Positions 1-64,000 of a stretch of DNA of 64,000 bases are shown piece after piece. Position 1 is the stretch's first letter, and each line of letters begins with the position of its first letter. The stretch comes from a virus: IMG/VR virus record IMGVR_UViG_3300046665_000384, positions 1 through 64,000 of that record, one strand, 5' to 3'. The translations under genes and the position numbers were made by a program. Below the pieces are notes generated by a model, which was not told the DNA's origin, did no database searches, and worked only from the letters and a program-made list of their open reading frames with translations.

Positions 1-583
1 CCGCCGCGTTGGCTTCGGCGATCTGCCCGACGAGGGCGACGACTTCGCCCGCGATTGCCAACTCGGCCAGCGGATCCGCATTCTCGCCCAGTGCGAGCAG
101 CGCCGCGCGGCGCTCGATCAGGCGGCCTTCCAGCTGCGCGACGAGCAATGGATTGGCTGAATCGAGCACAGCTTCCGCGCCGGGCAGCAGCGGGGCGAGG
201 GTGTCGTCCAGCACGGAGTCGAACACGCCTTCGCCCTCCGGCAGCTGCGCGACCACGCGCTCCGATTCGATATTGTCGACCACTGCGTACAGCGTGACGC
301 CTTCTTTCGGCTGCGGCGACATCGGGAACGCGAGAGAGTATTTCACCTTGGACGCGGTGAACGTGGCCGCCACGACGATGCCGGCGACGTAGATAGGTTC
401 GCCGTCCGGGCCGTACAGCACGAGCCACACATGCCCAGCCAGCGCCTGTGCGCTGGGCAGGCTGGCGCTGGCGGCCTCGTCGACTGTGGCCTGATCCACG
501 ATTTTGAAGCCGAGCCACGACTGCGGCCACCACGGCCGGGAACTGGCTTCCGGCGCTGGCTGGGTATCCGAAATTTCCGACAT
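1..583 (-). CDS. Hypothetical phage protein, 3' end outside window
   Basis: An open frame begins with ATG at 583 and runs leftward off the window edge, giving at least 194 residues without a stop. It follows the stop of the upstream gene (586-588) by two bases, and AAAGGA just before the start is a fitting ribosome-binding site, so it is the next gene of the same leftward operon. The visible part begins MSEISDTQPAPEASSRPWW and is rich in Ala, Val and Glu, with a beta-rich stretch near residues 50-110 and a helical Ala/Leu/Glu region after it. I do not recognise the family. Its place behind the metallopeptidase and polyvalent genes suggests a virion or virion-associated protein. Confidence 0.7.
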   Translation of the reverse strand, partial: MSEISDTQPAPEASSRPWWPQSWLGFKIVDQATVDEAASASLPSAQALAGHVWLVLYGPDGEPIYVAGIVVAATFTASKVKYSLAFPMSPQPKEGVTLYAVVDNIESERVVAQLPEGEGVFDSVLDDTLAPLLPGAEAVLDSANPLLVAQLEGRLIERRAALLALGENADPLAELAIAGEVVALVGQIAEANAA

Positions 584-585
584 GC

Positions 586-1251
586 TTATCCTTTGTTGAG
601 CACTTCGTCGGCCCTTGCGAGTGCGTAGGTCGAATACGCCTTCACGGCCGACTTGAACAAAGCCAGCATATCCGCGTCATCCTTGTGCTCGCCGTGGATT
701 TTTCCCAGTTCGGCCGCCACGCTCGGCGCGGACAGGTCGGTGCTGCCCTCGATCACGGATTGCATGTAGGCGCGGGCGGTCTCGCGCGGGTCCGGCGTGG
801 CCGGCGCATCGTCGCCCAAGGCGGTGATAATTTCGCGCAGGCGGCCGAGGTCGCCGAAGAACGTCTCGGCGTTCTCGTCCAGCCGTTGCAGGATTTGCGC
901 GCCTTCCCCGATCAGCTGGAAAGTCTCGGCCGTGCCCACCGCGTCCAGTACCATCGTCGTGCCCATATCGTTGTTTTCTTCCTTCAGGTCGTCCACGGTC
1001 GGGAGGACGGTGATTTCGTATTTTTCGGACTGGCAAAAGCCGTACAGGTCCACCGGCTCCAGCGAATCGAACTGGATCAGCGCGCCGCCGCGTCCTGACA
1101 CGGAATTGAGGTCGAGGAACGCCTTGAAGTAGGCAATGGCGTCCGGACTGCCGGTGTATTCGACGCGGCTGTCCTCGTCCTCGCCCCAGTTGGCCGAGAA
1201 CGCCCCGAAGGGCGTCAGGGCGTTGTAGGTCGTCGTGTAAGTCGTCGTCAT
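586..1251 (-). CDS. Hypothetical protein sharing a helical motif with its upstream neighbour
   Basis: 221-aa protein, ATG at 1251 with GGAG eight bases upstream; the start overlaps the stop of the metallopeptidase gene by four bases. Residues 1-85 look beta-rich. Residues about 112-145 carry a motif, IGEGAxxLxxLDExxxxFFxDLxRLREI, that also forms the N-terminus of the next gene upstream (1248-3197). The two are therefore partly paralogous or share an interaction helix. The C-terminal 60 residues are helical and charged. No catalytic motif is visible. The operon context with a polyvalent protein suggests a packaged accessory protein; function unknown. Confidence 0.75.
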   Translation of the reverse strand: MTTTYTTTYNALTPFGAFSANWGEDEDSRVEYTGSPDAIAYFKAFLDLNSVSGRGGALIQFDSLEPVDLYGFCQSEKYEITVLPTVDDLKEENNDMGTTMVLDAVGTAETFQLIGEGAQILQRLDENAETFFGDLGRLREIITALGDDAPATPDPRETARAYMQSVIEGSTDLSAPSVAAELGKIHGEHKDDADMLALFKSAVKAYSTYALARADEVLNKG

Positions 1252-3197
1252 TGCAGGTTCTCCGTTCCAACGCGCGCGATGAGCCGTTTCTTGGCGTTGC
1301 CGACATGATTGTCATTGAAGTACCGCCATGCCGAGGTCAGGTCATTTCCTTCCAAGTTGGCCACTGCGATCAGGGCGCGAACTTTATCAAGGTCGCTGTG
1401 CAAGATCATCGAGTCCGGGATGACTTTGCGCCAGCCGCCAGTGCTGGCACGGTCCGCGTTTTCCGTCGACAGCGCATCGACGATCAGGAAGCCCTTCGCG
1501 TTGCGCTTGGTCGCCCAGTTGTGGAACACGCCGGAGAAGACCTTGTAGCGGCCGTGCCCACCAACGTATTGCGCGACGCCCTTGCGGCTCTTGGTCAGCA
1601 CGTACCTCGTCAACATCTCGTAGAACTCGCCATCCCGGTCGAGCGTGTTGGGCCAGTCGTCGTTCACGAGCGCGGCCTGCGACGAGAGGAATTCGATGGC
1701 GCGCTCGTACTGAGCCTCCACCTCTTGCCGCTCGTCCAGCATTTGTCCGATGACTCCCTTGTGCATGTTCAGCTTCGCGTGCATGGCCGGCGTGACGGGC
1801 ATGCTCAGGTAGCCGGTGATGAGGGCGAACATTTCCGGGTCTTGCGCCGCGAAGATGGCGGCGTCCTTGGGATTGGCGAGGTATTGCACGCCCATCGAGA
1901 ACACTTCGGTGACGCCATCCTTGTAGACCTTGCCGACATAGGCGTCGGTAAAGTGGTCCTTGTAGGCGATTTCGCTCTTGTCGTAGCCCTTGTTCTTCGT
2001 CAGATCGCGCAGGCGGTACACGCCTTCGCCCTCGCGGCGCTTGAGCAGGAAGCCGTTCGATGCGCCCTTGGCAATCGGATCGTTCTCCAGATGGTGCGCC
2101 AGCTCGTGAAAGAGCACCGTCTTGTTGAAGCGCGAGCCCAGATTGATGACCTTTTCGCCGAGACGGTCGGTGATGCCTACCGCGTTCGCACGCTTGCCGC
2201 CATCAATGCCGATCCGGATCGCAGACGCCTTGCCGCCAGTGAGGCGGTAGAACTCGGCCATATCTCGCACCACGTCCTCGGGCTTGTAGCCCAGCTTCTT
2301 GAGCTTGGCCTTGGCGTTGGCGTCGATAATCTGCTCGGCGGCCCATGCCTGTGCCTGCTCGGGCGTGATGGGCGACGCCGCGACCACCGCGTCGATGATC
2401 TTCTGGCCGTTCTCCTCGAACAGCGCGCGATACGTGCTGGCGCGGGTCTCGTTGAACTGGGCGCTTGTTGCCTTGACGCGCTCCCATGCTTCGGTCTGCG
2501 CGCCGTGGGTGTCGTTGTACAGGTCGTCCAGCTGGCGCGCCAGCACCTCGCGCGCGTCGCGCAGCGGGGCAATCTCGGCCTCGTCGCGGCCATCGCGTAC
2601 CGCGTCGCGGATTTCTTCCGTGGCGGCCGCCACTCGGTCGCTCAGCTCGCGAATGGCCTTCGTGCGCTCGGCGCTCAGCTGGTCGTAGTGCGCACGCGCA
2701 GCGGCGTATTCCGGGTCGTCGGCCATCTTCTGCGCCAGCAGCTCCTGCGAATCGGTCAGCGCCTTTTCGAGCGCGGCCTGCTCGATGCCATGCTTGACGC
2801 CGCGCGCGGCGATGTTGCCGAACACGGCCAGCTTCGCCTCGGCGTCGCGCGGATCGTACTTGCCGGCGGCGACGAATTCCCACGCCGCCTCGGAAACCGT
2901 GTTGTTGCCGATCAGGTGCGCCAGATCGCCCACGGTCTGCGCCTCGAACGCCGCCAGCTCGGGCGGCAGTATCCGGATGCCGTTGGCGACGTAATCGAAC
3001 AGCACCTTGGCCGAGCGCTCCTTGTCCGCCAGCGCGAAGTCCAGCGGCGCGCCCGCCGACGCGACCCCGATCATGGCGAGGATTTCGCGCAGTCGGTTGA
3101 GGTCGTCGAAGAACCCGGACGATCCCTCGTCCAGATTCTTCAGCAGGGCCGCGCCTTCGCCGATGATGGCAAAGAATTCATCCTGCCCCATCTTCAT
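1248..3197 (-). CDS. Phage zinc metallopeptidase-domain protein (HExxH)
   Basis: 649-aa protein. Residues 1-45 hold the IGEGAxxLxxLDE/FFxDLxRLREI helix shared with the 221-aa neighbour. Residues about 140-260 are a long charged coiled coil. A metallopeptidase core follows: HELAHH at 364-369 gives the HExxH zinc site, and the Glu in TEVFSMG (about 431) is a likely third ligand. The C-terminal 200 residues are unassigned. Phage proteins of this type are usually large virion-associated or polyvalent proteins; cleaving host or capsid proteins is inference. It abuts the polyvalent gene upstream (1-base overlap) and overlaps the 221-aa gene downstream, so all are co-translated. Confidence 0.75.
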   Translation of the reverse strand: MKMGQDEFFAIIGEGAALLKNLDEGSSGFFDDLNRLREILAMIGVASAGAPLDFALADKERSAKVLFDYVANGIRILPPELAAFEAQTVGDLAHLIGNNTVSEAAWEFVAAGKYDPRDAEAKLAVFGNIAARGVKHGIEQAALEKALTDSQELLAQKMADDPEYAAARAHYDQLSAERTKAIRELSDRVAAATEEIRDAVRDGRDEAEIAPLRDAREVLARQLDDLYNDTHGAQTEAWERVKATSAQFNETRASTYRALFEENGQKIIDAVVAASPITPEQAQAWAAEQIIDANAKAKLKKLGYKPEDVVRDMAEFYRLTGGKASAIRIGIDGGKRANAVGITDRLGEKVINLGSRFNKTVLFHELAHHLENDPIAKGASNGFLLKRREGEGVYRLRDLTKNKGYDKSEIAYKDHFTDAYVGKVYKDGVTEVFSMGVQYLANPKDAAIFAAQDPEMFALITGYLSMPVTPAMHAKLNMHKGVIGQMLDERQEVEAQYERAIEFLSSQAALVNDDWPNTLDRDGEFYEMLTRYVLTKSRKGVAQYVGGHGRYKVFSGVFHNWATKRNAKGFLIVDALSTENADRASTGGWRKVIPDSMILHSDLDKVRALIAVANLEGNDLTSAWRYFNDNHVGNAKKRLIARVGTENLQ

Positions 3198-5854
3198 CAG
3201 GCCACCTTCTTTTGAAATTCAGCGATGAAGAAATTCTTGGCCGCGACCTTGGCGCGCTGGATCATGTCGAGGTACGCGCCTTCCGGATCGGTGTACTTCT
3301 GCGCCAGCGCGGCGAGACGGTCCGTCACGGCCTTATCGTAGAAATCGACCTTGCCCTCCGCCGCCAGCGCGAGGAAGTCACCATCGGCCGCCTCTTGGTC
3401 TTCTGCCGCCTGTTTCGCCGCTGCCTCGGCCTGCGCTGCTTCCTCGGCTTCGCGCGCCGCCTGCGCCGCAGCTTCAGCCTGCCGGGCCTCCTCGGCTTCG
3501 CGCTCGGCCTGCGCGGCCGCCTCCGCCGCTTTTGCGGCCTCTTCCTGCGCGCGGGCCTCGGCATCCGGGTCCGCCTGCGGTTCCGGCTCCGGATCGGCGG
3601 CCGGGACGGTCGGCATGCCCTTGGCGGCCAGCTCCTTCAGCTCGCCATAGGTGCGGCCGTTGAGCTTGGTGATGAAGCCGCTGATGGCGCTACCGCGCTC
3701 GTCCTCGTCCATCTCCATGTACGCCGGCAGGTAACGCGGGCTGATCGTGTTGAGCGCCATCGCCATCTGCGTTGCCTCGTCGGCCACGAATACCACGCTG
3801 GCGTCCAGCTTCAGGTCTTCGCTCAGGTAGGCTTCGGCCATGTCGTCAGCCGGGTCGATGGCGGCGTAGTAGCGGCCCGACAGGAATTCGCCGTTGGACA
3901 TGGTTTCCGTGCCCAGCAGCGGGCGCGGGGCGTTCAGGATGACCCAGTTCGCACCCACGGCAACGCCTGGCATCGGGTTGGTCGAGGTGACGACGGCCTT
4001 GATGCCGTCCACGTTCAGCTGTGGGACTGCTGCGCGGGCATCTTCCAAGCGCTTGAGCGCGGCCTCGATGTCGTCCGGGTGATTCTGGTCAATGGCGTCC
4101 ACCAGATCAGCGCCCCACTTGCGGTCGGCGTTGCGCACGTCGAGGAAGCCGGCGACCTTGCGCTGATCCGCCTCGGAAAGCTGCTCGATGCGAGCGCGCA
4201 ATTCATCATGGCGGCGCTGGAGGTCGGCTTGCTCATCCTCGGTCAGCAGCGTGCGGGCCGGGGGCGGGTCGTTCTCCCGCTCCACGCGCGCCACCTCGAT
4301 CTGGCGGGTCAGGTCGGCGAGCGTCGCTTCCTTGGTTTCCAGCTCGGTTTTCAGGTCGGCGATCACCTGCAACTTGGCGGCGCGCGTCGTGTTGGCCTTG
4401 GCGAAGCGCTCGCTGTTCTTCTCGGCCAGCTTCATGATGCGCGCAGCAACGGTACGCACGTCCAGATCGCGTCCGCGCTCCGGGGCGACGGCGACCGTGA
4501 TGTCTTTCTTGTTCAGCATCCACTTCCACGACACCAGCTCGTCGCCCTGCGCGATCTTCTTCGGCGTCACGTCCGGATTGTGGAAGAAGATGGAGACGGT
4601 CTGGCCATCCGTCAGCTCATAGACCACGGCCACGTTCGTGCTGCCGCGCTGCGTGAAGGGCTCGGACACCTGCATCGCCGCGACCTTGACGGTACCGCTG
4701 GCGCGGTCCAGCACCTTTTGCAACAGCGTCATGCGCTGCTGGAGGCGTGCGAACGGCAGCACCAGCGCATCGAACGTCAGCACGCCGTCCGCGTCAGCGA
4801 TGATGTCCTGTACGGTCAGGGAGTCGAACAGCAGGCCGTCCGCGCTGTCGTGCTTGCGCAGGGCGTACAGCACCTGCTCCAGATTCGCATGCAGGGGCAT
4901 GTTCGTGCTGTCCCACAGTACCTTTTCCATTTCGTTTTTTCCTTCAGCCGGGAATTGATTTTGCTCGATGGGCAGCGCCTTGTTCCCGTTGGCGATCCAC
5001 CATTTAAGTTGCTTCAGGGTGCAGGGCACGCAGTCGCGCATGCCCTGCCAGCCCTCCTCATAGCCGCTCAAGTAGCCCGCCTCAGCTTCGCTCTGGTTCG
5101 CGAAGCCGAACATGATCTTGTGCTCATCGAATACGCCGTCGATGAACTGGTTCACGACATAGGCCAGCTCGGCATTGAGCGGTGCAGGCCCTATTGTGCA
5201 GTCCAGTTCATCGCCGTCATTGCCGAGTGTTCCTTCGATGTAGCCGTAGGCGAACGACATCACGTGACTGCCGCGAGTACCGTCCGCCGCCTTCCAGTGG
5301 CGCACGGTGCCGCGCGGTGACTCGATTGCGATGCGCAGGCCGTACAGGGCGTATCGATCCTTCGGGTAGTCGCCGGACTCTGCCTGCTCCTCCGTGATGG
5401 GCTTCAGGCCCGGAACGATCAACGGATCGTCCGCGCTCCAAACCGGCATGCCATATGAATCGATTGGATTTGAAACGGCCGGCGCAATCGGAATGGCCGG
5501 GGTATCAAGCGCGGCCGTGACGATGCTCGAGACTCCATCAGGCCCATAAGCCTGAAGGCGCACCGTGTAGCTCCTTTCGGGGAGCTTCCCAACGATGTCG
5601 TAGCTCAGGGCGTTGCCAACGTCGATCCAGTATGGCGTCCCCATGTCGCAGCTGATGGAGTAGCCGCTGACGTTGCCCGTGGCCGCCTGCCACGCCGCAT
5701 GCGCCCCGAAAGGGGTGATGGACGACAGGGATACGCCCCCGACAAACACGGGGGGATTGGGCACGACTGGGGCCGGCTGCTGACTCTGCGCAGGAGGATT
5801 GGTAGGGGCCAGATAGGTGAGGCCATTGATGGTGGCCGGGTGCAAGTAGATCAT
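3197..5854 (-). CDS. Polyvalent protein: FN3, inorganic-pyrophosphatase-like and DarA_N-like domains
   Basis: 885-aa multidomain protein. Residues 35-118 resemble a fibronectin type III module. Residues about 171-296 match the InPase domain of polyvalent proteins, with GNDGDELDC (211-219) and DEHKIMFGF (243-251). Residues about 405-490 match the DarA N-terminal (defence against restriction A) type, with DGQTVSIFFHNPD and SWKWMLNKKDITV. Coiled coil follows (490-600), then an unassigned domain (about 640-750) and an Ala/Glu/Gln-rich repeat coil (760-830). InPase and DarA_N are known in long phage and plasmid proteins thought to enter the cell with DNA and blunt restriction. Here the family-level calls are from remembered motifs; the anti-restriction role is inference. 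Confidence 0.75.
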   Translation of the reverse strand: MIYLHPATINGLTYLAPTNPPAQSQQPAPVVPNPPVFVGGVSLSSITPFGAHAAWQAATGNVSGYSISCDMGTPYWIDVGNALSYDIVGKLPERSYTVRLQAYGPDGVSSIVTAALDTPAIPIAPAVSNPIDSYGMPVWSADDPLIVPGLKPITEEQAESGDYPKDRYALYGLRIAIESPRGTVRHWKAADGTRGSHVMSFAYGYIEGTLGNDGDELDCTIGPAPLNAELAYVVNQFIDGVFDEHKIMFGFANQSEAEAGYLSGYEEGWQGMRDCVPCTLKQLKWWIANGNKALPIEQNQFPAEGKNEMEKVLWDSTNMPLHANLEQVLYALRKHDSADGLLFDSLTVQDIIADADGVLTFDALVLPFARLQQRMTLLQKVLDRASGTVKVAAMQVSEPFTQRGSTNVAVVYELTDGQTVSIFFHNPDVTPKKIAQGDELVSWKWMLNKKDITVAVAPERGRDLDVRTVAARIMKLAEKNSERFAKANTTRAAKLQVIADLKTELETKEATLADLTRQIEVARVERENDPPPARTLLTEDEQADLQRRHDELRARIEQLSEADQRKVAGFLDVRNADRKWGADLVDAIDQNHPDDIEAALKRLEDARAAVPQLNVDGIKAVVTSTNPMPGVAVGANWVILNAPRPLLGTETMSNGEFLSGRYYAAIDPADDMAEAYLSEDLKLDASVVFVADEATQMAMALNTISPRYLPAYMEMDEDERGSAISGFITKLNGRTYGELKELAAKGMPTVPAADPEPEPQADPDAEARAQEEAAKAAEAAAQAEREAEEARQAEAAAQAAREAEEAAQAEAAAKQAAEDQEAADGDFLALAAEGKVDFYDKAVTDRLAALAQKYTDPEGAYLDMIQRAKVAAKNFFIAEFQKKVA

Positions 5855-5857
5855 GGC

Positions 5858-8332
5858 TTACCCCACAGTAGCGGTCACGTCGAAGTTGCGGCCGTCCGCG
5901 AGCTGCACGGACACCCCGCAATTCGCGCCGACTGCCAACGTTGATTGCATCGTGAACGTCAGAACGCCACTGGCATTTGTCGTCTGCGCCGCCGATTTGT
6001 ACTGCGGGGCAGCACGCAGGTCTGGCGTAGGCTGATCGAATGCCGCCACCTTAATGCCGGCAAGGTTCGCCAGCGGCCCAGACGCATCACCCAATGTCAG
6101 CGTGACGGTGCGCGCAGTCGTGGTTCCAGTCGATGCCAGCGCAGAGCGAATAGCATTGGCGGCAAGCGGCGCAATGTGCGTAATGTTCTCGACCCCGTAC
6201 GGATGCAACGAATCACTTGCATTGGCAGTCGTGAACCAACCGGCAGTGTTTACGTAGGTGACACGGCTCGGCGCTGTGCAGGCCGCAATCGCGTTTTGCA
6301 GCTGAGTTGCGTGCACCGTACCGTTGCCGGATGCCACCCCGTCAAACGGACGCAGGACGACAATTTTTGTTGTCCCCGGCGTTGCGGCCAGCAGCCCGTT
6401 TAATACGGTTGTCGCGGCGGCCGTAATGTCGCCGGGCTCGTTCGTGCCTTCCATCAGCACGATGAAATCCGGGGCTGGGGTAAATGAACGGGCCACTCCA
6501 GAGTAAAGGTAGTTGTAGCTGGACGTGAGGCCCGGCACGCCACCCGATCCGGACTTGCTGAAGCCAGTTGCGCCGAAACCAACGTTCCCGATTTCTGCGC
6601 CGAGAATACGCGCGACTTCCAGAGACCAGCCTTGACCTGCATCGTTCCGGTCGGTGTCGTACGTGGCGGTCATGTTGACCGTACGGACGCCTTCCGTAAT
6701 GCTGTCACCGTAGAAGATGGCCTTCAGCGGCAACGATGGTGGCGCGCTGATCGTCTTGCCGGCATCGAGAACGATGCCAGTAAGCTTTACGGCGGTCGAC
6801 TGGGTGCTCCAACGCGCCTGCGTCTCGGTAGTGCTCTTTACCAGAACTTCCAGAAGGTGCCCGCCCTTGTTTGCGTAGTCGGCGGTGTCGGACGGAATCG
6901 TGATCGCGACTGAGGCTGCAATGGGGGTGCTGATCCACGGCCCGAAACGGTCCACCCGGTACGAAATTTGAGGCAACGGCGAAGCGATGCCGGTCATGTC
7001 GAAATTGAGCGTACAGGACGTGCCGCCAAAGACCGCCTTGAAATAGGCCCCGGCGTTGATCGTTTTGGCACTGGAGGCTTGAATGTCCCAGTTGTATGGC
7101 GAGAACAGGACGCTACCCGTGCCATTCGTCAGTACGTTGTTCGCGGCTGCAAGCGTACTGACAGTCGTGGAGATTGCTGCTGCTCGATTACCTGCGGCAT
7201 CGTATGCGCGCACCTGCGGCGTGTAGGCGGTATTCGCAGCCAACCCGCTGACAGCCGTGGTCAGGACATTGCCAACATCGGTCCAGCTCGTGCCGCCATT
7301 GGTACTGTATTCGTAACCAGCGACAGCAACGTTATCCGATGCGGCCGACCATGTGAGCGTGAAGCCGGAAGTGGTGGCAGCACTGGCTGCAAGCGAGCCA
7401 TTCATCGTAGGTGCCGCCCCATCCGAAGAGGTGGCGGTAGTCACGTCAAGAGACAGCGGAGCCGACTTGTTCAGGGCAGCGTCGTAGGCGCGCACCTGCG
7501 TGTGGTACAGCGTGTTCTGTGCAAGTCCGGTGATCGCCTTGGTCAGAACGTTGCCGGCATCGGTCCACGAGGTTCCGTTGTTGGTGCTGTACTCATACCC
7601 GGTGACCGCCACGTTGTCGGATGCAGCAGTCCACGACAGGGTAAATCCGGAAGCGGTGATGCTACTGGACGAAAGCGAGCCGACAGCCATCGTTGGCGCA
7701 ACGGTATCGCTTGAGGTAGCGCCATCGTCAACACTCACATCATCAATGCCGGTCGTCGCGGAACCTGCGCCAGAGCGGTACAGACCAACATAACCACTTG
7801 CGTACGTCGCATCGGTGAAGGTTGCCGTAGGCGTGGAAGGACGAGTACCACCTGTCGTGCTGTTCCAGATGCGCAGCTCGTGCGTGCTACCACTGGAAAT
7901 GCACTCGACTTCCATCACGTCGCCAGCGGCGAAGGTAGCGGTGCTCGCACCAGCCGTGTAAAGGCTTGTGAAACTCCCGCTTGCACGCCTGAAAAACTTT
8001 GGCGTGACTTTATTGGCATTGATAGAGAAATCCAGAATCCACAGGTAGCCGTTGAGATACCCGGAGTCCATGCGGATATGTGGCGAATAGTGCCCGGCAT
8101 TACTGGTGGGGCTTGGGACTTTCTGGCTGTACCTGAATTTTGTATACGATTGCGCTGCTATGCCCGTATAGAGAGCAGTATGACCATCAACGGTAGTCGA
8201 TGACCCGAAACTTTGCGTGCCAGAAATGGGATTATTGGCTCCAACAACCCACGTACCAGTTTTTGCTGTCCATCCAGATGCAATCTGGCCAGAGGTTTCG
8301 CTATCAAAATTACTTAAGTAGAGAATTGTCAT
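5858..8332 (-). CDS. SGNH/GDSL-hydrolase tail protein with two FN3 repeats
   Basis: 824-aa protein. Residues 1-205 resemble a beta-sandwich lectin/LamG-like module. Two near-identical FN3 repeats follow (about 212-300 and 306-393, both with SGFTLxWxAASDNVAVxGYEYST). An SGNH hydrolase domain covers about 535-735, with GDSIT (Ser544, block I), GTNE (629-632, block III position) and DSLHP (Asp707, His710, catalytic pair). An Ig-like C-terminal domain ends the protein. SGNH enzymes are serine esterases; on phage tails they typically deacetylate surface polysaccharide. Base composition looks less GC-rich than its neighbours, consistent with recent acquisition. A weak ribosome-binding site precedes the ATG. 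A receptor-modifying tail protein is the best reading. Confidence 0.8.
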   Translation of the reverse strand: MTILYLSNFDSETSGQIASGWTAKTGTWVVGANNPISGTQSFGSSTTVDGHTALYTGIAAQSYTKFRYSQKVPSPTSNAGHYSPHIRMDSGYLNGYLWILDFSINANKVTPKFFRRASGSFTSLYTAGASTATFAAGDVMEVECISSGSTHELRIWNSTTGGTRPSTPTATFTDATYASGYVGLYRSGAGSATTGIDDVSVDDGATSSDTVAPTMAVGSLSSSSITASGFTLSWTAASDNVAVTGYEYSTNNGTSWTDAGNVLTKAITGLAQNTLYHTQVRAYDAALNKSAPLSLDVTTATSSDGAAPTMNGSLAASAATTSGFTLTWSAASDNVAVAGYEYSTNGGTSWTDVGNVLTTAVSGLAANTAYTPQVRAYDAAGNRAAAISTTVSTLAAANNVLTNGTGSVLFSPYNWDIQASSAKTINAGAYFKAVFGGTSCTLNFDMTGIASPLPQISYRVDRFGPWISTPIAASVAITIPSDTADYANKGGHLLEVLVKSTTETQARWSTQSTAVKLTGIVLDAGKTISAPPSLPLKAIFYGDSITEGVRTVNMTATYDTDRNDAGQGWSLEVARILGAEIGNVGFGATGFSKSGSGGVPGLTSSYNYLYSGVARSFTPAPDFIVLMEGTNEPGDITAAATTVLNGLLAATPGTTKIVVLRPFDGVASGNGTVHATQLQNAIAACTAPSRVTYVNTAGWFTTANASDSLHPYGVENITHIAPLAANAIRSALASTGTTTARTVTLTLGDASGPLANLAGIKVAAFDQPTPDLRAAPQYKSAAQTTNASGVLTFTMQSTLAVGANCGVSVQLADGRNFDVTATVG

Positions 8333-8378
8333 ATCATTTTCTGTATTATTTGGTGCCCATTACAACAGTGAAAAAACC

Positions 8379-8525
8379 ATGAACCAATCAGCCGCTTACA
8401 AACTTGGATATGACGCATACCTCGGACCAATGAAAGGAAAGCGCAACCCGTATGCAGAAGGGACGCCAGAGCATGCCGAATGGTGGAGCGGATTTAATGC
8501 CGCCCAAGCCGACTATTCGATATGA
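8379..8525 (+). CDS. Rmf/CrpP-like mini-protein
   Basis: A 48-aa frame, ATG at 8379 and TGA at 8523, on the opposite strand from the SGNH gene. The protein has the small ribosome-modulation-factor pattern: a helix with GYDAYLG, then NPY, a short turn, and WWSGFNAAQAD. E. coli Rmf and the CrpP family share GxxAxxxG...NPY...W..GW..A. Rmf binds the 30S subunit and drives 100S ribosome dimers in stationary phase; CrpP-like relatives have other reported roles. The ribosome-binding site is poor (GTGAAAAAACC). No obvious promoter of its own is seen, so expression is uncertain. Confidence 0.62.
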   Translation: MNQSAAYKLGYDAYLGPMKGKRNPYAEGTPEHAEWWSGFNAAQADYSI

Positions 8526-8660
8526 CGTAACACCTTCTTTAGTTCGCATGGGGCCGCGCGCCCTCGGCATGTGAATCATGGAATAGCTCGCCGCACTACC
8601 CCTGTGCGACATTCTGGCTCGCTGCTGAAGGTGCTCCCCGGCCGATTTTCCTGCCACGTG
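8526..8660. other. Short non-coding stretch between Rmf-like gene and early promoter
   Basis: No credible gene. On the leftward strand the sequence GCAGGAAAATCGGCC (about 8640-8654) resembles the TAGGAAAA late motif but lacks its leading TA; it could be a weak late promoter for the SGNH gene 310 bases away. Confidence 0.3.
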
Positions 8661-8689
8661 TTGACATTCATTTTGTGAGCGCATACAAT
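8661..8689 (+). promoter_or_regulatory. Early-type sigma70 promoter with spacer operator
   Basis: TTGACA (8661-8666), 17-base spacer, TACAAT (8684-8689). The spacer end and -10 hold TTGTGAGCGCATACAA, an imperfect dyad (TTGT..GCGC..ACAA). The same arrangement recurs at 32767, 39686, 40764 and 43848, and in diverged form at 10598. It drives the gene starting at 8717. Confidence 0.8.
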
Positions 8690-8716
8690 CTGCTCATCGA
8701 CAAATGAGGAGGACAT

Positions 8717-9637
8717 ATGGCTGCGGAATATTTCGGAACTTGCCAAATTTGCGGGCGCGAACAGAAGGCCCACCCGCACGCCATCGCGAAGCACGGCTAC
8801 ACGATCCGCAACGGCTGGCAAGAGGGCGCGTGCTACGGCTCGGGCGGCAAGCCGTACGAGGTGTCGTGCGATCTGATCGAGGGTGCCATTGAGAAGGCCA
8901 AGGACTACATTGCCCGAACCGAGGAAGAAATCGCCAGCCTGAAGAAAAACCCGCTGGATGAAAATGGCAAGTGCACCATGCTCCGCCGTGAACAAACCCG
9001 CAATGGCCAGCTGGTCTACCCTGCGGACGTAACGGTCGTCATGGGTGAGGCCGGCACTCCGAAGGCCATCGCCAACGACGGCAAGACCGTCAAGACGTGG
9101 CCATACTACGGCGACGTGAAAACCGTCGACGCTGCCGTCAAGGAACTGGCCAAGGAATGGACGAAGGTACTGCGCGGCTACATCCGGCAGGCGCAGCAGA
9201 GCCTCGACTACATGGCCGAGCGCCTGAAGAACTGGAAGCCGGCCGAGCTGCGCCCGGTGACGCCTGCCGACCGCGCTGCGACTGGCCCGAAGGTGCACTT
9301 CGCCGCCATCAAGTTCGGCCGCAAGACCGGCGTATGCGTTGCCTCGGCTTCCGGTGCGCAGTCGTACAAGATCACCACCGATGACCGCTCGAAAGTCACC
9401 TGCGCGGCCTGCCTGAAGGAACTGGCCCGACTGGACGACGCACCGCGCCAGAAAGCCGAGGCGGCCGAGAAGGAGCGTCAGCGCCAGATCAAGAGCCTGA
9501 GCAGCACGATCCGGGACTTCCAGAAGATGATCAAGAAGGAAACCCGCCCGGAAGTCGTGCTGAGCTACACCGAGGAGATGAACCAATACGTGGCTGAACT
9601 CGAAGCCCTGCAAGCCCAAGCGCCCGCCGCCCAGTAA
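8717..9637 (+). CDS. Hypothetical protein with two Cys-pair zinc-binding ends
   Basis: 306-aa protein with a strong site (GAGGAGG) seven bases before its ATG and a consensus promoter 28 bases upstream. The N-terminus has CQICGREQKAHPHAIAKHGY, a Cys2-His2-like knuckle; near residue 232 is CAACLKEL, a second Cys pair. Between them a long helical, Lys/Glu-rich segment (60-100, 130-175) suggests coiled coil; another coil closes the protein. I do not know the family by name. First gene of the rightward island 8717-12785; an early nucleic-acid or protein-binding role is a guess. Confidence 0.75.
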   Translation: MAAEYFGTCQICGREQKAHPHAIAKHGYTIRNGWQEGACYGSGGKPYEVSCDLIEGAIEKAKDYIARTEEEIASLKKNPLDENGKCTMLRREQTRNGQLVYPADVTVVMGEAGTPKAIANDGKTVKTWPYYGDVKTVDAAVKELAKEWTKVLRGYIRQAQQSLDYMAERLKNWKPAELRPVTPADRAATGPKVHFAAIKFGRKTGVCVASASGAQSYKITTDDRSKVTCAACLKELARLDDAPRQKAEAAEKERQRQIKSLSSTIRDFQKMIKKETRPEVVLSYTEEMNQYVAELEALQAQAPAAQ

Positions 9638-9680
9638 TCGAAACCGCCCGGCGCAGGCCGGGCAACTCTCGAGGATCGCC

Positions 9681-10601
9681 ATGCAGCTCTACCAGATCAA
9701 CAACAACGGCAATCACTACTGCGGCCCGGCCGTCATCTCCGCCGTCGCCGGCATCGGCACCAAGGAAGCGGCCGCCCTGATTCGCCAGCGCACGGGCCGC
9801 GCGCGGGTGACGGGCACGCACTGGCATGAGCTTCAGGGCGTGCTGTCGGCGCTGGGCTACGGCATGGATGGCGTGCGCATACCGCTCAATTCCGCCGCCG
9901 CGTACAAGACCGTGAACATGCGCACATGGGGCGCGGCCGTCGCCAAGGGAAAGGCGGTCTACCTGCTCCATGTGGGGCCGAAGAAGGGCGGGCACTGGGT
10001 TCTGGTGCAGGGCCGCCATGCGATATGCAGCAGGACCGGGAACCTCGTGGCGCTGGACGACCATCCGAATGCGCGTTCGTTCGTACAGGGCGCGCGCCTC
10101 ATCACCAAAGTGCGCACGGTGGACCCTGCCGCCGTGGTGCCGAAAAAGCTGGCCAGCGCGACTCCCGCGCGCCGCAAGGCGAAGTTGCTCGCGCAGGCCA
10201 ATAACATCGGTTTGAACCGCCTGAACTCGCGCGACCCGTTCCCGCTGGAGGTCTGGCCATACGGGGGGCTTGCGGACACGGCTGGCGATCCATACAACGG
10301 CGATCACTACGCCTATTCGTGGGCCGAAGCGCTGGAGCGCGTGGAGAAATACGCTGCGATCCGGGCGAAGTCTCCGGATGCTGACCCGCTTTCCACGGCG
10401 CTGGCGCTGGCCACGCAGCACGGCATCACCATTGAGCGCGAAGACGCCGAAAATCGCACGATCTGGGTCTACCCTCCGGAGTCGATCAGCGAGGACGATG
10501 ACCCGCACGGCGACTCTCACCACGTCGCCACATGGCCGGAAGCATTGGCCCGCGTGCGCGAATATGTCGCGCTGTTGACCGGGGCGGCCGAAACCGCTTG
10601 A
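9681..10601 (+). CDS. Papain-like (C39-type) cysteine peptidase with C-terminal tandem repeats
   Basis: 306-aa protein with ATG at 9681 (CGAGGATCGCC upstream). Residues 1-130 fit a papain-fold peptidase: the nucleophile in NHYCGPAVI (Cys14), a His in GGHWVLVQG (about 105) and an Asp in ALDDHP (about 125). Such domains cleave double-Gly leader peptides in C39 transporters, but phage copies are stand-alone and their substrates are unknown. Residues about 190-240 and 252-298 are two copies of a repeat with W-x-Y/PP ... GD.H ... WxEALxRVxxY, maybe a binding module. The stop codon overlaps the -35 box of the promoter of the next gene. Confidence 0.65.
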   Translation: MQLYQINNNGNHYCGPAVISAVAGIGTKEAAALIRQRTGRARVTGTHWHELQGVLSALGYGMDGVRIPLNSAAAYKTVNMRTWGAAVAKGKAVYLLHVGPKKGGHWVLVQGRHAICSRTGNLVALDDHPNARSFVQGARLITKVRTVDPAAVVPKKLASATPARRKAKLLAQANNIGLNRLNSRDPFPLEVWPYGGLADTAGDPYNGDHYAYSWAEALERVEKYAAIRAKSPDADPLSTALALATQHGITIEREDAENRTIWVYPPESISEDDDPHGDSHHVATWPEALARVREYVALLTGAAETA

Positions 10602-10626
10602 CGCTTTTTGCGTACGCGCATACACT
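10598..10626 (+). promoter_or_regulatory. Early-type promoter, diverged operator
   Basis: TTGACG (10598-10603), 17-base spacer, TACACT (10621-10626). The spacer holds GTACGCGCATAC, a better palindrome than the other copies (GTAYGC/GCRTAC). It overlaps the peptidase stop and precedes the gene at 10654. Confidence 0.65.
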
Positions 10627-10653
10627 TTGCACATATCAACGCTGGAGCCCGCC

Positions 10654-11202
10654 ATGGAACTGAAGTCGAACGCGCCTGAAATCAAGTGGATCATCGCCAA
10701 CGCGGCGACGAACGACTTCGCGTTTTCGCTCGACCGCCAGCTGCTGTCGAAAGGCTACCTGAGCGACGCGCAGGTGGCTGCCGTCGCGCGCAAGCTGGTT
10801 CCGGTGCCCGGCGCAGTGGCGGTTGCTGGCGCTGGCGTGCAGGCCGTGCAAACCGCCTTTGCGACGGCCAGCGCCAACGGCCTGAAGCGCCCCAAGCTGC
10901 GCCTCGGCGGCTACGTCCTGAGCTTGGCCCCGGCGACCGGCCGCAATGCCGGCGCGATCTACGTCAAGTCGACCAGCGAAGAATACCTCGGCAAGATCAC
11001 CGATGGCCAGTTTCAGCCTACCCGCGAATGCACCGACGAGCAGCGCGCGGAAATCGTCAAGCTGTGCGCAAACCCGGTCGAGTCGGCCGTCGCGTACGGC
11101 AAGCAGACCGGCATCTGCGCCTGCTGCGGTCGCGAGCTGTCCGACCCGGAATCCATCGAGCGTGGCATCGGCCCGATTTGCGCCGGTAAATTTGGCTTTT
11201 GA
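10654..11202 (+). CDS. DUF6011-type zinc-binding phage protein
   Basis: 182 aa from ATG 10654, preceded by GCTGGAG. An earlier TTG at 10627 lies before the likely transcription start and is rejected. The C-terminus, ICACCGRELSDPESIERGIG followed by PICAGKFGF, is the Cys-rich signature of DUF6011, common in phage and plasmid proteins. It forms a small zinc site (CxxCGR...C). The middle carries a beta-rich region (LGGYVLSLAPATG, GAIYVKSTSEEYLGKI) that often accompanies DUF6011. Function is unknown; nucleic-acid binding is plausible. First gene of a five-gene overlapping run to 12785. Confidence 0.75.
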   Translation: MELKSNAPEIKWIIANAATNDFAFSLDRQLLSKGYLSDAQVAAVARKLVPVPGAVAVAGAGVQAVQTAFATASANGLKRPKLRLGGYVLSLAPATGRNAGAIYVKSTSEEYLGKITDGQFQPTRECTDEQRAEIVKLCANPVESAVAYGKQTGICACCGRELSDPESIERGIGPICAGKFGF

Positions 11203-11209
11203 GGGCCCC

Positions 11210-11581
11210 ATGAAGACCCCCGACACCACCGAAAAACACCCCCCGCTGTTCCGCGAAGACGGCAAGCTCCTGCGGTCGCTCGCGTTTGTCCCGCGTGCCA
11301 ATGCGAAACCAGCGTCGATCCGCGTCACACTCCAGAGTGCGAGCAAGCCGCTCAATCGCAAGGCCAAGGAAACCATGTTCACGCTCGAAAATAAGAGCTT
11401 CCACGAACAATACCACCGCGCAGTAGCGGCCTTGGCTGACTTTCGCGGCATCCCGGCCGACGATCCGGTGCGCCTCAAGATGGAAGCGACCGCCGACGAA
11501 TTCCTGCGCTACTTCGGCCTGAAAACCAGAACCGTCACGAAAATCTACGAGGAAGTGACTTTCGAGCAAACATCCCGCTAA
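11210..11581 (+). CDS. Hypothetical phage protein (123 aa)
   Basis: ATG at 11210, eight bases after the DUF6011 stop, with GAGGG upstream. Residues 1-45 are probably disordered and basic; 55-100 form helices (FHEQYHRAVAALADFRGIPADD). No known domain recognised. Part of the early island operon. Confidence 0.65.
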   Translation: MKTPDTTEKHPPLFREDGKLLRSLAFVPRANAKPASIRVTLQSASKPLNRKAKETMFTLENKSFHEQYHRAVAALADFRGIPADDPVRLKMEATADEFLRYFGLKTRTVTKIYEEVTFEQTSR

Positions 11582-11591
11582 GGATAGCCAC

Positions 11592-11870
11592 ATGACAATC
11601 GAGAAATACGACCGCTACACCTACGAGCACAAGTCCAACATGGGCGCAAACCCGGTTTGCGTCTACGGCTGGGGCACCTACACCAGCGGCGTGCTGGAAG
11701 GCCAGCCGATGAAGTGCTTCATCGACGCCTACCCGGACGCGGAAGAGGCCCTGAAGGCGTACCCGCAGGCCCAGCCGAGCAACCGCTTCAGCGAGCCGCG
11801 CGTGAACCTCAACCACCTGCCGGGCGAAGATGATGCGGTTCCCGGCGGGATGTACCCGGACGACTACTGA
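11592..11870 (+). CDS. Hypothetical small phage protein (92 aa)
   Basis: ATG at 11592 preceded by AAGGATAG. Acidic, Tyr/Pro-rich, beginning MTIEKYDRYTYEHKSN and ending PGGMYPDDY; a short YGWGTY motif and DAEEALKAYP helix suggest a small alpha/beta fold. Not recognised. Its stop lies one base before the next start. Confidence 0.65.
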   Translation: MTIEKYDRYTYEHKSNMGANPVCVYGWGTYTSGVLEGQPMKCFIDAYPDAEEALKAYPQAQPSNRFSEPRVNLNHLPGEDDAVPGGMYPDDY

Positions 11871-11871
11871 G

Positions 11872-12264
11872 ATGGACGCACCTTTCAAGGCGATCACGGG
11901 CATTCTTCAGGCCCTCTACGAGCAGGAGCAGGATGAGGCCAGCATGGCGAACTTCCTGACCCTGCTGTCGCGCCTGAGCGGCGAGATTCGCGACCTCCAG
12001 CGCGCGGCCAAGCTCACGGAGTTCGGCCGGCAGTTCACGCCGGCCGGCGAGCCGGTCGAGGACAGCACCGCGCCGCGCCAGTACCAGCCCGGCCAGCAGG
12101 TCTACACCCACGAGGGCTATCTCGGCTACATCGCGGGCTACAACAGCGATGGGAAGGCTGTCGTGAACGTCGTGTTCGAGGGGGCAGAATATCCGGAAGC
12201 AAAATTGAGCGCTATCCCCGGCGCGGAAGTCCTGCTGTCGATGATGGCAGGGGATAACGAGTGA
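11872..12264 (+). CDS. Hypothetical phage protein with C-terminal KOW/SH3-like strand pattern
   Basis: 130 aa from ATG 11872 (TGAGATG context). Residues 1-55 are helical and acidic (LYEQEQDEASMANFLTLLSR). Residues 70-115 show a small beta-barrel pattern, PGQQVYTHEGYLGYIAGYNS then KAVVNVVFEGAEY, as in SH3-like domains. Family not identified. The stop overlaps the following GTG by three bases (GTGA). Confidence 0.6.
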   Translation: MDAPFKAITGILQALYEQEQDEASMANFLTLLSRLSGEIRDLQRAAKLTEFGRQFTPAGEPVEDSTAPRQYQPGQQVYTHEGYLGYIAGYNSDGKAVVNVVFEGAEYPEAKLSAIPGAEVLLSMMAGDNE

Positions 12265-12785
12265 GAAACAGAATGGAACAATCGAAGATGACCAATACCC
12301 GTTACGGCCTGAAGGTGTTTGCGGGGCTCGAATCCGCGCGAGGAGCGAAACAGGCGCGCGTACTCGTCGCCGCCACCTCTCAGCAGGCGGCGGCCGAAGC
12401 GCTGCGCGCCTGCGGCTTGCACACCACGCGCCGCACCATTGGCCAATACTGGTCAGTCACAGGAAACAGGCGGGAATGCGAACTGGCGATGTCCATGCCC
12501 GGCGCAGTATTCGCCAGCAGTGGGATTGACGAGGATGACTTCGTGCAACTGCCCGTGATTCCACCAGAGCAGCGCCAGCCGAAAGTGCCCATGGACCCCG
12601 TGCAGCGCCGCCAGAAATCGGATGCGGAGAAAATCGCGCGCGGAGAGGTGCGCTTGAACTCGTGGATTCCACCGGAGGCCGCCGCCGCACTCGCAAAGAT
12701 CACGAGCGGCAGCGAGGAGCGCGGCATCGTACGGGATGCGCTGACGCGCGCACTGATCAGCTTCGCGGCACAGATTCCGGGCTGA
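12261..12785 (+). CDS. Hypothetical protein with ribbon-helix-helix-like C-terminus
   Basis: GTG at 12261 overlaps the upstream stop and follows AGGGGATAAC; ATG 12273 (MEQSKM) is an alternative. 174 aa. The last 50 residues, with EVRLNSWIPPEAAAALAKI and EERGIVRDALTRAL, resemble a ribbon-helix-helix DNA-binding unit. The N-terminal 80 residues form a mixed fold with no recognised signature. Last gene of the rightward island; it ends before a convergent hairpin. It is a candidate regulator of the island, by inference only. Confidence 0.6.
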   Translation: MRNRMEQSKMTNTRYGLKVFAGLESARGAKQARVLVAATSQQAAAEALRACGLHTTRRTIGQYWSVTGNRRECELAMSMPGAVFASSGIDEDDFVQLPVIPPEQRQPKVPMDPVQRRQKSDAEKIARGEVRLNSWIPPEAAAALAKITSGSEERGIVRDALTRALISFAAQIPG

Positions 12786-12805
12786 TCCGGAAAATCACAC
12801 CGATT

Positions 12806-12831
12806 GGTACCGAATCACACCATTCGGTACC
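12806..12831. terminator. Hairpin between convergent genes
   Basis: Perfect 10-bp inverted repeat GGTACCGAAT / ATTCGGTACC with a 6-base loop, lying between two gene ends that face each other. There is no T-run, so it may be a bidirectional attenuator rather than a classic intrinsic terminator. Confidence 0.5.
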
Positions 12832-12834
12832 ACA

Positions 12835-13044
12835 TCAAGCGCGCGCGGCCTCGCCTTCCCGGATCGCCTTTTCGATGCGTTCGGCGCGCTTGTCCGCCTT
12901 GTAGCCGTTCACAACGAGAATCGCGTGGATGACGCCCGGAATCCACCCCAGCAGCGTCAGGAAGAAGTTGAAAAAGGCTTGCACGGGCTTGCCGCACAGT
13001 AGGACGGCCAGCGGCGGGAAGATGATGGCGAGGAGGTAGCGCAC
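12835..13044 (-). CDS. YqaE/Pmp3-family membrane proteolipid
   Basis: 69 aa from GTG 13044, with AAGGGG seven bases upstream; longer in-frame starts have no site. The sequence IIFPPLAVLLCGKPVQAF then NFFLTLLGWIPGVIHA is the Pmp3/YqaE (UPF0057) signature: two membrane helices joined by a short Gly/Pro turn, followed by a basic tail (KADKRAERIEKAIREGEA). Family members are stress-induced inner-membrane proteolipids affecting membrane potential. On a phage a role in membrane protection or superinfection exclusion is inference. It sits at the downstream end of the leftward tail block, perhaps as a separate cargo gene. Confidence 0.85.
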   Translation of the reverse strand: MRYLLAIIFPPLAVLLCGKPVQAFFNFFLTLLGWIPGVIHAILVVNGYKADKRAERIEKAIREGEAARA

Positions 13045-13090
13045 GGTTGCCCCTTGTTGTCTTGTGGAAATGGCGTCAACGGTAACAAAT

Positions 13091-13122
13091 GCCGGGCAGA
13101 ATGTCAAAAAGTCATGCCCGGC
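13091..13122 (-). terminator. Hairpin downstream of tail gene at 13130
   Basis: GCCGGGCA / TGCCCGGC, 8 bp with a 16-base loop, followed on the leftward strand by ATTTGTT. It can end the late transcript before the Pmp3 gene. The loop also contains TTGACA on the leftward strand, 17 bases before TACCGT, a weak promoter for Pmp3. Confidence 0.45.
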
Positions 13123-13129
13123 TGTTGCA

Positions 13130-13648
13130 CTATGTCCCGCTCCACGGTTCGAGGTCGTGCAGCTCGTCGCGCGGCGAGATGACCCACTTGGACACGTAGG
13201 GGTAGATCGAGACGCCGCTGACCTGCCCGACGATTTCAAAGCCGATCAGCACGCCGCCGCCGGGCATCATGCCCACCAGATCGCCTTTCTGCGGCTCGGG
13301 GCCGGGCTGCTGTACGCCGTCGACCACCTCATCCACGCACACGATCTGCGCCTCCTGCTGGGCCTCCTCGGGCACGACGGCATCGCCCCGGTCCGTGAGG
13401 GCCGCGCCGCCCTCGTAGCGGCCCGTGATGAGGATTTTCCCGGTACCGATCCTGACGTACTCGTAATCGGGCTCGTCCTCGCTCTTGAGCACGCCCAGCC
13501 CGCCGAGGGTCGGCAGGCCGCCCAGCGTCTCGTCGGCCGTGCGCAGCACCTGCTTGCGGAACAGTACGCAATCCACCGAATTCGGATGCTTGAGGGTGAC
13601 GGTGCGCGCCGCCTCCATGATCTTGATGGGCACTTGGGTGATCGTCAT
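13130..13648 (-). CDS. Hypothetical late (tail-associated) protein
   Basis: 172 aa, ATG at 13648 overlapping the upstream stop by four bases. Beta-rich, with short Gly loops (GGLPTLGGLGVLKSED, YVRIGTGKILITGRYEGG, GMMPGGGVLIGFEIVG). No catalytic motif. Its place at the end of the fibre/tail operon supports a structural role. Not recognised. Confidence 0.65.
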   Translation of the reverse strand: MTITQVPIKIMEAARTVTLKHPNSVDCVLFRKQVLRTADETLGGLPTLGGLGVLKSEDEPDYEYVRIGTGKILITGRYEGGAALTDRGDAVVPEEAQQEAQIVCVDEVVDGVQQPGPEPQKGDLVGMMPGGGVLIGFEIVGQVSGVSIYPYVSKWVISPRDELHDLEPWSGT

Positions 13649-14679
13649 TTCTTCGCTGCTGCCTTTACGATTTGGTCAAACTGGGCTTGCGTGATCGCGC
13701 CGAGCTGGAGCAGGGACCGGGCGTGCCGCTCCACCTGCCGCATGGACGCCGTGGGCTTGGCTGCGTCGACGGCCGCCTTCTTCATGTCGCGCTTGGCCTT
13801 GGCGCGCGCGGCGGTTTCCTTTTTCTCCGCGCTCGTGCGCAGGTTGGTGCTGGACGTGCGTTTGCTGGACTGCGCATCGGCCATCTGGCGCAGCTCGGCG
13901 ACCTTCGTTTTCTCCGCCTTGATCTGGGAGCGGTCGAGCGTGTCGCGCGCCTTGAGCACTGCCTGCGCGATCTTCGCCTGCACCGCGGCGTCCTTCAGGA
14001 CGACGTGCATCGTGCGCAGGACGTGCTTGCACGCGACGCCGTACAGCTTCGGGTTCCTGATCTTCGGATAGCCCGTCTCGTTGCGGCCCTCGTTGTACTT
14101 GCCGATGGTCGCCATGTAGCGGTACCAGAACGTGTGCCGGCCGCAGTCGCAGTCGAACAGCAGGCGGCCGGCCGTCACCAGCTTGGCGAGTTTCTTCGGG
14201 TCGTTCGGCGACGCGCCTACGGCCGCATCGAAGTCCAGAAAGCGGACGTGCACATGGTGGCGCGCGACGTCCGAATCCGGGCCGGCGTTGGTGATGAAGT
14301 GCACCTTGCCGCCTTGAATGCTGGCCGGTACCGCCATGCGAATCTGCTTGTTCGCGCGCTCGCGGTCGGCCGGCAGCGACAGGTCGATGACCGACTGCGC
14401 CGTGATGCCGCCCTTGAATTTCTTCTTCAGGCGCGTGACGTTCTGCTGGAACGCCCGGATGTCGTCAATCGTGAGCTGGCGGATTTCGCCGCGCAGGCTC
14501 GTCGTCAGCAGGCGGCCGGCGTCGTACTCGCCCGAAACCTCGTTCGGGTTGAGGATCGTCGTGGCGGCCATGCGGCGCGCCAGATCGAACTGGGCGGCCT
14601 CCTGCGCCTCGCGCTTGACCGACCCGAGCCGGGCGGTCGCCGTGCGCAGCAGGTCCTTAACTGAGGGCTTCGTAGGCAC
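13645..14679 (-). CDS. SWIM-type zinc-finger phage protein
   Basis: 344 aa. Residues about 185-235 hold CDCGRHTFWYRYMATIG ... GVACKHVLR, matching the SWIM pattern CxCx(n)CxH, a DNA- or protein-binding zinc finger. Upstream, residues 110-150 are beta-rich with HHVHVRFLDFD. The C-terminal 110 residues are a basic Lys/Ala/Arg-rich helical tail. Such proteins occur in phage late regions; function is unknown. It overlaps the LysM-like gene upstream by 23 bases, and the next gene downstream by four. Confidence 0.7.
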   Translation of the reverse strand: MPTKPSVKDLLRTATARLGSVKREAQEAAQFDLARRMAATTILNPNEVSGEYDAGRLLTTSLRGEIRQLTIDDIRAFQQNVTRLKKKFKGGITAQSVIDLSLPADRERANKQIRMAVPASIQGGKVHFITNAGPDSDVARHHVHVRFLDFDAAVGASPNDPKKLAKLVTAGRLLFDCDCGRHTFWYRYMATIGKYNEGRNETGYPKIRNPKLYGVACKHVLRTMHVVLKDAAVQAKIAQAVLKARDTLDRSQIKAEKTKVAELRQMADAQSSKRTSSTNLRTSAEKKETAARAKAKRDMKKAAVDAAKPTASMRQVERHARSLLQLGAITQAQFDQIVKAAAKK

Positions 14680-14974
14680 GCTGTTCTTCCGTGGTCAGGT
14701 AGCCGGTCTGGCGCTTGATGATGGCGAGCTGTGCGGCCGTGGGCAGCACCAGCTGCTGCTCGGGCACGATCTGCTCGACCGTATCGAGGCCGGCGGCGGC
14801 GAAGATCGCCATGAACTCGCTACGCGAGCCGTAGACCCGCTGCGCGATGAGGGTGATGTCGTCGCGCTCGTCGGGCTTCGTGAAATAGCGGATCGCCTCG
14901 GCCCAGCCCGGCGTCTTCAGGGAGAACGCGCGGACGGCCTTGACGAATGCTGCGGTGGATGCCGGGGTGTGCAT
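14657..14974 (-). CDS. Small tail protein, LysM/gpX-like
   Basis: 105 aa from ATG 14974 with AAGGTG upstream. The middle, DDITLIAQRVYGSRSEF then IFAAAGLD, and the ending PEQQLVLPT resemble the LysM-like fold of tail protein X and similar baseplate-linked proteins, which recognise glycan or link tube and baseplate. The match is by pattern only. Immediately downstream of the beta-helix tailspike gene. Confidence 0.5.
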   Translation of the reverse strand: MHTPASTAAFVKAVRAFSLKTPGWAEAIRYFTKPDERDDITLIAQRVYGSRSEFMAIFAAAGLDTVEQIVPEQQLVLPTAAQLAIIKRQTGYLTTEEQRAYEALS

Positions 14975-14983
14975 TCGGCACCT

Positions 14984-17401
14984 TTACGGACGGGTATGGC
15001 GCTGCTTTTCCAGCCAGCCCGCCGACGTGTACACGAGGTCCGACGAGATCGCCTTGGTCGATCCGTTCCCCACGTTCGGGGGCGAGTTATTGAGCCAGAT
15101 CGCAGCCCCGGCGGCGAATGCGACCGCATAGCCGCTGCCGCACAGCGTAAGCGGCTGTCCGTAGCGGGCGCCAGCTGCCAAAGTGGCCCCGGTTCGATCC
15201 GCGCCGTTCCCGCTCAGCATCATCGTCTGTGCCAAGATCGGCACCTGCACAGCATTTGCCGTGACGTTGTACGCTTGGTAGGTGCCCGGACCCGGCCCGT
15301 ACCAGTGCGCCATCGTAAAGCACCATTTGCCATTGAGGAACATGAAAACAGCCACATCGCAGGCCGCCATATTGCCGTTCACGAGCTGGCCCTGCTGACC
15401 AATCGGCAGAGTGGCCCCCGCCTGTCCGAAGTCGGCAGTCCCGCCCTGAACCAGCTCAATTGGCCAGCTGTTGTTCTTCAGGACGAAGACCTGCCCCTCT
15501 TTTGCGCCTGCGGTAGACAGCGTGATCCCGGTGCGGGCGGTAGTGCCGCCGTGGACGTATAGCCCGGCAGTCTTCGTGCTGATGACCTGATTGTCGCCCG
15601 TCAGCGCCACCGCGTTGATCAGGTCGTCGAAACGGAAGGCCGCAATGCCATTGCTACTCGCGACGAAGGCCGGCAGTGGCCCGCCATTGGCATCGCAGAT
15701 CGCATTGGAAGCGTCCGAATTGTGGCCATCGACCGTCAGTAGCGCATACGAAGCCCCGGAAGACTTGAAGTCGGCGGCAAACCGCTCGAAGTAGTTGCAG
15801 ACCGCATTCAGGCCGCCGTTGAAGTAGACGCCAGTGCCCACGCCGCCCGTGTAGGGGCGCGCGCCGGAATTGGCCCCGGAGAACGACTGAATCAGGTTGT
15901 GGGCCATGGTGTTGCCGCCACCGTTGACCAATGACACGGGCTGATCGCCCACGATGCCGTTACTCAAAATGCGTGTCGCGTTGATGCCGCCCGTGGTCCC
16001 GGCCGTCAGGATGCCGTACTCGAACTGGCGCACGCCCTGCGTGGTGACGGCGATCAGGTTGCCGGGGCCGATGGTATGCGTGTAGCTGCCGGCCTTGAAC
16101 GTGCCGAGATAATCCCGGTCGTCCAGCAGGATGCCGATGCCGCTGGACGTGTCGCGCGGCGCAAGGTTGACGTTGTGCGGGTTGAACCGCGCGGCTCCCT
16201 GCACGGCGATGCCTACCGCCTTGGCCGGCACTGGCGCGTAGAAGTTGGCGCATTCGCAGTCGCTCGCGCGCACCGAAATGACCGCGTACACTTCCCAGCG
16301 CGCGGCCGCCCAGTCGGCGCTGAACGTCGCCCCGGACAGGTGCGCGGTCTTGCAGAAATAGGGCAGGCCGTCCGGCGTGCGCACGAGGTCATTGACTGCA
16401 TAGTTGACGCCGACCGCCCAGTTGCCACGGTCCACCACCGTCATCTGCAACTTGATGTAGGTCTCGTGCAGGCTCACGCCGCACAGCCGGGTCTGGCGCT
16501 TCGACAGCACCAGCGGGCGCGACGTGATGAACAGCTTGCGCTTGAGGTTGATGGTGCCGCCGACATCGAGTGTCGCCTGCAATTCGTCGGTGTCATCGGC
16601 CACGCCGTCGCCAATGGCTTGGAACCACTCGGGGTTCACTCCGCCCTCATAGACGCGATCCCAGACCGCCGCGCCCACGATGCGGGTGCCGCCGTTGTCG
16701 ACCGCTGATGCCGGATCCAGATCGTCGCGGCGGATGAACATCCCCGCGATGCCGACCGGGACGGCGGTTCCGACCATACCCGTCACGTCCACGCGCTTCG
16801 CTGGCCCGGTATAGGTGCGCAGCGCCGCGTAATCGCTGACGAAACCGCTCGCGTTGGCCGAGGTGGCTTCCGCCATCGCCCGCGCCACGGCGGCCTGCTC
16901 ACTGGCCACGGAAGCCTGATTCAGCGCGGTTTGCGCGGCCTCCTGCGCGTAGCTGGACTGGAGGGCGATGTCGGCCGACTGGGCGTCGTTGTTGACCGTG
17001 ATCGAACCGGGCGGCAGCACCGAGAAGTCCAGCACATACGTCACCGGGATAGGAATGTCGGGCGACTTGTAGAACAGGTAGGCCGCCGCGTGCGAGAGCA
17101 CGGCAAACAGCGTGTTCCCGGAATAAAAGCCGATTTCGCCGATCCACTTATCGTTGGCCGAGCGGTTGTCGGGCGCGGAATTCGTCAGCAGCACCCCGAC
17201 CTGAATCGAGCTGGGCGAAATGGTCGTGCCGCCATCGACGGGATAGCGCACGAATTCCTGCTTTAGAGCGGACTCGAAGCCGCTCGGGTCGTACTTCTGG
17301 CCACCGAACGCAATATGCGTGATGGCGACATTGAAGCCCGGTTGCTGCCCGGTGAACAGGGCGAGGCCATCGGAAGTGAGCGTAGGATTCAGGTTAATCA
17401 T
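14984..17401 (-). CDS. Tailspike with collar-fibre N-terminus and pectate-lyase-like beta-helix
   Basis: 805 aa. Residues 1-140 are the attachment domain shared by four proteins here (GLALFTGQQPGFNVAITHIA, WIGEIGFYSGNTLF, SVLPPGSITV), typical of Mu/P2-type tail-collar fibre proteins. A coiled-coil linker follows (150-190). From about 240 the sequence VNPEWFQAIGDGVADDTDEL opens a right-handed parallel beta-helix of the pectate-lyase type, common in spikes that cleave or bind surface polysaccharide. The end (about 700-805) is beta-rich. The gene starts on an 11-bp hairpin and has its own TATAGGAAAA-type motif upstream. Depolymerase activity is inference. Confidence 0.85.
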   Translation of the reverse strand: MINLNPTLTSDGLALFTGQQPGFNVAITHIAFGGQKYDPSGFESALKQEFVRYPVDGGTTISPSSIQVGVLLTNSAPDNRSANDKWIGEIGFYSGNTLFAVLSHAAAYLFYKSPDIPIPVTYVLDFSVLPPGSITVNNDAQSADIALQSSYAQEAAQTALNQASVASEQAAVARAMAEATSANASGFVSDYAALRTYTGPAKRVDVTGMVGTAVPVGIAGMFIRRDDLDPASAVDNGGTRIVGAAVWDRVYEGGVNPEWFQAIGDGVADDTDELQATLDVGGTINLKRKLFITSRPLVLSKRQTRLCGVSLHETYIKLQMTVVDRGNWAVGVNYAVNDLVRTPDGLPYFCKTAHLSGATFSADWAAARWEVYAVISVRASDCECANFYAPVPAKAVGIAVQGAARFNPHNVNLAPRDTSSGIGILLDDRDYLGTFKAGSYTHTIGPGNLIAVTTQGVRQFEYGILTAGTTGGINATRILSNGIVGDQPVSLVNGGGNTMAHNLIQSFSGANSGARPYTGGVGTGVYFNGGLNAVCNYFERFAADFKSSGASYALLTVDGHNSDASNAICDANGGPLPAFVASSNGIAAFRFDDLINAVALTGDNQVISTKTAGLYVHGGTTARTGITLSTAGAKEGQVFVLKNNSWPIELVQGGTADFGQAGATLPIGQQGQLVNGNMAACDVAVFMFLNGKWCFTMAHWYGPGPGTYQAYNVTANAVQVPILAQTMMLSGNGADRTGATLAAGARYGQPLTLCGSGYAVAFAAGAAIWLNNSPPNVGNGSTKAISSDLVYTSAGWLEKQRHTRP

Positions 17402-17403
17402 GG

Positions 17404-17430
17404 GGGCGCATCAAGAGAATTGATGCGCCC
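17404..17430 (-). promoter_or_regulatory. 5'-leader hairpin abutting tailspike start codon
   Basis: Perfect 11-bp stem GGGCGCATCAA / TTGATGCGCCC with loop of 5 bases, ending three bases before the ATG. No Shine-Dalgarno is visible outside it, so translation start may be controlled by the fold. Confidence 0.5.
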
Positions 17431-17461
17431 ATTCTGTGGCGCACGAGCAGGCCGCCGCCCG

Positions 17462-17475
17462 GCGCTTTTCCTATG
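17462..17475 (-). promoter_or_regulatory. Candidate late promoter of tailspike
   Basis: Leftward strand reads CATAGGAAAAGCGC, 61 bases before the tailspike ATG. The same motif precedes two other fibre genes, the gp25-like gene and the terminase genes. Confidence 0.6.
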
Positions 17476-17485
17476 CCCCCATAGG

Positions 17486-19183
17486 TTACGGCTCGATCCA
17501 CCCCTTGATGTGCAATTTGCCTGCGCTGCGGAGGCCAGCCATGCTCCCGTCGTTGTAGTAATTGAATTTCTGGTAATACAGGAACGGGATTTGAATGTTG
17601 GTGAAGTAATAAGGCTCCGTCGTGGTGGCGTTTTTCCTCATGTACCCCGTGTGCACGATGTGGTTGCTGCCATCCGGGTCGAAATACTCGGCATAGTCGC
17701 CCTGCGTCGCCGTCGAAAATGCGCCGCCGGATTCGAGGATTGCCGCCGTGGCCAGAGGGCTGATATAGCCGGCGCACTGCAATACCGCACCGGGCACCGT
17801 AAAGCGGCCGGCGGAAACGTCCGGCGACTGCAATTCGTTCATCTTGCAGCGCACGACCGTCCCGCTGTCGTAGATGTTGCGCACGGCGTCGTCGTCCATG
17901 TAGAACGACGAGATGTAGACGTAGTTCTGCGCGTTCGGGGGCGCGGGCAGAAGGAAGTCGCCGAACGCCAGACCGCCGGGCACATCGAGCGTGACGGTGG
18001 AGGCGCTGTTGGCGGTAATCTTGGCGATACGGCCGGACCAGCCCGAGCCCTCACTGATGATCAGGCAATCTACGCCCGCGAGATTGTTCGCGGTCTTCCA
18101 CGCGTACGTCTGCACGAGCTGGGCGTGCACCATCTCCCCAGCCATGTTCAGCGTGACCACGTTCCCGGCGACGGAGGAGACCCGCAGGAATGGCATGGTG
18201 ACGATTTTCGCGCTCGTGTCGCCGGGGTTGGAAATGGCGAACGCTGCATACCAGTTGTCCGAGCGGAACGTGCTTTCTGCACCGAGCCCTTCCGGCGCGC
18301 ACGAGGCGATATTGTCGAGGAGCGGCAGCATCGGACCGCGCGCTTTTGTGTAATGGCCACGGTAGCGGAAGCCGCCCATGGTGGCAAAGCGCCGCGAAAT
18401 CGTGACCGACAGCGCGTTGTGGTACAGCAGCGCGTCGCGCGGGCTTGCCACGACCGGCACAAGGGCCAGCGCATCGGCCACGCTGCCGGTTCCGTATCCG
18501 ATCTGCGTTGCGCCGCCGGGAGCGGCAAAGGCTGAGGCTTCGACGTTCGGGATGTACCAAACGGCCCCGTTCCACGTCTTTTCCGCGCCCGCGATGATGT
18601 CGAAATAGCGGTCGCCCTTCTGGCTGGCCGTGCCATCGGGGCGCGCAGTCGGCGCTACCGCCAGCGGCCCGTAATAGGTCGAGCGGACTTGGGTTGCGGC
18701 GACAGCTGCCGCCGCCGCGTTCGCCTGTGCGGTTTGCGCGGCAAGCCGCAAGTCGTCCGAAACCGTGGGCGTATTGACCGTCAGGGCATTCGGCGGCAGC
18801 GTCGAAAAGTCCAGCACGTAGCTGATCGGAACATCGAGCCCCGGCGACTTGTAGAACAGCGCCCCTTGGGCTTGGCTGAGCACCGCGAGCAGCGTTGTCC
18901 CGACGTAAAAGCCGACCTCACCGATGAATTTGTTGTTGGGCGTGCGCCCCTGCGCATCCGCGTCCTTCAGGAGGGCGCCAATCTCGATCTGGCTGGGCGA
19001 GATGTTCGCGCCGGACGACACCGGGAACCGGGCGAACTCGGCATGCAAGGCGACCTCGGCCCCGGTCGGGTCATAGAAGGCGCTGCCAACTGCAATATCC
19101 GTGACGGAAACGGAAAAGCCGGGGGCCTGATTGGTGAACAGGGCAAGCCCGGCCGTCGTAATTCTTGGGTTTCGAGTAAGCAT
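17486..19183 (-). CDS. Tail fibre/spike, second of the shared-N-terminus set
   Basis: 565 aa. Residues 1-140 are the shared attachment domain (GLALFTNQAPGFSVSVTDIA, FIGEVGFYVGTTLL). Residues 145-190 are Ala-rich coiled coil. The rest is beta-rich without a recognised enzyme motif; the Tyr/Asn-rich end (YYQKFNYYNDGSMAGL) looks like a receptor-binding tip. It lies 15 bases downstream of the third fibre gene and has no late motif of its own, so the two are probably co-transcribed. Host-recognition role is inferred from family and place. Confidence 0.8.
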   Translation of the reverse strand: MLTRNPRITTAGLALFTNQAPGFSVSVTDIAVGSAFYDPTGAEVALHAEFARFPVSSGANISPSQIEIGALLKDADAQGRTPNNKFIGEVGFYVGTTLLAVLSQAQGALFYKSPGLDVPISYVLDFSTLPPNALTVNTPTVSDDLRLAAQTAQANAAAAAVAATQVRSTYYGPLAVAPTARPDGTASQKGDRYFDIIAGAEKTWNGAVWYIPNVEASAFAAPGGATQIGYGTGSVADALALVPVVASPRDALLYHNALSVTISRRFATMGGFRYRGHYTKARGPMLPLLDNIASCAPEGLGAESTFRSDNWYAAFAISNPGDTSAKIVTMPFLRVSSVAGNVVTLNMAGEMVHAQLVQTYAWKTANNLAGVDCLIISEGSGWSGRIAKITANSASTVTLDVPGGLAFGDFLLPAPPNAQNYVYISSFYMDDDAVRNIYDSGTVVRCKMNELQSPDVSAGRFTVPGAVLQCAGYISPLATAAILESGGAFSTATQGDYAEYFDPDGSNHIVHTGYMRKNATTTEPYYFTNIQIPFLYYQKFNYYNDGSMAGLRSAGKLHIKGWIEP

Positions 19184-19198
19184 AGGGGTAGCTATCGT

Positions 19199-19846
19199 TT
19201 AAACGGCGGTGCCGGATGCGTCGGTCCAGATGGCGCTGTTCCACCAGATCGGCTTGTTGAGCGTCGTATCGAAGAAATACATTCCGTTGTAGCGGGTGCT
19301 CGGGCGCTGGGCGGTCGTGCCGCGCAGGTTCAGGCTGTTCGCCTGCGCGGCAAGCAGGCCCGCATGCGCGCCGCTGTCGGCCTGATGCGCGGCCAGCAGC
19401 GCCACCAGCGCGGCCGGGTCGGCGGTCGAATTGACCGTGACCGAGCCCGCCGGCAGCACGGAAATGTCCAGCGTGTAGGCGACCGGGATGTCGACATCCT
19501 GCGATTTATAGAAAAACGCCGGCTCGGGCTTGCTCAGGATCGCGAACAGGGTCGTGCCCGCGTAAAAGCCGATTTCCCCGACCCACTGGCTGCTGGTGGA
19601 CCGGTTCTGCGCATCGGTGTTGGTGATGGTGAACCCGATGTTCACCTGCGAGCCATTGATGGATGTCCCGCCTGCGACTGGGAAGCGCGCGATTTCGAGC
19701 TTCAGCGCGCGCTCGTTACCGGTGGGGCTGTAGGACTGCGACCCGATTGCGACAGCGGTAATCGCTACGCTCGTGCCGGGCGTTCGGGCCGCCTCGCGCG
19801 CCAGCGCAAGGCCCGCCGTCGTGATCTTGGGGCTGAGATTGAGCAT
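19199..19846 (-). CDS. Short tail fibre protein, shared-N-terminus set
   Basis: 215 aa. Nearly all of it is the shared attachment domain (GLALAREAARTPGTSVAITA, WVGEIGFYAGTTLFAILSKP, ISVLPAGSVTV); only a short tail beyond about 150 follows (QADSGAHAGLL, FFDTTLNKPIWWNSAIW), typical of fibre ends that bind a further subunit. It could be an adaptor or a fibre that has lost its tip. It has its own late motif 58 bases upstream. Confidence 0.75.
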   Translation of the reverse strand: MLNLSPKITTAGLALAREAARTPGTSVAITAVAIGSQSYSPTGNERALKLEIARFPVAGGTSINGSQVNIGFTITNTDAQNRSTSSQWVGEIGFYAGTTLFAILSKPEPAFFYKSQDVDIPVAYTLDISVLPAGSVTVNSTADPAALVALLAAHQADSGAHAGLLAAQANSLNLRGTTAQRPSTRYNGMYFFDTTLNKPIWWNSAIWTDASGTAV

Positions 19847-19903
19847 TGCATCCTCGAATGGTAGATGCGTCCATTCTCAGACTGGCGGGGAGGGGCGCGC
19901 TCC

Positions 19904-19917
19904 CCGGTTTTCCTATA
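19904..19917 (-). promoter_or_regulatory. Candidate late promoter of short fibre gene
   Basis: Leftward strand reads TATAGGAAAACCGG, 58 bases before ATG 19846. The leader also has AGAATGGACGCATC, like the tailspike leader (AGAATGGGCGCATC), so promoter plus leader look duplicated. Confidence 0.6.
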
Positions 19918-20197
19918 CCCCTTCGGATCGCTTGCAGTGGTCCTTGTCCAGCCAATCAAGGATGCGGCACAGGATGCACCAGCCGCGCACGCCCTCGGCG
20001 CGCCCCCGGTTCGCACGGCTGCTGATGCTCTCCTTGTCGTCGCCGCCCGTCGCCGCGTTGCCGAGGCGGTCGTAGGCGAGCAGGATGCGCTTGCCCCGGT
20101 CACTGCCGGTGATGATGTAGCCGACCATGCGCACGGATGCGACGACGTGCGCGATCTGCGCCACGATCCACAGGACCGCCATCGCCCAGCGCTTCAT
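19913..20197 (-). CDS. Small phage protein with N-terminal hydrophobic helix and conserved Cys tail
   Basis: 94 aa. Residues 1-30 are a hydrophobic helix (AMAVLWIVAQIAHVVASVRM) that may be a membrane anchor or signal. The rest has ILLAYDRLGNAATGGDD, ESISSRANR and GWCILCRILDWLDKDHC, a pattern I know from many phage hypothetical proteins near tail or lysis genes. Its function is unknown. The stop sits within the candidate late promoter of the next gene. Confidence 0.7.
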   Translation of the reverse strand: MKRWAMAVLWIVAQIAHVVASVRMVGYIITGSDRGKRILLAYDRLGNAATGGDDKESISSRANRGRAEGVRGWCILCRILDWLDKDHCKRSEGV

Positions 20198-21021
20198 GCA
20201 GCACCTCCGTTTTCGTCGACAGGCTGGGGCTCCGCAGTCTCGTCGCCGGCCGCCGGCTCAGGCTCGGGATCAGGTTCCGGCGCAGGATCAGGGTCGGCAT
20301 CCGGGGCGGGTTCAGGATCAGGCGCGTGCTCGGGCCACGTCACGGCTTGCACGGCCGTGATCGCATCCTCTGCCGGATCGATGCGCGATGCCGCATCAAT
20401 GGCGTCCTCGCAGCGCTGGCGCAGGCCGATGATTTGGCCGGACATCACCGCGAACAGGTCCGCCTTCTGGATCACCTTTTGCGCCAGCGCGGCCAGATCG
20501 ACCCCGCGCGCTGCGGAGAGGGCGGCGAGCAGCGGCGTGGGCGCGGCTGCATCGGCCGCGTAGGCGCGCGCCTCGGCCTCCTGCTTGGACCACGACTGCA
20601 CCTCACCCTCGGGGTAGCCTGCCTTCACCGCACGCAGCTCCAGCTCGCACCGGGCATTGATTGCGGCGAGTGCGGCGGCCCGGACGCGCAGCAGCGTTAC
20701 CGAGGCTGGTTCCGGCTCGGGCTCCGGCGTGGGGTCCGGGTCGGGCTCGGGTGCTGGAGCCTCAGGGTCCGGATCGGGGGCCGGGGCGGGCTCGGGCTCG
20801 GCCGGAGTCACGTCCTCATACGTCCATGCTTCATCGACGAAGCGGCGCAGCTTCCCTTCCACTGGCGGGGGCGGCGCGTCCAGTACGCACAGGTAGGGAA
20901 CGTGGTAGACGCCTTCCTCCAGCGGCGACAGGTCGGCGACTGTATCGCCCACGTAGTAGCCGTGGGCGTCGAGCTGATACGCCGGGATGGTGGGCGAAAA
21001 GATGTCGTTTTGCGTGTCCAT
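20194..21021 (-). CDS. Tail fibre assembly-like protein (DUF4376-like core)
   Basis: 275 aa. The N-terminus (YQLDAHGYYVGDTVADLS) resembles fibre-assembly proteins. Two Pro/Glu/Asp-rich repeats flank a helical core (about 115-215) with LAAINARCELELRAVKAGYP and IIGLRQRCEDAIDAA, resembling DUF4376 tail-fibre chaperones. It follows a collar-type fibre gene, the usual position for its chaperone. The Pro/Asp repeats are low complexity and probably extended. Assembly role is inferred. Confidence 0.65.
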   Translation of the reverse strand: MDTQNDIFSPTIPAYQLDAHGYYVGDTVADLSPLEEGVYHVPYLCVLDAPPPPVEGKLRRFVDEAWTYEDVTPAEPEPAPAPDPDPEAPAPEPDPDPTPEPEPEPASVTLLRVRAAALAAINARCELELRAVKAGYPEGEVQSWSKQEAEARAYAADAAAPTPLLAALSAARGVDLAALAQKVIQKADLFAVMSGQIIGLRQRCEDAIDAASRIDPAEDAITAVQAVTWPEHAPDPEPAPDADPDPAPEPDPEPEPAAGDETAEPQPVDENGGAA

Positions 21022-21032
21022 AATCGTCCGTT

Positions 21033-22376
21033 TTAATACTTGATGCAGGCCAGCATGGCAATATTGCGCACCCGGTTTTCCGTGATACCCGTCGAGTTCA
21101 CGGTGACGCTGTGGCTGTGCGAGCCGTTCGCGTCCGACGTGAACGTGTGGTTGTGGGTGCCGGCAGGGTCGGATGTGAACGAGTGCGCGTGCGCATTCGC
21201 CGGATCCGACGTGAACGTGTGGTTGTGCGAGCCGGCCGGCCCCGTGTTGACGTTCGCGTAGGTCTGGGTACCGCCACCATCGCCGAATGCTGCCGTGGTG
21301 CCATCGCGCGCCGTAACGGTCGTCGGGTGCGTGTGGTTTCCGATGGTCGACGTGGTACCGGTGTGCGAGTGGGCTGCAACGGTGCCGGTCGTACCCGTGT
21401 GCGAGTGGTCAAGCACGCTTGCGGTCGTACCCGTGTGCGAGTGCGCCAGCGCGGTGTCGGAATAACCCGTGTGGCTGTGCGCCATGATCGCCGCATCTTG
21501 CAGCGTGCCGATGGCTCGCCCGCTGTCCACACCCTTGCCGTCATCGAGCGCGCGGATATGGCTCGCCCGGTAGTCCGGAATGCGGAACGTGGTAGCGCCG
21601 TCGCCGGGGGAGAACTGGCCGGGCAACCACGCGCCATCGTTGGCGGCCATGTTGCCGCTCGCCTGCGCGAACGCCCACAGGTCGGCATAGGCCGTACGGC
21701 TCAGGAGCGCACCGTTGCCCTTCACATAGCCGGCAGGCGCAAAAATCGACGGGAAGAAGTGCAGGGAGCCGACCGCGCCCGACACCTGTTCGACATCCCG
21801 CGTCGCTGCGCTTTTCAGCCCGAGATTCGTCCGCGCCTGCGGCACGTTCGTGAGGTCGGACAGGTTCTTGGACCTCGTGGCGTACTGCGGGTGCGGGTCG
21901 GCGCGGTTCTCGTGCTGGAAGATCACTGACGCCAAGCTTGCGGCGGCCATGTCTACCGTGACGGTCACGGAATTCTTCGGAAGGCGCGACACGTCGATCC
22001 GGTAAGCCACCGGGATATCGAAGTCGGACGTTTTGTAGAACAGGGCCTTGTCGGCGCGGCTCCACACGGCAAACAGGGTGGGGCCGGCGAAGAAGCCGAT
22101 TTCTCCGATCCACTGATCGTTCGCTGAGCGGCCGTAGATGTCCGTGTCGGTGAAGTTCGCGCCGATCTGCACCTGATTGGGGATGTCCGACATGATGCCG
22201 CCCGCGATGATCGGGAAGCGCGCCACCTCGGCCTTGAGCGCCCCTTCGGCACCGGTCGGCTCGTACTTCGCTGTACCGATGGCGATATGCGTCAGCGTGA
22301 CCTGAAAGCCGGGCGCGGTCGGATTGGGGAACAGCGCAAGGCCATTGTTCGTGATCGTGGGATTAAGCGGAACCAT
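21033..22376 (-). CDS. Tail fibre with collar domain and HxH repeats
   Basis: 447 aa. Residues 1-140 are the shared attachment domain (GLALFPNPTAPGFQVTLTHI, WIGEIGFFAGPTLFAVW). Residues about 200-275 match a phage tail-collar domain (PAGYVKGNGALLSRTAYADL, FRIPDYRASHIRALDDGKG). The C-terminus is a long array of HSHTG / HNHTF repeats; HxH motifs on trimeric fibres bind metal ions along the axis. It ends GITENRVRNIAMLACIKY, a common tip of collar-type fibres. Likely main receptor-binding fibre, with its chaperone next downstream. ATG has GAGG upstream. Confidence 0.88.
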   Translation of the reverse strand: MVPLNPTITNNGLALFPNPTAPGFQVTLTHIAIGTAKYEPTGAEGALKAEVARFPIIAGGIMSDIPNQVQIGANFTDTDIYGRSANDQWIGEIGFFAGPTLFAVWSRADKALFYKTSDFDIPVAYRIDVSRLPKNSVTVTVDMAAASLASVIFQHENRADPHPQYATRSKNLSDLTNVPQARTNLGLKSAATRDVEQVSGAVGSLHFFPSIFAPAGYVKGNGALLSRTAYADLWAFAQASGNMAANDGAWLPGQFSPGDGATTFRIPDYRASHIRALDDGKGVDSGRAIGTLQDAAIMAHSHTGYSDTALAHSHTGTTASVLDHSHTGTTGTVAAHSHTGTTSTIGNHTHPTTVTARDGTTAAFGDGGGTQTYANVNTGPAGSHNHTFTSDPANAHAHSFTSDPAGTHNHTFTSDANGSHSHSVTVNSTGITENRVRNIAMLACIKY

Positions 22377-22434
22377 TGAATGCCTCGGATGACTGGTTCC
22401 GCCATTTTCTGGCCCGCCGCGCGGCGAGCCGGCC

Positions 22435-22448
22435 GTGCTTTTCCTATA
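22435..22448 (-). promoter_or_regulatory. Candidate late promoter of collar fibre gene
   Basis: Leftward strand reads TATAGGAAAAGCAC, 59 bases before ATG 22376, overlapping the end of the upstream gene. Confidence 0.6.
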
Positions 22449-22905
22449 TCGTCACGAAAAACTCCGCCAGCTCGTCGGAGAAATCCGTTACCTCCTGCGC
22501 GAGATACGCGCGGTGCGCCGATTCCAGCATGGCCAGCACGGCGGCATTGCCGTTTGTGAAATCAGGGTTCAGGCGGTACCGCGAGCCTCGTTCTTCGATG
22601 CCCTGCACCTCGATGAAGTGATCGGGGTCGTGCTTGGTCAGGGCCGACATGATTTCGATGGTGCCGTTGGCCTTCGCGCGGAAGAAAAGCCGGATCGCGT
22701 CTTGCAGCTTCTCCTCGGTGAACAGAGAATCGCGATCCCCGGACCGGGGGTCGTTCGTCACCACCGTGGCACCCTCGAACACTTGGCCGGGCGGCATCTC
22801 GCGCGCCACCACCAGCAGGCCCGTATCGGTGTCGAGCGCGCCGAGCAGGTTGGCGGCCTTGCCCTTGTAGCCCGTCGCGACGGACTGAATGCGTATGGTT
22901 GCCAT
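22444..22905 (-). CDS. Hypothetical baseplate/tail protein (153 aa)
   Basis: ATG 22905 (AAGGTGTAACG upstream; the much longer open frame has no supported start). The frame contains VVAREMPPGQVFEGATVVTN and EVTDFSDELAEFFVTI; alpha/beta with acidic end. Not recognised. Lies between baseplate genes and the first fibre gene. Confidence 0.65.
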   Translation of the reverse strand: MATIRIQSVATGYKGKAANLLGALDTDTGLLVVAREMPPGQVFEGATVVTNDPRSGDRDSLFTEEKLQDAIRLFFRAKANGTIEIMSALTKHDPDHFIEVQGIEERGSRYRLNPDFTNGNAAVLAMLESAHRAYLAQEVTDFSDELAEFFVTI

Positions 22906-22907
22906 CG

Positions 22908-23654
22908 TTACACCTTCCAGATTGAGCCGTTGGTATTGAGGCCGTTCACCTCGATCACGACCGGGTAGCCGGCTGGCGCTGCCTTGCCGTCGTTCGGCTC
23001 GTCGGCTTTCGGCGCTTGGAACAGCGGGATCGTCGCGCGGATCGTCAGGTCCACGATGAGGATCGTCAGATTGGTCTGCTCGGCCTTGGCGTCGATGGCA
23101 CCGAGGTCGATCTGCTCCAGCACGGCGGGGAAATCGTGCAGCTGCCCCGCGTGCTCGTGCCAGTGCTTGAAGCGCCGGCCGCCCGGACCGTTCGCCCACA
23201 GGTTGAACTGCATGGCCAGACTGTGTGCGGTATGCCCCTCGGGCGCGATGATGACTACCTGCGCGCGGTAGTCGTTCATGGACGTGCGCACCTTGAACAT
23301 GCGCTGTTCCGGGTCGTCTGGGTTCATGACGTCCATCGCGCTACCGACAGGCAGGCCCCAGTCGGGCGGCGCGGGGTTGAAGTCCTTCGCCATCCCCACC
23401 AGCATCACCGGCAGGAACGAGGTCAGGCCCGGCGCGCCGCCCGGCTTGCCGTTGGTGCGCTCGTTGTCGTTCTTGCGCCACTCGTCGAGCATCGCTTTCA
23501 CGTCGTCGACCATCCGGCCCGGTACCCATGCGATGGACTTGGCCAGCCCGCGCGAGACGTATTCAGTCATGGCCGGGGTGTCGGCCACCAGCTGGGCGTA
23601 GAAGTCGCCCATGTACTTGCCGAAGCCGATTTCGAGCGGCGTGCGGAAGCTCAT
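22908..23654 (-). CDS. Hypothetical baseplate-region protein (248 aa)
   Basis: ATG 23654, four-base overlap with the upstream stop. It starts MSFRTPLEIGFGKYMGDFYA and has a beta-rich second half (AEQTNLTILIVDLTIRATIP). Conserved Trp/Phe suggests a structural protein. Family not named with confidence. The order behind gpJ- and gpI-position genes suggests a baseplate component. Confidence 0.65.
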   Translation of the reverse strand: MSFRTPLEIGFGKYMGDFYAQLVADTPAMTEYVSRGLAKSIAWVPGRMVDDVKAMLDEWRKNDNERTNGKPGGAPGLTSFLPVMLVGMAKDFNPAPPDWGLPVGSAMDVMNPDDPEQRMFKVRTSMNDYRAQVVIIAPEGHTAHSLAMQFNLWANGPGGRRFKHWHEHAGQLHDFPAVLEQIDLGAIDAKAEQTNLTILIVDLTIRATIPLFQAPKADEPNDGKAAPAGYPVVIEVNGLNTNGSIWKV

Positions 23655-24511
23655 CGCGGCACCCGGTAGTGCTGGTGCACGCGGTCAAGAATCATCTCGT
23701 TGGCGCGCGAATCCTCGGCCGGCTCGTCCTTCAGCTTGTCCAGCGGGGTGAGCGTGGCGCTCTTGAAGCTGGCGGCCGTCGCCGCGAGCTTGTCCGCGCC
23801 GCCCCGGCCCAGCAGCAGCGGGCGCACGCCCGGCGTGGCGCTGTCGAACACGGCCCCGGCCTTGCCGCTCGCGATCATGGACAGCAGCTCCTCGTTCTCC
23901 TCTTGCAGCTTCTGCAAGGTCTGGAGCGCCAGCATGTGATCGCCCTGCAGGCTGTCGTACAGCGCCGTCATGGCGGCGTTGCCCCGGTTGAAGTCCTGCA
24001 TCACGAAGTCGAAGATCACGTTGTCGTCGAACTCGCCCACGCCGTCGAACACGTAGCCGCGATTGGTCGTGTAGTTCGGCTCCAGCACGTAGTCGAAGCC
24101 CGCAAACAGCGTCGGAACGTGCATATTCCCCATCGGGCGCGCGTCGATGGCGCTGGAAAAGCCCCCGGTGCGGCTGTTGTGCAGGCGCTCGGCGATCTTG
24201 CCGGCGGCCGTATCGAGGAATTCGGTCGTGTGCTCGATGTTGCCGTTCTCGTCGGCCGTCAGCTTGGTCGTGACGATGGCCGGCTCGATGTTGACGATCT
24301 TGCCCTGCACGGCTGCGTTCTCCGGCGGGATGAGGCCGAACTTGGCGCGGACCCAGTGACCGTAATAGCCCACCATGTCCCGGTTGCGCACGCGCTCCTG
24401 CGTCTCCGGCGAATTCACCAGCGCAGCGAGGCGGCGCAGGTCGAAGTTGCGGTCTTGGCCGCGATGGGTGCGCCCGCGCTGGGCGACGTTATAGCGGATA
24501 GATTCAGGCAT
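23651..24511 (-). CDS. Hypothetical structural protein with prohead-core-like motif
   Basis: 286 aa. Residues about 40-130 read MVGYYGHWVRAKFGLIPPE ... HTTEFLDTAAGKIAERL ... GGFSSAIDARP, which reminds me of phage head-core or maturation proteins (FLDT and GGFSSAI blocks), but a protease triad cannot be assigned. Residues 180-230 are coiled coil (LQTLQKLQEENEELLSMIA). Its position among baseplate genes argues for a tail role; both readings remain open. Confidence 0.55.
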   Translation of the reverse strand: MPESIRYNVAQRGRTHRGQDRNFDLRRLAALVNSPETQERVRNRDMVGYYGHWVRAKFGLIPPENAAVQGKIVNIEPAIVTTKLTADENGNIEHTTEFLDTAAGKIAERLHNSRTGGFSSAIDARPMGNMHVPTLFAGFDYVLEPNYTTNRGYVFDGVGEFDDNVIFDFVMQDFNRGNAAMTALYDSLQGDHMLALQTLQKLQEENEELLSMIASGKAGAVFDSATPGVRPLLLGRGGADKLAATAASFKSATLTPLDKLKDEPAEDSRANEMILDRVHQHYRVPR

Positions 24512-24521
24512 GTTGTCCTCT

Positions 24522-25421
24522 TTACAATCTCAGTTTGCCGACGATGTACACCGGCATGGATGCGTCCGTGCCGTTTGCGATGGTTATTCCGTTCTGTGCT
24601 GCCGGGTCGCCCTGCGGGCGCTGGAGCGAGCCGATCAGGTTCACGGGCATGTCGATGCCGGCGGCGTCGTTGATGCTCACGCCGTTCCTGTACGCCTGCG
24701 GCATGCGCAGCGATCCGACGTAGGCGACCGGCATCCGGATCACGGCCCCTTGCAGGATCGGCAGCGGCGTCGTCACGACGTCGCAGGCGAGCAGCTTGCC
24801 CTCAGTGTACAGCGGCGCATTGCCGGCCGCGCCGTTGGACAGCCCGAGGCCCTTCGTGCCCGTGTTCGCCATCTCGACGTTCAGCACCAGCTCCAGCACC
24901 AGCCGGGCCGCCAGCGTCGAGCGCAGCGCCTTCTGCATGGCCACCAGCCCGGTACCGTCGTCCGCCTCGACCGTGACGCCCACGCGCACGCGGCTCGTCA
25001 AAAAGTGGGTTTGCGGATCGCCGTTCGGCGTCTTGTGCGCCGGGTATTCGAGCGCTGTCGCAATCGGGTGCCAGAACTGATCGATGCTCCATTCGTTCGG
25101 CCACAGCGTTTGCAGGTACTTGCGCAGGAACAGCATGCCGCGCCGTGGATTGCGCGCGCGCCATGCCTTGAGCAGAAACCGCATGCGCTCGGCGTCCCGG
25201 CGGATCACCGCAAGGCCGTCCGTCTGGAGGTTGCGCCCGACCAGCTCCTCGTCGCCGAGGTGCGCCATGCCGTACAGGTTCAGCGAGCGCTCCCGCTCGC
25301 GCACCAGCCGCTCGAACACGGCCACGAAGATTTTCTTCAGGTCGGCTTCGAGCTGGTTTTCCTCGTAGCTCCCGACCAGCGGGACGAGGCTGGGCGGGTC
25401 AATCGGGGTCAGGTCAGCCAT
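24522..25421 (-). CDS. Baseplate/tail protein in the gpI position
   Basis: 299 aa, directly downstream of the gpJ-like gene, where P2/Mu-type phages keep gpI/gp48. Residues 1-120 are helical (RRGMLFLRKYLQTLWPNEW, FWHPIATALEYP), as in gpI-like proteins that link baseplate to fibre. The C-terminal 120 residues are short repeated strands (NGAAGNAPLYTEGKLL, GSLRMPQAYRNGVSIND, GSLQRPQGDPAAQNGITIA) that look like a repeat array. gpI assignment is by position and weak pattern. Confidence 0.5.
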   Translation of the reverse strand: MADLTPIDPPSLVPLVGSYEENQLEADLKKIFVAVFERLVRERERSLNLYGMAHLGDEELVGRNLQTDGLAVIRRDAERMRFLLKAWRARNPRRGMLFLRKYLQTLWPNEWSIDQFWHPIATALEYPAHKTPNGDPQTHFLTSRVRVGVTVEADDGTGLVAMQKALRSTLAARLVLELVLNVEMANTGTKGLGLSNGAAGNAPLYTEGKLLACDVVTTPLPILQGAVIRMPVAYVGSLRMPQAYRNGVSINDAAGIDMPVNLIGSLQRPQGDPAAQNGITIANGTDASMPVYIVGKLRL

Positions 25422-25424
25422 CGG

Positions 25425-26858
25425 TCAATGGCTCCACAGGCCGTCGTTGTACGTCGATTGGGTCACGTTGACCGTAATGGACGATTCGGACAGGTACCGG
25501 AAGTGCTCGGGCTTGATCGTGCCGGCCGGCGTGGGCAGCGACAGCTGGAAGTCCGACCCCGTGTCCTGTAGCGCGGTCACGCTCGCGCGGATCGCGTCGT
25601 ACATGCGCTTGTGGCTCAGGGCCAGCATGCCGCGCGAGGCTGCGGCCGAATCGCGCCCGTACAGCGCCAGCAATGCGCCCTTGACCTTGTTCGCGATGTC
25701 AGCGGGGTCGTGCACGACCGACACCTGCGCATTGACCACGACCGGCAGCTCCACCTCGACCGGCGTGACGAACGTGAGGTAGTAGGAATCGTCGGCGGCC
25801 TGCACGACCTTGCTGATTTCCGCCTGCACCCACTCGGGCGTGGCGCTGTCCATGAGCGCAGCGATGAACAGGCGGTTGATGTTCTGGACGGACGGCGGGC
25901 GCACCGATTCCTCGATCTTCTCGTTCCAGACCGACAGGAAGCGCAGCGGCTGGACGTTCCGGCGCACCAGAAAGTCGAAGTTGCCGAGGTAGACCGCCGA
26001 GGCGTCATAGGTGCTCGGGTACTGCGCCAGCTCGCGCAGCGTGTCGACGTCCACCGGGTCCGCGCCGGGGAACGACACCGCACTCAGGGTGATCTTGGCC
26101 AGCTGGTCCGCCGCCGCCGTGTTCGTCTCGAACGTAAAAGGGGCGTTTGCGGACAGGGTGGACAGGCCGCCCGTCTCCTCGATCACGAAGTCGATCACGG
26201 TACCGTTCGCCGGCTGCACGCCGAACGTGTCCTGCCAGCCGAATTTCGCATACAGGGCGCGGGATTCGTCGGTCTCCAGCGTGAAGCCGACTTCGCCCGG
26301 CGCGAGGTTGGAGAATTCCGGCGTGTAGGGGTAGGGCACGCCCGCGATGGACACCGACACGCCGCTGATGAACAGGTCCGCATCGGTCGATGCCGGCACT
26401 TGCACCGCGTAGAACGGCGTCGAGTTGGCGACGGTGTGCGAGTAGGGGCGCGCGGTCATCTGCTTGGCGCTGATGGTGGCGCTGGTGCCCGGCGCGATGG
26501 TGGCGGCCGTCTCGGCGACGTAGACGCGGCTCTGCGGGCCGATCATGCGCCGGCCGATGGTGATGGTCAGCGGCGTGTCCGCGTCGTTCTGGACGGCCAG
26601 CGTGACGCGCGCCGGCCGCGCAAACGGCAGGATGCCGCGCATGGTGGCGTCGGCCAGCACCGTCGTGTCGCGGGCCTTGGTGAAGGGCTCCATGCTCTCC
26701 ACGTCCAGCTGCTGCGAAATCATCGTGAGCATGGTCGCCATGGCGTTCAGCGGCGCGAGGATGCGCGGATCGCCGGCCTGATACAGCTGGGCGGCGGTCG
26801 GGTAGTTCGAGACCTCCGCAGCGATGGCGGCCATGAAGTCGTCACGGGTCAGAGACAT
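25425..26858 (-). CDS. Baseplate assembly protein J-like (Mu gp47/P2 gpJ type)
   Basis: 477 aa, the long central baseplate protein of contractile tails. Typical features: an N-terminal helical start, a beta-rich body, and late YLTFVTPVEVELPVVVNAQV then ALLALYGRDSAAASRGM, matching the gpJ end with its proline-rich strands. It sits between the gp25-like gene and the gpI-position gene, the order expected for P2/Mu-type baseplates. It would form the baseplate wedge ring. Start ATG 26858 adjoins the gp25-like stop. Confidence 0.75.
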   Translation of the reverse strand: MSLTRDDFMAAIAAEVSNYPTAAQLYQAGDPRILAPLNAMATMLTMISQQLDVESMEPFTKARDTTVLADATMRGILPFARPARVTLAVQNDADTPLTITIGRRMIGPQSRVYVAETAATIAPGTSATISAKQMTARPYSHTVANSTPFYAVQVPASTDADLFISGVSVSIAGVPYPYTPEFSNLAPGEVGFTLETDESRALYAKFGWQDTFGVQPANGTVIDFVIEETGGLSTLSANAPFTFETNTAAADQLAKITLSAVSFPGADPVDVDTLRELAQYPSTYDASAVYLGNFDFLVRRNVQPLRFLSVWNEKIEESVRPPSVQNINRLFIAALMDSATPEWVQAEISKVVQAADDSYYLTFVTPVEVELPVVVNAQVSVVHDPADIANKVKGALLALYGRDSAAASRGMLALSHKRMYDAIRASVTALQDTGSDFQLSLPTPAGTIKPEHFRYLSESSITVNVTQSTYNDGLWSH

Positions 26859-27152
26859 TTATTGGGTGCTCCCGATCAGGACGGGCTCGCCCGCCACGTC
26901 GATAAAAATGGTGCGCTTGTCCGGGCCTTCGTCGACCGCGTAGACGTTGATCGCGGACGCGGGCAGGGCCGCCACGAGCGGAATGTCCACGCGCATCTTC
27001 GCCAGAAAGCTGTCGGCGATGCCGGTGCGCATGGGGGACTGGAGCATGGCCTTGACGTCCGCGCCGTAGCCGCTACCCAAGTAGCCACCCGTGGGGGTGT
27101 TCAGCCAGTGCCGGATCATGTCAATCAGGTCATTTTTCGTGATGTTCTCCAT
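26859..27152 (-). CDS. gp25/GPW-like baseplate wedge protein
   Basis: 97 aa from ATG 27152; upstream in-frame codons are non-coding and contain the late promoter. It has LIDMIRHWLNTPTGGYLGSG and FLAKMRVDIPLVAALP, the short alpha/beta pattern of gp25-like (P2 gpW) wedge proteins with lysozyme-like fold. The first gene of the leftward baseplate-to-fibre operon. The start lacks a clear Shine-Dalgarno and begins only 38 bases from the late motif. Confidence 0.7.
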   Translation of the reverse strand: MENITKNDLIDMIRHWLNTPTGGYLGSGYGADVKAMLQSPMRTGIADSFLAKMRVDIPLVAALPASAINVYAVDEGPDKRTIFIDVAGEPVLIGSTQ

Positions 27153-27189
27153 GCGCCGATGGTACGGGCCGGGGCTGCTCGCGGAGGCT

Positions 27190-27203
27190 GCGTTTTTCCT
27201 ACA
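27190..27203 (-). promoter_or_regulatory. Candidate late promoter of baseplate operon
   Basis: Leftward strand reads TGTAGGAAAAACGC, 38 bases before the gp25-like ATG. Back to back with the rightward promoter at 27213-27250. Confidence 0.6.
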
Positions 27204-27209
27204 CTGCGG

Positions 27210-27251
27210 CAAAAAAATATAGATATCCCTATTGCCTGCTATGCCTCGTTA
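27210..27251 (+). promoter_or_regulatory. Rightward promoter with A-tract and ATAG/CTAT operator
   Basis: A-run (27210-27216), then ATAGATATCCCTAT, then TTGCCT (27229-27234), spacer 17, TAGCAT (27252-27257 region). The A-tract + operator + TATTGC layout also occurs at 58382 and, on the other strand, 57380. It drives the early run starting at 27318. Confidence 0.5.
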
Positions 27252-27317
27252 CATTAGCATACCTATATTTTCCACGCTGAAACATCAGCATTCGATTAAT
27301 TCAACCGGAGAACCTGA

Positions 27318-27647
27318 ATGGCAACTGTCCAAGCTACCGAGAACACCCCCATCGCCGAAGGGCAGTGGATTTGCCGGACCCCGACGATCATGCATGCGCT
27401 CTGCTCCGCGCCGTACCAAGTCACCCGCGTTGCCGGCAAGCGCATCCATTTCCGTGACGGCGAAGCCGATAGCTGGCTGCTGTCGAAGTCGGTTCTGTTC
27501 GTGTGCGACACGAAAGAAGAGGCCGCAGCGGTGTACGCGGTCAGCTGCCAGCGCGCCGAGGCGATGATCGCCGCGATTCACGAAATCGACAGCAAGCACC
27601 TCGCGCTGATCGATGGCCTGATCGAATCCCCTGCGGTGGCGGCATGA
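27318..27647 (+). CDS. Hypothetical early protein (109 aa)
   Basis: ATG at 27318 with CCGGAGAACCTGA upstream. Residues 1-60 are beta-rich (YQVTRVAGKRIHFRDGE); 65-105 helical (EAAAVYAVSCQRAEAM). No named family. First gene of the long rightward early operon. Confidence 0.7.
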   Translation: MATVQATENTPIAEGQWICRTPTIMHALCSAPYQVTRVAGKRIHFRDGEADSWLLSKSVLFVCDTKEEAAAVYAVSCQRAEAMIAAIHEIDSKHLALIDGLIESPAVAA

Positions 27648-28246
27648 CGCGCGCGCGTAAGGCTCCGACGCTGGCCGAGCTGGAGCGCCAATGCGAGGCG
27701 TTCAACGCGCGCTGTGCGCTGGGCGGCCGGGTCGCAGTGAAACTTGACTTCGTGGATACGCCGAAGATCACCACCACGCGCACGCCCGCGACCGTTCTCA
27801 GCGGCCATTCGGCCGTCGTATGGTTGGATGGCGTGAGCGGCTGCTATGACCTCGGCTGCGTGACGCCGCTACCTGACCTGTCCGGACGCGAGTTCTACGT
27901 CGTAAGCCTCGCGCACACGAACCGCGAGCACGCGTATATCAGCGTCTGGCGGCCTGACAACGCCGGCTACGCGTGGCCGCTGTCGTGGGCAGGCAAGTAC
28001 ACGGCCGAACAGATCGAAGCCAATCTCGACTACTACCACCGGGGCGACAGCACCATCGCCGTGCCCTGCGAGGTTCTGGACGCGATTTCGGTACCGCCGA
28101 CGAAGGGCACCATCGACAACGATGCCGGCCCGATTGTCCCGAACACGAAGGGCAGCTGGTACGACATCCTTTTTGCACCGATCTGGCCTCTGGCGCACGA
28201 GCCGAAGCCGCAATACAAGGGCGCGCGCCGCGCGAAGGCAGCATGA
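27644..28246 (+). CDS. Hypothetical early protein (200 aa)
   Basis: ATG 27644 in an ATGA overlap with the upstream stop. The core EFYVVSLAHTNREHAYISVW then PDNAGYAWPLSWAGKY is a pattern seen in phage hypothetical proteins of unknown function. N-terminal 30 residues helical. The C-terminus is basic. Confidence 0.7.
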   Translation: MTRARKAPTLAELERQCEAFNARCALGGRVAVKLDFVDTPKITTTRTPATVLSGHSAVVWLDGVSGCYDLGCVTPLPDLSGREFYVVSLAHTNREHAYISVWRPDNAGYAWPLSWAGKYTAEQIEANLDYYHRGDSTIAVPCEVLDAISVPPTKGTIDNDAGPIVPNTKGSWYDILFAPIWPLAHEPKPQYKGARRAKAA

Positions 28247-28464
28247 TGAATACGATCCTGCGCCTGCTCTGCATCACCGCGATCCTTGCGGCCGTCATGT
28301 GCGGCCTGCTGCATGTCGCCGTGTATTTCGATCAGATGAACTACGTCACCGGGCTCGCATCCGGAGTGTTCCTGACCCTGCTCGCGGCCCTGCTCCTCAA
28401 GGTCGACCGCCAGACCCTCATCACCGCCGCCGAGGTGGCGGGAGCCATCAACCTTATCGACTGA
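28243..28464 (+). CDS. Small two-helix membrane protein
   Basis: 73 aa from ATG 28243 (ATGA overlap; 28246 also possible). Helices at about 5-30 (LRLLCITAILAAVMCGLLHV) and 35-58 (GLASGVFLTLLAALLL) are probable membrane spans. Ends with a short Ala/Glu stretch. Not recognised; could affect the host membrane early in infection. Confidence 0.6.
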   Translation: MMNTILRLLCITAILAAVMCGLLHVAVYFDQMNYVTGLASGVFLTLLAALLLKVDRQTLITAAEVAGAINLID

Positions 28465-28479
28465 AAGATCATCAATCAA

Positions 28480-28712
28480 TGGACCAAATCATGTTTGGCG
28501 ACACCGTAATCCCGGACGGCTCTATCGCGCGCCGCGCGGTACCGCTGCCCGAGCCGAAGCCCGCGCGGGAAGGCGTTATCACCCCGTCGCTCGGCGATCT
28601 GCTGATGCCAAGGAACAGCGCGAGCGCGTGCTCCAGAAGGCCCGACGCGAGGCCGGTCAGTGAACGCGCGCCAGCGACGCAAGTACCGCCGTGCGCTGCC
28701 GGCCGTCGTTGA
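28480..28712 (+). CDS. Small early protein, probably frameshifted
   Basis: As it stands the frame from ATG 28480 reads 77 aa and runs 53 bases into the next gene. If one base is inserted after 28606 the reading becomes LLMAKEQRERVLQKARREAG plus Gln and a TGA at 28661-28663 that overlaps the next GTG by four bases, the normal spacing here. The N-terminus MDQIMFGDTVIPDGSIARRA looks intact. So either a real one-base deletion or an assembly error; the C-terminal 35 residues of the annotated frame are doubtful. Confidence 0.45.
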
Positions 28713-28884
28713 CCCAATCGACCCGGATGCCGATCTGCCGGACGGCCTCTGGCGCGATGCCACGGGCACGCTCACGTACACCTGCCGCCACTGCGACAGC
28801 ACGCGCGAATGGTACGGCGAGCCCGAAGAATTCGACATGTTCAACCACTTCGAGTGCGGCGGATCGCCGTACTGCATGCCGTGA
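28660..28884 (+). CDS. Small zinc-ribbon-like protein (74 aa)
   Basis: GTG at 28660. Basic N-terminus (MNARQRRKYRRALP), then CRHCDSTREWYGE and FNHFECGGSPYC, four Cys able to bind zinc. Not named. Part of the rightward early run. Confidence 0.6.
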   Translation: MNARQRRKYRRALPAVVDPIDPDADLPDGLWRDATGTLTYTCRHCDSTREWYGEPEEFDMFNHFECGGSPYCMP

Positions 28885-28897
28885 GAGGTAGAGGCAC

Positions 28898-29146
28898 ATG
28901 AACAAGTACACCCGCGTTTTCGTAGCCAGCTGCCCCAATAATGGCGAAGCGATTATCTACACGCTCACTATCGAAGTAGTTGGTCGCATGATCCCGGTAG
29001 AGCACATCGTAACCGCTACAGCTCTGATCAAACGCGGATACCACGAAGCGATTGCCGATGACCTTTTCCAACGGTTCGGAGGGCATCAGATTTTGCGTGC
29101 ACATCATCATGGCGTGGACATTGAAACGGTACGGAGTGTCGTGTGA
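28898..29146 (+). CDS. Hypothetical early protein (82 aa)
   Basis: ATG 28898 preceded by GAGAGGTAGAGG. Sequence YTLTIEVVGRMIPVEHIVTA suggests a small beta sheet with a C-terminal helix. Overlaps the following GTG by four bases. No family recognised. Confidence 0.6.
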   Translation: MNKYTRVFVASCPNNGEAIIYTLTIEVVGRMIPVEHIVTATALIKRGYHEAIADDLFQRFGGHQILRAHHHGVDIETVRSVV

Positions 29147-29850
29147 CGCTGCATTACCACGGGACGCCGATCACTCCACGCAAGGTGCTGGCAGAACTGA
29201 CCGGCCGATGCTTTTGCGTCTCGTTCTGGCGGCCGGACGACGTGGAATGGCGCCATCAGTACGGGCAAAGCGTCATGCTGGACAACGGGGCTTTCAGCGC
29301 ATGGCAGGAGGCGATTCGGCGCGGCGCTACGCCAGATATCGACTGGACGGCTTTTTATGCGTGGTGCGACCAGTGGCTCGCCTTTCGCACGACGTGGGCT
29401 GCAATCCCTGACGTGATCATGGGCGATGCAGTTGCCAATGACGCGCTGATCCAGCAATGGCCGCACGGCCAGCGTGGCGCTCCTGTATGGCACATGCACG
29501 AGCCCATCGAGCGCTTGATGCGCCTGTGCGATGAGTGGGAGCGGGTCTGCATAGGCTCGTCAGCCCAATACAGCGTCGTCGGCTCGGCCGAATGGCATCA
29601 CCGCATGACAGAAGCGATGAACGCGATCTGCCGAACTGGTCGAGCGCCGACATGGCTACACATGTTGCGCGGGATGAATGCAGCGCGATGGGGCTACCCG
29701 TTCGCCAGCGTAGATAGCACCGACATCGCTCGCAACCATAACAGAAAGAACAACCCTCGCGAGATGGCCGACGCTTGGGACGCAATTCAGTGCCCGGCCA
29801 CATGGAAAAGAAAATATTTGCAAGCTGACCTATTGGAGAACGCAGCATGA
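29143..29850 (+). CDS. TGT/DpdA-like guanine transglycosylase family protein
   Basis: 235 aa. It carries the motifs of TGT-type TIM barrels from phages: MLDNGAFSAWQ (46-55), IPDVIMGD (88-95), PVWHMHEP (114-121), CIGSS (136-140), and SVDSTDIARN (189-198). tRNA-guanine transglycosylases and DpdA swap guanine in tRNA or DNA for a 7-deazaguanine; DpdA proteins insert it into phage DNA and block restriction enzymes. The Asp in SVDST is the usual catalytic-site position. None of the folE/queD/queE/queC genes that supply the modified base is seen here. Base-exchange in phage DNA is therefore inference; it might use a host precursor. Confidence 0.65.
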   Translation: MTLHYHGTPITPRKVLAELTGRCFCVSFWRPDDVEWRHQYGQSVMLDNGAFSAWQEAIRRGATPDIDWTAFYAWCDQWLAFRTTWAAIPDVIMGDAVANDALIQQWPHGQRGAPVWHMHEPIERLMRLCDEWERVCIGSSAQYSVVGSAEWHHRMTEAMNAICRTGRAPTWLHMLRGMNAARWGYPFASVDSTDIARNHNRKNNPREMADAWDAIQCPATWKRKYLQADLLENAA

Positions 29851-30908
29851 CCAGCACGATCAAACGACATGAACTGAAGACCGACCCGGCCGCATTCGAT
29901 GCGGTGCGCCACGGCACCAAGACCCACGAAATCCGCTTCAACGACCGCGAGTTTGCAGTCGGCGACGAACTACTGCTGCGCCAGACCGTGTTCGCTGCGG
30001 CCGACCTGAAGCCGGGCCAGACGAACAGCTACACCGGGGCCGAGCTGCTGCGCCGCGTGACGCACATTCAGGAGGGCTACGGCCTCGCGCCGGGCTGGGT
30101 CATCCTGTCTTTTGACAGCGAGCCAGCCATCCTCAAGGGCATCGGCAGGATCGATGGCGACGGCTGGAAGGACATCACAAAAAGAGGCGAAGTCGTGTTT
30201 GTTTGGAACACTGAAATGCCTCGTCCGCACAAGGCAGGGCAGTACCCGCGCGTCGGCAACCAATGCGAGTGGACTGCCAGCACCGATCAATACGACTTCG
30301 CTCCTGCTACGCCGAATGAGGCCCGCGAAGTAATTGGCGGCATGATTTCCTCCGACCGCGACACAATCTCAGCGCTACAGAAGAACTACGACGACATGCG
30401 CGGCAGGCTTGAAGCCGCTCTCGAACAGCGCGGCAAAGACCTTACCCAAACCACTGCCGACTACGAGGAAATCTTGGCCGGCCATCGCCGCTTGGTGCGC
30501 GAGCTGGACGTGCTGCTGAACGGCGAAGCCGGCGCAGCGCGACAAGCCAGCCTTGCGGACATCGTAGCGCAGGTGCGGCGCGAGGGCATTGCAGCGCTGC
30601 CGCAGTCGGCACGCGACGTGATCGCCGAACGACGCGCTCAGGTGACGCGCGAAGGCTATGACCACGAGAACGACGACGCGCATGTGCAGGGTGAGCTGGG
30701 TGCTTATGCTGCCTACTACGCTATGCCGCCGGGCGCGCGCGAGTGGCCGGCCGCCGAAACCGGCTATGGCGAGACGTGGGGCGAGGCGATCATCCCCGAG
30801 GGCTGGACTCCGCCGAAGCCGGGCGACCGCCGCCGCGAACTGGTGAAGGCTGGCGCTCTGGTGCTGGCCGAAATCGAACGCATCGACCGCACGGGAGAAG
30901 GGGCATGA
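29847..30908 (+). CDS. DUF3850 (ASCH-like) protein with second phage domain
   Basis: 353 aa. Residues 5-92 match DUF3850: KRHELKTDPAAFDAVRHGTK, THEIRFNDREFAVGDELLLR, YGLAPGWVILSF; this is an ASCH/PUA-like RNA- or nucleotide-binding fold. Residues 170-260 are coiled coil. Residues about 265-345 are another phage module (YDHENDDAHVQGELGAYAAY, WGEAIIPEGWTP) of unknown role. The start overlaps the TGT-like stop by four bases. Function not established; an RNA-linked role fits the neighbour. Confidence 0.7.
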   Translation: MTSTIKRHELKTDPAAFDAVRHGTKTHEIRFNDREFAVGDELLLRQTVFAAADLKPGQTNSYTGAELLRRVTHIQEGYGLAPGWVILSFDSEPAILKGIGRIDGDGWKDITKRGEVVFVWNTEMPRPHKAGQYPRVGNQCEWTASTDQYDFAPATPNEAREVIGGMISSDRDTISALQKNYDDMRGRLEAALEQRGKDLTQTTADYEEILAGHRRLVRELDVLLNGEAGAARQASLADIVAQVRREGIAALPQSARDVIAERRAQVTREGYDHENDDAHVQGELGAYAAYYAMPPGAREWPAAETGYGETWGEAIIPEGWTPPKPGDRRRELVKAGALVLAEIERIDRTGEGA

Positions 30909-31564
30909 GCAACGTCATCAACCTGCCGGGTGCCGAGCGCGCCAACACGCTTTCCGACAGCGCCGCGCTGGCGCAGATCGCCGAGCTGCTGACGTTCAAC
31001 GGCAAGACCCCGGCCGACGCGATGGAAATCGTCAAGCTGGTGGCCTCATTCGTCCGCGTGACCAAGGAACACGGCCGCATCATCCACGACATGACGGTCG
31101 CCAATCAGGCCGCATGGATCGAGTGGAAGCACGGCGGCGGCGCGGATGCCGCAATGGAGTGGGTCGAGAACGGCCTCGAAGGCCCCGGCCTGCTGCCCGG
31201 CAGCTGCGAGGACGACATCGACGAAGCCGACCCGATCCTAAAGAACCCGCAGGGCTACTACGACCGCTATTCGAGCTGGAACGGCGGCAAAACCGGCAAC
31301 GCGGACCGCATCATCGGCGCGATGAACGACCGCGAACTGCTGGACTTCATGGAGGCCAATCTGGTGACGGTCAAGTGCGTGAACATTCCGACGCCGGGCG
31401 GCGATGACGCAGACACGGCTTTCGAGGTGATTCAATACCACATGGCCGCACCTCGCGAGCGCACCATCGGATACGCCAGCACCGCACGCGAAGCGATCCG
31501 CGCGGCGATCCGCGCCACGGACCCGCAGGGCGATCTGTTCGCGCAGGAAGGAGCCCCAGCATGA
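30905..31564 (+). CDS. Hypothetical early protein with C-terminal QGDLF motif
   Basis: 219 aa from ATG 30905. Helical N-terminus (ALAQIAELLTFNGKTPADAM), acidic centre (CEDDIDEADPILK), and a C-terminal DPQGDLFAQEGAP. QGDLF fits the QxxLF sliding-clamp motif, a short tail used by replication and repair proteins. No enzymatic domain recognised. Tightly linked to genes on both sides. Confidence 0.55.
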   Translation: MSNVINLPGAERANTLSDSAALAQIAELLTFNGKTPADAMEIVKLVASFVRVTKEHGRIIHDMTVANQAAWIEWKHGGGADAAMEWVENGLEGPGLLPGSCEDDIDEADPILKNPQGYYDRYSSWNGGKTGNADRIIGAMNDRELLDFMEANLVTVKCVNIPTPGGDDADTAFEVIQYHMAAPRERTIGYASTAREAIRAAIRATDPQGDLFAQEGAPA

Positions 31565-31845
31565 CGTCCACGCACACGACCACCAACGACGGCATCACCA
31601 TCACTACCAACGTAAAGATCGTGGCCACGATTGAACTGACCGAGGGCGACCTGCGCGCGCTCGAAGCGCTGGCCGGCTACGGTGACGACGCTTTCCTCAA
31701 GGCGTTCTACGTCAAGCTGGGCATGCACTACATGAAGCCGTTCGAGCGCGACTTGCGCGGCCTGTTCGCGCGCATCCGCAGCACCGTGCCGAAGGCATTG
31801 CAGGCCGTTCTGGCTGCGCGCGAGGCGCTGGGAGGCAAGAAGTAA
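31561..31845 (+). CDS. Hypothetical early protein (94 aa)
   Basis: Starts MTSTHTTTNDGITITTNVKI, beta-rich, then a helical section LRALEALAGYGDDAFLKAFY and a basic end. Overlaps its neighbour by four bases. Not recognised. Confidence 0.6.
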   Translation: MTSTHTTTNDGITITTNVKIVATIELTEGDLRALEALAGYGDDAFLKAFYVKLGMHYMKPFERDLRGLFARIRSTVPKALQAVLAAREALGGKK

Positions 31846-32277
31846 ATGCCAGCAGCTCCGCAGGCCGAGCACGAAATGACGACAGGGCAGCGCATCGTCG
31901 CGCTGCTGCCCGCCACATCTCGGCAACTACTCAGGAAAATCCGTATCTCGACGTCTACCCTGCATAAGTGGCTCACCCGCCTACGCGACGACGACGAAAT
32001 ACACATTGGGGACTGGAACCGTTCGGTAGGCAATCTGGTGGCGGTTTGGACGGCCGGGTCGGGTCCAGACGCGCCTCGCCTACCCCCGCTGACCGGCGCA
32101 AAGGTCACTGCGAACTACCGCAAGCGCAAGCGTGCCGAGGCACGGCAGCTCGCGAGGGAAAAGGCTGCGGCGCTAAAGAAGGCCGAGAAAGCACGCTTCA
32201 CCAATGATCCGCTGATGGCGGCGCTATATGGGAAACCTAAGCGGAAAACGGCATCCAAACTATCGAAATCGCTATAA
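31846..32277 (+). CDS. Winged-helix-like DNA-binding protein
   Basis: 143 aa. Residues 10-60 read GQRIVALLPATSRQLLRKIR then STSTLHKWLTRLRDDDEIHI, a winged-helix pattern with recognition helix at STLHKWLTRL. The second half is very basic (YRKRKRAEARQLAREKAAAL). ATG 31846 directly follows the upstream stop; ATG 31876 is an alternative. Likely DNA-binding early regulator or replication accessory. Confidence 0.6.
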   Translation: MPAAPQAEHEMTTGQRIVALLPATSRQLLRKIRISTSTLHKWLTRLRDDDEIHIGDWNRSVGNLVAVWTAGSGPDAPRLPPLTGAKVTANYRKRKRAEARQLAREKAAALKKAEKARFTNDPLMAALYGKPKRKTASKLSKSL

Positions 32278-32290
32278 AGGGATTTGAATC

Positions 32291-32713
32291 ATGAGCCAGA
32301 CCCATCTACAGCAGAAAATCGCCCGGCTTGAACAGGCGAACGCGCTCATCACCGTGATTTCGACGTACGGCCGGCGCTTCTTTTACGACGCCAAGCAGAA
32401 CCGCGTGGCCCGGATCGAAATCGGGAAGGGCGGCCACCTCTACCTGATCGACGACTACACCGGGCATCCGGTCTATATCGCCTACAACGGCGAATGGTCG
32501 GGCTTCTCGCACGGCGGCACGCTGCGCGATCTGGTCAAGCGGCTGGCCGAATACGTGCGCACCGGGAAGCAACTGCACCCGCATTGGATCGGTCCAAAGC
32601 GCCACAGCGATGACTCGAACATCTGGGGCTATGCGGCCGATGAGATGGAGAAGTGCAGGGCGGCCGCGCTGGCAACCGGCGTGATCGCACAAGAGGCGGA
32701 TGTTACCGCCTAG
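32291..32713 (+). CDS. Hypothetical early protein (140 aa)
   Basis: N-terminal helix (QQKIARLEQANALITVISTY), then strands with Tyr/Trp (YLIDDYTGHPVYIAYNGEWS, FSHGGTLRDLVKRLAEYVRT). The GFSHGGTLR block recurs in phage hypotheticals. Function unknown. It ends the first early run, just before the promoter at 32767. Confidence 0.65.
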   Translation: MSQTHLQQKIARLEQANALITVISTYGRRFFYDAKQNRVARIEIGKGGHLYLIDDYTGHPVYIAYNGEWSGFSHGGTLRDLVKRLAEYVRTGKQLHPHWIGPKRHSDDSNIWGYAADEMEKCRAAALATGVIAQEADVTA

Positions 32714-32766
32714 TACCAGTTCAATACCGGGCCGAAATCGATCCTTTCCGGACGCCTATATTTTGC

Positions 32767-32796
32767 TTGACTGCGTATTTTGTGAGCGCATACAAT
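32767..32796 (+). promoter_or_regulatory. Early-type promoter with spacer operator
   Basis: TTGACT (32767-32772), 18-base spacer, TACAAT (32791-32796), with TTGTGAGCGCATACAA as at 8661. The leader that follows contains GCGGCGTGCTGGGCGC. Confidence 0.75.
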
Positions 32797-32846
32797 ATGC
32801 TTCATTAGAGCGGCGTGCTGGGCGCATCGAAAACTGGAGAATGAAA

Positions 32847-33086
32847 ATGCGAGCAAGATTTCCAATTGGCTTTGAATTTGAGAAAAAACGTGTCCCGAAG
32901 GAAAAGTTTTTTACCTCCTACCGGATTGATGACGTCTTGGTGACGCGTAGCGTCGCTACGGACGAAATCGTGCGCATTGAATACCGCGTGTCACATGTTT
33001 TCCTAGGCCAACGCATCCCAGAACTCATGGTTGACACCACCATTGCGCGCTCTTTGAGCAACGAAAAGTTAGCTGAATTCGCCTAA
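32847..33086 (+). CDS. Small early protein (79 aa)
   Basis: ATG 32847 is chosen over 32841 because GGAG then lies seven bases upstream. Basic N-terminus (MRARFPIGFEFEKKRVPKEK), then a small beta fold (YRIDDVLVTRSVATDEIVRI). Flanked by hairpins and promoter. Not recognised. Confidence 0.6.
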   Translation: MRARFPIGFEFEKKRVPKEKFFTSYRIDDVLVTRSVATDEIVRIEYRVSHVFLGQRIPELMVDTTIARSLSNEKLAEFA

Positions 33087-33097
33087 CACCACCCCGC

Positions 33098-33198
33098 GCC
33101 CGCTTCGGCGGGCACTTCGCCAACAGCCCGCCACGAGCGGGCTTTCCCACTGAAAGCGGCGCACTGGGCGCGGCGATTACCGGAAGGGCAGAATTATG
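33098..33198 (+). repeat. TTCG hairpin, CACGA hairpin and duplicated leader
   Basis: GCCCGC-TTCG-GCGGGC (33098-33113), GCCCGC-CACGA-GCGGGC (33126-33142, then TTT) and a leader from 33156 with GCGGCGCACTGGGCGCGGC. Near-identical leader at 43888. Likely attenuator or processing elements between mini-genes. Confidence 0.6.
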
Positions 33199-33321
33199 GA
33201 ATTGCAGGGCACGACGGAACTCTTCGTTCAATACCTTGAATACGTGGCAGCGACTCAACGCAACGGCGTGTTCCCTCCGTACGGTTACGCGACGTGGATT
33301 CGCTGCCGCACGCAGTTCTAA
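33196..33321 (+). CDS. Mini-protein (41 aa) behind the duplicated leader
   Basis: ATG 33196 with GGAAGGGCAG upstream. Product begins MELQGTTELFVQYLEYVAAT and ends WIRCRTQF. It sits between a CACGA hairpin leader and a TTCG hairpin. No homology recognised; the conserved leader is the main argument that it is expressed. Confidence 0.5.
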   Translation: MELQGTTELFVQYLEYVAATQRNGVFPPYGYATWIRCRTQF

Positions 33322-33333
33322 GCCCCGACCCGC

Positions 33334-33349
33334 GCCCACTTCGGTGGGC
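33334..33349 (+). repeat. TTCG hairpin
   Basis: GCCCAC-TTCG-GTGGGC, same design as 33098 with paired base changes, before the gene at 33369. Confidence 0.5.
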
Positions 33350-33368
33350 CAACCTTAAGGAGAAAATA

Positions 33369-33710
33369 ATGAAGAGCATTCGCGAGCTGGTTGCGAAACT
33401 GGGTTTGACGCAACAGGAATTGGTAAGCCGGATCGTCGACGAGAACCCGCTTGCCGCTGGCGAATTGAACGCGGCTGAATTCGACACGCTGATCGCGCTC
33501 ATCGAGCACGGCCCACTGGAGGATGGCCACGTGCCCAGCAAGTCCGGGCGTGACGGCCTGATTCAGCGCGGCTACGCAATGCGCGTTCAAGCCATCGACT
33601 ACTGGCGCACGGCCGCGACGCCCGCCGGCATCGCCGCGTACAAAGCGATGTTCGGCCCGGCCGAGACGCTGCGCGAGGCGCAGGCCAATCGCAAGGCGGC
33701 GAAGTCGTGA
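33369..33710 (+). CDS. Hypothetical early protein (113 aa)
   Basis: ATG 33369 with AAGGAGAAAATA. The N-terminal MKSIRELVAKLGLTQQELVS looks like a partial helix-turn-helix; the rest is helical (GYAMRVQAIDYWRTAAT). Not named. Overlaps the next GTG. Confidence 0.6.
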   Translation: MKSIRELVAKLGLTQQELVSRIVDENPLAAGELNAAEFDTLIALIEHGPLEDGHVPSKSGRDGLIQRGYAMRVQAIDYWRTAATPAGIAAYKAMFGPAETLREAQANRKAAKS

Positions 33711-34030
33711 GCACCTTCGACAAAGTGCAGGGTGGCCGCACGTACAGCATGTCCCTGAGCGTGCGCGGCGCGATTGCCGAGCTGAGCAACCAGCCGCCTG
33801 AATACGAATCGTGGTTCGGCGAAAAGAGCACCGGGCGAACACTGACCAACATCGAAGCGCTGACCGCGTTGACGCTCGACCTCGCGGCCGGGCGCGAAAT
33901 GCTGCCGATGAGCGAGGAGTGCGGCAACCCCTGCGGCCACGCCGACAAGGGCTGCGCCGGCTTTAACTACGGGAAGGGCGGGGGATGCCCCGGCTACCCG
34001 ACATCACAGGAACAAGGAAGTAAGGCATGA
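33707..34030 (+). CDS. Hypothetical early protein with Cys cluster
   Basis: 107 aa from GTG 33707. C-terminal CGNPCGHADKGCAGFNYGKG plus GGCPGY has five Cys/His, probably a metal site. N-terminal half alpha/beta. Unknown function. Confidence 0.6.
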   Translation: MSTFDKVQGGRTYSMSLSVRGAIAELSNQPPEYESWFGEKSTGRTLTNIEALTALTLDLAAGREMLPMSEECGNPCGHADKGCAGFNYGKGGGCPGYPTSQEQGSKA

Positions 34031-34275
34031 GCAATTCGACTATCGCTCGCTGCATCGGCAGCAGCTACGACGGCCGCACGAACAAGTGGCGCGTGACGTG
34101 CCCGGCATGTATGTATGCATTTGAACCGCAAACAACCCGGCTCGCAACTCAGTATCTGCAATGCCCGAAGTCTAAGTGCAACGCCGAGATGGTTGCTAAC
34201 TACAACGCTGAGCCGCCGACCGTAACGCTTCTCCCCGGCAAAGAAAGCGCACAGGAGAATAGGAGCGAAGCGTGA
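34027..34275 (+). CDS. Zinc-ribbon-like small protein (82 aa)
   Basis: VTCPACMYAFEPQTTRL then QYLQCPKSKCNAEM gives a CxxC...CxxxC ribbon. Short acidic tail. Likely zinc binding; role unknown. Confidence 0.6.
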   Translation: MSNSTIARCIGSSYDGRTNKWRVTCPACMYAFEPQTTRLATQYLQCPKSKCNAEMVANYNAEPPTVTLLPGKESAQENRSEA

Positions 34276-34652
34276 GCGATCTGTTCTACCTTCAGGACAG
34301 CCGCACCTACGTCGGCAACGACATGATGTTCTGGGCCAAGGACGGGAAGGGCTACACGACGGACATGCGGCTGGCGGAGGTTTACACGAAGGATGAAGCC
34401 CAGCGACGACACAACCACCGCGCATCGGACATCCCGTGGCCGAAGGACTACATCGATGCACGCACGCGCCCGGCCGTGGACATGCAGCACGTCAACCGCG
34501 CGGCGGCGCTGGCCGGTACGGGGATCGAGCTGGCCAAGCCCCGCCCGAAGACGCCCGACACGATCAACTGCACCGGGTGCGGCCGCTTTATGGGCGGCAC
34601 CCAGCGATACCTGCAAGATTGCGAGCACTGCGGCACCAACAACCGACCATGA
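34272..34652 (+). CDS. Hypothetical early protein with C-terminal zinc ribbon
   Basis: 126 aa from GTG 34272. Begins LFYLQDSRTYVGNDMMFWAK, DGKGYTTDMRLAEVYTKDEA, a pattern I recall from phage hypothetical proteins, and ends NCTGCGRFMGGTQRYLQDCE with CGTN (CxxC...CxxC). Function unknown. Confidence 0.65.
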   Translation: MSDLFYLQDSRTYVGNDMMFWAKDGKGYTTDMRLAEVYTKDEAQRRHNHRASDIPWPKDYIDARTRPAVDMQHVNRAAALAGTGIELAKPRPKTPDTINCTGCGRFMGGTQRYLQDCEHCGTNNRP

Positions 34653-35371
34653 AAGAGACCTCGATGAAAGCCAACGAATCCACGCCCCCGATGCTGAAGT
34701 GGGCACTGCGCGAATTGCTGGGCACGCTGCCCGAGCGACGCGACTGGTTCAACCCGGACGCCGAGAAGATCATGCGCGAGTACGTGAACGCGCCGGCAAC
34801 TCCAGCAGCGCCCGCTGCACTCCAAGCCGCGATTGATGAAGTGGCCGGCTGCTTCCGCGCGGCAGAAGTCGAGGGGCTTTCTACCGCGCTCGCTGAAACG
34901 TCCGATGAACGCCTCAAGGATTTGATCGAACGACGCCTGATGCACGCGCTCTATGCGGTACAAGGCGCAGCCAGCGCAGCAGCACCCGCTGCGCCCTCGG
35001 AATTGCCCGCGATCCTGTTCGATGGGAAGGCGGTCTATGACGAGGTGCAGGCGCACGCGGCATGCAAGACGAAGACCAGCGCAGAGAACGTTTCCGACGT
35101 CTTGGATGCAGTCGTGCGCCTGATGCGTAAGGAAGGAGCCGCACCCGCTGCGGAACAGGCGCAGGACGAGGTGCGCGACCGCGTGCGCAATGCCGTGGCG
35201 CAGGCGCTGACGTGCGTGTACTTCTGCGGCCGCAGCTGGAGCGCATGGAGCCACGGTACGATGCACGAGGATGATTTCACGCCCGCCGGCGAGGTCGACG
35301 AAGTGCTCGATGAAATCGTTGACGCGGCGCTCGGCGCGATGAAGCGCCCGGCCACCGGAGGCGCAGCATGA
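34649..35371 (+). CDS. Hypothetical early protein (240 aa)
   Basis: ATG 34649 in an ATGA overlap. Short helical blocks separated by Ala/Pro linkers (PATPAAPAALQAAIDEVAGC; SAAAPAAPSELPAILFDG). The modular build resembles Ead/Ea22-type proteins. No catalytic motif seen. Confidence 0.6.
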   Translation: MKETSMKANESTPPMLKWALRELLGTLPERRDWFNPDAEKIMREYVNAPATPAAPAALQAAIDEVAGCFRAAEVEGLSTALAETSDERLKDLIERRLMHALYAVQGAASAAAPAAPSELPAILFDGKAVYDEVQAHAACKTKTSAENVSDVLDAVVRLMRKEGAAPAAEQAQDEVRDRVRNAVAQALTCVYFCGRSWSAWSHGTMHEDDFTPAGEVDEVLDEIVDAALGAMKRPATGGAA

Positions 35372-35679
35372 ACGCAATATTCATCGTAGAAGCCGGCGTG
35401 CACTATCAAGGCTCGCGCCTACTCCGCGCGTTTGGCAGCAGGCCAGAAGCCGAAACGTTCGCCGAGCGGTGTCGCGAATACCATAAGACGCGCCCCGACT
35501 GGCCGGGCGGCGACGCCACCGAGGCCGATCTGGAAGCGTGGCGCGTTGCGGACAATGCGTGGGAAGCAGGGCACCCCGGCGGCGACGTCGGATCGCCGGA
35601 CTACTTCGACGTGACTGAGGTGCCGTTCGGCCCTGTGGCGGCCAGCGGCGAAAGCGGGGTGCGCGATGCCGATGCGTGA
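35368..35679 (+). CDS. Hypothetical early protein (103 aa)
   Basis: Begins MNAIFIVEAGVHYQGSRLLR; alpha/beta with an acidic C-terminal half. Not recognised. Overlaps both neighbours. Confidence 0.6.
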   Translation: MNAIFIVEAGVHYQGSRLLRAFGSRPEAETFAERCREYHKTRPDWPGGDATEADLEAWRVADNAWEAGHPGGDVGSPDYFDVTEVPFGPVAASGESGVRDADA

Positions 35680-35881
35680 GCCGACGAAGCAGGAAATCGC
35701 CAAGTTCAAGCGCGCATGCAAGGCGCTCGACGAGCTGGGCAAAGCAGGTTTTCACATCTACTTGGCGAACGACACCATGCATATGATGGTAGAAGACTCC
35801 CACACCTATGCCCTGCGGCCAAATCGGCACGCGATCCGCGAATCCGTGCACATCTGCGGCGCAGGCGGCGGCGACTGGTAA
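35666..35881 (+). CDS. Hypothetical small protein (71 aa)
   Basis: Overlaps the previous gene by 14 bases. N-terminal helix with KFKRACKALDELGKAGFHIY, then a strand TMHMMVEDSHTYAL. Unknown. Confidence 0.6.
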   Translation: MPMREPTKQEIAKFKRACKALDELGKAGFHIYLANDTMHMMVEDSHTYALRPNRHAIRESVHICGAGGGDW

Positions 35882-35893
35882 CGAAAGGACATC

Positions 35894-37537
35894 ATGGAAA
35901 CGAAGAACAACACCGCCAGCATCGATCTGGCCCAGCTGGAAGCACTGGCGCGAGCGGCCGATCCGAACGGCGCGTATCATCTTGTTACCCACTATCGCCA
36001 CGGCGCAGACGTGAAGGCCGAGGAGGCATGGCGGCAAGCCGCGACCCCGGCCGCCGTGCGCCAGCTGATCGACCTCGTGCGCCGCGCCCAGCCGCGCGTA
36101 ACCGAGCAGGCGGACGAACGGGCGAAGTTATCGCAAGATGAGGTGATTGAGCTTCTTCGCGCAGCAGGCATCCCAGATAACCAGCTTCGCCTACTGTATG
36201 GCGGACATGGTCTGACCTTGTACCTTGAGCACTTGACCACTTTCGCCAACACGACCCGCGCCGCGCTCACCCAGCAAGCCGCGCCCGAAGCACCTACCGA
36301 GAACGCCGAACTCACCACGTTGCTAGAAAAACTCCATGAGCACTGGGGCGACTGCTTGTGGATAGACGCCAGCGAATTGATGGCATTAGAGAAAGTGATT
36401 ACGTCCGCACCGGCCGCACAGCAGGCAGGAGCGGCTGTCGATGACGGCTACCGCTGGCGCGACTGCGAGGATTGCGGCGGCAGCGGTCGCATCAGCCCGA
36501 ACGAACTGTGCGCGCGCTGTGAGAAAAGCGGCATTCTTCCTGCGGCCACCACGGCAAGCGCGAGCTATGAGATGCCGGAAGGCGTCAAGAACCAGATCGA
36601 AACGCTGGGATGGAAGCTGCGCAACCACGAGCGGGCCTTAGAAATGCGCAAGCTGCACGACAAGGGCGACGTCTGGTACTGGCAGGGCGATGGCGGCGAC
36701 AACTTGGAATCGATGAGCATGGGCATGGTCGTTGTGATCTGCGCTGACGACTTCCGCGCAGCCCTCGCCCGCGCCCAAGCACCCAGCCGGGATGCTGCGC
36801 CGCTGGAAGCCATCCGGACATTACGCATCGCTCTCATCAATGCTGCCGTGAAACCTCAATGGGCCGAAAGCATCGCCCAGCGCGCACTGGAGGCGACAAA
36901 ACAATTTGCAGGCGCTGATCTCGCCCAGCAGGGCGCATCCCATGCACCGCTGACCGGTGATGCCGCCGAGTTGGACGCGTGCGCTGCAATGCGCGCTCAA
37001 TGCGGGCACTGCGGCGGCACGGGCGACGTACATCGTGGCGATGGCGAATACATCGGCGAATGCTGGTGCAAGGCCAGTGGGAACGACGGGCTGACCGCTG
37101 CCGAGCGCACCTTCGTAGAAGTGGTGCGCCAGCGCCCCGGCCACAAGCTGAATTCCGGCGAAGCGTGGGGCCCCGAGGGCCAAGCGCTATGGGAAGCCCC
37201 GGAAAATCTGGGCCTGATCCGATGCGTGGGCAGCTTCAAATGGGTCGTGCCGGGCGCGCAGGCGCAGAACCCGGTGGCCGATGCTGTGCGCGCCGCGATC
37301 TGGAGCGCTGACGCGCCGACCGAGCAGCGCTGGTACTGGCACTGGAGCGGCAACCCGGACGATGCTCCGTTCCCGCTGTCGGTGCTGTGGAGCGGCACCG
37401 CGAAGAAGTGCTTCGTGTCGATGAACCAGACCGAGAGCGGCACCGCTGAATGGTGCGACGAATACGGCGGTTATTGGACGCCCATCGTGGAGCCGCGCAT
37501 TCCTGAAACCCTGCCGAAGAAGGGGAAGGCCCGATGA
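35894..37537 (+). CDS. Large modular Ead/Ea22-like early protein
   Basis: 547 aa with ATG after AAAGGACATC. Composed of short blocks: helical (1-110), a Cys pair region CEDCGGSGRISPNELCARC (about 193-211), helices, CGHCGGTGDVHRGD with CWC (about 375-400), and a C-terminal Trp-rich module (WYWHWSGNPDDAPFPLSVLW ... EYGGYWTPI). The CxxCGGxG pairs are DnaJ-like zinc modules. Lambdoid Ea22 proteins have the same patchwork plan in their accessory early region. No enzyme recognised; the modular C-terminal block often varies between phages, so it may be a swap module. Confidence 0.65.
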   Translation: METKNNTASIDLAQLEALARAADPNGAYHLVTHYRHGADVKAEEAWRQAATPAAVRQLIDLVRRAQPRVTEQADERAKLSQDEVIELLRAAGIPDNQLRLLYGGHGLTLYLEHLTTFANTTRAALTQQAAPEAPTENAELTTLLEKLHEHWGDCLWIDASELMALEKVITSAPAAQQAGAAVDDGYRWRDCEDCGGSGRISPNELCARCEKSGILPAATTASASYEMPEGVKNQIETLGWKLRNHERALEMRKLHDKGDVWYWQGDGGDNLESMSMGMVVVICADDFRAALARAQAPSRDAAPLEAIRTLRIALINAAVKPQWAESIAQRALEATKQFAGADLAQQGASHAPLTGDAAELDACAAMRAQCGHCGGTGDVHRGDGEYIGECWCKASGNDGLTAAERTFVEVVRQRPGHKLNSGEAWGPEGQALWEAPENLGLIRCVGSFKWVVPGAQAQNPVADAVRAAIWSADAPTEQRWYWHWSGNPDDAPFPLSVLWSGTAKKCFVSMNQTESGTAEWCDEYGGYWTPIVEPRIPETLPKKGKAR

Positions 37538-37890
37538 GCGCCGAGTGGAAGCTCAAACGCACCGCGCAGTGCGCGAAATGCCCTTGGCGTAAGGACGTGG
37601 ACCCGCACGACATCCCGAACGGCTACTGTGAGACGAAGCATCAGGGCCTCGCCAAGACCATCGCCAAAGGCGACCCGCTGGAGCAGCTGCGCGGCAGCGT
37701 GCAGCACGTCATGGCATGCCACGAGATGGACGATGCCCATTGCGTCGGCTGGCTGGCCAACCAGCTCGGGCCGGGCAACAACATCGTCCTGCGCCTGCAA
37801 ATGCGCACCTGCACGAACGCCAACAAGCTGCGCCTCGTCGGGGAGCAGCACGAGCGGTTCGAGGACACGCTGCCGGCCACTGAATCATGA
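37534..37890 (+). CDS. DUF6283 family protein
   Basis: 118 aa. CAKCPWRKDVDPHDIPNGYC then VMACHEMDDAHCVGWLANQL is the Cys/His pattern of DUF6283, a small phage/bacterial zinc-binding family. Function unknown. Coupled to both neighbours by four-base overlaps. Confidence 0.75.
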   Translation: MSAEWKLKRTAQCAKCPWRKDVDPHDIPNGYCETKHQGLAKTIAKGDPLEQLRGSVQHVMACHEMDDAHCVGWLANQLGPGNNIVLRLQMRTCTNANKLRLVGEQHERFEDTLPATES

Positions 37891-38054
37891 GCCTCGTCGA
37901 CTACCTCTACAAGAATCGGACCCAGATGGAACTGGCAAAAGAACTGGCGGCCAAAGCGCATGAGAACGCCGCCCTGAAGAACCGCGTGCACGAGCTGGAG
38001 CACGAGCTGTTCTGGATGCGCGTGGCCGAGCGCCAGCATGGAGAAGGCATATGA
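37887..38054 (+). CDS. Small coiled-coil protein (55 aa)
   Basis: ATG 37887 (ATGA overlap) to TGA 38052, overlapping the next start by four bases. Sequence LAKELAAKAHENAALKNRVH then LEHELFWMRV is a heptad-like helix. Likely a dimer or an assembly partner; unknown. Confidence 0.6.
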   Translation: MSLVDYLYKNRTQMELAKELAAKAHENAALKNRVHELEHELFWMRVAERQHGEGI

Positions 38055-38443
38055 TTCACACCCCCGAGCGCATCCGGCAGCGCCGCGTCCAGATGCTCGT
38101 GCACTCGTACCTGTACTACCAGCTCGATGCGCCTATCGTGTCGGACGACACATGGCAGCGCTGGGCCGATGAGCTGAGCGCGCTCCAGCGCGAGCACCCG
38201 GCCCGCATCCGGTTCTACGATGCCGAGTTCGCCGACTGGGACGGGTCTACTGGGATGCACCTGCCGCGCGACGAATGGGTGCGCCAGAACGCGCTACGGC
38301 TGCGCGCAATCCACGAGCGCGGACATGCACGCCCCGAGCCGGAGAAAACGCCGCCAGCGCCCGATACGCGCCCGCCAGCCCTATTCGACGCGCCGCCGAA
38401 GAAAGCACCAGCGGCCCCGCCGCCGCAAATGTCGCTGTTCTGA
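38051..38443 (+). CDS. NAD-ligase Ia-domain-like protein with clamp-binding tail
   Basis: 130 aa. Residues 10-50 (MLVHSYLYYQLDAPIVSDDT, WQRWADELSALQREHP) match the helical Ia domain at the N-terminus of NAD+-dependent DNA ligases (YxxDxPxxSDxxYDxL), which binds nicotinamide mononucleotide. The adenylation domain itself is absent. The last five residues, QMSLF, fit the sliding-clamp motif. It may be a ligase accessory or a decoy tethered to the clamp; that is inference. Ends the second early run at a strong terminator. Confidence 0.65.
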   Translation: MIHTPERIRQRRVQMLVHSYLYYQLDAPIVSDDTWQRWADELSALQREHPARIRFYDAEFADWDGSTGMHLPRDEWVRQNALRLRAIHERGHARPEPEKTPPAPDTRPPALFDAPPKKAPAAPPPQMSLF

Positions 38444-38459
38444 CCGCAGGACGAAAAAA

Positions 38460-38487
38460 AGCCCCGACTCACGGGGCTTTTTGTTTT
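38460..38487. terminator. Strong bidirectional intrinsic terminator
   Basis: AGCCCCG-ACTCA-CGGGGCT followed by TTTTTGTTTT, with an A-run on the other side; serves the rightward early run and the leftward trio. Confidence 0.85.
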
Positions 38488-38497
38488 GCCGGGGGCG

Positions 38498-38893
38498 TCA
38501 GTTCCAGCCGACCGGGCAGGAAATGCTCAGGGTCTCGGGACACAATCGCTCGTGCGCATTGGAGACGGGGACGTGCGAAGCGCTCATCAGGGCCGCGTAG
38601 CCCGGCAGGGCGATCACCGAGGCCATCAACATCACCGCGACAGGACTTCGTTCGATGGGCACGGCGGGCTTGACCATGCCGGCGGCCAGCTGGGCGCGCT
38701 CGACTGCCGCGACGGCCACGACCGGGGCGGTGACAATCGCATCATTGGCGACGACCGAGACGGCGGCCTGCTCGATGCGCGGCGGGCTGGTACCGGGCGA
38801 AGCCGGGACGACCTGTGCGCACACGCTGGCGGCGAAGCCCATCAGTGCGACGGCGGCCAGCGTGACGAGCATGCGGGATCGGGATTTCAGCAT
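38498..38893 (-). CDS. Secreted or membrane-anchored protein in leftward trio
   Basis: 131 aa; ATG with AAGGAG five bases upstream. Residues 1-25 (LVTLAAVALMGFAASVCA) look like a Sec signal with cleavage near AxA; an Ala/Val-rich stretch follows and a possible membrane helix near 85-105 (VAVMLMASVIALPGYAALM), with two Cys near the end. No family named. Leftward strand within a rightward early region, and under a candidate late motif, suggesting late expression. Confidence 0.6.
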   Translation of the reverse strand: MLKSRSRMLVTLAAVALMGFAASVCAQVVPASPGTSPPRIEQAAVSVVANDAIVTAPVVAVAAVERAQLAAGMVKPAVPIERSPVAVMLMASVIALPGYAALMSASHVPVSNAHERLCPETLSISCPVGWN

Positions 38894-38929
38894 CTTGACT
38901 CCTTGGGTTGAGGTTGGACTACGAAGGGA

Positions 38930-39220
38930 TTACGCGGTCACACGGACGGCGTGGGTTGCCGAGCAGCTGATCGACGAGGTGCTGATGACCGGCGAATCAG
39001 CCGGGCCGGACCAGCTCAGGTAGCCGCTGCACGACACGGAAACGTTCTTGGTGTCGTCGTCCGCCAACAGGTCGACGACGGCATTGACGTTGGCCAGCAC
39101 GGCGTCGCGGTCGCGCGCATGCATCGGCTGGTGCGCGAGGACGATTTCATCGAATTTGGCGGCGGCGGCCGCTTTGACTCCGGCCTTATCTGCTGCTGCG
39201 ACGGTGAACGAAAAGCTCAT
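38930..39220 (-). CDS. Hypothetical late-type protein (96 aa)
   Basis: ATG with AAGGA upstream. Begins MSFSFTVAAADKAGVKAAAA and contains HARDRDAVLANVNAVVDLLA, then a beta-rich tail (VSVSCSGYLSWSGPADSPV). The pattern is one I recall from phage structural hypotheticals, perhaps a virion decoration or head-associated protein. Function unknown. Confidence 0.6.
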   Translation of the reverse strand: MSFSFTVAAADKAGVKAAAAAKFDEIVLAHQPMHARDRDAVLANVNAVVDLLADDDTKNVSVSCSGYLSWSGPADSPVISTSSISCSATHAVRVTA

Positions 39221-39258
39221 GGGGTTCCTTCAGGTGGGTTGAACTGCGGAGAAGCCGG

Positions 39259-39399
39259 TTACGAGTGGAGCGACAGCCAAAGCCAGAGAAATCGGCACAG
39301 GGCGTCCGAGAAGGCCCAGCCGATGGGCAGCGCGCACGCGACGAGGAGGGCGAGCCCGGCGGCGCTGATGCGTTGTCCGCCTGCACGGCGAAGTCGCAT
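39259..39399 (-). CDS. Mini membrane protein (46 aa)
   Basis: ATG 39399 preceded by GAGGG with seven-base spacing. Contains ISAAGLALLVACALPIGWAF, a likely membrane helix, and a Leu/Trp-rich end. First gene of the leftward trio; a spanin- or holin-sized protein, but no motif proves this. Confidence 0.5.
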   Translation of the reverse strand: MRLRRAGGQRISAAGLALLVACALPIGWAFSDALCRFLWLWLSLHS

Positions 39400-39413
39400 C
39401 TTCATTCCCTCAT

Positions 39414-39430
39414 TTCGTGAGCGCATACGA
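39414..39430. promoter_or_regulatory. Isolated copy of the spacer operator
   Basis: TCGTGAGCGCATACGA, the same near-palindrome as the early promoters with both outer arms changed in step (TCGT/ACGA). No good -35/-10 pair fits it; it lies before the mini membrane gene. Confidence 0.55.
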
Positions 39431-39655
39431 TTTGACATAAGATAGATTATGCGAATCTAAGTCATTGATTTTAAAGGACTTTTAATCGACAATACATTTT
39501 CTATTGTCGAGTCCGGTTGTTGCGCGAATCCGGCCCGAGAACGTCCCGGAAAACGGTCCCAGAGTGCCTAGCGGTGATCTGCCCAGCTTCGCGCCCGGTA
39601 TGGTCGCCACACACTACGGGGATGACTGTACGGCTGGCCCCGGCACGCGCCCGGC
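39431..39655. other. Gene-free stretch before late and early promoters
   Basis: No gene seen. Holds TCGACAATA / TATTGTCGA (39486-39510), a 9-bp AT-rich dyad of 7-base loop that may be an operator, and AT-rich flanks. Confidence 0.45.
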
Positions 39656-39669
39656 GGCGTTTTCCTAAC
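39656..39669 (-). promoter_or_regulatory. Candidate late promoter of leftward trio
   Basis: Leftward strand reads GTTAGGAAAACGCC, like the fibre and baseplate late motifs but 257 bases from the first trio gene. Confidence 0.45.
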
Positions 39670-39685
39670 CGCGCGGCGCTTTCTC

Positions 39686-39715
39686 TTGACAGTTAGTTTC
39701 GTGATCGCATACATT
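39686..39715 (+). promoter_or_regulatory. Early-type promoter with spacer operator
   Basis: TTGACA (39686-39691), spacer 18, TACATT (39710-39715); spacer holds TCGTGATCGCATACAT. Drives the pair at 39759-40276. Confidence 0.75.
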
Positions 39716-39758
39716 ATGCGCAGTTAAGCGCGAGACGCGGCATTACACGGAGAATTTG

Positions 39759-39968
39759 ATGGACAAGAGCAGGATCAGGGTCGCGAGAAACACCTACGGC
39801 AATTACGTGGGCTTCATCGGCTCGAAGGCGGCCGAGCAGTTCGGCGAGGACGAGTTCCGCGCAACGCAATGGCTGAGCGACCGTCTCAACGAGGGCGGAT
39901 TCGTCCTGTCGGCGAAAAGCGATGTGACCATGCGCGATGTCGAGCGCCACCGCGCGAACGTCGCATGA
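39759..39968 (+). CDS. Small early protein (69 aa)
   Basis: ATG 39759 with ACGGAGAATTTG. Contains RVARNTYGNYVGFIGSKAAE and a helix FRATQWLSDRLNEGG. The NTYGNYVGFIG block resembles a family of phage hypotheticals. Unknown function. Confidence 0.6.
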   Translation: MDKSRIRVARNTYGNYVGFIGSKAAEQFGEDEFRATQWLSDRLNEGGFVLSAKSDVTMRDVERHRANVA

Positions 39969-40276
39969 CGAAGGCCCCTAGCACCATGCTGCTGAACCTC
40001 AGTTCCCTCATGCTCCGCCTGCTGGCGCAGCACGCACCCCTCGGCAGCTTGCTTGCGAAGATCGGCATGCAGCTGCGCCACCGCCACGACGCCGCCAGCG
40101 GGGTCCAGATCATGGCCGACGACAGCGACGCCGCGTGCATCGCCCGGTGCGCGCTGGATCGGTTCGAGGCACTGGGCCACGCCATTGCCGCCGCCGAGAC
40201 TGACGCGGACAAGGAACCGCTGTTCATCGAGTACCACGCGTGGCGCGCGCTCGTGCGCCAGCTGCCGCCGGCTTGA
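39965..40276 (+). CDS. Hypothetical early protein (103 aa)
   Basis: ATG 39965 overlapping the upstream TGA. All-helical (LLLNLSSLMLRLLAQHAPLG; CIARCALDRFEALGHAIAAA). Not recognised. Next downstream is the structured intergenic region. Confidence 0.6.
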   Translation: MTKAPSTMLLNLSSLMLRLLAQHAPLGSLLAKIGMQLRHRHDAASGVQIMADDSDAACIARCALDRFEALGHAIAAAETDADKEPLFIEYHAWRALVRQLPPA

Positions 40277-40282
40277 GCGCCC

Positions 40283-40602
40283 GCCGGGTCCGTGCTAAAG
40301 TACCCGGCAACCACACGGCTGGCATCTACCGAGGAGCGAGAACACACACAGGTAATGCTGGTGCAGTGCGCGGGCGGATAGGTGGGGTAGTCGCCAGCCG
40401 TGTGGTGATCCACGAAGAAGCGGGAGAAAGACGGCCCTTGAATCCCTCGACAAACAATAGCAGCAGTAAGTGGGCCTAGCCGGGGTGGGACCGGCAAGTA
40501 ATAAGCCACTTCGCATGAAGGCTGAGCAGGCTACGAGTTAGCGCTTGCTGTCGGTAGTGGCCGGTTCGATCCCGGCAGCCGCGAAGATTGGAAACCGTCC
40601 GT
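40283..40602 (+). ncRNA. Candidate structured RNA
   Basis: About 320 bases without a convincing gene, ending in a strong terminator. Pairings: GCCGGGT/ACCCGGC (40283-40308); a 14-bp perfect long-range helix ACCACACGGCTGGC / GCCAGCCGTGTGGT (40310-40323 with 40393-40406); AAGTGG/CCACTT (40468/40506) around GCCGG/CCGGC (40479-40495); GGCTG/CAGCC (40520/40576); and a T-arm-like GCCGG-TTCGATC-CCGGC (40560-40576). No tRNA cloverleaf fits. Possibly a regulatory or tRNA-like RNA; it would be transcribed from the promoter at 39686. Confidence 0.5.
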
Positions 40603-40634
40603 AAGCCCCGGCCCCGCGCCGGGGCTTTTGTTTT
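40603..40634 (+). terminator. Strong intrinsic terminator
   Basis: AAGCCCCGGC-CCCGC-GCCGGGGCTT then TTTTGTTTT; ends the transcript of the structured region. Confidence 0.8.
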
Positions 40635-40763
40635 CGTCCTGCGAATTCCACAGGGCGGCCGAAATCGACCGCTTGCGGCCGCCCTCGCCGGCCATGTCCA
40701 AAACCATGCCTTTCCAGTTTTGGATGCGCCCCAACTTTCGCACACCGATATTGCACAAATTGC

Positions 40764-40792
40764 TTGACAGCAGTTTTGTGAGCGCATACATT
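40764..40792 (+). promoter_or_regulatory. Early-type promoter with spacer operator
   Basis: TTGACA (40764-40769), 17-base spacer, TACATT (40787-40792); spacer holds TTGTGAGCGCATACAT. Confidence 0.8.
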
Positions 40793-40840
40793 TATACCTA
40801 TACGGCGCAAAGGCGTCGCAACTTTTGGAGAACAGATCAA

Positions 40841-41104
40841 ATGGCCGCGAATACCGAACTGACGAAATCGCAACAGGCTGTGATCGATGCCATGAACGAT
40901 GGCGCAAGGCTTGCCGTTGATCCGATTACGGGCGCACACCTGATCCGCTCATCCGAGCTGGCTAAAAAGCATGGCGTAGCACCAATGGAGCGGGTAAGCA
41001 TCAAGACGTTCGACGCCTTGCGCAGCAAGCGTGCCATCAAGCGCCCGATCAAAGGCGGCACGGAGTTCACTTTCAACGGCTACGGAGATTTCATCGTCGC
41101 CTGA
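40841..41104 (+). CDS. Small early protein (87 aa)
   Basis: ATG 40841, TTTTGGAGAACAGATCAA upstream. Helical N-terminus (TKSQQAVIDAMNDGARLAVD), then LIRSSELAKKHGVAPME, which resembles a helix-turn-helix. Unknown family. Confidence 0.6.
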   Translation: MAANTELTKSQQAVIDAMNDGARLAVDPITGAHLIRSSELAKKHGVAPMERVSIKTFDALRSKRAIKRPIKGGTEFTFNGYGDFIVA

Positions 41105-41131
41105 ACATTAGCCCACCAAGTACCAGTCCAC

Positions 41132-41182
41132 GGCCGCCACGAGCGGCCTTTGCCAGTAGAAGCGGCGCGCAGCGCTGCACAA
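41132..41182 (+). repeat. CACGA hairpin plus leader
   Basis: GGCCGC-CACGA-GCGGCC then TTT (41132-41150), followed by AAGCGGCGCGCAGCGC. Same design as at 33126 and 44362. Confidence 0.5.
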
Positions 41183-41194
41183 CGGAGAAACCCG

Positions 41195-41374
41195 ATGGCT
41201 ACCCCAGAATCACAACTGATTGCCGCGCTAGAGCGCATCCGCGCCGGCCGCGTTGCACCGAACATGACTGACCGCCTGAGCGACACCGAAATGGCGCGCA
41301 TTGCACACGAGGCCCTGACCGCTGCCGGCGTCGGGGCGAAGATCACCCCAGAAGCCCTGATGATCCTGAAGTGA
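41195..41374 (+). CDS. Small early protein (59 aa)
   Basis: ATG 41195 after GGAGAAACCCG. Sequence ESQLIAALERIRAGRVAPNM then DTEMARIAHEALTAAG is helical. Unknown. Its TGA overlaps the next GTG. Confidence 0.55.
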   Translation: MATPESQLIAALERIRAGRVAPNMTDRLSDTEMARIAHEALTAAGVGAKITPEALMILK

Positions 41375-41934
41375 TCAATATGAAGTGCGCGATCCTTTTC
41401 CCGCATCACTGCTTGGGCGATCCGCGCGACGCGGAGGGATGCCGCCTGCCGAACAACCACGCCGGGCCGCATGAATTCGTCGCCGCCGATGGCCGCGTGA
41501 TGCAGTGGGAAACCGATTTGGAATGCTCCTGCGAACACTGCATGGAAGGCTACGGCGACTACTGCACCACGTACTGGCCGAAAGTGCGCGTGTTCGCGTT
41601 CTGCCGCTCGATGCCGGGCGAGCCCTCGATGCGCACGCAGCTGGAGGCCATTCAGGCGGCCATCGGTACCGACGTCGACGCCGACTGCATCATTGAAGAC
41701 GGCTCGCCGGCCCTCTCGCCGCCATCCAAGCGCCCGGCGCTGCGCCAGCTGCTGGAGACCGCCGCGCGCGGGGATCGCGTCATCGTCGCGGCGTCCCGGC
41801 TGCTGGCCCTGACCCGCGCGGAGGTGCGCGCCGTCATCAAGCAATTCGACCGCGCAGGCGTTCAGGTGTCGTCGCTGGACGATGGCGACCTGAACGGCCT
41901 ACGCCCCAATGGAGATTTTCAAGGAACCCTATGA
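41371..41934 (+). CDS. Zinc-domain protein with degenerate serine-recombinase-like C-terminus
   Basis: 187 aa. Residues 1-70 have HHCLGDPRDAEGC, NNHAGPHEF and CSCEHCMEGYGDYC, a Cys/His cluster. Residues 72-175 align by eye with the catalytic domain of the intact recombinase at 43179: VFAFCRSM vs [28 protein letters not shown] vs [28 protein letters not shown] vs DRLGRN. The position of the catalytic Ser is Met81 (Ser80 adjacent). So probably catalytically dead or altered. GTG 41371 overlaps the upstream stop; ATG 41380 is possible. Confidence 0.55.
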   Translation: MINMKCAILFPHHCLGDPRDAEGCRLPNNHAGPHEFVAADGRVMQWETDLECSCEHCMEGYGDYCTTYWPKVRVFAFCRSMPGEPSMRTQLEAIQAAIGTDVDADCIIEDGSPALSPPSKRPALRQLLETAARGDRVIVAASRLLALTRAEVRAVIKQFDRAGVQVSSLDDGDLNGLRPNGDFQGTL

Positions 41935-42425
41935 CGACCAAGTCGAAGAACCTCACCGACGATAATCAACCAGAAACCGCGCAAGACGCACAGCGCGACC
42001 TGACGCACATCGCCGCCTACCTGCGCGAGACCAGCGCACCTCAAACGCTGGTCAACCGCCTGATGGCCGTGAGCCAGTTCATCAAGACAAACAGCACTGC
42101 GCCCGCGTCGACAGCCGAGCTGGCCGCCGCCCAGCGCCACACCTACGCCAGCATCGCGAACAGCATGACCGGCAAGCACCGCGACGAAAAGCACACCGAA
42201 TACGTCACGCTGGCGGATGCCGAGGCGGCCGTGCGCGCGGCCTCGGATCGAAAATCCGTGCTGCTGAAGGCCGCCTATGACCTGCTGGCGAAGCAACGCG
42301 ACTCCGGGTACGTGCTGAACCTGCTGCAAGAAACGGCCTTCTACGATGATGCGGACTGCGATGGCTACTGCCTCATGGAAGAAATCGCGGACGAGCTGGG
42401 CATCGACACGGATGCGCAAGCATGA
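41931..42425 (+). CDS. Hypothetical early protein (164 aa)
   Basis: Helical protein (DLTHIAAYLRETSAPQTLVN; SVLLKAAYDLLAKQRDSGYV) with a C-terminal acidic DDADCDGYCLMEEIADELG. Overlaps both neighbours by four bases. Unknown. Confidence 0.6.
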   Translation: MTTKSKNLTDDNQPETAQDAQRDLTHIAAYLRETSAPQTLVNRLMAVSQFIKTNSTAPASTAELAAAQRHTYASIANSMTGKHRDEKHTEYVTLADAEAAVRAASDRKSVLLKAAYDLLAKQRDSGYVLNLLQETAFYDDADCDGYCLMEEIADELGIDTDAQA

Positions 42426-42970
42426 GCGCCGTCAGCGAAGCGCTGATGCGCCGCATCGGCAAGATTAAAGCGCTGGCCGAGCGTGGCGTGGATGGCGAAC
42501 AGGCCGCTGCACAGGCGATGCTGGAAAACATCCTGTCGCGCCACAATCTGACGATGGCCGACATCGAGGACACCGCGCCGGTTCGTAGCTGGGTCGAGGT
42601 GAAGTTTTCAGGCGAGCATGAGCGCACACTCATGGGCCAGATTGTGCGCAAGGTGACACAGCAGAACGACCTCTACATTAAGCGCCAAAAGGGCACGCGA
42701 GCCCGCTACTACGTCGAGCTGTCGCCGGCCGAGCATGTCGAGGTCGAATTCTTGTTCGAGGTGATGCGCCGCGCGCTTGCCGATGAATTCGACAAAGTGC
42801 TGTCCGCCTTCATCTACCGCAATGACCTCTTTGGCCCCAGTGCCGAGAGCGACGAAGACGAGGAGCACCCGGCCGCGCGGACGCCTGAGCAGGTCGCCCG
42901 CTCGCGCCAGATTGCGGCGATGGCGATGCACATGAGCCCTGTCAACGTACGGAAAGCAATCGAATCATGA
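42422..42970 (+). CDS. DUF2786 family protein
   Basis: 182 aa. Residues 10-50 ([33 protein letters not shown]) match DUF2786. Residues 55-135 contain a conserved phage extension with [20 protein letters not shown]. Found in many phages and plasmids; function unknown, sometimes with metalloprotease-like partners. Overlaps both neighbours. Confidence 0.7.
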
Positions 42971-43182
42971 GCATCGTCTATTCCGCCGATGTGTTCTGCG
43001 ACGGCGAATGCGCCGGCCTCTGGACGCACGGGGCCACCGGATCGGCGGCCCCGACGAAGACCGAAGCACGCGCGAACGCCGCCCACTCGGGCTATGTCCA
43101 CCACAAAGGCAAGGACTACTGCCCGGCATGCTGGAAAGCGCTCGCCGCCAAACAAAACGAACCCGAGGAGGCCCACCAGTGA
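42967..43182 (+). CDS. Small Cys-pair protein (71 aa)
   Basis: [17 protein letters not shown] and [10 protein letters not shown] suggest a zinc knuckle. Overlaps the recombinase start by four bases. Unknown. Confidence 0.6.
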
Positions 43183-43772
43183 GCCGTGTTTTTGCCTACT
43201 GCCGCGTGTCGACGACGGACCAGACCACCGACAACCAGCGCGCGGAAATCGTCACCGCTGGGTACGCCATCGAGCCCCAGCGCGTCATCACGGAGACGAT
43301 CAGCGGCTCCGTTGCGGCGAAGTCGCGCCCCGGCTTCAAAAAGCTGCTGGACCGGCTGGAGCGCGACGACGTGCTGATCGTGACGAAGCTGGACCGCCTC
43401 GGGCGCAACGCGTTCGACGTGCGCGGGACAGTGGAACACCTCGCCAGCATCGGCGTGCGCGTGCACTGCCTCGCGCTGGGCGGCATCGACCTCACCAGTG
43501 CGGCCGGCAGGATGACCATGCAAGTGATCGCCGCCGTCGCCGAGTTCGAGCGCGACCTGCTCATCGAGCGCACGAATGCTGGCCTACGCACGGCGGTCGC
43601 GAAAGGAAAGCGCCTCGGCAGGCCACCCGCCCTGAACGAAGAAGACCGGGAACAGGCCCTCGCGCTGCTGGCGGTTGGCGTGCCCGTGTCCGAGGTGGCG
43701 CGCGACCTCGGCACCTCCCGCGCGACCATCATCCGCGTGCGCGACGCCGCACAGGAAGCAGCCCCGGCGTGA
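43179..43772 (+). CDS. Serine recombinase (resolvase/invertase type)
   Basis: 197 aa from GTG 43179. Catalytic Ser11 in [16 protein letters not shown] contributes the active-site arginines; a helix E then a C-terminal helix-turn-helix ([35 protein letters not shown]) preceded by GRPP. It is the length of Tn3/Hin resolvases, not of a large integrase. It could resolve dimers, invert DNA or just be a phage recombinase; no inverted repeats were spotted around it. It ends at a strong terminator. Confidence 0.85.
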
Positions 43773-43796
43773 TTGCCGGCGCAGCACCAGACCGAG

Positions 43797-43819
43797 GCCC
43801 GGCACGTCCGGGCTTTTTT
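43797..43819 (+). terminator. Intrinsic terminator after recombinase
   Basis: GCCCGG-CACGT-CCGGGC followed by six T. Confidence 0.85.
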
Positions 43820-43847
43820 CGTGTCACGTCACAGAAATAAAAGATTC

Positions 43848-43877
43848 TTGACAGCTCTATTTGTGATCGCATACATT
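43848..43877 (+). promoter_or_regulatory. Early-type promoter with spacer operator
   Basis: TTGACA (43848-43853), spacer 17-18, TACATT (43872-43877); spacer holds TTGTGATCGCATACAT. Confidence 0.75.
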
Positions 43878-43887
43878 AATGCACATT

Positions 43888-43930
43888 GCGGCGCACTGGG
43901 CGCGGCGAATACTGAAAGGGCAGGATCATG
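43888..43930 (+). repeat. Duplicated leader (copy 2)
   Basis: Nearly the same 43 bases as 33156-33198, including GCGGCGCACTGGGCGCGGC and the AAGGGCAG ribosome-binding site, in front of another mini-gene. Confidence 0.65.
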
Positions 43931-44050
43931 AGCAAAAAGCAGTTCGCAAAACTGGCTGCAAAATTCGGAGGCTGGATGGAGGGCGACGTAGCGCGCTTCC
44001 CGACTGTATGGGCAAAGCAGGAATTTGAGAAGGCACTTGCTGCCGCCTAA
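43928..44050 (+). CDS. Mini-protein (40 aa)
   Basis: ATG 43928 with AAAGGGCAGG. Sequence KQFAKLAAKFGGWMEGDVAR then a helical tail. Sits behind a promoter and duplicated leader, before a TTCG hairpin. Unknown function. Confidence 0.5.
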   Translation: MSKKQFAKLAAKFGGWMEGDVARFPTVWAKQEFEKALAAA

Positions 44051-44059
44051 ACACCAACC

Positions 44060-44086
44060 CGCGCCCGCTTCGGTGGGCGCGCTTTT
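44060..44086 (+). repeat. TTCG hairpin
   Basis: CGCGCCCGC-TTCG-GTGGGCGCG then CTTTT. Same family as 33098 and 33334. Confidence 0.5.
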
Positions 44087-44097
44087 AGGAGCCGAGA

Positions 44098-44337
44098 ATG
44101 CCCCTCCTCAATGCCCTCGATGTCCGCCTTACGCGCGACCGCTTCGACGATCCGCTCGTCATCATCGACACTCCCCTCGGGAATGGCATGGCCGCCTCGC
44201 CGGCCCAGTTGCGCGAACTGGCGCGTACGTTCCTGCTGGTGGCGACCGCCGCCGAGGCGTACCCGACGAAGACGAAGCACTTCACCGATGCGCCGCGCAC
44301 GTTCCCAATGAACATGTACCCGGACGCGCGGAAGTAG
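44098..44337 (+). CDS. Small early protein (79 aa)
   Basis: ATG 44098 after AGGAGCCGAGA. Contains VIIDTPLGNGMAASPAQL and a helical stretch RTFLLVATAAEAYPTK. Unknown. Confidence 0.55.
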   Translation: MPLLNALDVRLTRDRFDDPLVIIDTPLGNGMAASPAQLRELARTFLLVATAAEAYPTKTKHFTDAPRTFPMNMYPDARK

Positions 44338-44361
44338 ACCCGCTCGCCCAGCAGCGCCCAT

Positions 44362-44410
44362 GCCCGCCACGAGCGGGCTTTGTCCATAGAAGGCTGCGCA
44401 CCGGGCGCGG
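44362..44410 (+). repeat. CACGA hairpin plus leader
   Basis: GCCCGC-CACGA-GCGGGC (44362-44378), then GCTGCGCACCGGGCGCGG (44393-44410). Same design as 33126. Confidence 0.5.
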
Positions 44411-44432
44411 CCACGATTTGAAGGAGCCCCAC

Positions 44433-44705
44433 ATGAGCACCACCCCCGCGCGCGAGGCCAACGCGTGCGTCCTGCACGAGCGCCCCGGAGTGCAGACCGT
44501 GTGGCTGGTCGAAGTGCCCATTACGTCCGCTGCAACGAAGATGTATCAGGCGACGACCTACCCGCATAGCGCGCTGATCTTCCTGCAAGGCGAGCGTGGG
44601 CGCACGATCCCGCCCGGCGTTGCAACGCGGCTGCTGCCCACGGTGCGCGCCGCCATCGAGCGCGCCAAAGACAACCACACAACCGAAGAAAGCAAGCCCA
44701 GATGA
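44433..44705 (+). CDS. Hypothetical early protein (90 aa)
   Basis: ATG 44433 with AAGGAGCCCC. Mixed fold (VQTVWLVEVPITSAATKMYQ). Unknown. Overlaps the next start. Confidence 0.6.
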   Translation: MSTTPAREANACVLHERPGVQTVWLVEVPITSAATKMYQATTYPHSALIFLQGERGRTIPPGVATRLLPTVRAAIERAKDNHTTEESKPR

Positions 44706-44965
44706 GAGTCGATGAGAAGTTCAATAAGCGCACGGCCAATCAGGTCGAGGTCGTCGCGCCGGTCGTTCAACATGGCCCGAAGTACGATCTAGGCGTTCGT
44801 GTCACCCTTTACGCGACCCACGACAGCGATAAAGGCCAGCTCGGAATCAACATGACGGCCTACGAGGCGCTGGAATGGGCGCAGAAACTGACGGGCGCGG
44901 CCATCCAGCAACTGAAGTACGAAGCCGAGCGCGCGGAAGCCCTGCGCACGCGCCCCGCTGCATAA
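44702..44965 (+). CDS. Hypothetical early protein (87 aa)
   Basis: Begins MRVDEKFNKRTANQVEVVAP, then a beta-rich centre (GVRVTLYATHDSDKGQLGIN) and a helical end. Unknown. Confidence 0.6.
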   Translation: MRVDEKFNKRTANQVEVVAPVVQHGPKYDLGVRVTLYATHDSDKGQLGINMTAYEALEWAQKLTGAAIQQLKYEAERAEALRTRPAA

Positions 44966-44985
44966 CCCAACACTGGAGAACCACA

Positions 44986-45306
44986 ATGCCACGACATCAA
45001 GCAAGCGAAGAAAGTTTGAAACAGGGTATCGCCGAAATACGCAAGCTGGCCGAAGCGCACGAGTCCCGCGTAGCGAAGGCGGCCAAGCTGGAGCAGCTGG
45101 CCCCGCTGGGGTTCCGGGACGCCGAGGATGGGGAAGCACCGGACGCCCTCTGGCACCCGGTGCTCGGCCCAATCAACCACGGCAGCGTCAGACTGGAGAA
45201 CGTGCTGGACCTCGTGTACGCCGCCGGCATGAAGCGCGGCGCGGACGACCTGCGAGCCCATCTCCGCGCTCTGCTCGACGTTCCGCAAGCGCCCCGGCCG
45301 GAGTGA
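44986..45306 (+). CDS. Hypothetical early protein (106 aa)
   Basis: ATG 44986 with CTGGAGAACCACA. Coiled-coil start (ESLKQGIAEIRKLAEAHESR) and a helical tail (GMKRGADDLRAHLRALL). Last gene of the rightward block, before a strong terminator. Confidence 0.6.
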   Translation: MPRHQASEESLKQGIAEIRKLAEAHESRVAKAAKLEQLAPLGFRDAEDGEAPDALWHPVLGPINHGSVRLENVLDLVYAAGMKRGADDLRAHLRALLDVPQAPRPE

Positions 45307-45325
45307 CCTTCCTCCAGCGCACGAG

Positions 45326-45349
45326 AGCCCGCCCAGCGGGCTTTTTTTT
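45326..45349 (+). terminator. Intrinsic terminator, rightward
   Basis: AGCCCGC-CCA-GCGGGCT then TTTTTTT. Confidence 0.85.
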
Positions 45350-45362
45350 CGTCTACCCCAAA

Positions 45363-45402
45363 AGCAAAAAGCCCGACTATCTCTCGACAATCAGGCTTTC
45401 AA
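45363..45402 (-). terminator. Terminator of leftward operon
   Basis: Leftward strand: AAAGCCTGA paired with TCGGGCTTT, a 9-bp stem with one T.G pair, followed by TTTTTGCTTTT. Ends the terminase operon. Confidence 0.65.
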
Positions 45403-45443
45403 CCGGCCGCACGGGACGACCTCACGGGCTACGCCCAAGCGAA

Positions 45444-45638
45444 TTACACCGCCCTGCGCGCATTGCGCGAGCGTGCCGGGCCTTGCGGCTGACCGGTAAG
45501 CACGCGCGGCGCTGCCGGTGGCACTGGGATGCGCTGGAACTGGCGCACATCGTACCCGGCAAGACTGAGCCCGTCGCGCTCAAACCGGGCAACGTCGGCG
45601 GGATGCACCAGCAGCACTGGCAAACTCGTTTTCTCCAT
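45444..45638 (-). CDS. Hypothetical small protein (64 aa)
   Basis: ATG 45638 with AGGAG five bases away. Sequence SLPVLLVHPADVARFERDGL, then DVRQFQRIPVPPAAPRV. Not recognised. Last leftward gene before the terminator. A 120-base gap (45639-45760) before it shows no gene. Confidence 0.55.
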   Translation of the reverse strand: MEKTSLPVLLVHPADVARFERDGLSLAGYDVRQFQRIPVPPAAPRVLTGQPQGPARSRNARRAV

Positions 45639-45760
45639 CATTTCTCCTGTTTTTTCGTCCAAAATCATTGTGCGGAATCATTCCCCTGTACGAAAGTCGT
45701 TTCACTAGGTTCTGGACAGCCTGTCGGGCAGATGTCCGCAAGCGAACGATTCCGGTCGCG

Positions 45761-46072
45761 CTACCGCCCGCGCTTGGTCCGCAGCTCGCGCGCACGCCGG
45801 CCGCTGCGCTGGGCACCCTGAACCGGCCAACTTGACCGTTTTGGCAAGTTCGCGACGTACGCACGCACCGGGTCAGGCCAGCGCTCCACGCGCGGCAGTG
45901 GGTCCAGACGAAACAAGCGCTCCGCATCGGCCAGCAGAGCCTCGAAATCGGGCGCAGGAGGCGCGATCTGCGTCGCGGACGAATCAAGAGCCACGGACAC
46001 GCCAAGACCGCCCAAAACGCGCGCCAGCGCTTCCCCGAGGCCAGCGCCGCCACACACCAGCACGACCCTCAT
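45761..46072 (-). CDS. Hypothetical protein (103 aa)
   Basis: ATG 46072 overlapping the upstream stop (ATGA). Begins RVVLVCGGAGLGEALARVLG, a nucleotide-binding-like start, then a less ordered basic tail. No fold assigned. Confidence 0.55.
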   Translation of the reverse strand: MRVVLVCGGAGLGEALARVLGGLGVSVALDSSATQIAPPAPDFEALLADAERLFRLDPLPRVERWPDPVRAYVANLPKRSSWPVQGAQRSGRRARELRTKRGR

Positions 46073-46356
46073 GCCGCGCACCCACCGGCCCGCCGGTAGG
46101 TCATTGGCTTAGCGGCGTACGCCTCGCGCATCCGACGCAACACGGCATCACGATTGCGCCAGAAATAGATGGCGGCCCTCATGCGCAACTCTAGACGATA
46201 GCGCTCGCGATACGTGGCCGTGTACTGCCTCACCTTGTCCGGGTTGTCACGCTTATACTGCGCCGACTTGGCCTTCAGCATGGCCTTGTTCGCTTGGTAA
46301 TACCGGCGCTTACGCTCGCGCTCCGCCTCGGTCGTTTTCAGCTCCCGGCGCATCAT
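46069..46356 (-). CDS. Basic helical small protein (95 aa)
   Basis: ATG 46356 with GGAGG seven bases upstream and ATGA overlap. Composed of repeated YxxN/A-rich helices (RRYYQANKAMLKAKSAQYKR, YTATYRERYRLELRMRAAIY), very basic. Similar repeats occur next to HNH endonucleases; no HNH is present here. Possible DNA-binding accessory. Confidence 0.6.
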   Translation of the reverse strand: MMRRELKTTEAERERKRRYYQANKAMLKAKSAQYKRDNPDKVRQYTATYRERYRLELRMRAAIYFWRNRDAVLRRMREAYAAKPMTYRRAGGCAA

Positions 46357-46697
46357 GCTGCCGCCTCCACGGCCGCCAGAAACTCGCGCGCATCGGCCCG
46401 CCGGTATTCCCACAGGTGGGCGTGCTGCGGGTACCGCACGACGAACACGCGGGCCAGATCGGGCACCCAGTTCCCGTTCACCTTGAACGAGCACGCGCCG
46501 GCCTCGCGCAGCCGCGTGTAATGGCGAATCTCCTCCACGATGGTGCGGGCCGAGAAATGCCGGCGGCCGGCCGCGATCAGCTCCAGCGTCTGCCGCTCGA
46601 ACTGGCGGTAGATCGGCTCGTTCATCGCCAGCCACGGCAGGAAGCCGGGCCGGAAATACTCGTTGAATTGCACCAGATCGGCGCAGGTCGATTCCAT
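46353..46697 (-). CDS. Hypothetical phage protein of terminase neighbourhood (114 aa)
   Basis: Residues 10-60 (FRPGFLPWLAMNEPIYRQFE, RQTLELIAAGRRHFSARTIV) and ACSFKVNGNWVPDLARVFVV fit a conserved phage hypothetical often near packaging genes. Helical; no enzymatic motif. Unknown. Confidence 0.6.
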   Translation of the reverse strand: MESTCADLVQFNEYFRPGFLPWLAMNEPIYRQFERQTLELIAAGRRHFSARTIVEEIRHYTRLREAGACSFKVNGNWVPDLARVFVVRYPQHAHLWEYRRADAREFLAAVEAAA

Positions 46698-46714
46698 GGC
46701 TGTTTCTCCTTTCG

Positions 46715-48244
46715 TTATGCCGCGTCTTGCATGCCCAGTTCGGCCAGAAGTCGTTTCTTGGCCTCGTCCTTGGCGTTGTCGTCGTTGGCGGCCACCTCGC
46801 CGCTCAGGTTGTAGTAGGCGTCTTCGAGGAAGCCGAACGCGAGCGAGTCAAACGCGTCAGGCGACGGGATGCCTTCCTTGCGCATGTCCTCTTTCTTGGC
46901 GATGTAGCGGCGGGCCTTCTCGTCGAAGTGGTACGGGATGCGCGAGCCCTCGCGGATGATCTGCTTGACGACGGCCGGGTCGATGCCCTCGTCTATGCCG
47001 AAGCGGCCCTCTTGGATCGCGCGCGCCAGCCCGCAAATAGCCTGCGCGCGCTGGTTCACATAGCGGTCCTTGTATTCCTTCTTGAAGTTCGGCGAGCCCC
47101 AGAGAACTTTCTTGAAGGCGTGGAAATCGGCCTTCTCCAGCGCCTTGCACACCGCGAGGCCGATGCCGCCCGCGTCGATCATGGTCATGGAGTTCGGCAG
47201 CTGACCGGCCTCGGTGACGATGCGCCCCGGCAGGTCCGACACGTCCTGATCGTTCGCGCACACCGGCACGCGCACGAGCTGCATGCGGCGCGCGTCGTCG
47301 CCGAACTCGCCATAGCCGGCCACCTTGACCGCGAACAGCGTCGTCTTGTCGCGGTACCCGCCGCCGCCCACGTCCGAGAGCTGGAGCCAGCCGTAATCCT
47401 CGCCCGGCAAGATGACCTGCCGGCCCACGCACGCCTGAATGGCCTTCGGGCCGAGCAGGTATTTGCTGGACTGCTCCGAAAACAGGCCCAGCACCTTGAT
47501 ATCGAATTCCTCGGGCGTGTACTGGAGCTTCTTCTCGGCGATGAACTCCTCGGACACGATGGGCGAATCGGCCGAGCTGAACGTCAGGTTGTTCCACGCG
47601 CCGCCCTCGCCCTTGGACAGCGTGTGGTGCGTGTCGTAGAAGAAGCCCGAGGCGCGGGTCGGCTGCGACGCGATGCACATGCGGTTGCGCTTGTCCGTCA
47701 GCGCGCCCGTGATCACGCCGAAGTTCGCATCAGGCACGCCGGACGCCTCGTCGACGAGGAACAGCAGCCAGTCCCGGTGCGCACCCGCGAGGTTTTCAGG
47801 CGAGCCGCGCGGCGCGGTCTTGGCCACAACCCACCAGTTCAGCTTGTAGCCCTTGATGTACACCCGCTCGGTTTCCACCTCGTAATACTCGTCCACCCAT
47901 CCGTGCGGGCCGGCGGCGATCTTGGCCTTGAGGTCGGCGAATTCCTTCCAGACACCATCTGCAACAGTGGCCTTCTTAGGCGCGGACAGGATCGTGTTCG
48001 AGTTGTAGAAGCAGAGCAGATGCCACAGGGCGATTACGGCAAAGCCGGCAGTCTTGCCGGTACCGTGGCCAGACGCCACCGACGTGCGCGATCCGGGCGG
48101 CGCAACGCTGTCGAACATCTCGACCTGCTGGTGCGTGGGCACCATGCGGCAGACCTCGATGGCGAACCGGGTCAGGTCGAACGAATAGCGCAGCACGAAA
48201 TCGCGGTAGCGCGGGTCTTCCCGGAGCGATTTTGTACGGGCCAC
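46715..48244 (-). CDS. terL: Terminase large subunit
   Basis: 509 aa from GTG 48244, AGGGGG six bases upstream. Walker A at about 57-65 (ASGHGTGKT); Walker B at WLLFLVDEASG (about 164-174); a C-terminal nuclease half with YVNQRAQAICGLARAI and a catalytic acid in MTMIDAGGIGLAVCK. It is the ATP-powered motor that cuts and packs concatemeric DNA into the prohead. It sits after the small subunit. No cos site was identified. Confidence 0.9.
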   Translation of the reverse strand: MARTKSLREDPRYRDFVLRYSFDLTRFAIEVCRMVPTHQQVEMFDSVAPPGSRTSVASGHGTGKTAGFAVIALWHLLCFYNSNTILSAPKKATVADGVWKEFADLKAKIAAGPHGWVDEYYEVETERVYIKGYKLNWWVVAKTAPRGSPENLAGAHRDWLLFLVDEASGVPDANFGVITGALTDKRNRMCIASQPTRASGFFYDTHHTLSKGEGGAWNNLTFSSADSPIVSEEFIAEKKLQYTPEEFDIKVLGLFSEQSSKYLLGPKAIQACVGRQVILPGEDYGWLQLSDVGGGGYRDKTTLFAVKVAGYGEFGDDARRMQLVRVPVCANDQDVSDLPGRIVTEAGQLPNSMTMIDAGGIGLAVCKALEKADFHAFKKVLWGSPNFKKEYKDRYVNQRAQAICGLARAIQEGRFGIDEGIDPAVVKQIIREGSRIPYHFDEKARRYIAKKEDMRKEGIPSPDAFDSLAFGFLEDAYYNLSGEVAANDDNAKDEAKKRLLAELGMQDAA

Positions 48245-48247
48245 CCG

Positions 48248-49159
48248 TTACCCCCTGACCACCACGTCGGTGACGGCAGCAGCGGCGGCCTTCTTGCGCG
48301 CGAGCACGCGCTGACGGTTGGCCTCCATCTGGGCCATCGCCTCGGCATACGTGTTGTCCAGCGCATCGTTGTCGATGGGCGTGATGTTGACCTCGGTTTT
48401 CGTCTCGACCTGATCCTTCCAGCCGATCAGGTTCTTCGCGGCCAGTGTGGCGAAGCGACCCTCATAGCAGCCGGACAGCCCGCCCTCGATCAGCAAGGCG
48501 TCCTGAAAATCCTTCGCGCGCGCGTATGCGTAAGCAAATTCCGGGTACTTGGGGGTGCCGTCCGCGTGCGTGATGGTCGCCCACTCGTGCAGCGTCTGCC
48601 GCGTGACCCCGAGTTTCGAGGCGAACCGGGTGATCGTGGGGAATGTGTTGATCACGACGCGCTTGACTGTCCGCAATCCCCCGTTTCCGTCCGGCTCCTC
48701 GCTTTCGACCACCGATTGCACTGGGATGTCGAAGAACCTGATCATCTCGTCGCAATACTCGGCGCGGTATTCCGTGGGGCGGCCGACAGGTCGCTTACCC
48801 GTGAGGAGCTGCCAATCGGTGGCGGAGAGCCTGCCGGACGTACCCAGCGCGGAGGATTCATCGGAGGAGGTGCTGCCCTTGGCCGAAACTTTCGACGGCT
48901 TGTCCTTGCCCGAAACTTTCGCGGGCTTGGATGGGGCCGAAACTTTCGGCTCGGGCTTGGGTTGCGGGGGTGCTTCAGGGGCGGGCTGGGAAGATGCCGG
49001 CGCGGCCCCTCCCCTCACCCATCCGTCTTTCTCGGCCTTCTGGCCTACTGCGGGGCGGCTGCATCCGAAGATGTCGGCGATGTTCTGGAACGTGACCTCG
49101 GGATCACCTTCCCACAACTCGCGGGCCTGCGCCCATTGTTCCTTGGTCAACCGTGCCAT
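48248..49159 (-). CDS. terS: Terminase small subunit with extra N-terminal helix-turn-helix
   Basis: 303 aa. Residues 1-50 hold a helix-turn-helix (ARELWEGDPEVTFQNIADIF, GCSRPAVGQKAEKDGW). A Pro/Lys/Ser linker with three 9-aa KVSxxxKPx repeats (about 71-95) follows. Residues about 125-260 match DNA-packaging small-subunit proteins: PTEYRAEYCDEMIRFFDIPV, ITRFASKLGVTRQTLHEWA, DALLIEGGLSGCYEGRFATL. It binds the packaging start site and loads the large subunit. The DNA encoding the linker repeats is an array of palindromes and may itself be the site. ATG follows AAGGGAACGA. Confidence 0.82.
   Translation of the reverse strand: MARLTKEQWAQARELWEGDPEVTFQNIADIFGCSRPAVGQKAEKDGWVRGGAAPASSQPAPEAPPQPKPEPKVSAPSKPAKVSGKDKPSKVSAKGSTSSDESSALGTSGRLSATDWQLLTGKRPVGRPTEYRAEYCDEMIRFFDIPVQSVVESEEPDGNGGLRTVKRVVINTFPTITRFASKLGVTRQTLHEWATITHADGTPKYPEFAYAYARAKDFQDALLIEGGLSGCYEGRFATLAAKNLIGWKDQVETKTEVNITPIDNDALDNTYAEAMAQMEANRQRVLARKKAAAAAVTDVVVRG
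48883..48948. repeat. Three palindromes spaced 27 bases inside terS
   Basis: CCGAAACTTTCG at 48883, 48910 and 48937, each with a near-palindromic core CGAAA-N-TTTCG (third copy 7-bp arms). Candidate packaging-initiation (pac) recognition sites. Confidence 0.55.
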
Positions 49160-49212
49160 TCGTTCCCTTGTACTGCCCCGAGATAGAGTTACCGCCCAGT
49201 CGCGATTATCGA

Positions 49213-49244
49213 GGCGTAACTTTCGGGCTCAGGGCGTAACTTTC
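49213..49244. repeat. Two GGCGTAACTTTC direct repeats upstream of terS
   Basis: GGCGTAACTTTC starting near 49213 and 49233, 20 bases apart; shares AACTTTC with the array inside terS. Confidence 0.45.
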
Positions 49245-49249
49245 CTATT
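49236..49249 (-). promoter_or_regulatory. Candidate late promoter of terminase genes
   Basis: Leftward strand AATAGGAAAGTTAC, 77 bases before the terS ATG; one G differs from the TAGGAAAA consensus. Confidence 0.4.
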
Positions 49250-49400
49250 TCCAGCGCTCGATGATCACGATGAGGGCAAAGGCCATTCCCCCTACGTACG
49301 CGACCATGAACCAGAACCGGCTGCTGAATGGCTCGGGGTCGACCAAGCCGGCAAGGCCGAGCGCACAGGCGGCCAGCATTCCCCACGCGGCGAGGATCAT
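49245..49400 (-). CDS. Mini membrane protein (51 aa)
   Basis: ATG 49400 in an ATGA overlap with the upstream gene, stop at 49245. Two hydrophobic helices (AWGMLAACALGLAGLV; FMVAYVGGMAFALIVII) joined by a DPEPFSSRFW linker. Unknown role. Overlaps the candidate late motif of terS. Confidence 0.6.
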   Translation of the reverse strand: MILAAWGMLAACALGLAGLVDPEPFSSRFWFMVAYVGGMAFALIVIIERWK

Positions 49401-50110
49401 TCGTCGAGCCCCAGCGTGTATTGGCGGTCGTCCACGTACGGCGACAGCGGGCCGGCCTTCCCCTGCGCGATGGCGAGGCAGTGCTGCTCTTGCAGCGCGC
49501 GGCGCTTCAGCGTCTCCTTGATCGGGATGGCGGTCTGCTCCAGACGCTCCACCTTGCTCACGAGTGACGAGCTGCCGCGCATCTCATCGTCGAACGACGG
49601 GTTCAGCTCGCGCAGGCGCTGCAACGAGGCGGACACGGCCTCTGCCGCGCCCACGATGGACTGGAGGTCGATCCGGGCGGCGTTCCTCTCCGCGCCGAAG
49701 CGGACAAAGGCGGTCGTCATCGCGGCGGCCTGCGCTTCCAGCAGGTGCTCGAACCCGCGCAGCATGGCGAAGTTCTCGGCGGCGACAGGATCGCGCTCCG
49801 GGTTCGGGGACAGGCCCAGCAGGTAATCCACGGATACGGAGTACACGCGGCTCATGTTCAGCAGGAACTGCCAGTCGTTCGGCACCTTGCGCCCGCCGTT
49901 CTCGATCTCGCTCAGCTGCGTGCTGTTCTTGTAGCCCAGCCGGGTAGCGGCCTCCACGGCGGTCATCCCGTTCATCACGCGCGCCGAAATCATCCGCTCG
50001 CGCATCATCTCTTTCTGCCGGGGCACGTCCTTATTGCGCACGAAGCGCTTCGCCGGGGCGCTCGGCACGCCGTCCAGCGCAATGATCACGTCGGTGGAGT
50101 CTGTCGTCAT
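49397..50110 (-). CDS. XRE-type helix-turn-helix protein with coiled coil
   Basis: 237 aa. Residues about 40-98 form an XRE-type domain (RMISARVMNGMTAVEAATRL, GYKNSTQLSEIENGGRKVP). Residues 115-190 are helical with a possible coiled coil. No peptidase domain. Likely a transcriptional regulator; in this position possibly a late or packaging-associated regulator. Overlaps the DUF1367 gene by four bases. Confidence 0.65.
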   Translation of the reverse strand: MTTDSTDVIIALDGVPSAPAKRFVRNKDVPRQKEMMRERMISARVMNGMTAVEAATRLGYKNSTQLSEIENGGRKVPNDWQFLLNMSRVYSVSVDYLLGLSPNPERDPVAAENFAMLRGFEHLLEAQAAAMTTAFVRFGAERNAARIDLQSIVGAAEAVSASLQRLRELNPSFDDEMRGSSSLVSKVERLEQTAIPIKETLKRRALQEQHCLAIAQGKAGPLSPYVDDRQYTLGLDE

Positions 50111-50568
50111 ACGAATCCCAATATCTGATTTACAACACTGTCCAAATTCGCCCGATTTTGGTACTTGATGAGCACCCCGCGCAGCAGGACGTTCGCGACG
50201 TTGCTGTACAGGCGCTCGAAATCCTCTTGGCTCATGCGCGCGAAGCTGATCGACTTGGCGCGCACGCGGATGTCACCGTTAATGCGGAACGTGACAGTGC
50301 GGAACCCGGCTGCGATGATCACGTCCTCGCGGAACTGGTCGAAATCCTTCTCGACCGGGTAGCCCTTGTACGTCTCCTCGGGCGGGTGGAAGGCGTCGAA
50401 GCCGAGGCGCAGCAGGGCCATGAACTTCCGGTGGAACATCGGGTTGCGGGTCTGCGTCAGCTCGACCTTGACCAGCGCGCCCAGCTTGATCTTCTTGATC
50501 TTCTCGGCCTCGTGCTCGTCGGCCGGCACCAGCGCGCCCTGCGCAACCTTGATGAGATTGATTTCCAT
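50107..50568 (-). CDS. DUF1367 protein
   Basis: 153 aa. LIKVAQGALVPADEHEAEKI, VKVELTQTRNPMFHRKFMAL and FHPPEETYKGYPVEKDFDQF fit DUF1367, a phage family of unknown function often near recombination or terminase genes. ATG 50568. Ends overlapping the XRE-gene start. Confidence 0.7.
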   Translation of the reverse strand: MEINLIKVAQGALVPADEHEAEKIKKIKLGALVKVELTQTRNPMFHRKFMALLRLGFDAFHPPEETYKGYPVEKDFDQFREDVIIAAGFRTVTFRINGDIRVRAKSISFARMSQEDFERLYSNVANVLLRGVLIKYQNRANLDSVVNQILGFV

Positions 50569-50570
50569 GC

Positions 50571-50945
50571 TTACGCGGCCCCCGGCTGGTCGGCGAACGG
50601 GAACAGGAGCGCGAGCATGCCCGAGCGGAATGCATGCTCACCGCGCGGCCATTCGTTCGCAGGCACGAAGCGCCGAATCACGGGCAGCTCCGGGTCCACG
50701 CCGATGATTCCGTAGACCGCGCGCCGGCCAACACCGCGTCCGCCCTGCCCATCCTCCAGCACCTCGATGCGGCCGGTCTCGCGCAGGTGCAACAGGAAGC
50801 GCATCACCGTCACCCGAGGCAGCTTGAGGGCGTCGGCCAGCTCCTGCGAATTAGCCGCGCCCCGCGCCTTCAGCTGAACCATGATGGCGTCGATCCGCTC
50901 ACGGGACATCCGGGTTTCCATGTTGTACTGATCGCGGGTCGTCAC
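50571..50945 (-). CDS. Winged-helix DNA-binding protein (124 aa)
   Basis: Residues 15-70: RERIDAIMVQLKARGAANSQ, ELADALKLPRVTVMRFLLHL, RETGRIEVLE form a winged helix. C-terminal 55 residues are a small mixed fold. Regulator-like. Overlaps DUF1064 gene by four bases. Confidence 0.65.
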   Translation of the reverse strand: MTTRDQYNMETRMSRERIDAIMVQLKARGAANSQELADALKLPRVTVMRFLLHLRETGRIEVLEDGQGGRGVGRRAVYGIIGVDPELPVIRRFVPANEWPRGEHAFRSGMLALLFPFADQPGAA

Positions 50946-51427
50946 TTCTTCCTCGTTTCTCGGATGAGAATGCCGTGCACGGTGCGCATCAGGTGCTTCT
51001 TGATGCGGTAGACCGGCTGCTTACGCGTGATGTCGCTCTTGAAGTCCTCGACCACCAGCACGCCGTCCTCGCGGTAGGTGAAATCAGCGATGTAGCGCAG
51101 GGCTGGCTTCGTGCGGCGGATCACCTTCCCCTTGCGCACCTGCGTCTCGCCGAGGTCGCAGGCCGGGGCCAGCACGAACGGCACGCTGCGCTTCAGGGCC
51201 GTGATCGCGCCGGCTGCTTCCAGCGCCAGCAGCTCGGCGTAACGGTCACGCTCGCCGCCGCTGTCGAACTTCTCGCCCTGCGCGTCCACCACTTTCTTGT
51301 TGCGGTACTTGGGCTTTCCCGGTTTCGCGGGAATGTTCGGCGAGGCACCAGCGCCAGCGGCCGGGATCGAGCCGTGCGAGGCGGCGATCACGTCGGCCAT
51401 GGACCAGCGCTTACCCTTGCCGCGCAT
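50942..51427 (-). CDS. DUF1064 endonuclease-fold protein
   Basis: 161 aa. KYRNKKVVDAQGEKFDSGGE, ALKRSVPFVLAPA, YIADFTYREDGVLVVEDFKS and YRIKKHLMRTVHGILIRE are DUF1064 signatures; the ADF...VVEDFKS pair is the PD-(D/E)XK-type active site. DUF1064 members are thought to be phage endonucleases, perhaps in junction resolution. Upstream is a small HTH gene, downstream a winged helix. Confidence 0.75.
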   Translation of the reverse strand: MRGKGKRWSMADVIAASHGSIPAAGAGASPNIPAKPGKPKYRNKKVVDAQGEKFDSGGERDRYAELLALEAAGAITALKRSVPFVLAPACDLGETQVRKGKVIRRTKPALRYIADFTYREDGVLVVEDFKSDITRKQPVYRIKKHLMRTVHGILIRETRKK

Positions 51428-51437
51428 CGCCCGCTCC

Positions 51438-51770
51438 TTACGCCACCAGACCCGACGTCACGCCCATCAGTTCGCGCGACTTATCGATGTCCCAGCCCGT
51501 CACGTCGTAGATGCGCACCAGAATCGCGTCCGTCACCGACAGCTTCTTGTTGCGGAGCTTGCTGACGACCGGCGGCGGCAGCAGGAGGGCACGGGACAGG
51601 GCCGCGTCGTTGCGCTTTTTCTGCGGCAGCTCCATCAGCAGTTCATCGATCAGCGCGTCGAGCAGCTTGGCCGGGTCGTAGTCCGGATTTTCCAGATAGT
51701 TCTGGGTCAGGTGAATGAATTCCGGCCGGGCCTTCTCGGTGGCGATCTTGCCGTCGTTTTGCGCTGTCAT
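51438..51770 (-). CDS. Phage regulatory-type protein with C-terminal HTH
   Basis: 110 aa. N-terminus charged, DPAKLLDALIDELLMELPQK helix, then AALSRALLLPPPVVSKLRNK and GWDIDKSRELMG, XRE-like. Follows a 16-bp dyad (51804-51841) that may control it. Confidence 0.6.
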   Translation of the reverse strand: MTAQNDGKIATEKARPEFIHLTQNYLENPDYDPAKLLDALIDELLMELPQKKRNDAALSRALLLPPPVVSKLRNKKLSVTDAILVRIYDVTGWDIDKSRELMGVTSGLVA

Positions 51771-51803
51771 TGGCTTGCTCTCCGTAGATGCAATATAAAG
51801 AAA

Positions 51804-51841
51804 AATAGGGAAATCGATATATTTCTATCGACTTCCCTATT
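51804..51841 (-). promoter_or_regulatory. 16-bp AT-rich dyad: operator or weak terminator
   Basis: Arms AATAGGGAAATCGATA and TATCGACTTCCCTATT, one mismatch, 6-base loop; on the leftward strand it runs into TTTTTCTTT. It separates the gene at 51909 from that at 51770. A TTGACA lies further upstream on the leftward strand (about 51868-51873). AATAGG/CCTATT echoes the ATAG/CTAT dyads near 27220 and 58395. The rest of 51771-51908 shows no gene. Confidence 0.5.
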
Positions 51842-51908
51842 ACTGACAGCAAACTATAGATATGTCAATATTTCTAAACGCAAAAACGCCTTGAAAATTG
51901 CATTTGGA

Positions 51909-52148
51909 CTACTTTCCTGCCTTTCTTGCCGCGTCGTACTCGACCTTGCGCCTGTACTCCGCTGTTACATCTTTCACCAGTTGGTCCGCCACGTCGTGCC
52001 CATCTTCGCGCCGCACCCTGTTGTAGACCTCCTGCCGCCTGCCCTTTGGCATTCCTGCCAGCGCCCGGATTTCACAACATCGCCGCCCTTTCTTCGTCCG
52101 CCCCGAGAACGTCCGGCACCATTCGCAGATCAGGTCAGGCTCGCCCAT
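51909..52148 (-). CDS. Small zinc-binding nin-type protein (79 aa)
   Basis: ATG 52148 is the best start; 52160 is possible. LICEWCRTFSGRTKKGRRCC has CxxC...CC and a basic C-terminus (RRQEVYNRVRREDGHDVADQ). Size and place between the P region and late genes resemble lambda nin proteins. Not named. Confidence 0.55.
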   Translation of the reverse strand: MGEPDLICEWCRTFSGRTKKGRRCCEIRALAGMPKGRRQEVYNRVRREDGHDVADQLVKDVTAEYRRKVEYDAARKAGK

Positions 52149-53314
52149 GCGTCCGGCCATGCGATGTATGCCATCTTGCCCATGAACTCCCACAGCTGGC
52201 GGGCATGGTCGGCCGGGATGACACGCTGCTGGCCGTCGACGGTGACGAGCAGCGAATTGTCCGACAGGAGGCCGGCAACGAACTTGTCGGCGGCGGCCTT
52301 GTCGGCGATGGCGGCGGCTGCTTTTTCCGGGGATGATCGCAAACGCCCGTTTTCGTACACCCCCGGCCGGCTGAAGTCGAGACTGTCAATTCCGGCCTCC
52401 GGTTCCGCTACGACGGGCGCGGCAGCGGTAGGGGCCGCTTCCGCAGGTGCCAGCTCTGGCACTTTCTCCGCGACCGGGATGCAGTCGCCGCACAGCAGCT
52501 TGCGCTCGGCGGCGTCGCGCGGGTCATCGGCGTGCGGTCCGCAGTTCATCGTGCATTGCTTCGTCGCCGGGTCGAACGCGGCCAGTTCGGCGGGGTCGGC
52601 GCGCGGGAAGCTCGGCTGCGTCGGTACTAGTTCGCGCACGGTCACGACCGGCTCGGGCAGATCGACGGCGGCCGGCGCTTTCTCCTGCGGACGCACCAGC
52701 ACCCAGTCACTGCCCACGCGTGCAATCTCGTTGCGCTTGATCGCACCGCGCAGGTAGCTGATCGGGTAGTGGTGCTTCGGCAGCCCCATCGCAACGGACA
52801 GGACAGCCGACGACACCGGGCCGCTGCTTTCGCGCAGGCACTGCATACCCAGCTCCGTACGGCTCGGGCCATCCGCGCGCACCACGCGCTGCAACGGAAC
52901 GCTTTCCTTGCGCGTCACGGGCACGTCGATTTCCTGCGGCTTTTCCGGCTGGGCAGGCACAGGCGCGGCGGCGGTTGCTGCCGGGGCCACATCGCGTGCT
53001 GGTGCTGGTTCTGGCGAGGCGGCCGGCACGACTACCTTCCGTACTGCCGGCGGCAGCGCGCGTACCACACGGGCCGGCAGCGACTCGGGCGCGGGCGTCT
53101 GCACCTCGGCTTTGGGCTGCGCGTCCCGGTAGCGGAACGACAGCACCTCGCGGCCGTTCGGAGCGATGATCGGCTCCTCCACGATCACGAGGGCGCGAAT
53201 CTCGTCCGCGATCAGCGGGCGCACGCGCTCAAGATCGATGTCCAGCTTGTCCGAAATCTCGACGGTGCGGATGTTCGGGTTCGCGCGGATCAGGTCTAGG
53301 ATTTGTTGCTTCAT
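52130..53314 (-). CDS. Large protein with paired winged helices
   Basis: 394 aa. Residues 1-55 are a winged helix (MKQQILDLIRANPNIRTVEI, SDKLDIDLERVRPLIADEIR). A second DNA-binding-like region lies near 150-220 (TELGMQCLRESSGPVSSAVL ... GAIKRNEIARVGSDWVLV). Between and after them are Pro/Ala linkers and a CGDC element. Likely DNA-binding; its place next to the P-like gene suggests replication control. The stop overlaps the gene at 52148. Confidence 0.55.
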   Translation of the reverse strand: MKQQILDLIRANPNIRTVEISDKLDIDLERVRPLIADEIRALVIVEEPIIAPNGREVLSFRYRDAQPKAEVQTPAPESLPARVVRALPPAVRKVVVPAASPEPAPARDVAPAATAAAPVPAQPEKPQEIDVPVTRKESVPLQRVVRADGPSRTELGMQCLRESSGPVSSAVLSVAMGLPKHHYPISYLRGAIKRNEIARVGSDWVLVRPQEKAPAAVDLPEPVVTVRELVPTQPSFPRADPAELAAFDPATKQCTMNCGPHADDPRDAAERKLLCGDCIPVAEKVPELAPAEAAPTAAAPVVAEPEAGIDSLDFSRPGVYENGRLRSSPEKAAAAIADKAAADKFVAGLLSDNSLLVTVDGQQRVIPADHARQLWEFMGKMAYIAWPDAWASLT

Positions 53315-54159
53315 GGCGACTCCTGTTCGTTTGTCTCGGCGTCGTCGTCGGCGCGCAGCCGGGCCAACGCCTCCTTTGCAAATGCCACCTGCGCGGGCGT
53401 GACCGGCTCGCCGGCAGCATGCCGTTCGAGGATCGTGCGCGCGCGCTTGATCGCCAGTTCACGTGACGGGGCGCGGTCGGCGAGGTCACGCATGGCGGAC
53501 ATCGCACTGGCCTTTGCCTCGGCCGATGTGACAAAGGCACCTTCGGCGTTACGGGCTGGAGCGGCGAGCTGGGGCTGATCCAATACTGGCACGCTCGGGC
53601 ACTCCCCCGACAAGCGCTTGTCCAATAGCCGTTTCCAGCGCTCGGCGGCCTGCCCGTAGCTGGCCTGCCGCAGCTCGAACCGGCCGAAGTCCATGGCCGC
53701 CCAGTACACGGCCGGGACCGGCCAGCTGTCCTCTCCAGTGCGGCGCTTGCGCAGCTCCCGCACGGCGTAGTTGAAGGCATCCTCGTAGTCCAGCTCGGGC
53801 TTGCACAGTGCGACGAACTGCCCCTCCGTTGGCGGCCACGTCGGGAATTCGGTGCGGCACCGCTCGATGCCCTCCAGCGCCATCTGGAACGTGATGCCGC
53901 TGTTGATGAGGGCGCTCGTCCACGCCTTTTTCCAGTCCGCGATCACATCCGGGCTCGTAAAGTGCGAACTCCACTTGTGCATGTACATCGAGGCGAATCG
54001 TGCATAGAGACGGTCGATGGCCGACAGCATCCGGCGGACTTCACGGAAGCCGCCCATGCCATCGGGCTCCTGCCCGATCACCTCACGCGGGGCGTTCCAC
54101 GAATTGAGCGTCGATGGTGTAGGGGTCGACTGCTGGGTAAGCTGGTGCTGCGGGTGCAT
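53311..54159 (-). CDS. Replication protein P-like (helicase loader)
   Basis: 282 aa from ATG 54159, with AGGAG six bases upstream; overlaps the O-like 3' end by 77 bases. Residues about 45-180 match lambda P relatives: AIDRLYARFASMYMHKWSSH, DVIADWKKAWTSALINSGIT, RCRTEFPTWPPTEGQFVALC, WPVPAVYWAAMDFGRFELRQ. P-type loaders bring host DnaB helicase to the O-bound origin. The C-terminal 80 residues are helical and basic. Operon order cro ... O-P supports this. Confidence 0.8.
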   Translation of the reverse strand: MHPQHQLTQQSTPTPSTLNSWNAPREVIGQEPDGMGGFREVRRMLSAIDRLYARFASMYMHKWSSHFTSPDVIADWKKAWTSALINSGITFQMALEGIERCRTEFPTWPPTEGQFVALCKPELDYEDAFNYAVRELRKRRTGEDSWPVPAVYWAAMDFGRFELRQASYGQAAERWKRLLDKRLSGECPSVPVLDQPQLAAPARNAEGAFVTSAEAKASAMSAMRDLADRAPSRELAIKRARTILERHAAGEPVTPAQVAFAKEALARLRADDDAETNEQESP

Positions 54160-55066
54160 AAGCGGCTCCTGAATTCACGTAGGCATTGGGGTCGAACTTG
54201 GCCGGGCGGGATGGCGCGCTGACAGTCGGTGCTTGAGGAGCGGCTTTCAGCTCGAACAGTCCCGTCCACCCGCGCTCCACGCTGGTTTCGATGACGGCCA
54301 CGGGATCATTCCCTTTGGCTCGCAGCTTTGCCAGCGTCTTCAGACACAGAGCGGCCTTGTCGTCATCCAGCGCCGAGCGTTTATCTTTGGCGCGGTGGCG
54401 GACCCACATATCCCACGTTTCTTGAGGAAGCCAGTCAGGCAAAACAACGACCGGCGTAGCCGGACTCGCCTTTGCTTTTGGCGTTTTTGGCTCCGGCGGC
54501 GCAGGTGGCGCAGGTGGCGCAGGTGGCACCGTAGGCGCAGCCGGGTTGGTTTTATCTGAGGTTACATCTGTGGTTATATCTGTACTCTTAGTAGATTTGG
54601 CAGATTTGCCAATTCCATTTGGGGTTTTCGCCAAGCCATTTGGGCTTTTTGCCAAATGGCCTTCACCGCCCTTTTCACCCCCATTTGTGGTTTTTGCCAA
54701 ATGGGGTTTACCGCCGTCTTCGCCCCCATTTGGGCTTTTTGCCAAATGCTCTGGCGGGGGCAAAAACTTGGCCTCGTCGGCGAAGGCGAACCACTTCGTG
54801 CGGTCGCCCGGACGCGAACTGTAGAAGCCCGTAACCAGTACGCCCTTCTTCTCAAGGCTCTCCAGCGTGCGGCGGATTTGGTCAGCCGTCATGTACGGGA
54901 ACAGGATGCCCAGCGCGCGCACGCTGTTGTACAGCCACGTACGGCCGTCGTGCTGGTGCGTGCCGTTGGCACGGTTCCGGACGATCCAGAACTGGAAGTT
55001 GGAGATGATGATCGCCTCGGAAATTCCGTACAGCTTGGCGTGATCGATGTCAAAGGAGTGGTTCAT
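54083..55066 (-). CDS. Replication initiator, lambda O-like, with internal origin
   Basis: 327 aa from ATG 55066 (GGAGG upstream). Residues about 5-100 are a helix-turn-helix initiator domain (HSFDIDHAKLYGISEAIIIS, MTADQIRRTLESLEKKGVLV). Residues about 108-160 are encoded by the iteron array (HLAKSPNGGEDGG, HLAKTTNGGEKGGE, HLAKSPNG). A Pro-rich linker follows and a C-terminal domain starts near 215 (WLPQETWDMWVRHRAKDKR). Lambda O places its origin inside its own gene in the same way. It binds the iterons and recruits P-like protein and helicase. Confidence 0.8.
   Translation of the reverse strand: MNHSFDIDHAKLYGISEAIIISNFQFWIVRNRANGTHQHDGRTWLYNSVRALGILFPYMTADQIRRTLESLEKKGVLVTGFYSSRPGDRTKWFAFADEAKFLPPPEHLAKSPNGGEDGGKPHLAKTTNGGEKGGEGHLAKSPNGLAKTPNGIGKSAKSTKSTDITTDVTSDKTNPAAPTVPPAPPAPPAPPEPKTPKAKASPATPVVVLPDWLPQETWDMWVRHRAKDKRSALDDDKAALCLKTLAKLRAKGNDPVAVIETSVERGWTGLFELKAAPQAPTVSAPSRPAKFDPNAYVNSGAAYAPAAPAYPAVDPYTIDAQFVERPA
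54540..54749. other. Replication origin: iterons plus AT-rich zone
   Basis: Four repeats of CATTTGG...GCCAA(ATG) start near 54615, 54636, 54681 and 54726; the last three are 45 bases apart. Each carries inverted CATTTGG / CCAAATG arms around a 10-base centre. An AT-rich stretch (54545-54610) lies next to them on the transcription-downstream side, as in lambda ori. Confidence 0.75.
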
Positions 55067-55180
55067 GCGCACCTCCACAGAGCGTGCGCATGGGCCGCCA
55101 CGAGGACGGTATGTGTTTGATGTACCTCATAGGAGGCATGGAGCGCCAAAAACTTGGGCTCGACGCGCGCGATGGCGCGC

Positions 55181-55201
55181 ACCACAGAGTTAATCTGTGG
55201 T
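55181..55201. promoter_or_regulatory. 8-bp dyad upstream of O
   Basis: ACCACAGA-GTTAA-TCTGTGGT. Possible operator or attenuator between the DUF1364 and O genes. No gene is accepted in 55067-55210. Confidence 0.45.
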
Positions 55202-55210
55202 ACTATTTTC

Positions 55211-55891
55211 TTACTCATTAACTGCCCTATCAGTTGATTCGAGTTGAAGCCGATCCCTGTTGCGAGCAGGTATCGGCTTTTGTTTTTCTACGTGTCCTTT
55301 GTTCGTTGCGACGGTTGCTGCAATCAGACCTTTCACTGCGAGACGGATATGCGTCAGCTCAACAGCGATGTCGAATCGCGCCAGCATCATATCTCGCGTG
55401 AACCCTTCCGGTCGAGGTGCGCGGCCGTCGAAAACCCTGTGGCACGGATCGCAACCATAAGCTGCGTCCGTGTCTTCGGCCTTCATGCCCGCGCCCGCAC
55501 CGTTGCGGTGACACAACACTGTTGTGTCAGTTCGGTAATTGCAACATGGGAATCTTAACGTACATTCCTCATCTTTTGCACTGGCACGAATCGGCGTCAT
55601 CTTCGGCCTCGAGGATTTGAGGCCACGTTTCCGCGCCGGAGCGGCCTTCTCGACCGGTCCCGTCTTCGCAATCTTGGGCTCGGCCGGCGCTTTCATCGAC
55701 GGCGGCTTTGTCTTCAGTGGCAGGCCGCGCGACAGCTGCGACGTGCCCCGACTCATGGGCTTCGTAGTGCGCAGCGACGACGTGCCGCGATTCATCTCCG
55801 TGCGGCGCATCGGGCTCGACGAGCGTGCCAGCTGGCCGCCCTGCGTGAGCCCGGTGCTGCGCTGCATCGGCGTGCGCTGCTTCAGCGTCAT
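55211..55891 (-). CDS. DUF1364 nuclease-domain protein
   Basis: 226 aa from ATG 55891 (ATGA overlap). N-terminal 95 residues are low-complexity, Ser/Thr/Arg/Lys/Pro-rich (SRGTSQLSRGLPLKTKPP). Residues about 115-170 carry DEECTLRFPCCNYRTDTTVL, CHRNGAGAGMKAEDTDAAYG, CDPCHRVFDGRAPRP, the Cys/His pattern of DUF1364 phage nuclease-domain proteins (HNH-like). Likely a DNA-binding endonuclease in the nin-type region. Confidence 0.7.
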   Translation of the reverse strand: MTLKQRTPMQRSTGLTQGGQLARSSSPMRRTEMNRGTSSLRTTKPMSRGTSQLSRGLPLKTKPPSMKAPAEPKIAKTGPVEKAAPARKRGLKSSRPKMTPIRASAKDEECTLRFPCCNYRTDTTVLCHRNGAGAGMKAEDTDAAYGCDPCHRVFDGRAPRPEGFTRDMMLARFDIAVELTHIRLAVKGLIAATVATNKGHVEKQKPIPARNRDRLQLESTDRAVNE

Positions 55892-56070
55892 CGACGGCCC
55901 CCGCTCAGGCGCTGGCCGACATGCCACTCGTTGCAGAACCTGCACAGGTAGGCATGCACCGGCCGATCCTTGCGACGTCCGCGTGCGGCTGCACGCTGGG
56001 CCGTCGCTCGGTCGAGCGGAACCTTACCGCCGCATTGTGCGGCCTGTTTTGATTCCGCCATTTCACTCAT
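55888..56070 (-). CDS. Small zinc-finger protein (60 aa)
   Basis: KVPLDRATAQRAAARGRRKD then AYLCRFCNEWHVGQR gives a CxxC...H knuckle of a type common in Burkholderiales phages and genomes. Function unknown. Confidence 0.6.
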   Translation of the reverse strand: MSEMAESKQAAQCGGKVPLDRATAQRAAARGRRKDRPVHAYLCRFCNEWHVGQRLSGGRR

Positions 56071-56073
56071 GTA

Positions 56074-56253
56074 TCACGCTCCTTTTCTGGTCTTGTTTTT
56101 GTAGCAATCAGCGCAGCATTCGTACTGCTGAAGCTGCCGTGCCGTCACCTGTTTGCCGCAGGCGCAGCGCTTGCGCTTGAGCTGGCAATTCATGCCCCAG
56201 CCCGGACCGACACCGCCGCCGGCCACCGGTGGCCATGCAACACGTCCCGTCAT
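56074..56253 (-). CDS. Zinc-ribbon mini-protein (59 aa)
   Basis: ATG 56253 in an ATGA overlap. KRKRCACGKQVTARQLQQYE then CCADCYKNK forms a CxC...CCxxC zinc site. Unknown. Confidence 0.6.
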   Translation of the reverse strand: MTGRVAWPPVAGGGVGPGWGMNCQLKRKRCACGKQVTARQLQQYECCADCYKNKTRKGA

Positions 56254-56504
56254 GCGCCGTCTCCGGTCAGGTCCATCCCCGGCGGATACTTGCGGGCGAG
56301 CCAGATTTGCCCTTTGCTGGTCAGCTCCACGGACACGCGCATCTCTTCCGACCCCATGACGCGGAAATAGCCACGGTTCACATAGTCCTGATACGGGCGG
56401 CCGAACTGTTGAAGGATGCCGTCGACCCGCATGCGCAGCACCAGCTGCTGCTCGTTGTGGTTGAGCGTTGCGGCAAAGTGCGCGATGGTGCAGCCGGGCT
56501 TCAT
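56250..56504 (-). CDS. Hypothetical protein, winged-helix-like (84 aa)
   Basis: Residues 10-75: HFAATLNHNEQQLVLRMRVD, GILQQFGRPYQDYVNRGYFR, SVELTSKGQIWLARKY resemble a small winged helix. Unknown role in the leftward early operon. Confidence 0.55.
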   Translation of the reverse strand: MKPGCTIAHFAATLNHNEQQLVLRMRVDGILQQFGRPYQDYVNRGYFRVMGSEEMRVSVELTSKGQIWLARKYPPGMDLTGDGA

Positions 56505-57091
56505 GCGGCCTTCCTGTACACATCGGTATCAGCTTGCTGGCGGCGCTGAACTTCCACCACGGCCCAGATGATTTCCGCCTGCGTTGCAACTGCTATCTGT
56601 GCCTCGTGGATGTCGAGCCCGAGGTCGATTGCCTCCACGTCTCCCTTGTTATGCTCGACATCGAGCGACCACTTACCCGTCTCTTCCGCGCGCAGGTAGA
56701 CAGCAAAGGCGGCGTCAAGCGCATGTTGCAGGGCCTGCGCGTGCTCCTCGCCGAGGCCGCGCTCGGTCAGCACGAGCGACATATTCAGGGCCTGCACGAC
56801 ATCGCCGTAGTCGTTGATACTCGCGTTCCCGTCGCACAAGTTCTTGAAACCGATACGGCAGGCAATAGCAATCCCCTTGAGTTGCGTGTCGCTCATCGGC
56901 TCGGCCAGCCCAGCGCGACGCTTGGCCTGCTTGTTCGCCGCACTGATGATCTGGGCCTTGAGACTGTTTTTAATCCGGAGACCAGGCGCATCGAGATTGC
57001 GCTCCATCCGCGCGACCTTTTCGTCGAAGGTCTTGGGCGCTTTATATTTTTTATCGCGCTTGGCCGGGCTGGCGTGCTTACTGCGGCCCAT
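56501..57091 (-). CDS. Hypothetical early protein (196 aa)
   Basis: ATG 57091 with GGGAG six bases upstream. Basic N-terminus (SKHASPAKRDKKYKAPKTFD), then helices (LRIKNSLKAQIISAANKQAK, YGDVVQALNMSLVLTERGLG). In the cII position of a lambdoid order, but lacks a clear HTH. Unknown. Confidence 0.6.
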   Translation of the reverse strand: MGRSKHASPAKRDKKYKAPKTFDEKVARMERNLDAPGLRIKNSLKAQIISAANKQAKRRAGLAEPMSDTQLKGIAIACRIGFKNLCDGNASINDYGDVVQALNMSLVLTERGLGEEHAQALQHALDAAFAVYLRAEETGKWSLDVEHNKGDVEAIDLGLDIHEAQIAVATQAEIIWAVVEVQRRQQADTDVYRKAA

Positions 57092-57308
57092 GCGCGGCTC
57101 CCTGCGCAAGCGTGGCACTGTGCTTGTCCATCAACCCCCGGATTCCGTCGACGAGCTGCGCCGAGGGGCGCGCCTTCTTCGGTTTGCTGCTCATGTGGTA
57201 GGCGATGTTCGGCTGCGAACATCCGCATTCTGCGGCGATGTCTGTCTGCCGCAGACCAGCCCGCCGCGTCAGCGCTTCGAGCGCTGCCTTTACATCCATG
57301 TCACTCAT
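57078..57308 (-). CDS. Cro-like repressor
   Basis: 76 aa from ATG 57308, AGGGA six bases upstream. A Cro/CI-type HTH: VKAALEALTRRAGLRQTDIA, AECGCSQPNIAYHMSSKPKK. Transcribed opposite to the S24 repressor, first gene of the leftward replication operon. As in lambda, it would lower CI synthesis to favour lytic growth. Overlaps the next gene by 14 bases. Confidence 0.75.
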   Translation of the reverse strand: MSDMDVKAALEALTRRAGLRQTDIAAECGCSQPNIAYHMSSKPKKARPSAQLVDGIRGLMDKHSATLAQGAAHGPQ

Positions 57309-57355
57309 GTCGATCCCTATAGAATTTATGTTGCCGGTGCGAAAACCCGCGTCCG

Positions 57356-57385
57356 ATTATAAACATCTCGATAGGCGACGGGCAA
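57356..57385 (-). promoter_or_regulatory. Leftward lytic promoter (PR-like)
   Basis: On the leftward strand TTGCCC, 18-base spacer, TATAAT; A-run just upstream. CTATAGGG near the cro start and ATAGG in the spacer are candidate repressor sites. Confidence 0.6.
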
Positions 57386-57476
57386 TACAGAATATTTTTT
57401 TTTATTACATTAAGGAAAATTAATAGACTCTCCTTTATTTCCAGTAACAGATCGTGTATAAATAGCGACATATCAG

Positions 57477-57500
57477 GTTCTTTATACAAGGTTAAAGAAC
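57477..57500. promoter_or_regulatory. 8-bp dyad in the CI promoter region
   Basis: GTTCTTTA-N8-TAAAGAAC, perfect arms. Candidate operator for autoregulation of CI. Confidence 0.45.
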
Positions 57501-57550
57501 AACTAAACGTAGTTATGAGTTGCCAAAGCGCAACAAATCAAGGGGATCTA

Positions 57551-58207
57551 ATGAATCGAGTAGGTGAGCGCGTTCTTACAGTACGTAAGGAACGGGGGAT
57601 GAACCAAACAGAGTTGGCAACCCTCGCCGGCCTCACGCAGCCGACAATCTCGGCGCTGGAGCGCGGCGGCTCGACGACCAGCGGCAAGCTGGCATCGATA
57701 GCGGATGCCCTGAAGGTCAGTGCACTTTGGCTGGAGACGGGCATGGGCGAGCGCGACCTGCCGACCGTGGCGGACCCGAACGATGCGCAGGTGCATCTGG
57801 TCCCGCTGCTGGACTGTCGCGGCAGCTGCGGCAATGGCCGTGAATACTATGGCGACCCGGAGAATGCTCCCATTGCAGTGCCTGACCGCGTGCTCAAGCG
57901 CTACCACGTCCGACCGGAAAACTTGGTTGGCCTCTACGCTGACGGCGATTCGATGAACAGCTTCATCGTGCACGGCGATATGCTGTTCTTCGACACCACC
58001 GCGTCTGACCTGAAGGACGGCGGGATTTACCTGCTGGACACTCCGGACGGCCTGCGCGTGAAACGCGTGCACCGCCGCGCGGATGGCCGCGTCAGCCTGC
58101 GCAGCGACAACCCGGACAAGACCCGCTACCCGGACGAGGAGTACAGCGCCGAGGCCGCCGCTTTGCTCACGATCCGGGGCCGCTTCGTATTCCGCATGGG
58201 CGGATAA
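57551..58207 (+). CDS. CI-type repressor (XRE HTH + S24 peptidase)
   Basis: 218 aa from ATG 57551 (AAGGGGATCTA). HTH in residues 1-70 (TELATLAGLTQPTISALERG). S24/LexA-type C-terminus: Ser134 in DGDSMNS and Lys171 in RVKRV are the catalytic pair; Cys93-Gly94 is a candidate self-cleavage site, so RecA-stimulated induction is plausible. It maintains lysogeny by binding the operators around 57313-57500. The terminator at 58232 follows it. Confidence 0.88.
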   Translation: MNRVGERVLTVRKERGMNQTELATLAGLTQPTISALERGGSTTSGKLASIADALKVSALWLETGMGERDLPTVADPNDAQVHLVPLLDCRGSCGNGREYYGDPENAPIAVPDRVLKRYHVRPENLVGLYADGDSMNSFIVHGDMLFFDTTASDLKDGGIYLLDTPDGLRVKRVHRRADGRVSLRSDNPDKTRYPDEEYSAEAAALLTIRGRFVFRMGG

Positions 58208-58231
58208 AACTTAGTTTTCCCATCCCCTCTA

Positions 58232-58255
58232 AACCTGCTTCGGCAGGTTTTTTTT
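58232..58255 (+). terminator. Intrinsic terminator after CI
   Basis: AACCTGC-TTCG-GCAGGTT then T-run. Confidence 0.85.
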
Positions 58256-58381
58256 CGTCTATACGGGGCGAATTCTCACCAATTCTAACGAACAGACACA
58301 AATTTCACACGAAAGCAATAGCAAAATCGCAATGTGGTGTTTTTGCCGTATGCGCAATTATAGGCGCCGGTTGTCTTTTCA

Positions 58382-58432
58382 CAAAAAAATATAGAAGTAC
58401 CTATTGCACATCAATATTTCCATCTCTATACT
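58382..58432 (+). promoter_or_regulatory. Rightward promoter of recombination operon
   Basis: A-tract, ATAGAAGTACCTAT, TTGCAC (58404-58409), spacer 17, TATACT (58427-58432). The dyad overlaps the -35, so CI or Cro could block it. 58256-58381 shows no gene. Confidence 0.7.
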
Positions 58433-58569
58433 TTAACGCGTTGCAGTCGATAAATTTCATCGGCCAACCGCGAACCTGAACGCGCACAGGTCGACTTGGA
58501 TGTCCGTCAAATTCCACCAGTAACGCCGGGGCTGGCTCTTGAGCCCGGCATGTCCTGACGAGGGATCAC

Positions 58570-58713
58570 ATGCTTTCCTTTCAAGTCACCGTGCGCACCG
58601 GCAACGGCGAACCGTACCGGTTCTCGGCCATCGGCGCTACTGCTGGCGCGGTCTATGAAGCCGCCGCCGCCCGCTTCGGCTGGCTGTGCGCCGTTCTGGT
58701 TCGCCCAGCCTGA
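58570..58713 (+). CDS. Mini-protein (47 aa)
   Basis: ATG 58570 after GAGGGATCAC. Begins MLSFQVTVRTGNGEPYRFSA and ends in a helical AAAARFGWLCAVLV. Followed closely by another small gene. Unknown; presumably early. Confidence 0.55.
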   Translation: MLSFQVTVRTGNGEPYRFSAIGATAGAVYEAAAARFGWLCAVLVRPA

Positions 58714-58716
58714 CCT

Positions 58717-58872
58717 ATGAGCACGACCGTACAGGCCCGCAGCCTCTTCCCGACTGACCGCCGCACGGCAGCAAAGTGGGTTTTGGCCCGTCGCTACCTC
58801 GCGCGCCGCAATCTCGCCCCGTACAAGGGGATGCCGATGGCGGCTCGCATCGTTCAACCGCGCGCCCAATAA
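58717..58872 (+). CDS. Basic mini-protein (51 aa)
   Basis: ATG 58717, three bases after the upstream stop. Highly basic (RRTAAKWVLARRYLARRNLA). May bind nucleic acid. Unknown. Confidence 0.5.
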   Translation: MSTTVQARSLFPTDRRTAAKWVLARRYLARRNLAPYKGMPMAARIVQPRAQ

Positions 58873-58894
58873 GCGCGCTCAACTGGAGAAGTCC

Positions 58895-60205
58895 ATGGGT
58901 GACAATTCGCCAGCCGCATTGGCTCAACTCGCCGCCACGCAAGATGCTGCGCTGGTAACGATGGGGTTCGGCAACCTCAAGTCGTTTGAATTCACGTATC
59001 GCACCGCGACGATGTTCTCGCAGTCCACGATGGTCCCGGTGGACTATCAGGCGCAGACCCTGAAGGGCTACGGCCAGAACGCGAACTGGGTCCAGAACCC
59101 GGCCGCCATCTCGAACTGCATGATCGCGCTGGACATGGCGCACCGCATGAACATGCACCCGCTGCTGGTCATGCAAAACCTGCACGTCATCGAGGGCCGG
59201 CCGAGCTGGTCGAGCCCGTTCATCATCGCCGTCATCAACAGCTGCGGAGAATTCTCCAAGCTGCGCTTCGATCTGCAATGGTTCGACGGCGAGGTCGATG
59301 TCGAATACACCGTCTACGAATGGCAGCGCCCGGTCGGCGGCGACCGCGAGCGCACCGCAGTCAAGAAAACGGCGCGCATCCGCAACGCGAAGTGCATTGC
59401 GTGGGCCATTGAAAAAGAAACCGGCGAGCGGGTCGAGTCCGCACCGATCACGCTCGAAATGGCCGTGAAAGAAGGCTGGTACACGAAGAACGGCAGCAAG
59501 TGGCCGACCATGCCCGAGACGATGCTGCGCTACCGCTCGGCCGCGAACTTTGGCAAGGTCTACGTCCCTGAGCTGTTGATGGGCCTCCCCTCGGTCGAGG
59601 AGACGAAGGATGTGATCGACGTGGAGCGCCAGCCGGACGGCACCTACGCGGTGCCGCCGGCAGCGTCAGCCCCGGCCCCGGAGGCCGAGCCGGTGATGCC
59701 GCGCCCGCCGCGCGCTCGTGCTGCTGCGCCAGCTGCGGAGCCGGCCGCGCCGGCAGCTGCTGCGCCGGAACCTGCCCCCGCCGCTGCTGCCGCGCCGGAA
59801 GCGGCAGCGCCCACGCCGGCCGTCATTGAGGTGGCCACGGCCGAGGCCGTAACTGGCGAAGACCCGCCCTCCGATCTGTTCGCCGGCATGGACGGCAGCG
59901 CCGAACCGGCGCAGGCCGAGCAGCCCGCAGCGGAAGCCCCGGCCCCGGAAAAGGTCACGACGCCAGCCGTGACGCCTGAACCAGCCGTCACCGAGGCCGC
60001 CGTCGACAAGAAGAAGTCCAAGCGTAATCCGCTGTCGACGGCAAAGATCAAGTTCGTCAACGACCAGCTGGCCAAGGGGGAAAACGGCCTGACGCTGGCC
60101 CGGTTCGAGGCCGCCTACGGCATCAAGCCCGAGGGGCTGAGCGATGTCCAGTTCAAGAACGTTCTGGCGTGGCTGAAAGACCCGTCCATCGAAGCGGAGA
60201 AGTGA
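58895..60205 (+). CDS. recT: RecT-family single-strand annealing protein
   Basis: 436 aa, ATG 58895 with CTGGAGAAGTCC. The N-terminal about 230 residues match RecT: QNPAAISNCMIALDMAHRMN, VMQNLHVIEGRPSWSSPFII, AVKEGWYTKNGSKWPTMPET, LRYRSAANFGKVYVPELLMG. Then a long Ala/Pro/Glu-rich linker (about 250-370) and a C-terminal module with RNPLSTAKIKFVNDQLAKG. RecT anneals single strands made by the adjacent exonuclease. The linker and tail are unusual extensions. TGATG overlap to the nuclease. Confidence 0.88.
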   Translation: MGDNSPAALAQLAATQDAALVTMGFGNLKSFEFTYRTATMFSQSTMVPVDYQAQTLKGYGQNANWVQNPAAISNCMIALDMAHRMNMHPLLVMQNLHVIEGRPSWSSPFIIAVINSCGEFSKLRFDLQWFDGEVDVEYTVYEWQRPVGGDRERTAVKKTARIRNAKCIAWAIEKETGERVESAPITLEMAVKEGWYTKNGSKWPTMPETMLRYRSAANFGKVYVPELLMGLPSVEETKDVIDVERQPDGTYAVPPAASAPAPEAEPVMPRPPRARAAAPAAEPAAPAAAAPEPAPAAAAAPEAAAPTPAVIEVATAEAVTGEDPPSDLFAGMDGSAEPAQAEQPAAEAPAPEKVTTPAVTPEPAVTEAAVDKKKSKRNPLSTAKIKFVNDQLAKGENGLTLARFEAAYGIKPEGLSDVQFKNVLAWLKDPSIEAEK

Positions 60206-60783
60206 TGCTTACGTTTGACGAAGCCAAGCACGAGTACCGCTACGACGGCGTAGTGATTCCGGGTGTGACGACGATCCTCAAGCCGCTGATCGACTACTCG
60301 CACGTCCCGGCCGACCGGCTCGCCGCCGCATCCCGGCTGGGCACGATGGTCCACAAGACCACGGAGCTATACGACGAGGGCGTGCTCGACGAGGACGATC
60401 TGGACCCGATCCTCGTGCCATATCTGGAAGGCTGGAAGCGGTTCCGCCGCGAGGTGGAATTCGTGCCCGACACCATCGAGCAGCGCCTGTACCACCCGGA
60501 ACTCCGGTACTGCGGCACCTCCGACCGGACGGGTCGCGTGCGGGGCTACAAGTCCGTCGTGGACATCAAAAAAATGATGACGCTCGGCCCGGTCATCGGC
60601 GTTCAGACCGCCGCATACATGGAAGCGCACAACCGGCACGGCGCGGGCATCGAGAAGCGGTACGCACTGGGCCTGCGCCCGGACGGCACGTACAGGCTTC
60701 AGGAATTCACCGACCCGACCGACTTTCCCTGCTTCGTGTCGCTTCTGACAACGTACAACTGGAGATTGAAACATGGCACGTAA
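60205..60783 (+). CDS. PD-(D/E)XK exonuclease, RecT partner
   Basis: 192 aa from ATG 60205, overlapping the RecT stop by one base. Active-site pattern: E78-like glutamates upstream, CGTSDRTGR (D position), SVVDIKKMM (DxK) and VQTAAYMEAH (Q/Y helix), as in RecB/YqaJ-type nucleases. It would resect 5' ends for RecT. No separate helicase or ATPase subunit. It overlaps the next gene by 11 bases. Confidence 0.8.
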   Translation: MLTFDEAKHEYRYDGVVIPGVTTILKPLIDYSHVPADRLAAASRLGTMVHKTTELYDEGVLDEDDLDPILVPYLEGWKRFRREVEFVPDTIEQRLYHPELRYCGTSDRTGRVRGYKSVVDIKKMMTLGPVIGVQTAAYMEAHNRHGAGIEKRYALGLRPDGTYRLQEFTDPTDFPCFVSLLTTYNWRLKHGT

Positions 60784-61600
60784 AAAGCCTGCCGAGCAGG
60801 CGCAAGATGCCGGCGCGGTCGCGACCCTGCCAGCGAATGCCCCCAAGGGGGCGGACCTGAACGCCGAGGTAGACGAAGCGCTCGATGCACTGGTCGTCGA
60901 GAACATCGACTGTCCGATGATGTACGAACTGGCGGCCGCCGAACTCATCGACCTGCGCGAGATGTATAAACGATTGGAGGAAAAGCGCTTTGCGATCACC
61001 CGCCCGATGGACGCGGCCAAGCAGCTCGTTCTGGACCTGTTCAAGCCCGCGCTGGCTCGCATTGACGCGAGGGTGCAGACCCTGAAGGCCGGCATGCTGG
61101 GCTACGAACAGTCGGAAAAGCGCAAGGCCGCCGCCAAGCAGGCCCTGCTCGACAAGATCGCGCTCGACCAGCGCGCGGCACTCGCCGCCGAGCAGGCGAA
61201 GCAAGCCGAGGAGGCTCGTTTGCAGAGCGAGCGCGCCGCGCAGCTCATGTCGGCCGGCGGTGACAGCACCGCCATCGCCGAGGCGCTTGACCAAGCCGAA
61301 CAGGCTCAGGAAATGGCGTCCGCGCTCCAGCAGACCACGATGGTTGTCAGCGCCGCCACGGCAGCGACCAACGTGCCAACGGTCGCGGGCGTCGTCTCCG
61401 CCGACGTGTGGAAGGCTCGCGTCACCGACATGGCCGCCCTCCTCCGCTTCATCGCCGACCACCCGGAACACCACGAGTGGATCGACCTCAAGATGTCCGG
61501 CCTGCACGAGCTGGCCAAGTCCCAGCGCACGGCCATGCGCATTCCGGGCGTCGAACCGTACGAAGAACAAACCATCGCCGCGCGCCGCCGGGCCGCATAA
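60773..61600 (+). CDS. Coiled-coil protein of recombination operon
   Basis: 275 aa. Residues 55-145 form a long coiled coil ([40 protein letters not shown]); a second helical half ends [20 protein letters not shown]. Unknown function; association with RecT operons suggests a recombination or nuclease-inhibitor role. Ends with basic RRRAA. Confidence 0.65.
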
Positions 61601-61647
61601 CCACCCGCGCCGCGAAGGCGGCCACTACTTATAAGAGAGCCAACCCC

Positions 61648-62910
61648 ATGTGGATTAATAACGCGCAGGTCTACCGCCTGCCCAAACGCTACGCCCTGAC
61701 CTCTGCCCAGCTGATCGAAGCGCTCACGCCCCAGACGTTTGCCCCCTGCTCCAGCAACGAAGCCGAGCGCGCCGGCTGGGTACCGCCCCGTCCGGGCGGC
61801 GAACTGGTGCACGTCGTCCACGGCCAGATGATCCTCAAGCTGTGCGTGCAGAAAAAAGTCCTGCCGGGCGCGGTCGTGAACAAGGAGCTGAGGGCACGGT
61901 GCGCTCAGCTGGAAGAACAGCAGGGTTTCCCGCCCGGCAAAAAGGCGACCAAGGAACTGAAGGAGCGCGTCACCGACGAGCTGCTGGCGAAGGCGTTCGC
62001 GAAGGACGATTTCACGATGGTGTGGATTGACTGCACCAACGGCTGGCTGGTGATTGACGCGGCCAGCGCCACCAAGGCCGACGCGGTGATCAAGCTGCTG
62101 CTCAAGGCGGTCGACCGGATGCCGCTCGAATCGCTGCGCGTGCAAAAGTCGCCGGTCGCGGTGATGACGGGCTGGCTGGAGTCCGACGAGGCCCCGCATG
62201 GCTTTACCGTGGATCAGGATGTGACGTTGCGCGCAAGCGGGACGAGCGACGCCACGGTGACGTACAAGCGCCACAGCTTGGACCCCGAAGACATGCGCCG
62301 CCACATCGCCAACGGCAAGCAGTGCGTACGCCTCGCCCTGACGTGGAACAGCCGCGTGTCGTTCGTGCTCGACGAATCGCTGGCCGTCAAGCGCATCCAG
62401 CCGCTGGACGTGATCAAGGAAAACACGGCCGTCACCTACAGCGACGACGAGCGTTACGACAACGACATCATGCTCATGACCGGCGAGATGGCCAAGCTGC
62501 TCGATGGCCTCGTGGAAGCGCTGGGCGGGTTCGCCGTCGACGGCGTGGATGTCGGCCAGCAGTCCGCGCTGCCCTCCTCCGCGCACGAGGCCGCGCGCCA
62601 GCTGCACCAGACCGTTGCGCAGGCCGGCGCTACCGCCACCCTGACCTTCGGAAATCGTTCCGTGACGTTTGGCGCGCAGGACGGTGAGAACGAGCAGGAC
62701 GATGACGCCCTGTATGAGCAGGCTGTCGCCGTGGTGCGCGCCAACCAACGCGCATCCATCTCGCTCGTACAGCGCCACCTGCGCATCGGCTACAACCGCG
62801 CCGCGCGCCTGCTGGAAGAGATGGAGCGCAAGGGCGTCGTGAGCCCGATGGAGAGCAACGGCAACCGCACCCTGCTCCAGACCACCAATGACCAATCGGA
62901 GGCCGCATAA
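61648..62910 (+). CDS. rdgC: RdgC-FtsK gamma-domain fusion
   Basis: 420 aa. Residues 1 to about 292 match Rdg[59 protein letters not shown]. RdgC is a ring-shaped DNA-binding protein that can limit RecA. Residues about 351-412 match the FtsK gamma winged helix: [55 protein letters not shown]. FtsK gamma reads KOPS to steer DNA pumping and activates XerD. A roughly 60-residue linker joins them. I know RdgC and FtsK gamma as separate proteins, so the fusion is unusual. The stop overlaps the ParB-like start by one base. Confidence 0.85.
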
Positions 62911-63878
62911 TGACCCCGCCGAAATATGCCTCCCTGAAGGTAGCTGCCGAGAGCAAGATCGAGGGCGTGAAGAAGGAGACCATTTTTCAGGTCGACCCGT
63001 TTATCGTCGAAGTTGAGCCGGGCTTCAATCGCCCCCTCAGCCGTGACCACATCGAATCGATCAAGATGTCGTTGCGTAGCGGCGCGGAACTGGACCCGAT
63101 CTGGGTCCGCGTTCACCGGACCGCCGATACCAGCCGCATCGTCATGGTGGACGGTGAACATCGGCTCTGGGCAGTCCGCGAACTGGTCGAAGATTTCCGT
63201 GCCGGACGGGAAGGCGGGCGCGAAATCCCGCTCATGTCGGCCAAAGAGTTCAAGGGCAGCGACGCCGACCGGATCGCGCACCTGCTGACCAGCGCGCAGG
63301 GCCTGTCCATCGCCCCGCTCGACCTCGGCATCCAGTACAAGCGTCTGCTGAGCCTGCACTGGACTCGCCAGCAGATTGCGGAACGCGTGGGCAAGTCGAT
63401 CACGCACGTCGACGAGTGCATCATGCTGGCTGAGGCGAATACTGACGTGCAGCAGGCTGTGCGTAAGGACGAGGTGTCCGCGTCCCTTGCTGCGGAGATT
63501 CTTCGCGAGCATGGGGACGATGCCGGCAAGGTGATCCAGCAGGAACTGGTGAAGGCCAAGAGCAGTGGCAAGAGCAAGGTTACGCGCGCTGGCATGAAGG
63601 GCCGTGCCATGCCCCGCAAATTAACCGAACGCGTCACGGAATCTTTTGGCGTGTTCGCGGAGCGGATCACCCTGCCGCCATCGCTGCCCGATCTGTCGAA
63701 TCTGCCACCGGAGACCGAGGTAGAGGTGCAGGTCAAAATCCCGGCATCCATGCTGGCGGAGCTGAAGGCGGCGCATGAGGAATTGCTCAAGCACCGTGCG
63801 AAGGCCGCCGCACAGCAGGAACGGAATGAGCCCGCCCCTGAAGCTGGCAATGCCGACGATAACAAGGCCGGCGAGTAA
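62910..63878 (+). CDS. ParB-like nuclease/partition-type protein
   Basis: 322 aa. ParB N-terminal motifs: FNRPLSRDHIESIKMSLRSG, DPIWVRVHRTADTSRIVMVD, GEHRLWAVRELVEDF. HTH: HWTRQQIAERVGKSITHVDE. C-terminus helical, acidic. Such proteins may bind CTP, DNA or act as a ParB/Srx-type nuclease. No ParA is adjacent, so partition is not shown. Last complete gene of the window. Confidence 0.75.
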   Translation: MTPPKYASLKVAAESKIEGVKKETIFQVDPFIVEVEPGFNRPLSRDHIESIKMSLRSGAELDPIWVRVHRTADTSRIVMVDGEHRLWAVRELVEDFRAGREGGREIPLMSAKEFKGSDADRIAHLLTSAQGLSIAPLDLGIQYKRLLSLHWTRQQIAERVGKSITHVDECIMLAEANTDVQQAVRKDEVSASLAAEILREHGDDAGKVIQQELVKAKSSGKSKVTRAGMKGRAMPRKLTERVTESFGVFAERITLPPSLPDLSNLPPETEVEVQVKIPASMLAELKAAHEELLKHRAKAAAQQERNEPAPEAGNADDNKAGE

Positions 63879-63896
63879 CGGCCCTTGGGGACGCTC

Positions 63897-64000
63897 ATGC
63901 AACTGTCCTTCTTTGACGAGCCCGACCAACCGCCCGTGCCGCCGGCTACGGGGACCGCCCCAACGATTGTAGCCACGCCTTATGGTCGCTGTTCGGCATG
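63897..64000 (+). CDS. Cut-off gene starting MQLSFFDEP
   Basis: ATG 63897; at least 34 residues before the edge. The start MQLSFF fits the QLSFF/QxxLF clamp-binding motif, then a Pro-rich stretch. Probably a DNA-metabolism protein. The product cannot be named. Confidence 0.5.
   Translation, partial: MQLSFFDEPDQPPVPPATGTAPTIVATPYGRCSA

Follow-up and report, generated by a model that had tools for sequence, protein, structure and literature searches.

A singleton-type DpdA gene and an overlapping gene for a small QueF-Like-fold protein form a conserved pair in phage genomes

The dpdA-type transglycosylase gene described here does not stand alone: it overlaps a small upstream gene, missed by the original prediction for this DNA, whose 82-residue product is, as judged from structure modeling, a mini T-fold protein with a QueF-Like (QueF-L) fold. 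The QueF-L fold and the constant adjacency of the two genes (123/123 loci) suggest that DpdA and the small protein probably work together, finishing a host-made base on phage DNA. We regard as the probable explanation a portable two-gene salvage cassette, in which DpdA would insert host preQ0 and its partner would convert the nitrile. The window, i.e., the whole stretch of 64,000 nucleotides that was analyzed (positions 1–64,000 of IMGVR_UViG_3300046665_000384), is part of a 92,973-b IMG/VR virus record which may itself be a fragment.

The frame carrying the motifs MLDNGAF, PVWHMHE, CIGSS and SVDSTDIARN (Table 1) is a real open reading frame, as first read, and its description as a TGT/DpdA-like enzyme is upheld by several comparisons. 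PHROG 887 (“queuine tRNA-ribosyltransferase”) matches the protein at E=2.7e-55; hhalign with a profile built from 107 non-redundant relatives gives P=5e-9 against the experimentally validated DpdA of phage 9g (probability 96%; control P ≥0.12 for 20 shuffled 9g DpdA sequences); and in the viral structure library BFVD, queuine/queuosine tRNA-ribosyltransferases account for 6/6 named matches at E<=0.001. The hhalign register places D47, H117 and D191 on the 9g motifs DSGAF, FHAGEP and CDSSS, and these three residues, together with P89, D90, G138, H173 and R176, are invariant or nearly so across the 107 relatives (the numbering of the conservation alignment omits the first residue). The TIM barrel, which had been named as the fold to look for, is borne out by an AlphaFold model with pLDDT 86.9 whose structural matches in the PDB are TIM barrels, at TM scores of only 0.35–0.49 and with TGT absent from the top 50. 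Matches to the protein were found by tblastn in 104 phage records; gp38 of Pantoea phage MED16 matches it at 41% identity, and the DpdA of Salmonella phage 7-11 was recovered with the same DpdA profile.

A classical bacterial TGT was considered for this gene and rejected. PF01702 (TGT) matches neither this protein nor anything else in the record, no CxCxxC of the classical CxCxxC…H zinc site occurs in the 235-residue sequence, and hhalign against classical bacterial TGT gives no significant score (P 0.28–0.37). The Pfam TGT model is equally silent on nine further family members and on 9g DpdA; no relevant model in Pfam, NCBIfam or PADLOC matched the protein, and PDB sequence searches, whether by the DpdA protein, its profile or the small-protein profile, returned nothing relevant. 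The superfamily assignment rests on 9g DpdA, the PHROG, the viral transglycosylases among the structure matches and the HHpred result published for MED16. By these sequence comparisons, 29143–29850 encodes a singleton-type DpdA, which adds a member to a known family, and not a classical TGT.

Table 1. Coordinates of the gene pair and of its putative active-site codons in the window
Feature	Position	Strand	Remarks
QueF-Like-fold (T-fold) small protein, phrog_37496, conserved dpdA partner	28898..29146	+	82 aa; AlphaFold, Foldseek, hhalign, linkage
Small-protein Cys12 codon, equivalent of the QueF/QueF-L thioimide-forming Cys	28931..28933	+	Invariant 61/61
Small-protein Glu35 codon	29000..29002	+	Invariant 61/61; aligns with Glu of QueF ESKS
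Small-protein His49-Glu50 codons	29042..29047	+	Align with QueF FHE; Glu50 invariant 61/61
GTGA overlap: dpdA start GTG over small-gene TGA stop	29143..29146	+	Translational-coupling type
dpdA-type guanine transglycosylase (“singleton DpdA”, PHROG 887)	29143..29850	+	235 aa, GTG start
DpdA Asp47 codon (DNGAF)	29281..29283	+	Aligns with 9g DpdA DSGAF (TGT general-base motif)
DpdA His117 codon (VWHMHEP), invariant	29491..29493	+	Aligns with 9g DpdA FHAGEP
DpdA Asp191 codon (SVDST), invariant, candidate nucleophile	29713..29715	+	Aligns with 9g DpdA CDSSS

The small protein has no match in Pfam, and in PHROGs it falls only into the unnamed family phrog_37496. Its AlphaFold model, built with 49 relatives, reaches pLDDT 97.2 and runs in the strand–strand–helix–helix–strand–strand order of a T-fold. 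A QueF identity had already been proposed from a motif pattern ahead of the Foldseek search of the PDB, in which the best 12 matches are archaeosine synthase QueF-Like (5JYX/5K0P; probability 1.00, TM up to 0.80, E-values 1.5e-3 to 2e-2), followed by human FolE and Vibrio cholerae QueF. Comparison of the small-protein profile with 29 unimodular QueF sequences (hhalign, P=2.4e-4; lowest P 0.04 among 20 column-shuffled controls) sets Cys12-Pro13 on the QueF Cys-Pro, Glu35 on the Glu of ESKS and His49-Glu50 on FHE, while the same profile gives P of 0.12 or above against TGT, QueD, QueC and YhhQ. One other identity, a QueD fragment, came into question through the PTPS-like gene that phage DMCA carries at the corresponding position; it was rejected on the QueD profile comparison (P 0.23) and on the fold, which is that of QueF-L.

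Residues C12, P13, E35 and E50 are invariant in 61/61 non-redundant small-protein sequences. The QueF NADPH motif E(S/L)K(S/A)hK (ESKSLK-type) is absent from the small protein, only its Glu being aligned, as is expected of a QueF-L and not of a reductase. The acid/base of QueF is an Asp seven residues after the Cys. In the window this position is Ile19, and it is Ile or Val in most members, with Asp only in a distant branch; catalysis by the small protein would hence need another acid, for which Asp54 and His70 are candidates. Small genes of the distant branch (in loci L229, L233, L234, L250, L251 and L279) mostly encode an Asp seven residues beyond the Cys or close to that position, together with Gln in place of His49 and no Asp54, a pattern in which an exchange of the acid residue is possible from the aligned sequences.

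Linkage between the two genes is constant. In 123/123 loci with the small gene (like the other counts of this paragraph partly redundant, owing to metagenome copies, and from a small-protein set found by a short pattern), dpdA lies on the same strand at a distance of at most 700 b, the genes abutting or overlapping in 74 loci and standing in the reverse order in 11. With the small protein as query, dpdA is close by in 80/80 of the viral loci fetched; a distant member of the small family used in the same way retrieves 5/5 loci with dpdA, two of them on contigs already counted. The only annotated phages with the small protein at E<1e-3 are Epa33, Mae-JY30 and RHph_X2_30, and dpdA is present in all three. 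ATGA or GTGA overlaps recur at the junction in other loci, and dpdA is probably translationally coupled to the small gene.

The reverse relationship is looser. Among 41 non-redundant loci with flanks that were found through DpdA alone, 10 have the small gene and 23 a YhhQ-type transporter, with at least one of these next door in 28, a result at odds with the earlier picture of an enzyme standing by itself. In a phylogeny of 107 DpdA proteins, the small gene switches between present and absent at least 17 times. Alignment of the window with six near relatives by blastn finds similarity over ~28893–29853 only; these relatives have just the two genes in common with the window and none of the flanking DNA, so the pair moves as a unit.

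Further genes of the pathway occur next to dpdA in some relatives. A YhhQ/Vut_1 gene lies beside dpdA in 49 relative loci. QueD separates the small gene from dpdA in two loci, making a three-gene cassette (L008, 1263–2628; L033, ~5774–7118), and near dpdA in three more (L015, L249 and L022). One isolated phage, Rhizobium phage RHph_X2_30 (L024, 3991–5690), has genes for a YhhQ-type transporter, a QueF-L-like protein and DpdA together. In a Rhizobiales MAG (L015, ~10001–11700), a dpdA relative is followed by QueE-like and QueD genes, and at L001 (8001–8705), next to an intact small gene, a dpdA relative is split into two ORFs (135 and 90 aa).

In the window itself, promoter, terminator and Rfam scans added nothing at the locus. 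The dpdA stop is overlapped (ATGA) by a DUF3850/ASCH-domain gene (29847–30908) whose DNA is not common to the nearest dpdA relatives; distant from the cassette, positions 61738–62528 have ~72% DNA identity to contig L031.

The phrase “without the 7-deazaguanine pathway”, under which the enzyme was originally introduced, requires qualification. Searches of the whole 92,973-b record for QueC, QueD/PTPS, FolE, Vut_1/YhhQ, classical TGT and canonical QueF found none of the six, and PF14489 (QueF) has no match in the record; the stated absence of folE, queD and queC therefore stands, whereas the implied isolation of the enzyme does not, because it overlaps the mini QueF-L-fold gene. FolE, QueD, QueC, QueF and TGT are all present in the bacterial genomes that carry the nearest relatives (Massilia sp. 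YIM B02769 and two Janthinobacterium), where these relatives are probably prophages. Host preQ0 should thus be available, and its use, one of the options originally listed, is the best reading. The Massilia genome that harbors the nearest prophage relative also contains an apparent bacterial dpd island (L124, L186, L195, L202; G001:C24 ~472700–479173) with genes for QueC, QueD, a 435-aa DpdA-like protein, DGQQR-motif (DndB/DpdB-like) proteins and Vut_1.

We propose that DpdA would remove guanine from phage DNA by a TGT-type covalent-Asp mechanism and put in preQ0 made by the host for queuosine. Cys12 of the small protein would form a thioimide with the preQ0 nitrile, most likely on the DNA-bound base, in a step modeled on archaeal QueF-L acting on tRNA; archaeal QueF-L turns over with ammonia only preQ0 that is in nucleic acid (PMC5485725). 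Because the small protein is without an NADPH site, the thioimide would be resolved by other means, most likely ammonia to give 2′-deoxyarchaeosine (dG+), followed in likelihood by water to give the amide dADG. DNA as the substrate, host preQ0 as the donor, and the small protein's reaction and product are what we infer from these comparisons, conversion to dG+ being the most likely outcome by analogy; the modification may serve to protect phage DNA partially against restriction. The more specific version, a minimal two-gene dG+ salvage by DpdA and an ~80-residue QueF-L-fold amidating enzyme that acts on DNA with some other acid in place of the usual Asp, is offered tentatively.

Several observations count against the salvage cassette as we describe it: Ile19 at the acid position, the dPreQ1, and not dG+, of Streptococcus phage Dp-1, the dADG that MED16 and 7-11 contain without a small gene, the Foldseek E-values for QueF-L, and the failure of classical TGT to match the DpdA profile significantly or to appear among the top 50 PDB matches of the DpdA model. 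The first and third bear on an unlikely alternative, that the small T-fold protein is a non-enzyme subunit which binds or delivers preQ0 or guanine, or targets DpdA on DNA, the final base being dPreQ0 or dADG reached by other means. Constant coupling in either gene order would suit a subunit equally well, Ile replaces the QueF acid Asp in the window clade, and the DNA of MED16 and 7-11 acquires dADG with no small gene (PMC8306585, PMC6884629). A mere binder would nevertheless have no need of the CP-motif Cys, E35 and E50, which are kept in 61/61 sequences, and the many DpdA relatives without a small gene indicate that DpdA does not require one.

The dPreQ1 found in Dp-1 virions despite a QueF-L prediction (PMC6884629), together with retention of the Cys and His-Glu, would fit a small protein that is a QueF-type nitrile reductase with dPreQ1 as its product, like the Dp-1 QueF-L homologue. 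We consider this improbable, given the missing ESKSLK-type NADPH motif, the rank of QueF-L ahead of QueF among the fold matches and the fact that the hosts already own a QueF.

Slightly less probable again is action of the pair on RNA, such as host or phage tRNA, a possibility that the original prediction had raised. In bacteria and archaea, tRNA is the substrate of TGT and QueF-L, and PHROG 887 bears a tRNA name; the DpdA profile, however, fits the DNA-acting 9g DpdA and not classical TGT, the DNA of the relative MED16 contains dADG (PMC8306585), and no tRNA gene was found in the window. That dpdA is a decaying relic without function, also suggested at the outset and in keeping with a record that lacks the de novo pathway (folE, queD, queC), is scarcely credible, since both genes are under purifying selection (dN/dS = 0.07–0.10 against close relatives, for dpdA and the small gene alike), with frames intact and active-site columns strictly kept, and the cassette recurs, intact and portable, in otherwise unrelated phages.

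Our search of the literature, which did not reach subscription papers, returned no report of the dpdA–small-gene pair, and as far as searchable papers show the cassette of dpdA and a mini QueF-L is an undescribed variant. A 2023 Nucleic Acids Research paper in the same field reportedly defines further DpdA subfamilies. Phages with DpdA but without preQ0 or G+ genes were recognized as a third group by Hutinet et al. (2019; PMC6884629); at 76 phages, these lone-DpdA phages are the largest and least explained group of that survey, which left open both the base they carry and the protein that modifies preQ0, and which found YhhQ in some phages without correlation to any group. For part of this group, the small gene, unnamed in standard profile libraries, is a candidate to encode the enzyme that was missing. 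The pair is present in phages already isolated (Pseudomonas phage Epa33, Rhizobium phage RHph_X2_30 and Microcystis phage Mae-JY30), in which a direct test is possible; if our reading is true, dG+ would arise in bacterial phage DNA by two-gene salvage, through a T-fold enzyme acting on DNA.

Among known systems, the singleton DpdA of MED16 and 7-11 belongs to the same family as the window DpdA and is likewise encoded by phages with no folE, queD or queC. Virion DNA of both phages contains dADG (PMC8306585, PMC6884629), which in MED16 amounts to ~0.13% of G with dpdA as the only such gene (PMC8306585). No homologue of the small QueF-L-fold protein was found at their loci, whereas that of the window overlaps dpdA. 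Phage 9g has a homologous transglycosylase with aligned Asp/His/Asp motifs, and its dG+ is also the product predicted for the window; its cluster, however, comprises folE, queD, Gat-QueC and a radical-enzyme gene, with the formamidine made by Gat-QueC, whereas the window has no such cluster and its candidate amidating enzyme is the mini QueF-L fold.

The small protein is, in turn, like the QueF-L of Pyrobaculum calidifontis (5JYX/5K0P) in having a single T-fold domain, the Cys nucleophile position and no NADPH motif; it differs in size (82 vs ~105 aa, at ~15% identity), in the Ile that takes the acid-Asp position in the window clade, and in being coupled to a DNA-type transglycosylase. With bacterial QueF, the preQ0 nitrile reductase, it has the CP Cys, Glu and FHE in register, but it lacks the ESKSLK NADPH motif and is not recognized by PF14489. 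The preQ0 transporter YhhQ (COG1738) belongs to the same salvage pathway and, though absent from the window's record, is the neighbor of dpdA in many of its relatives.
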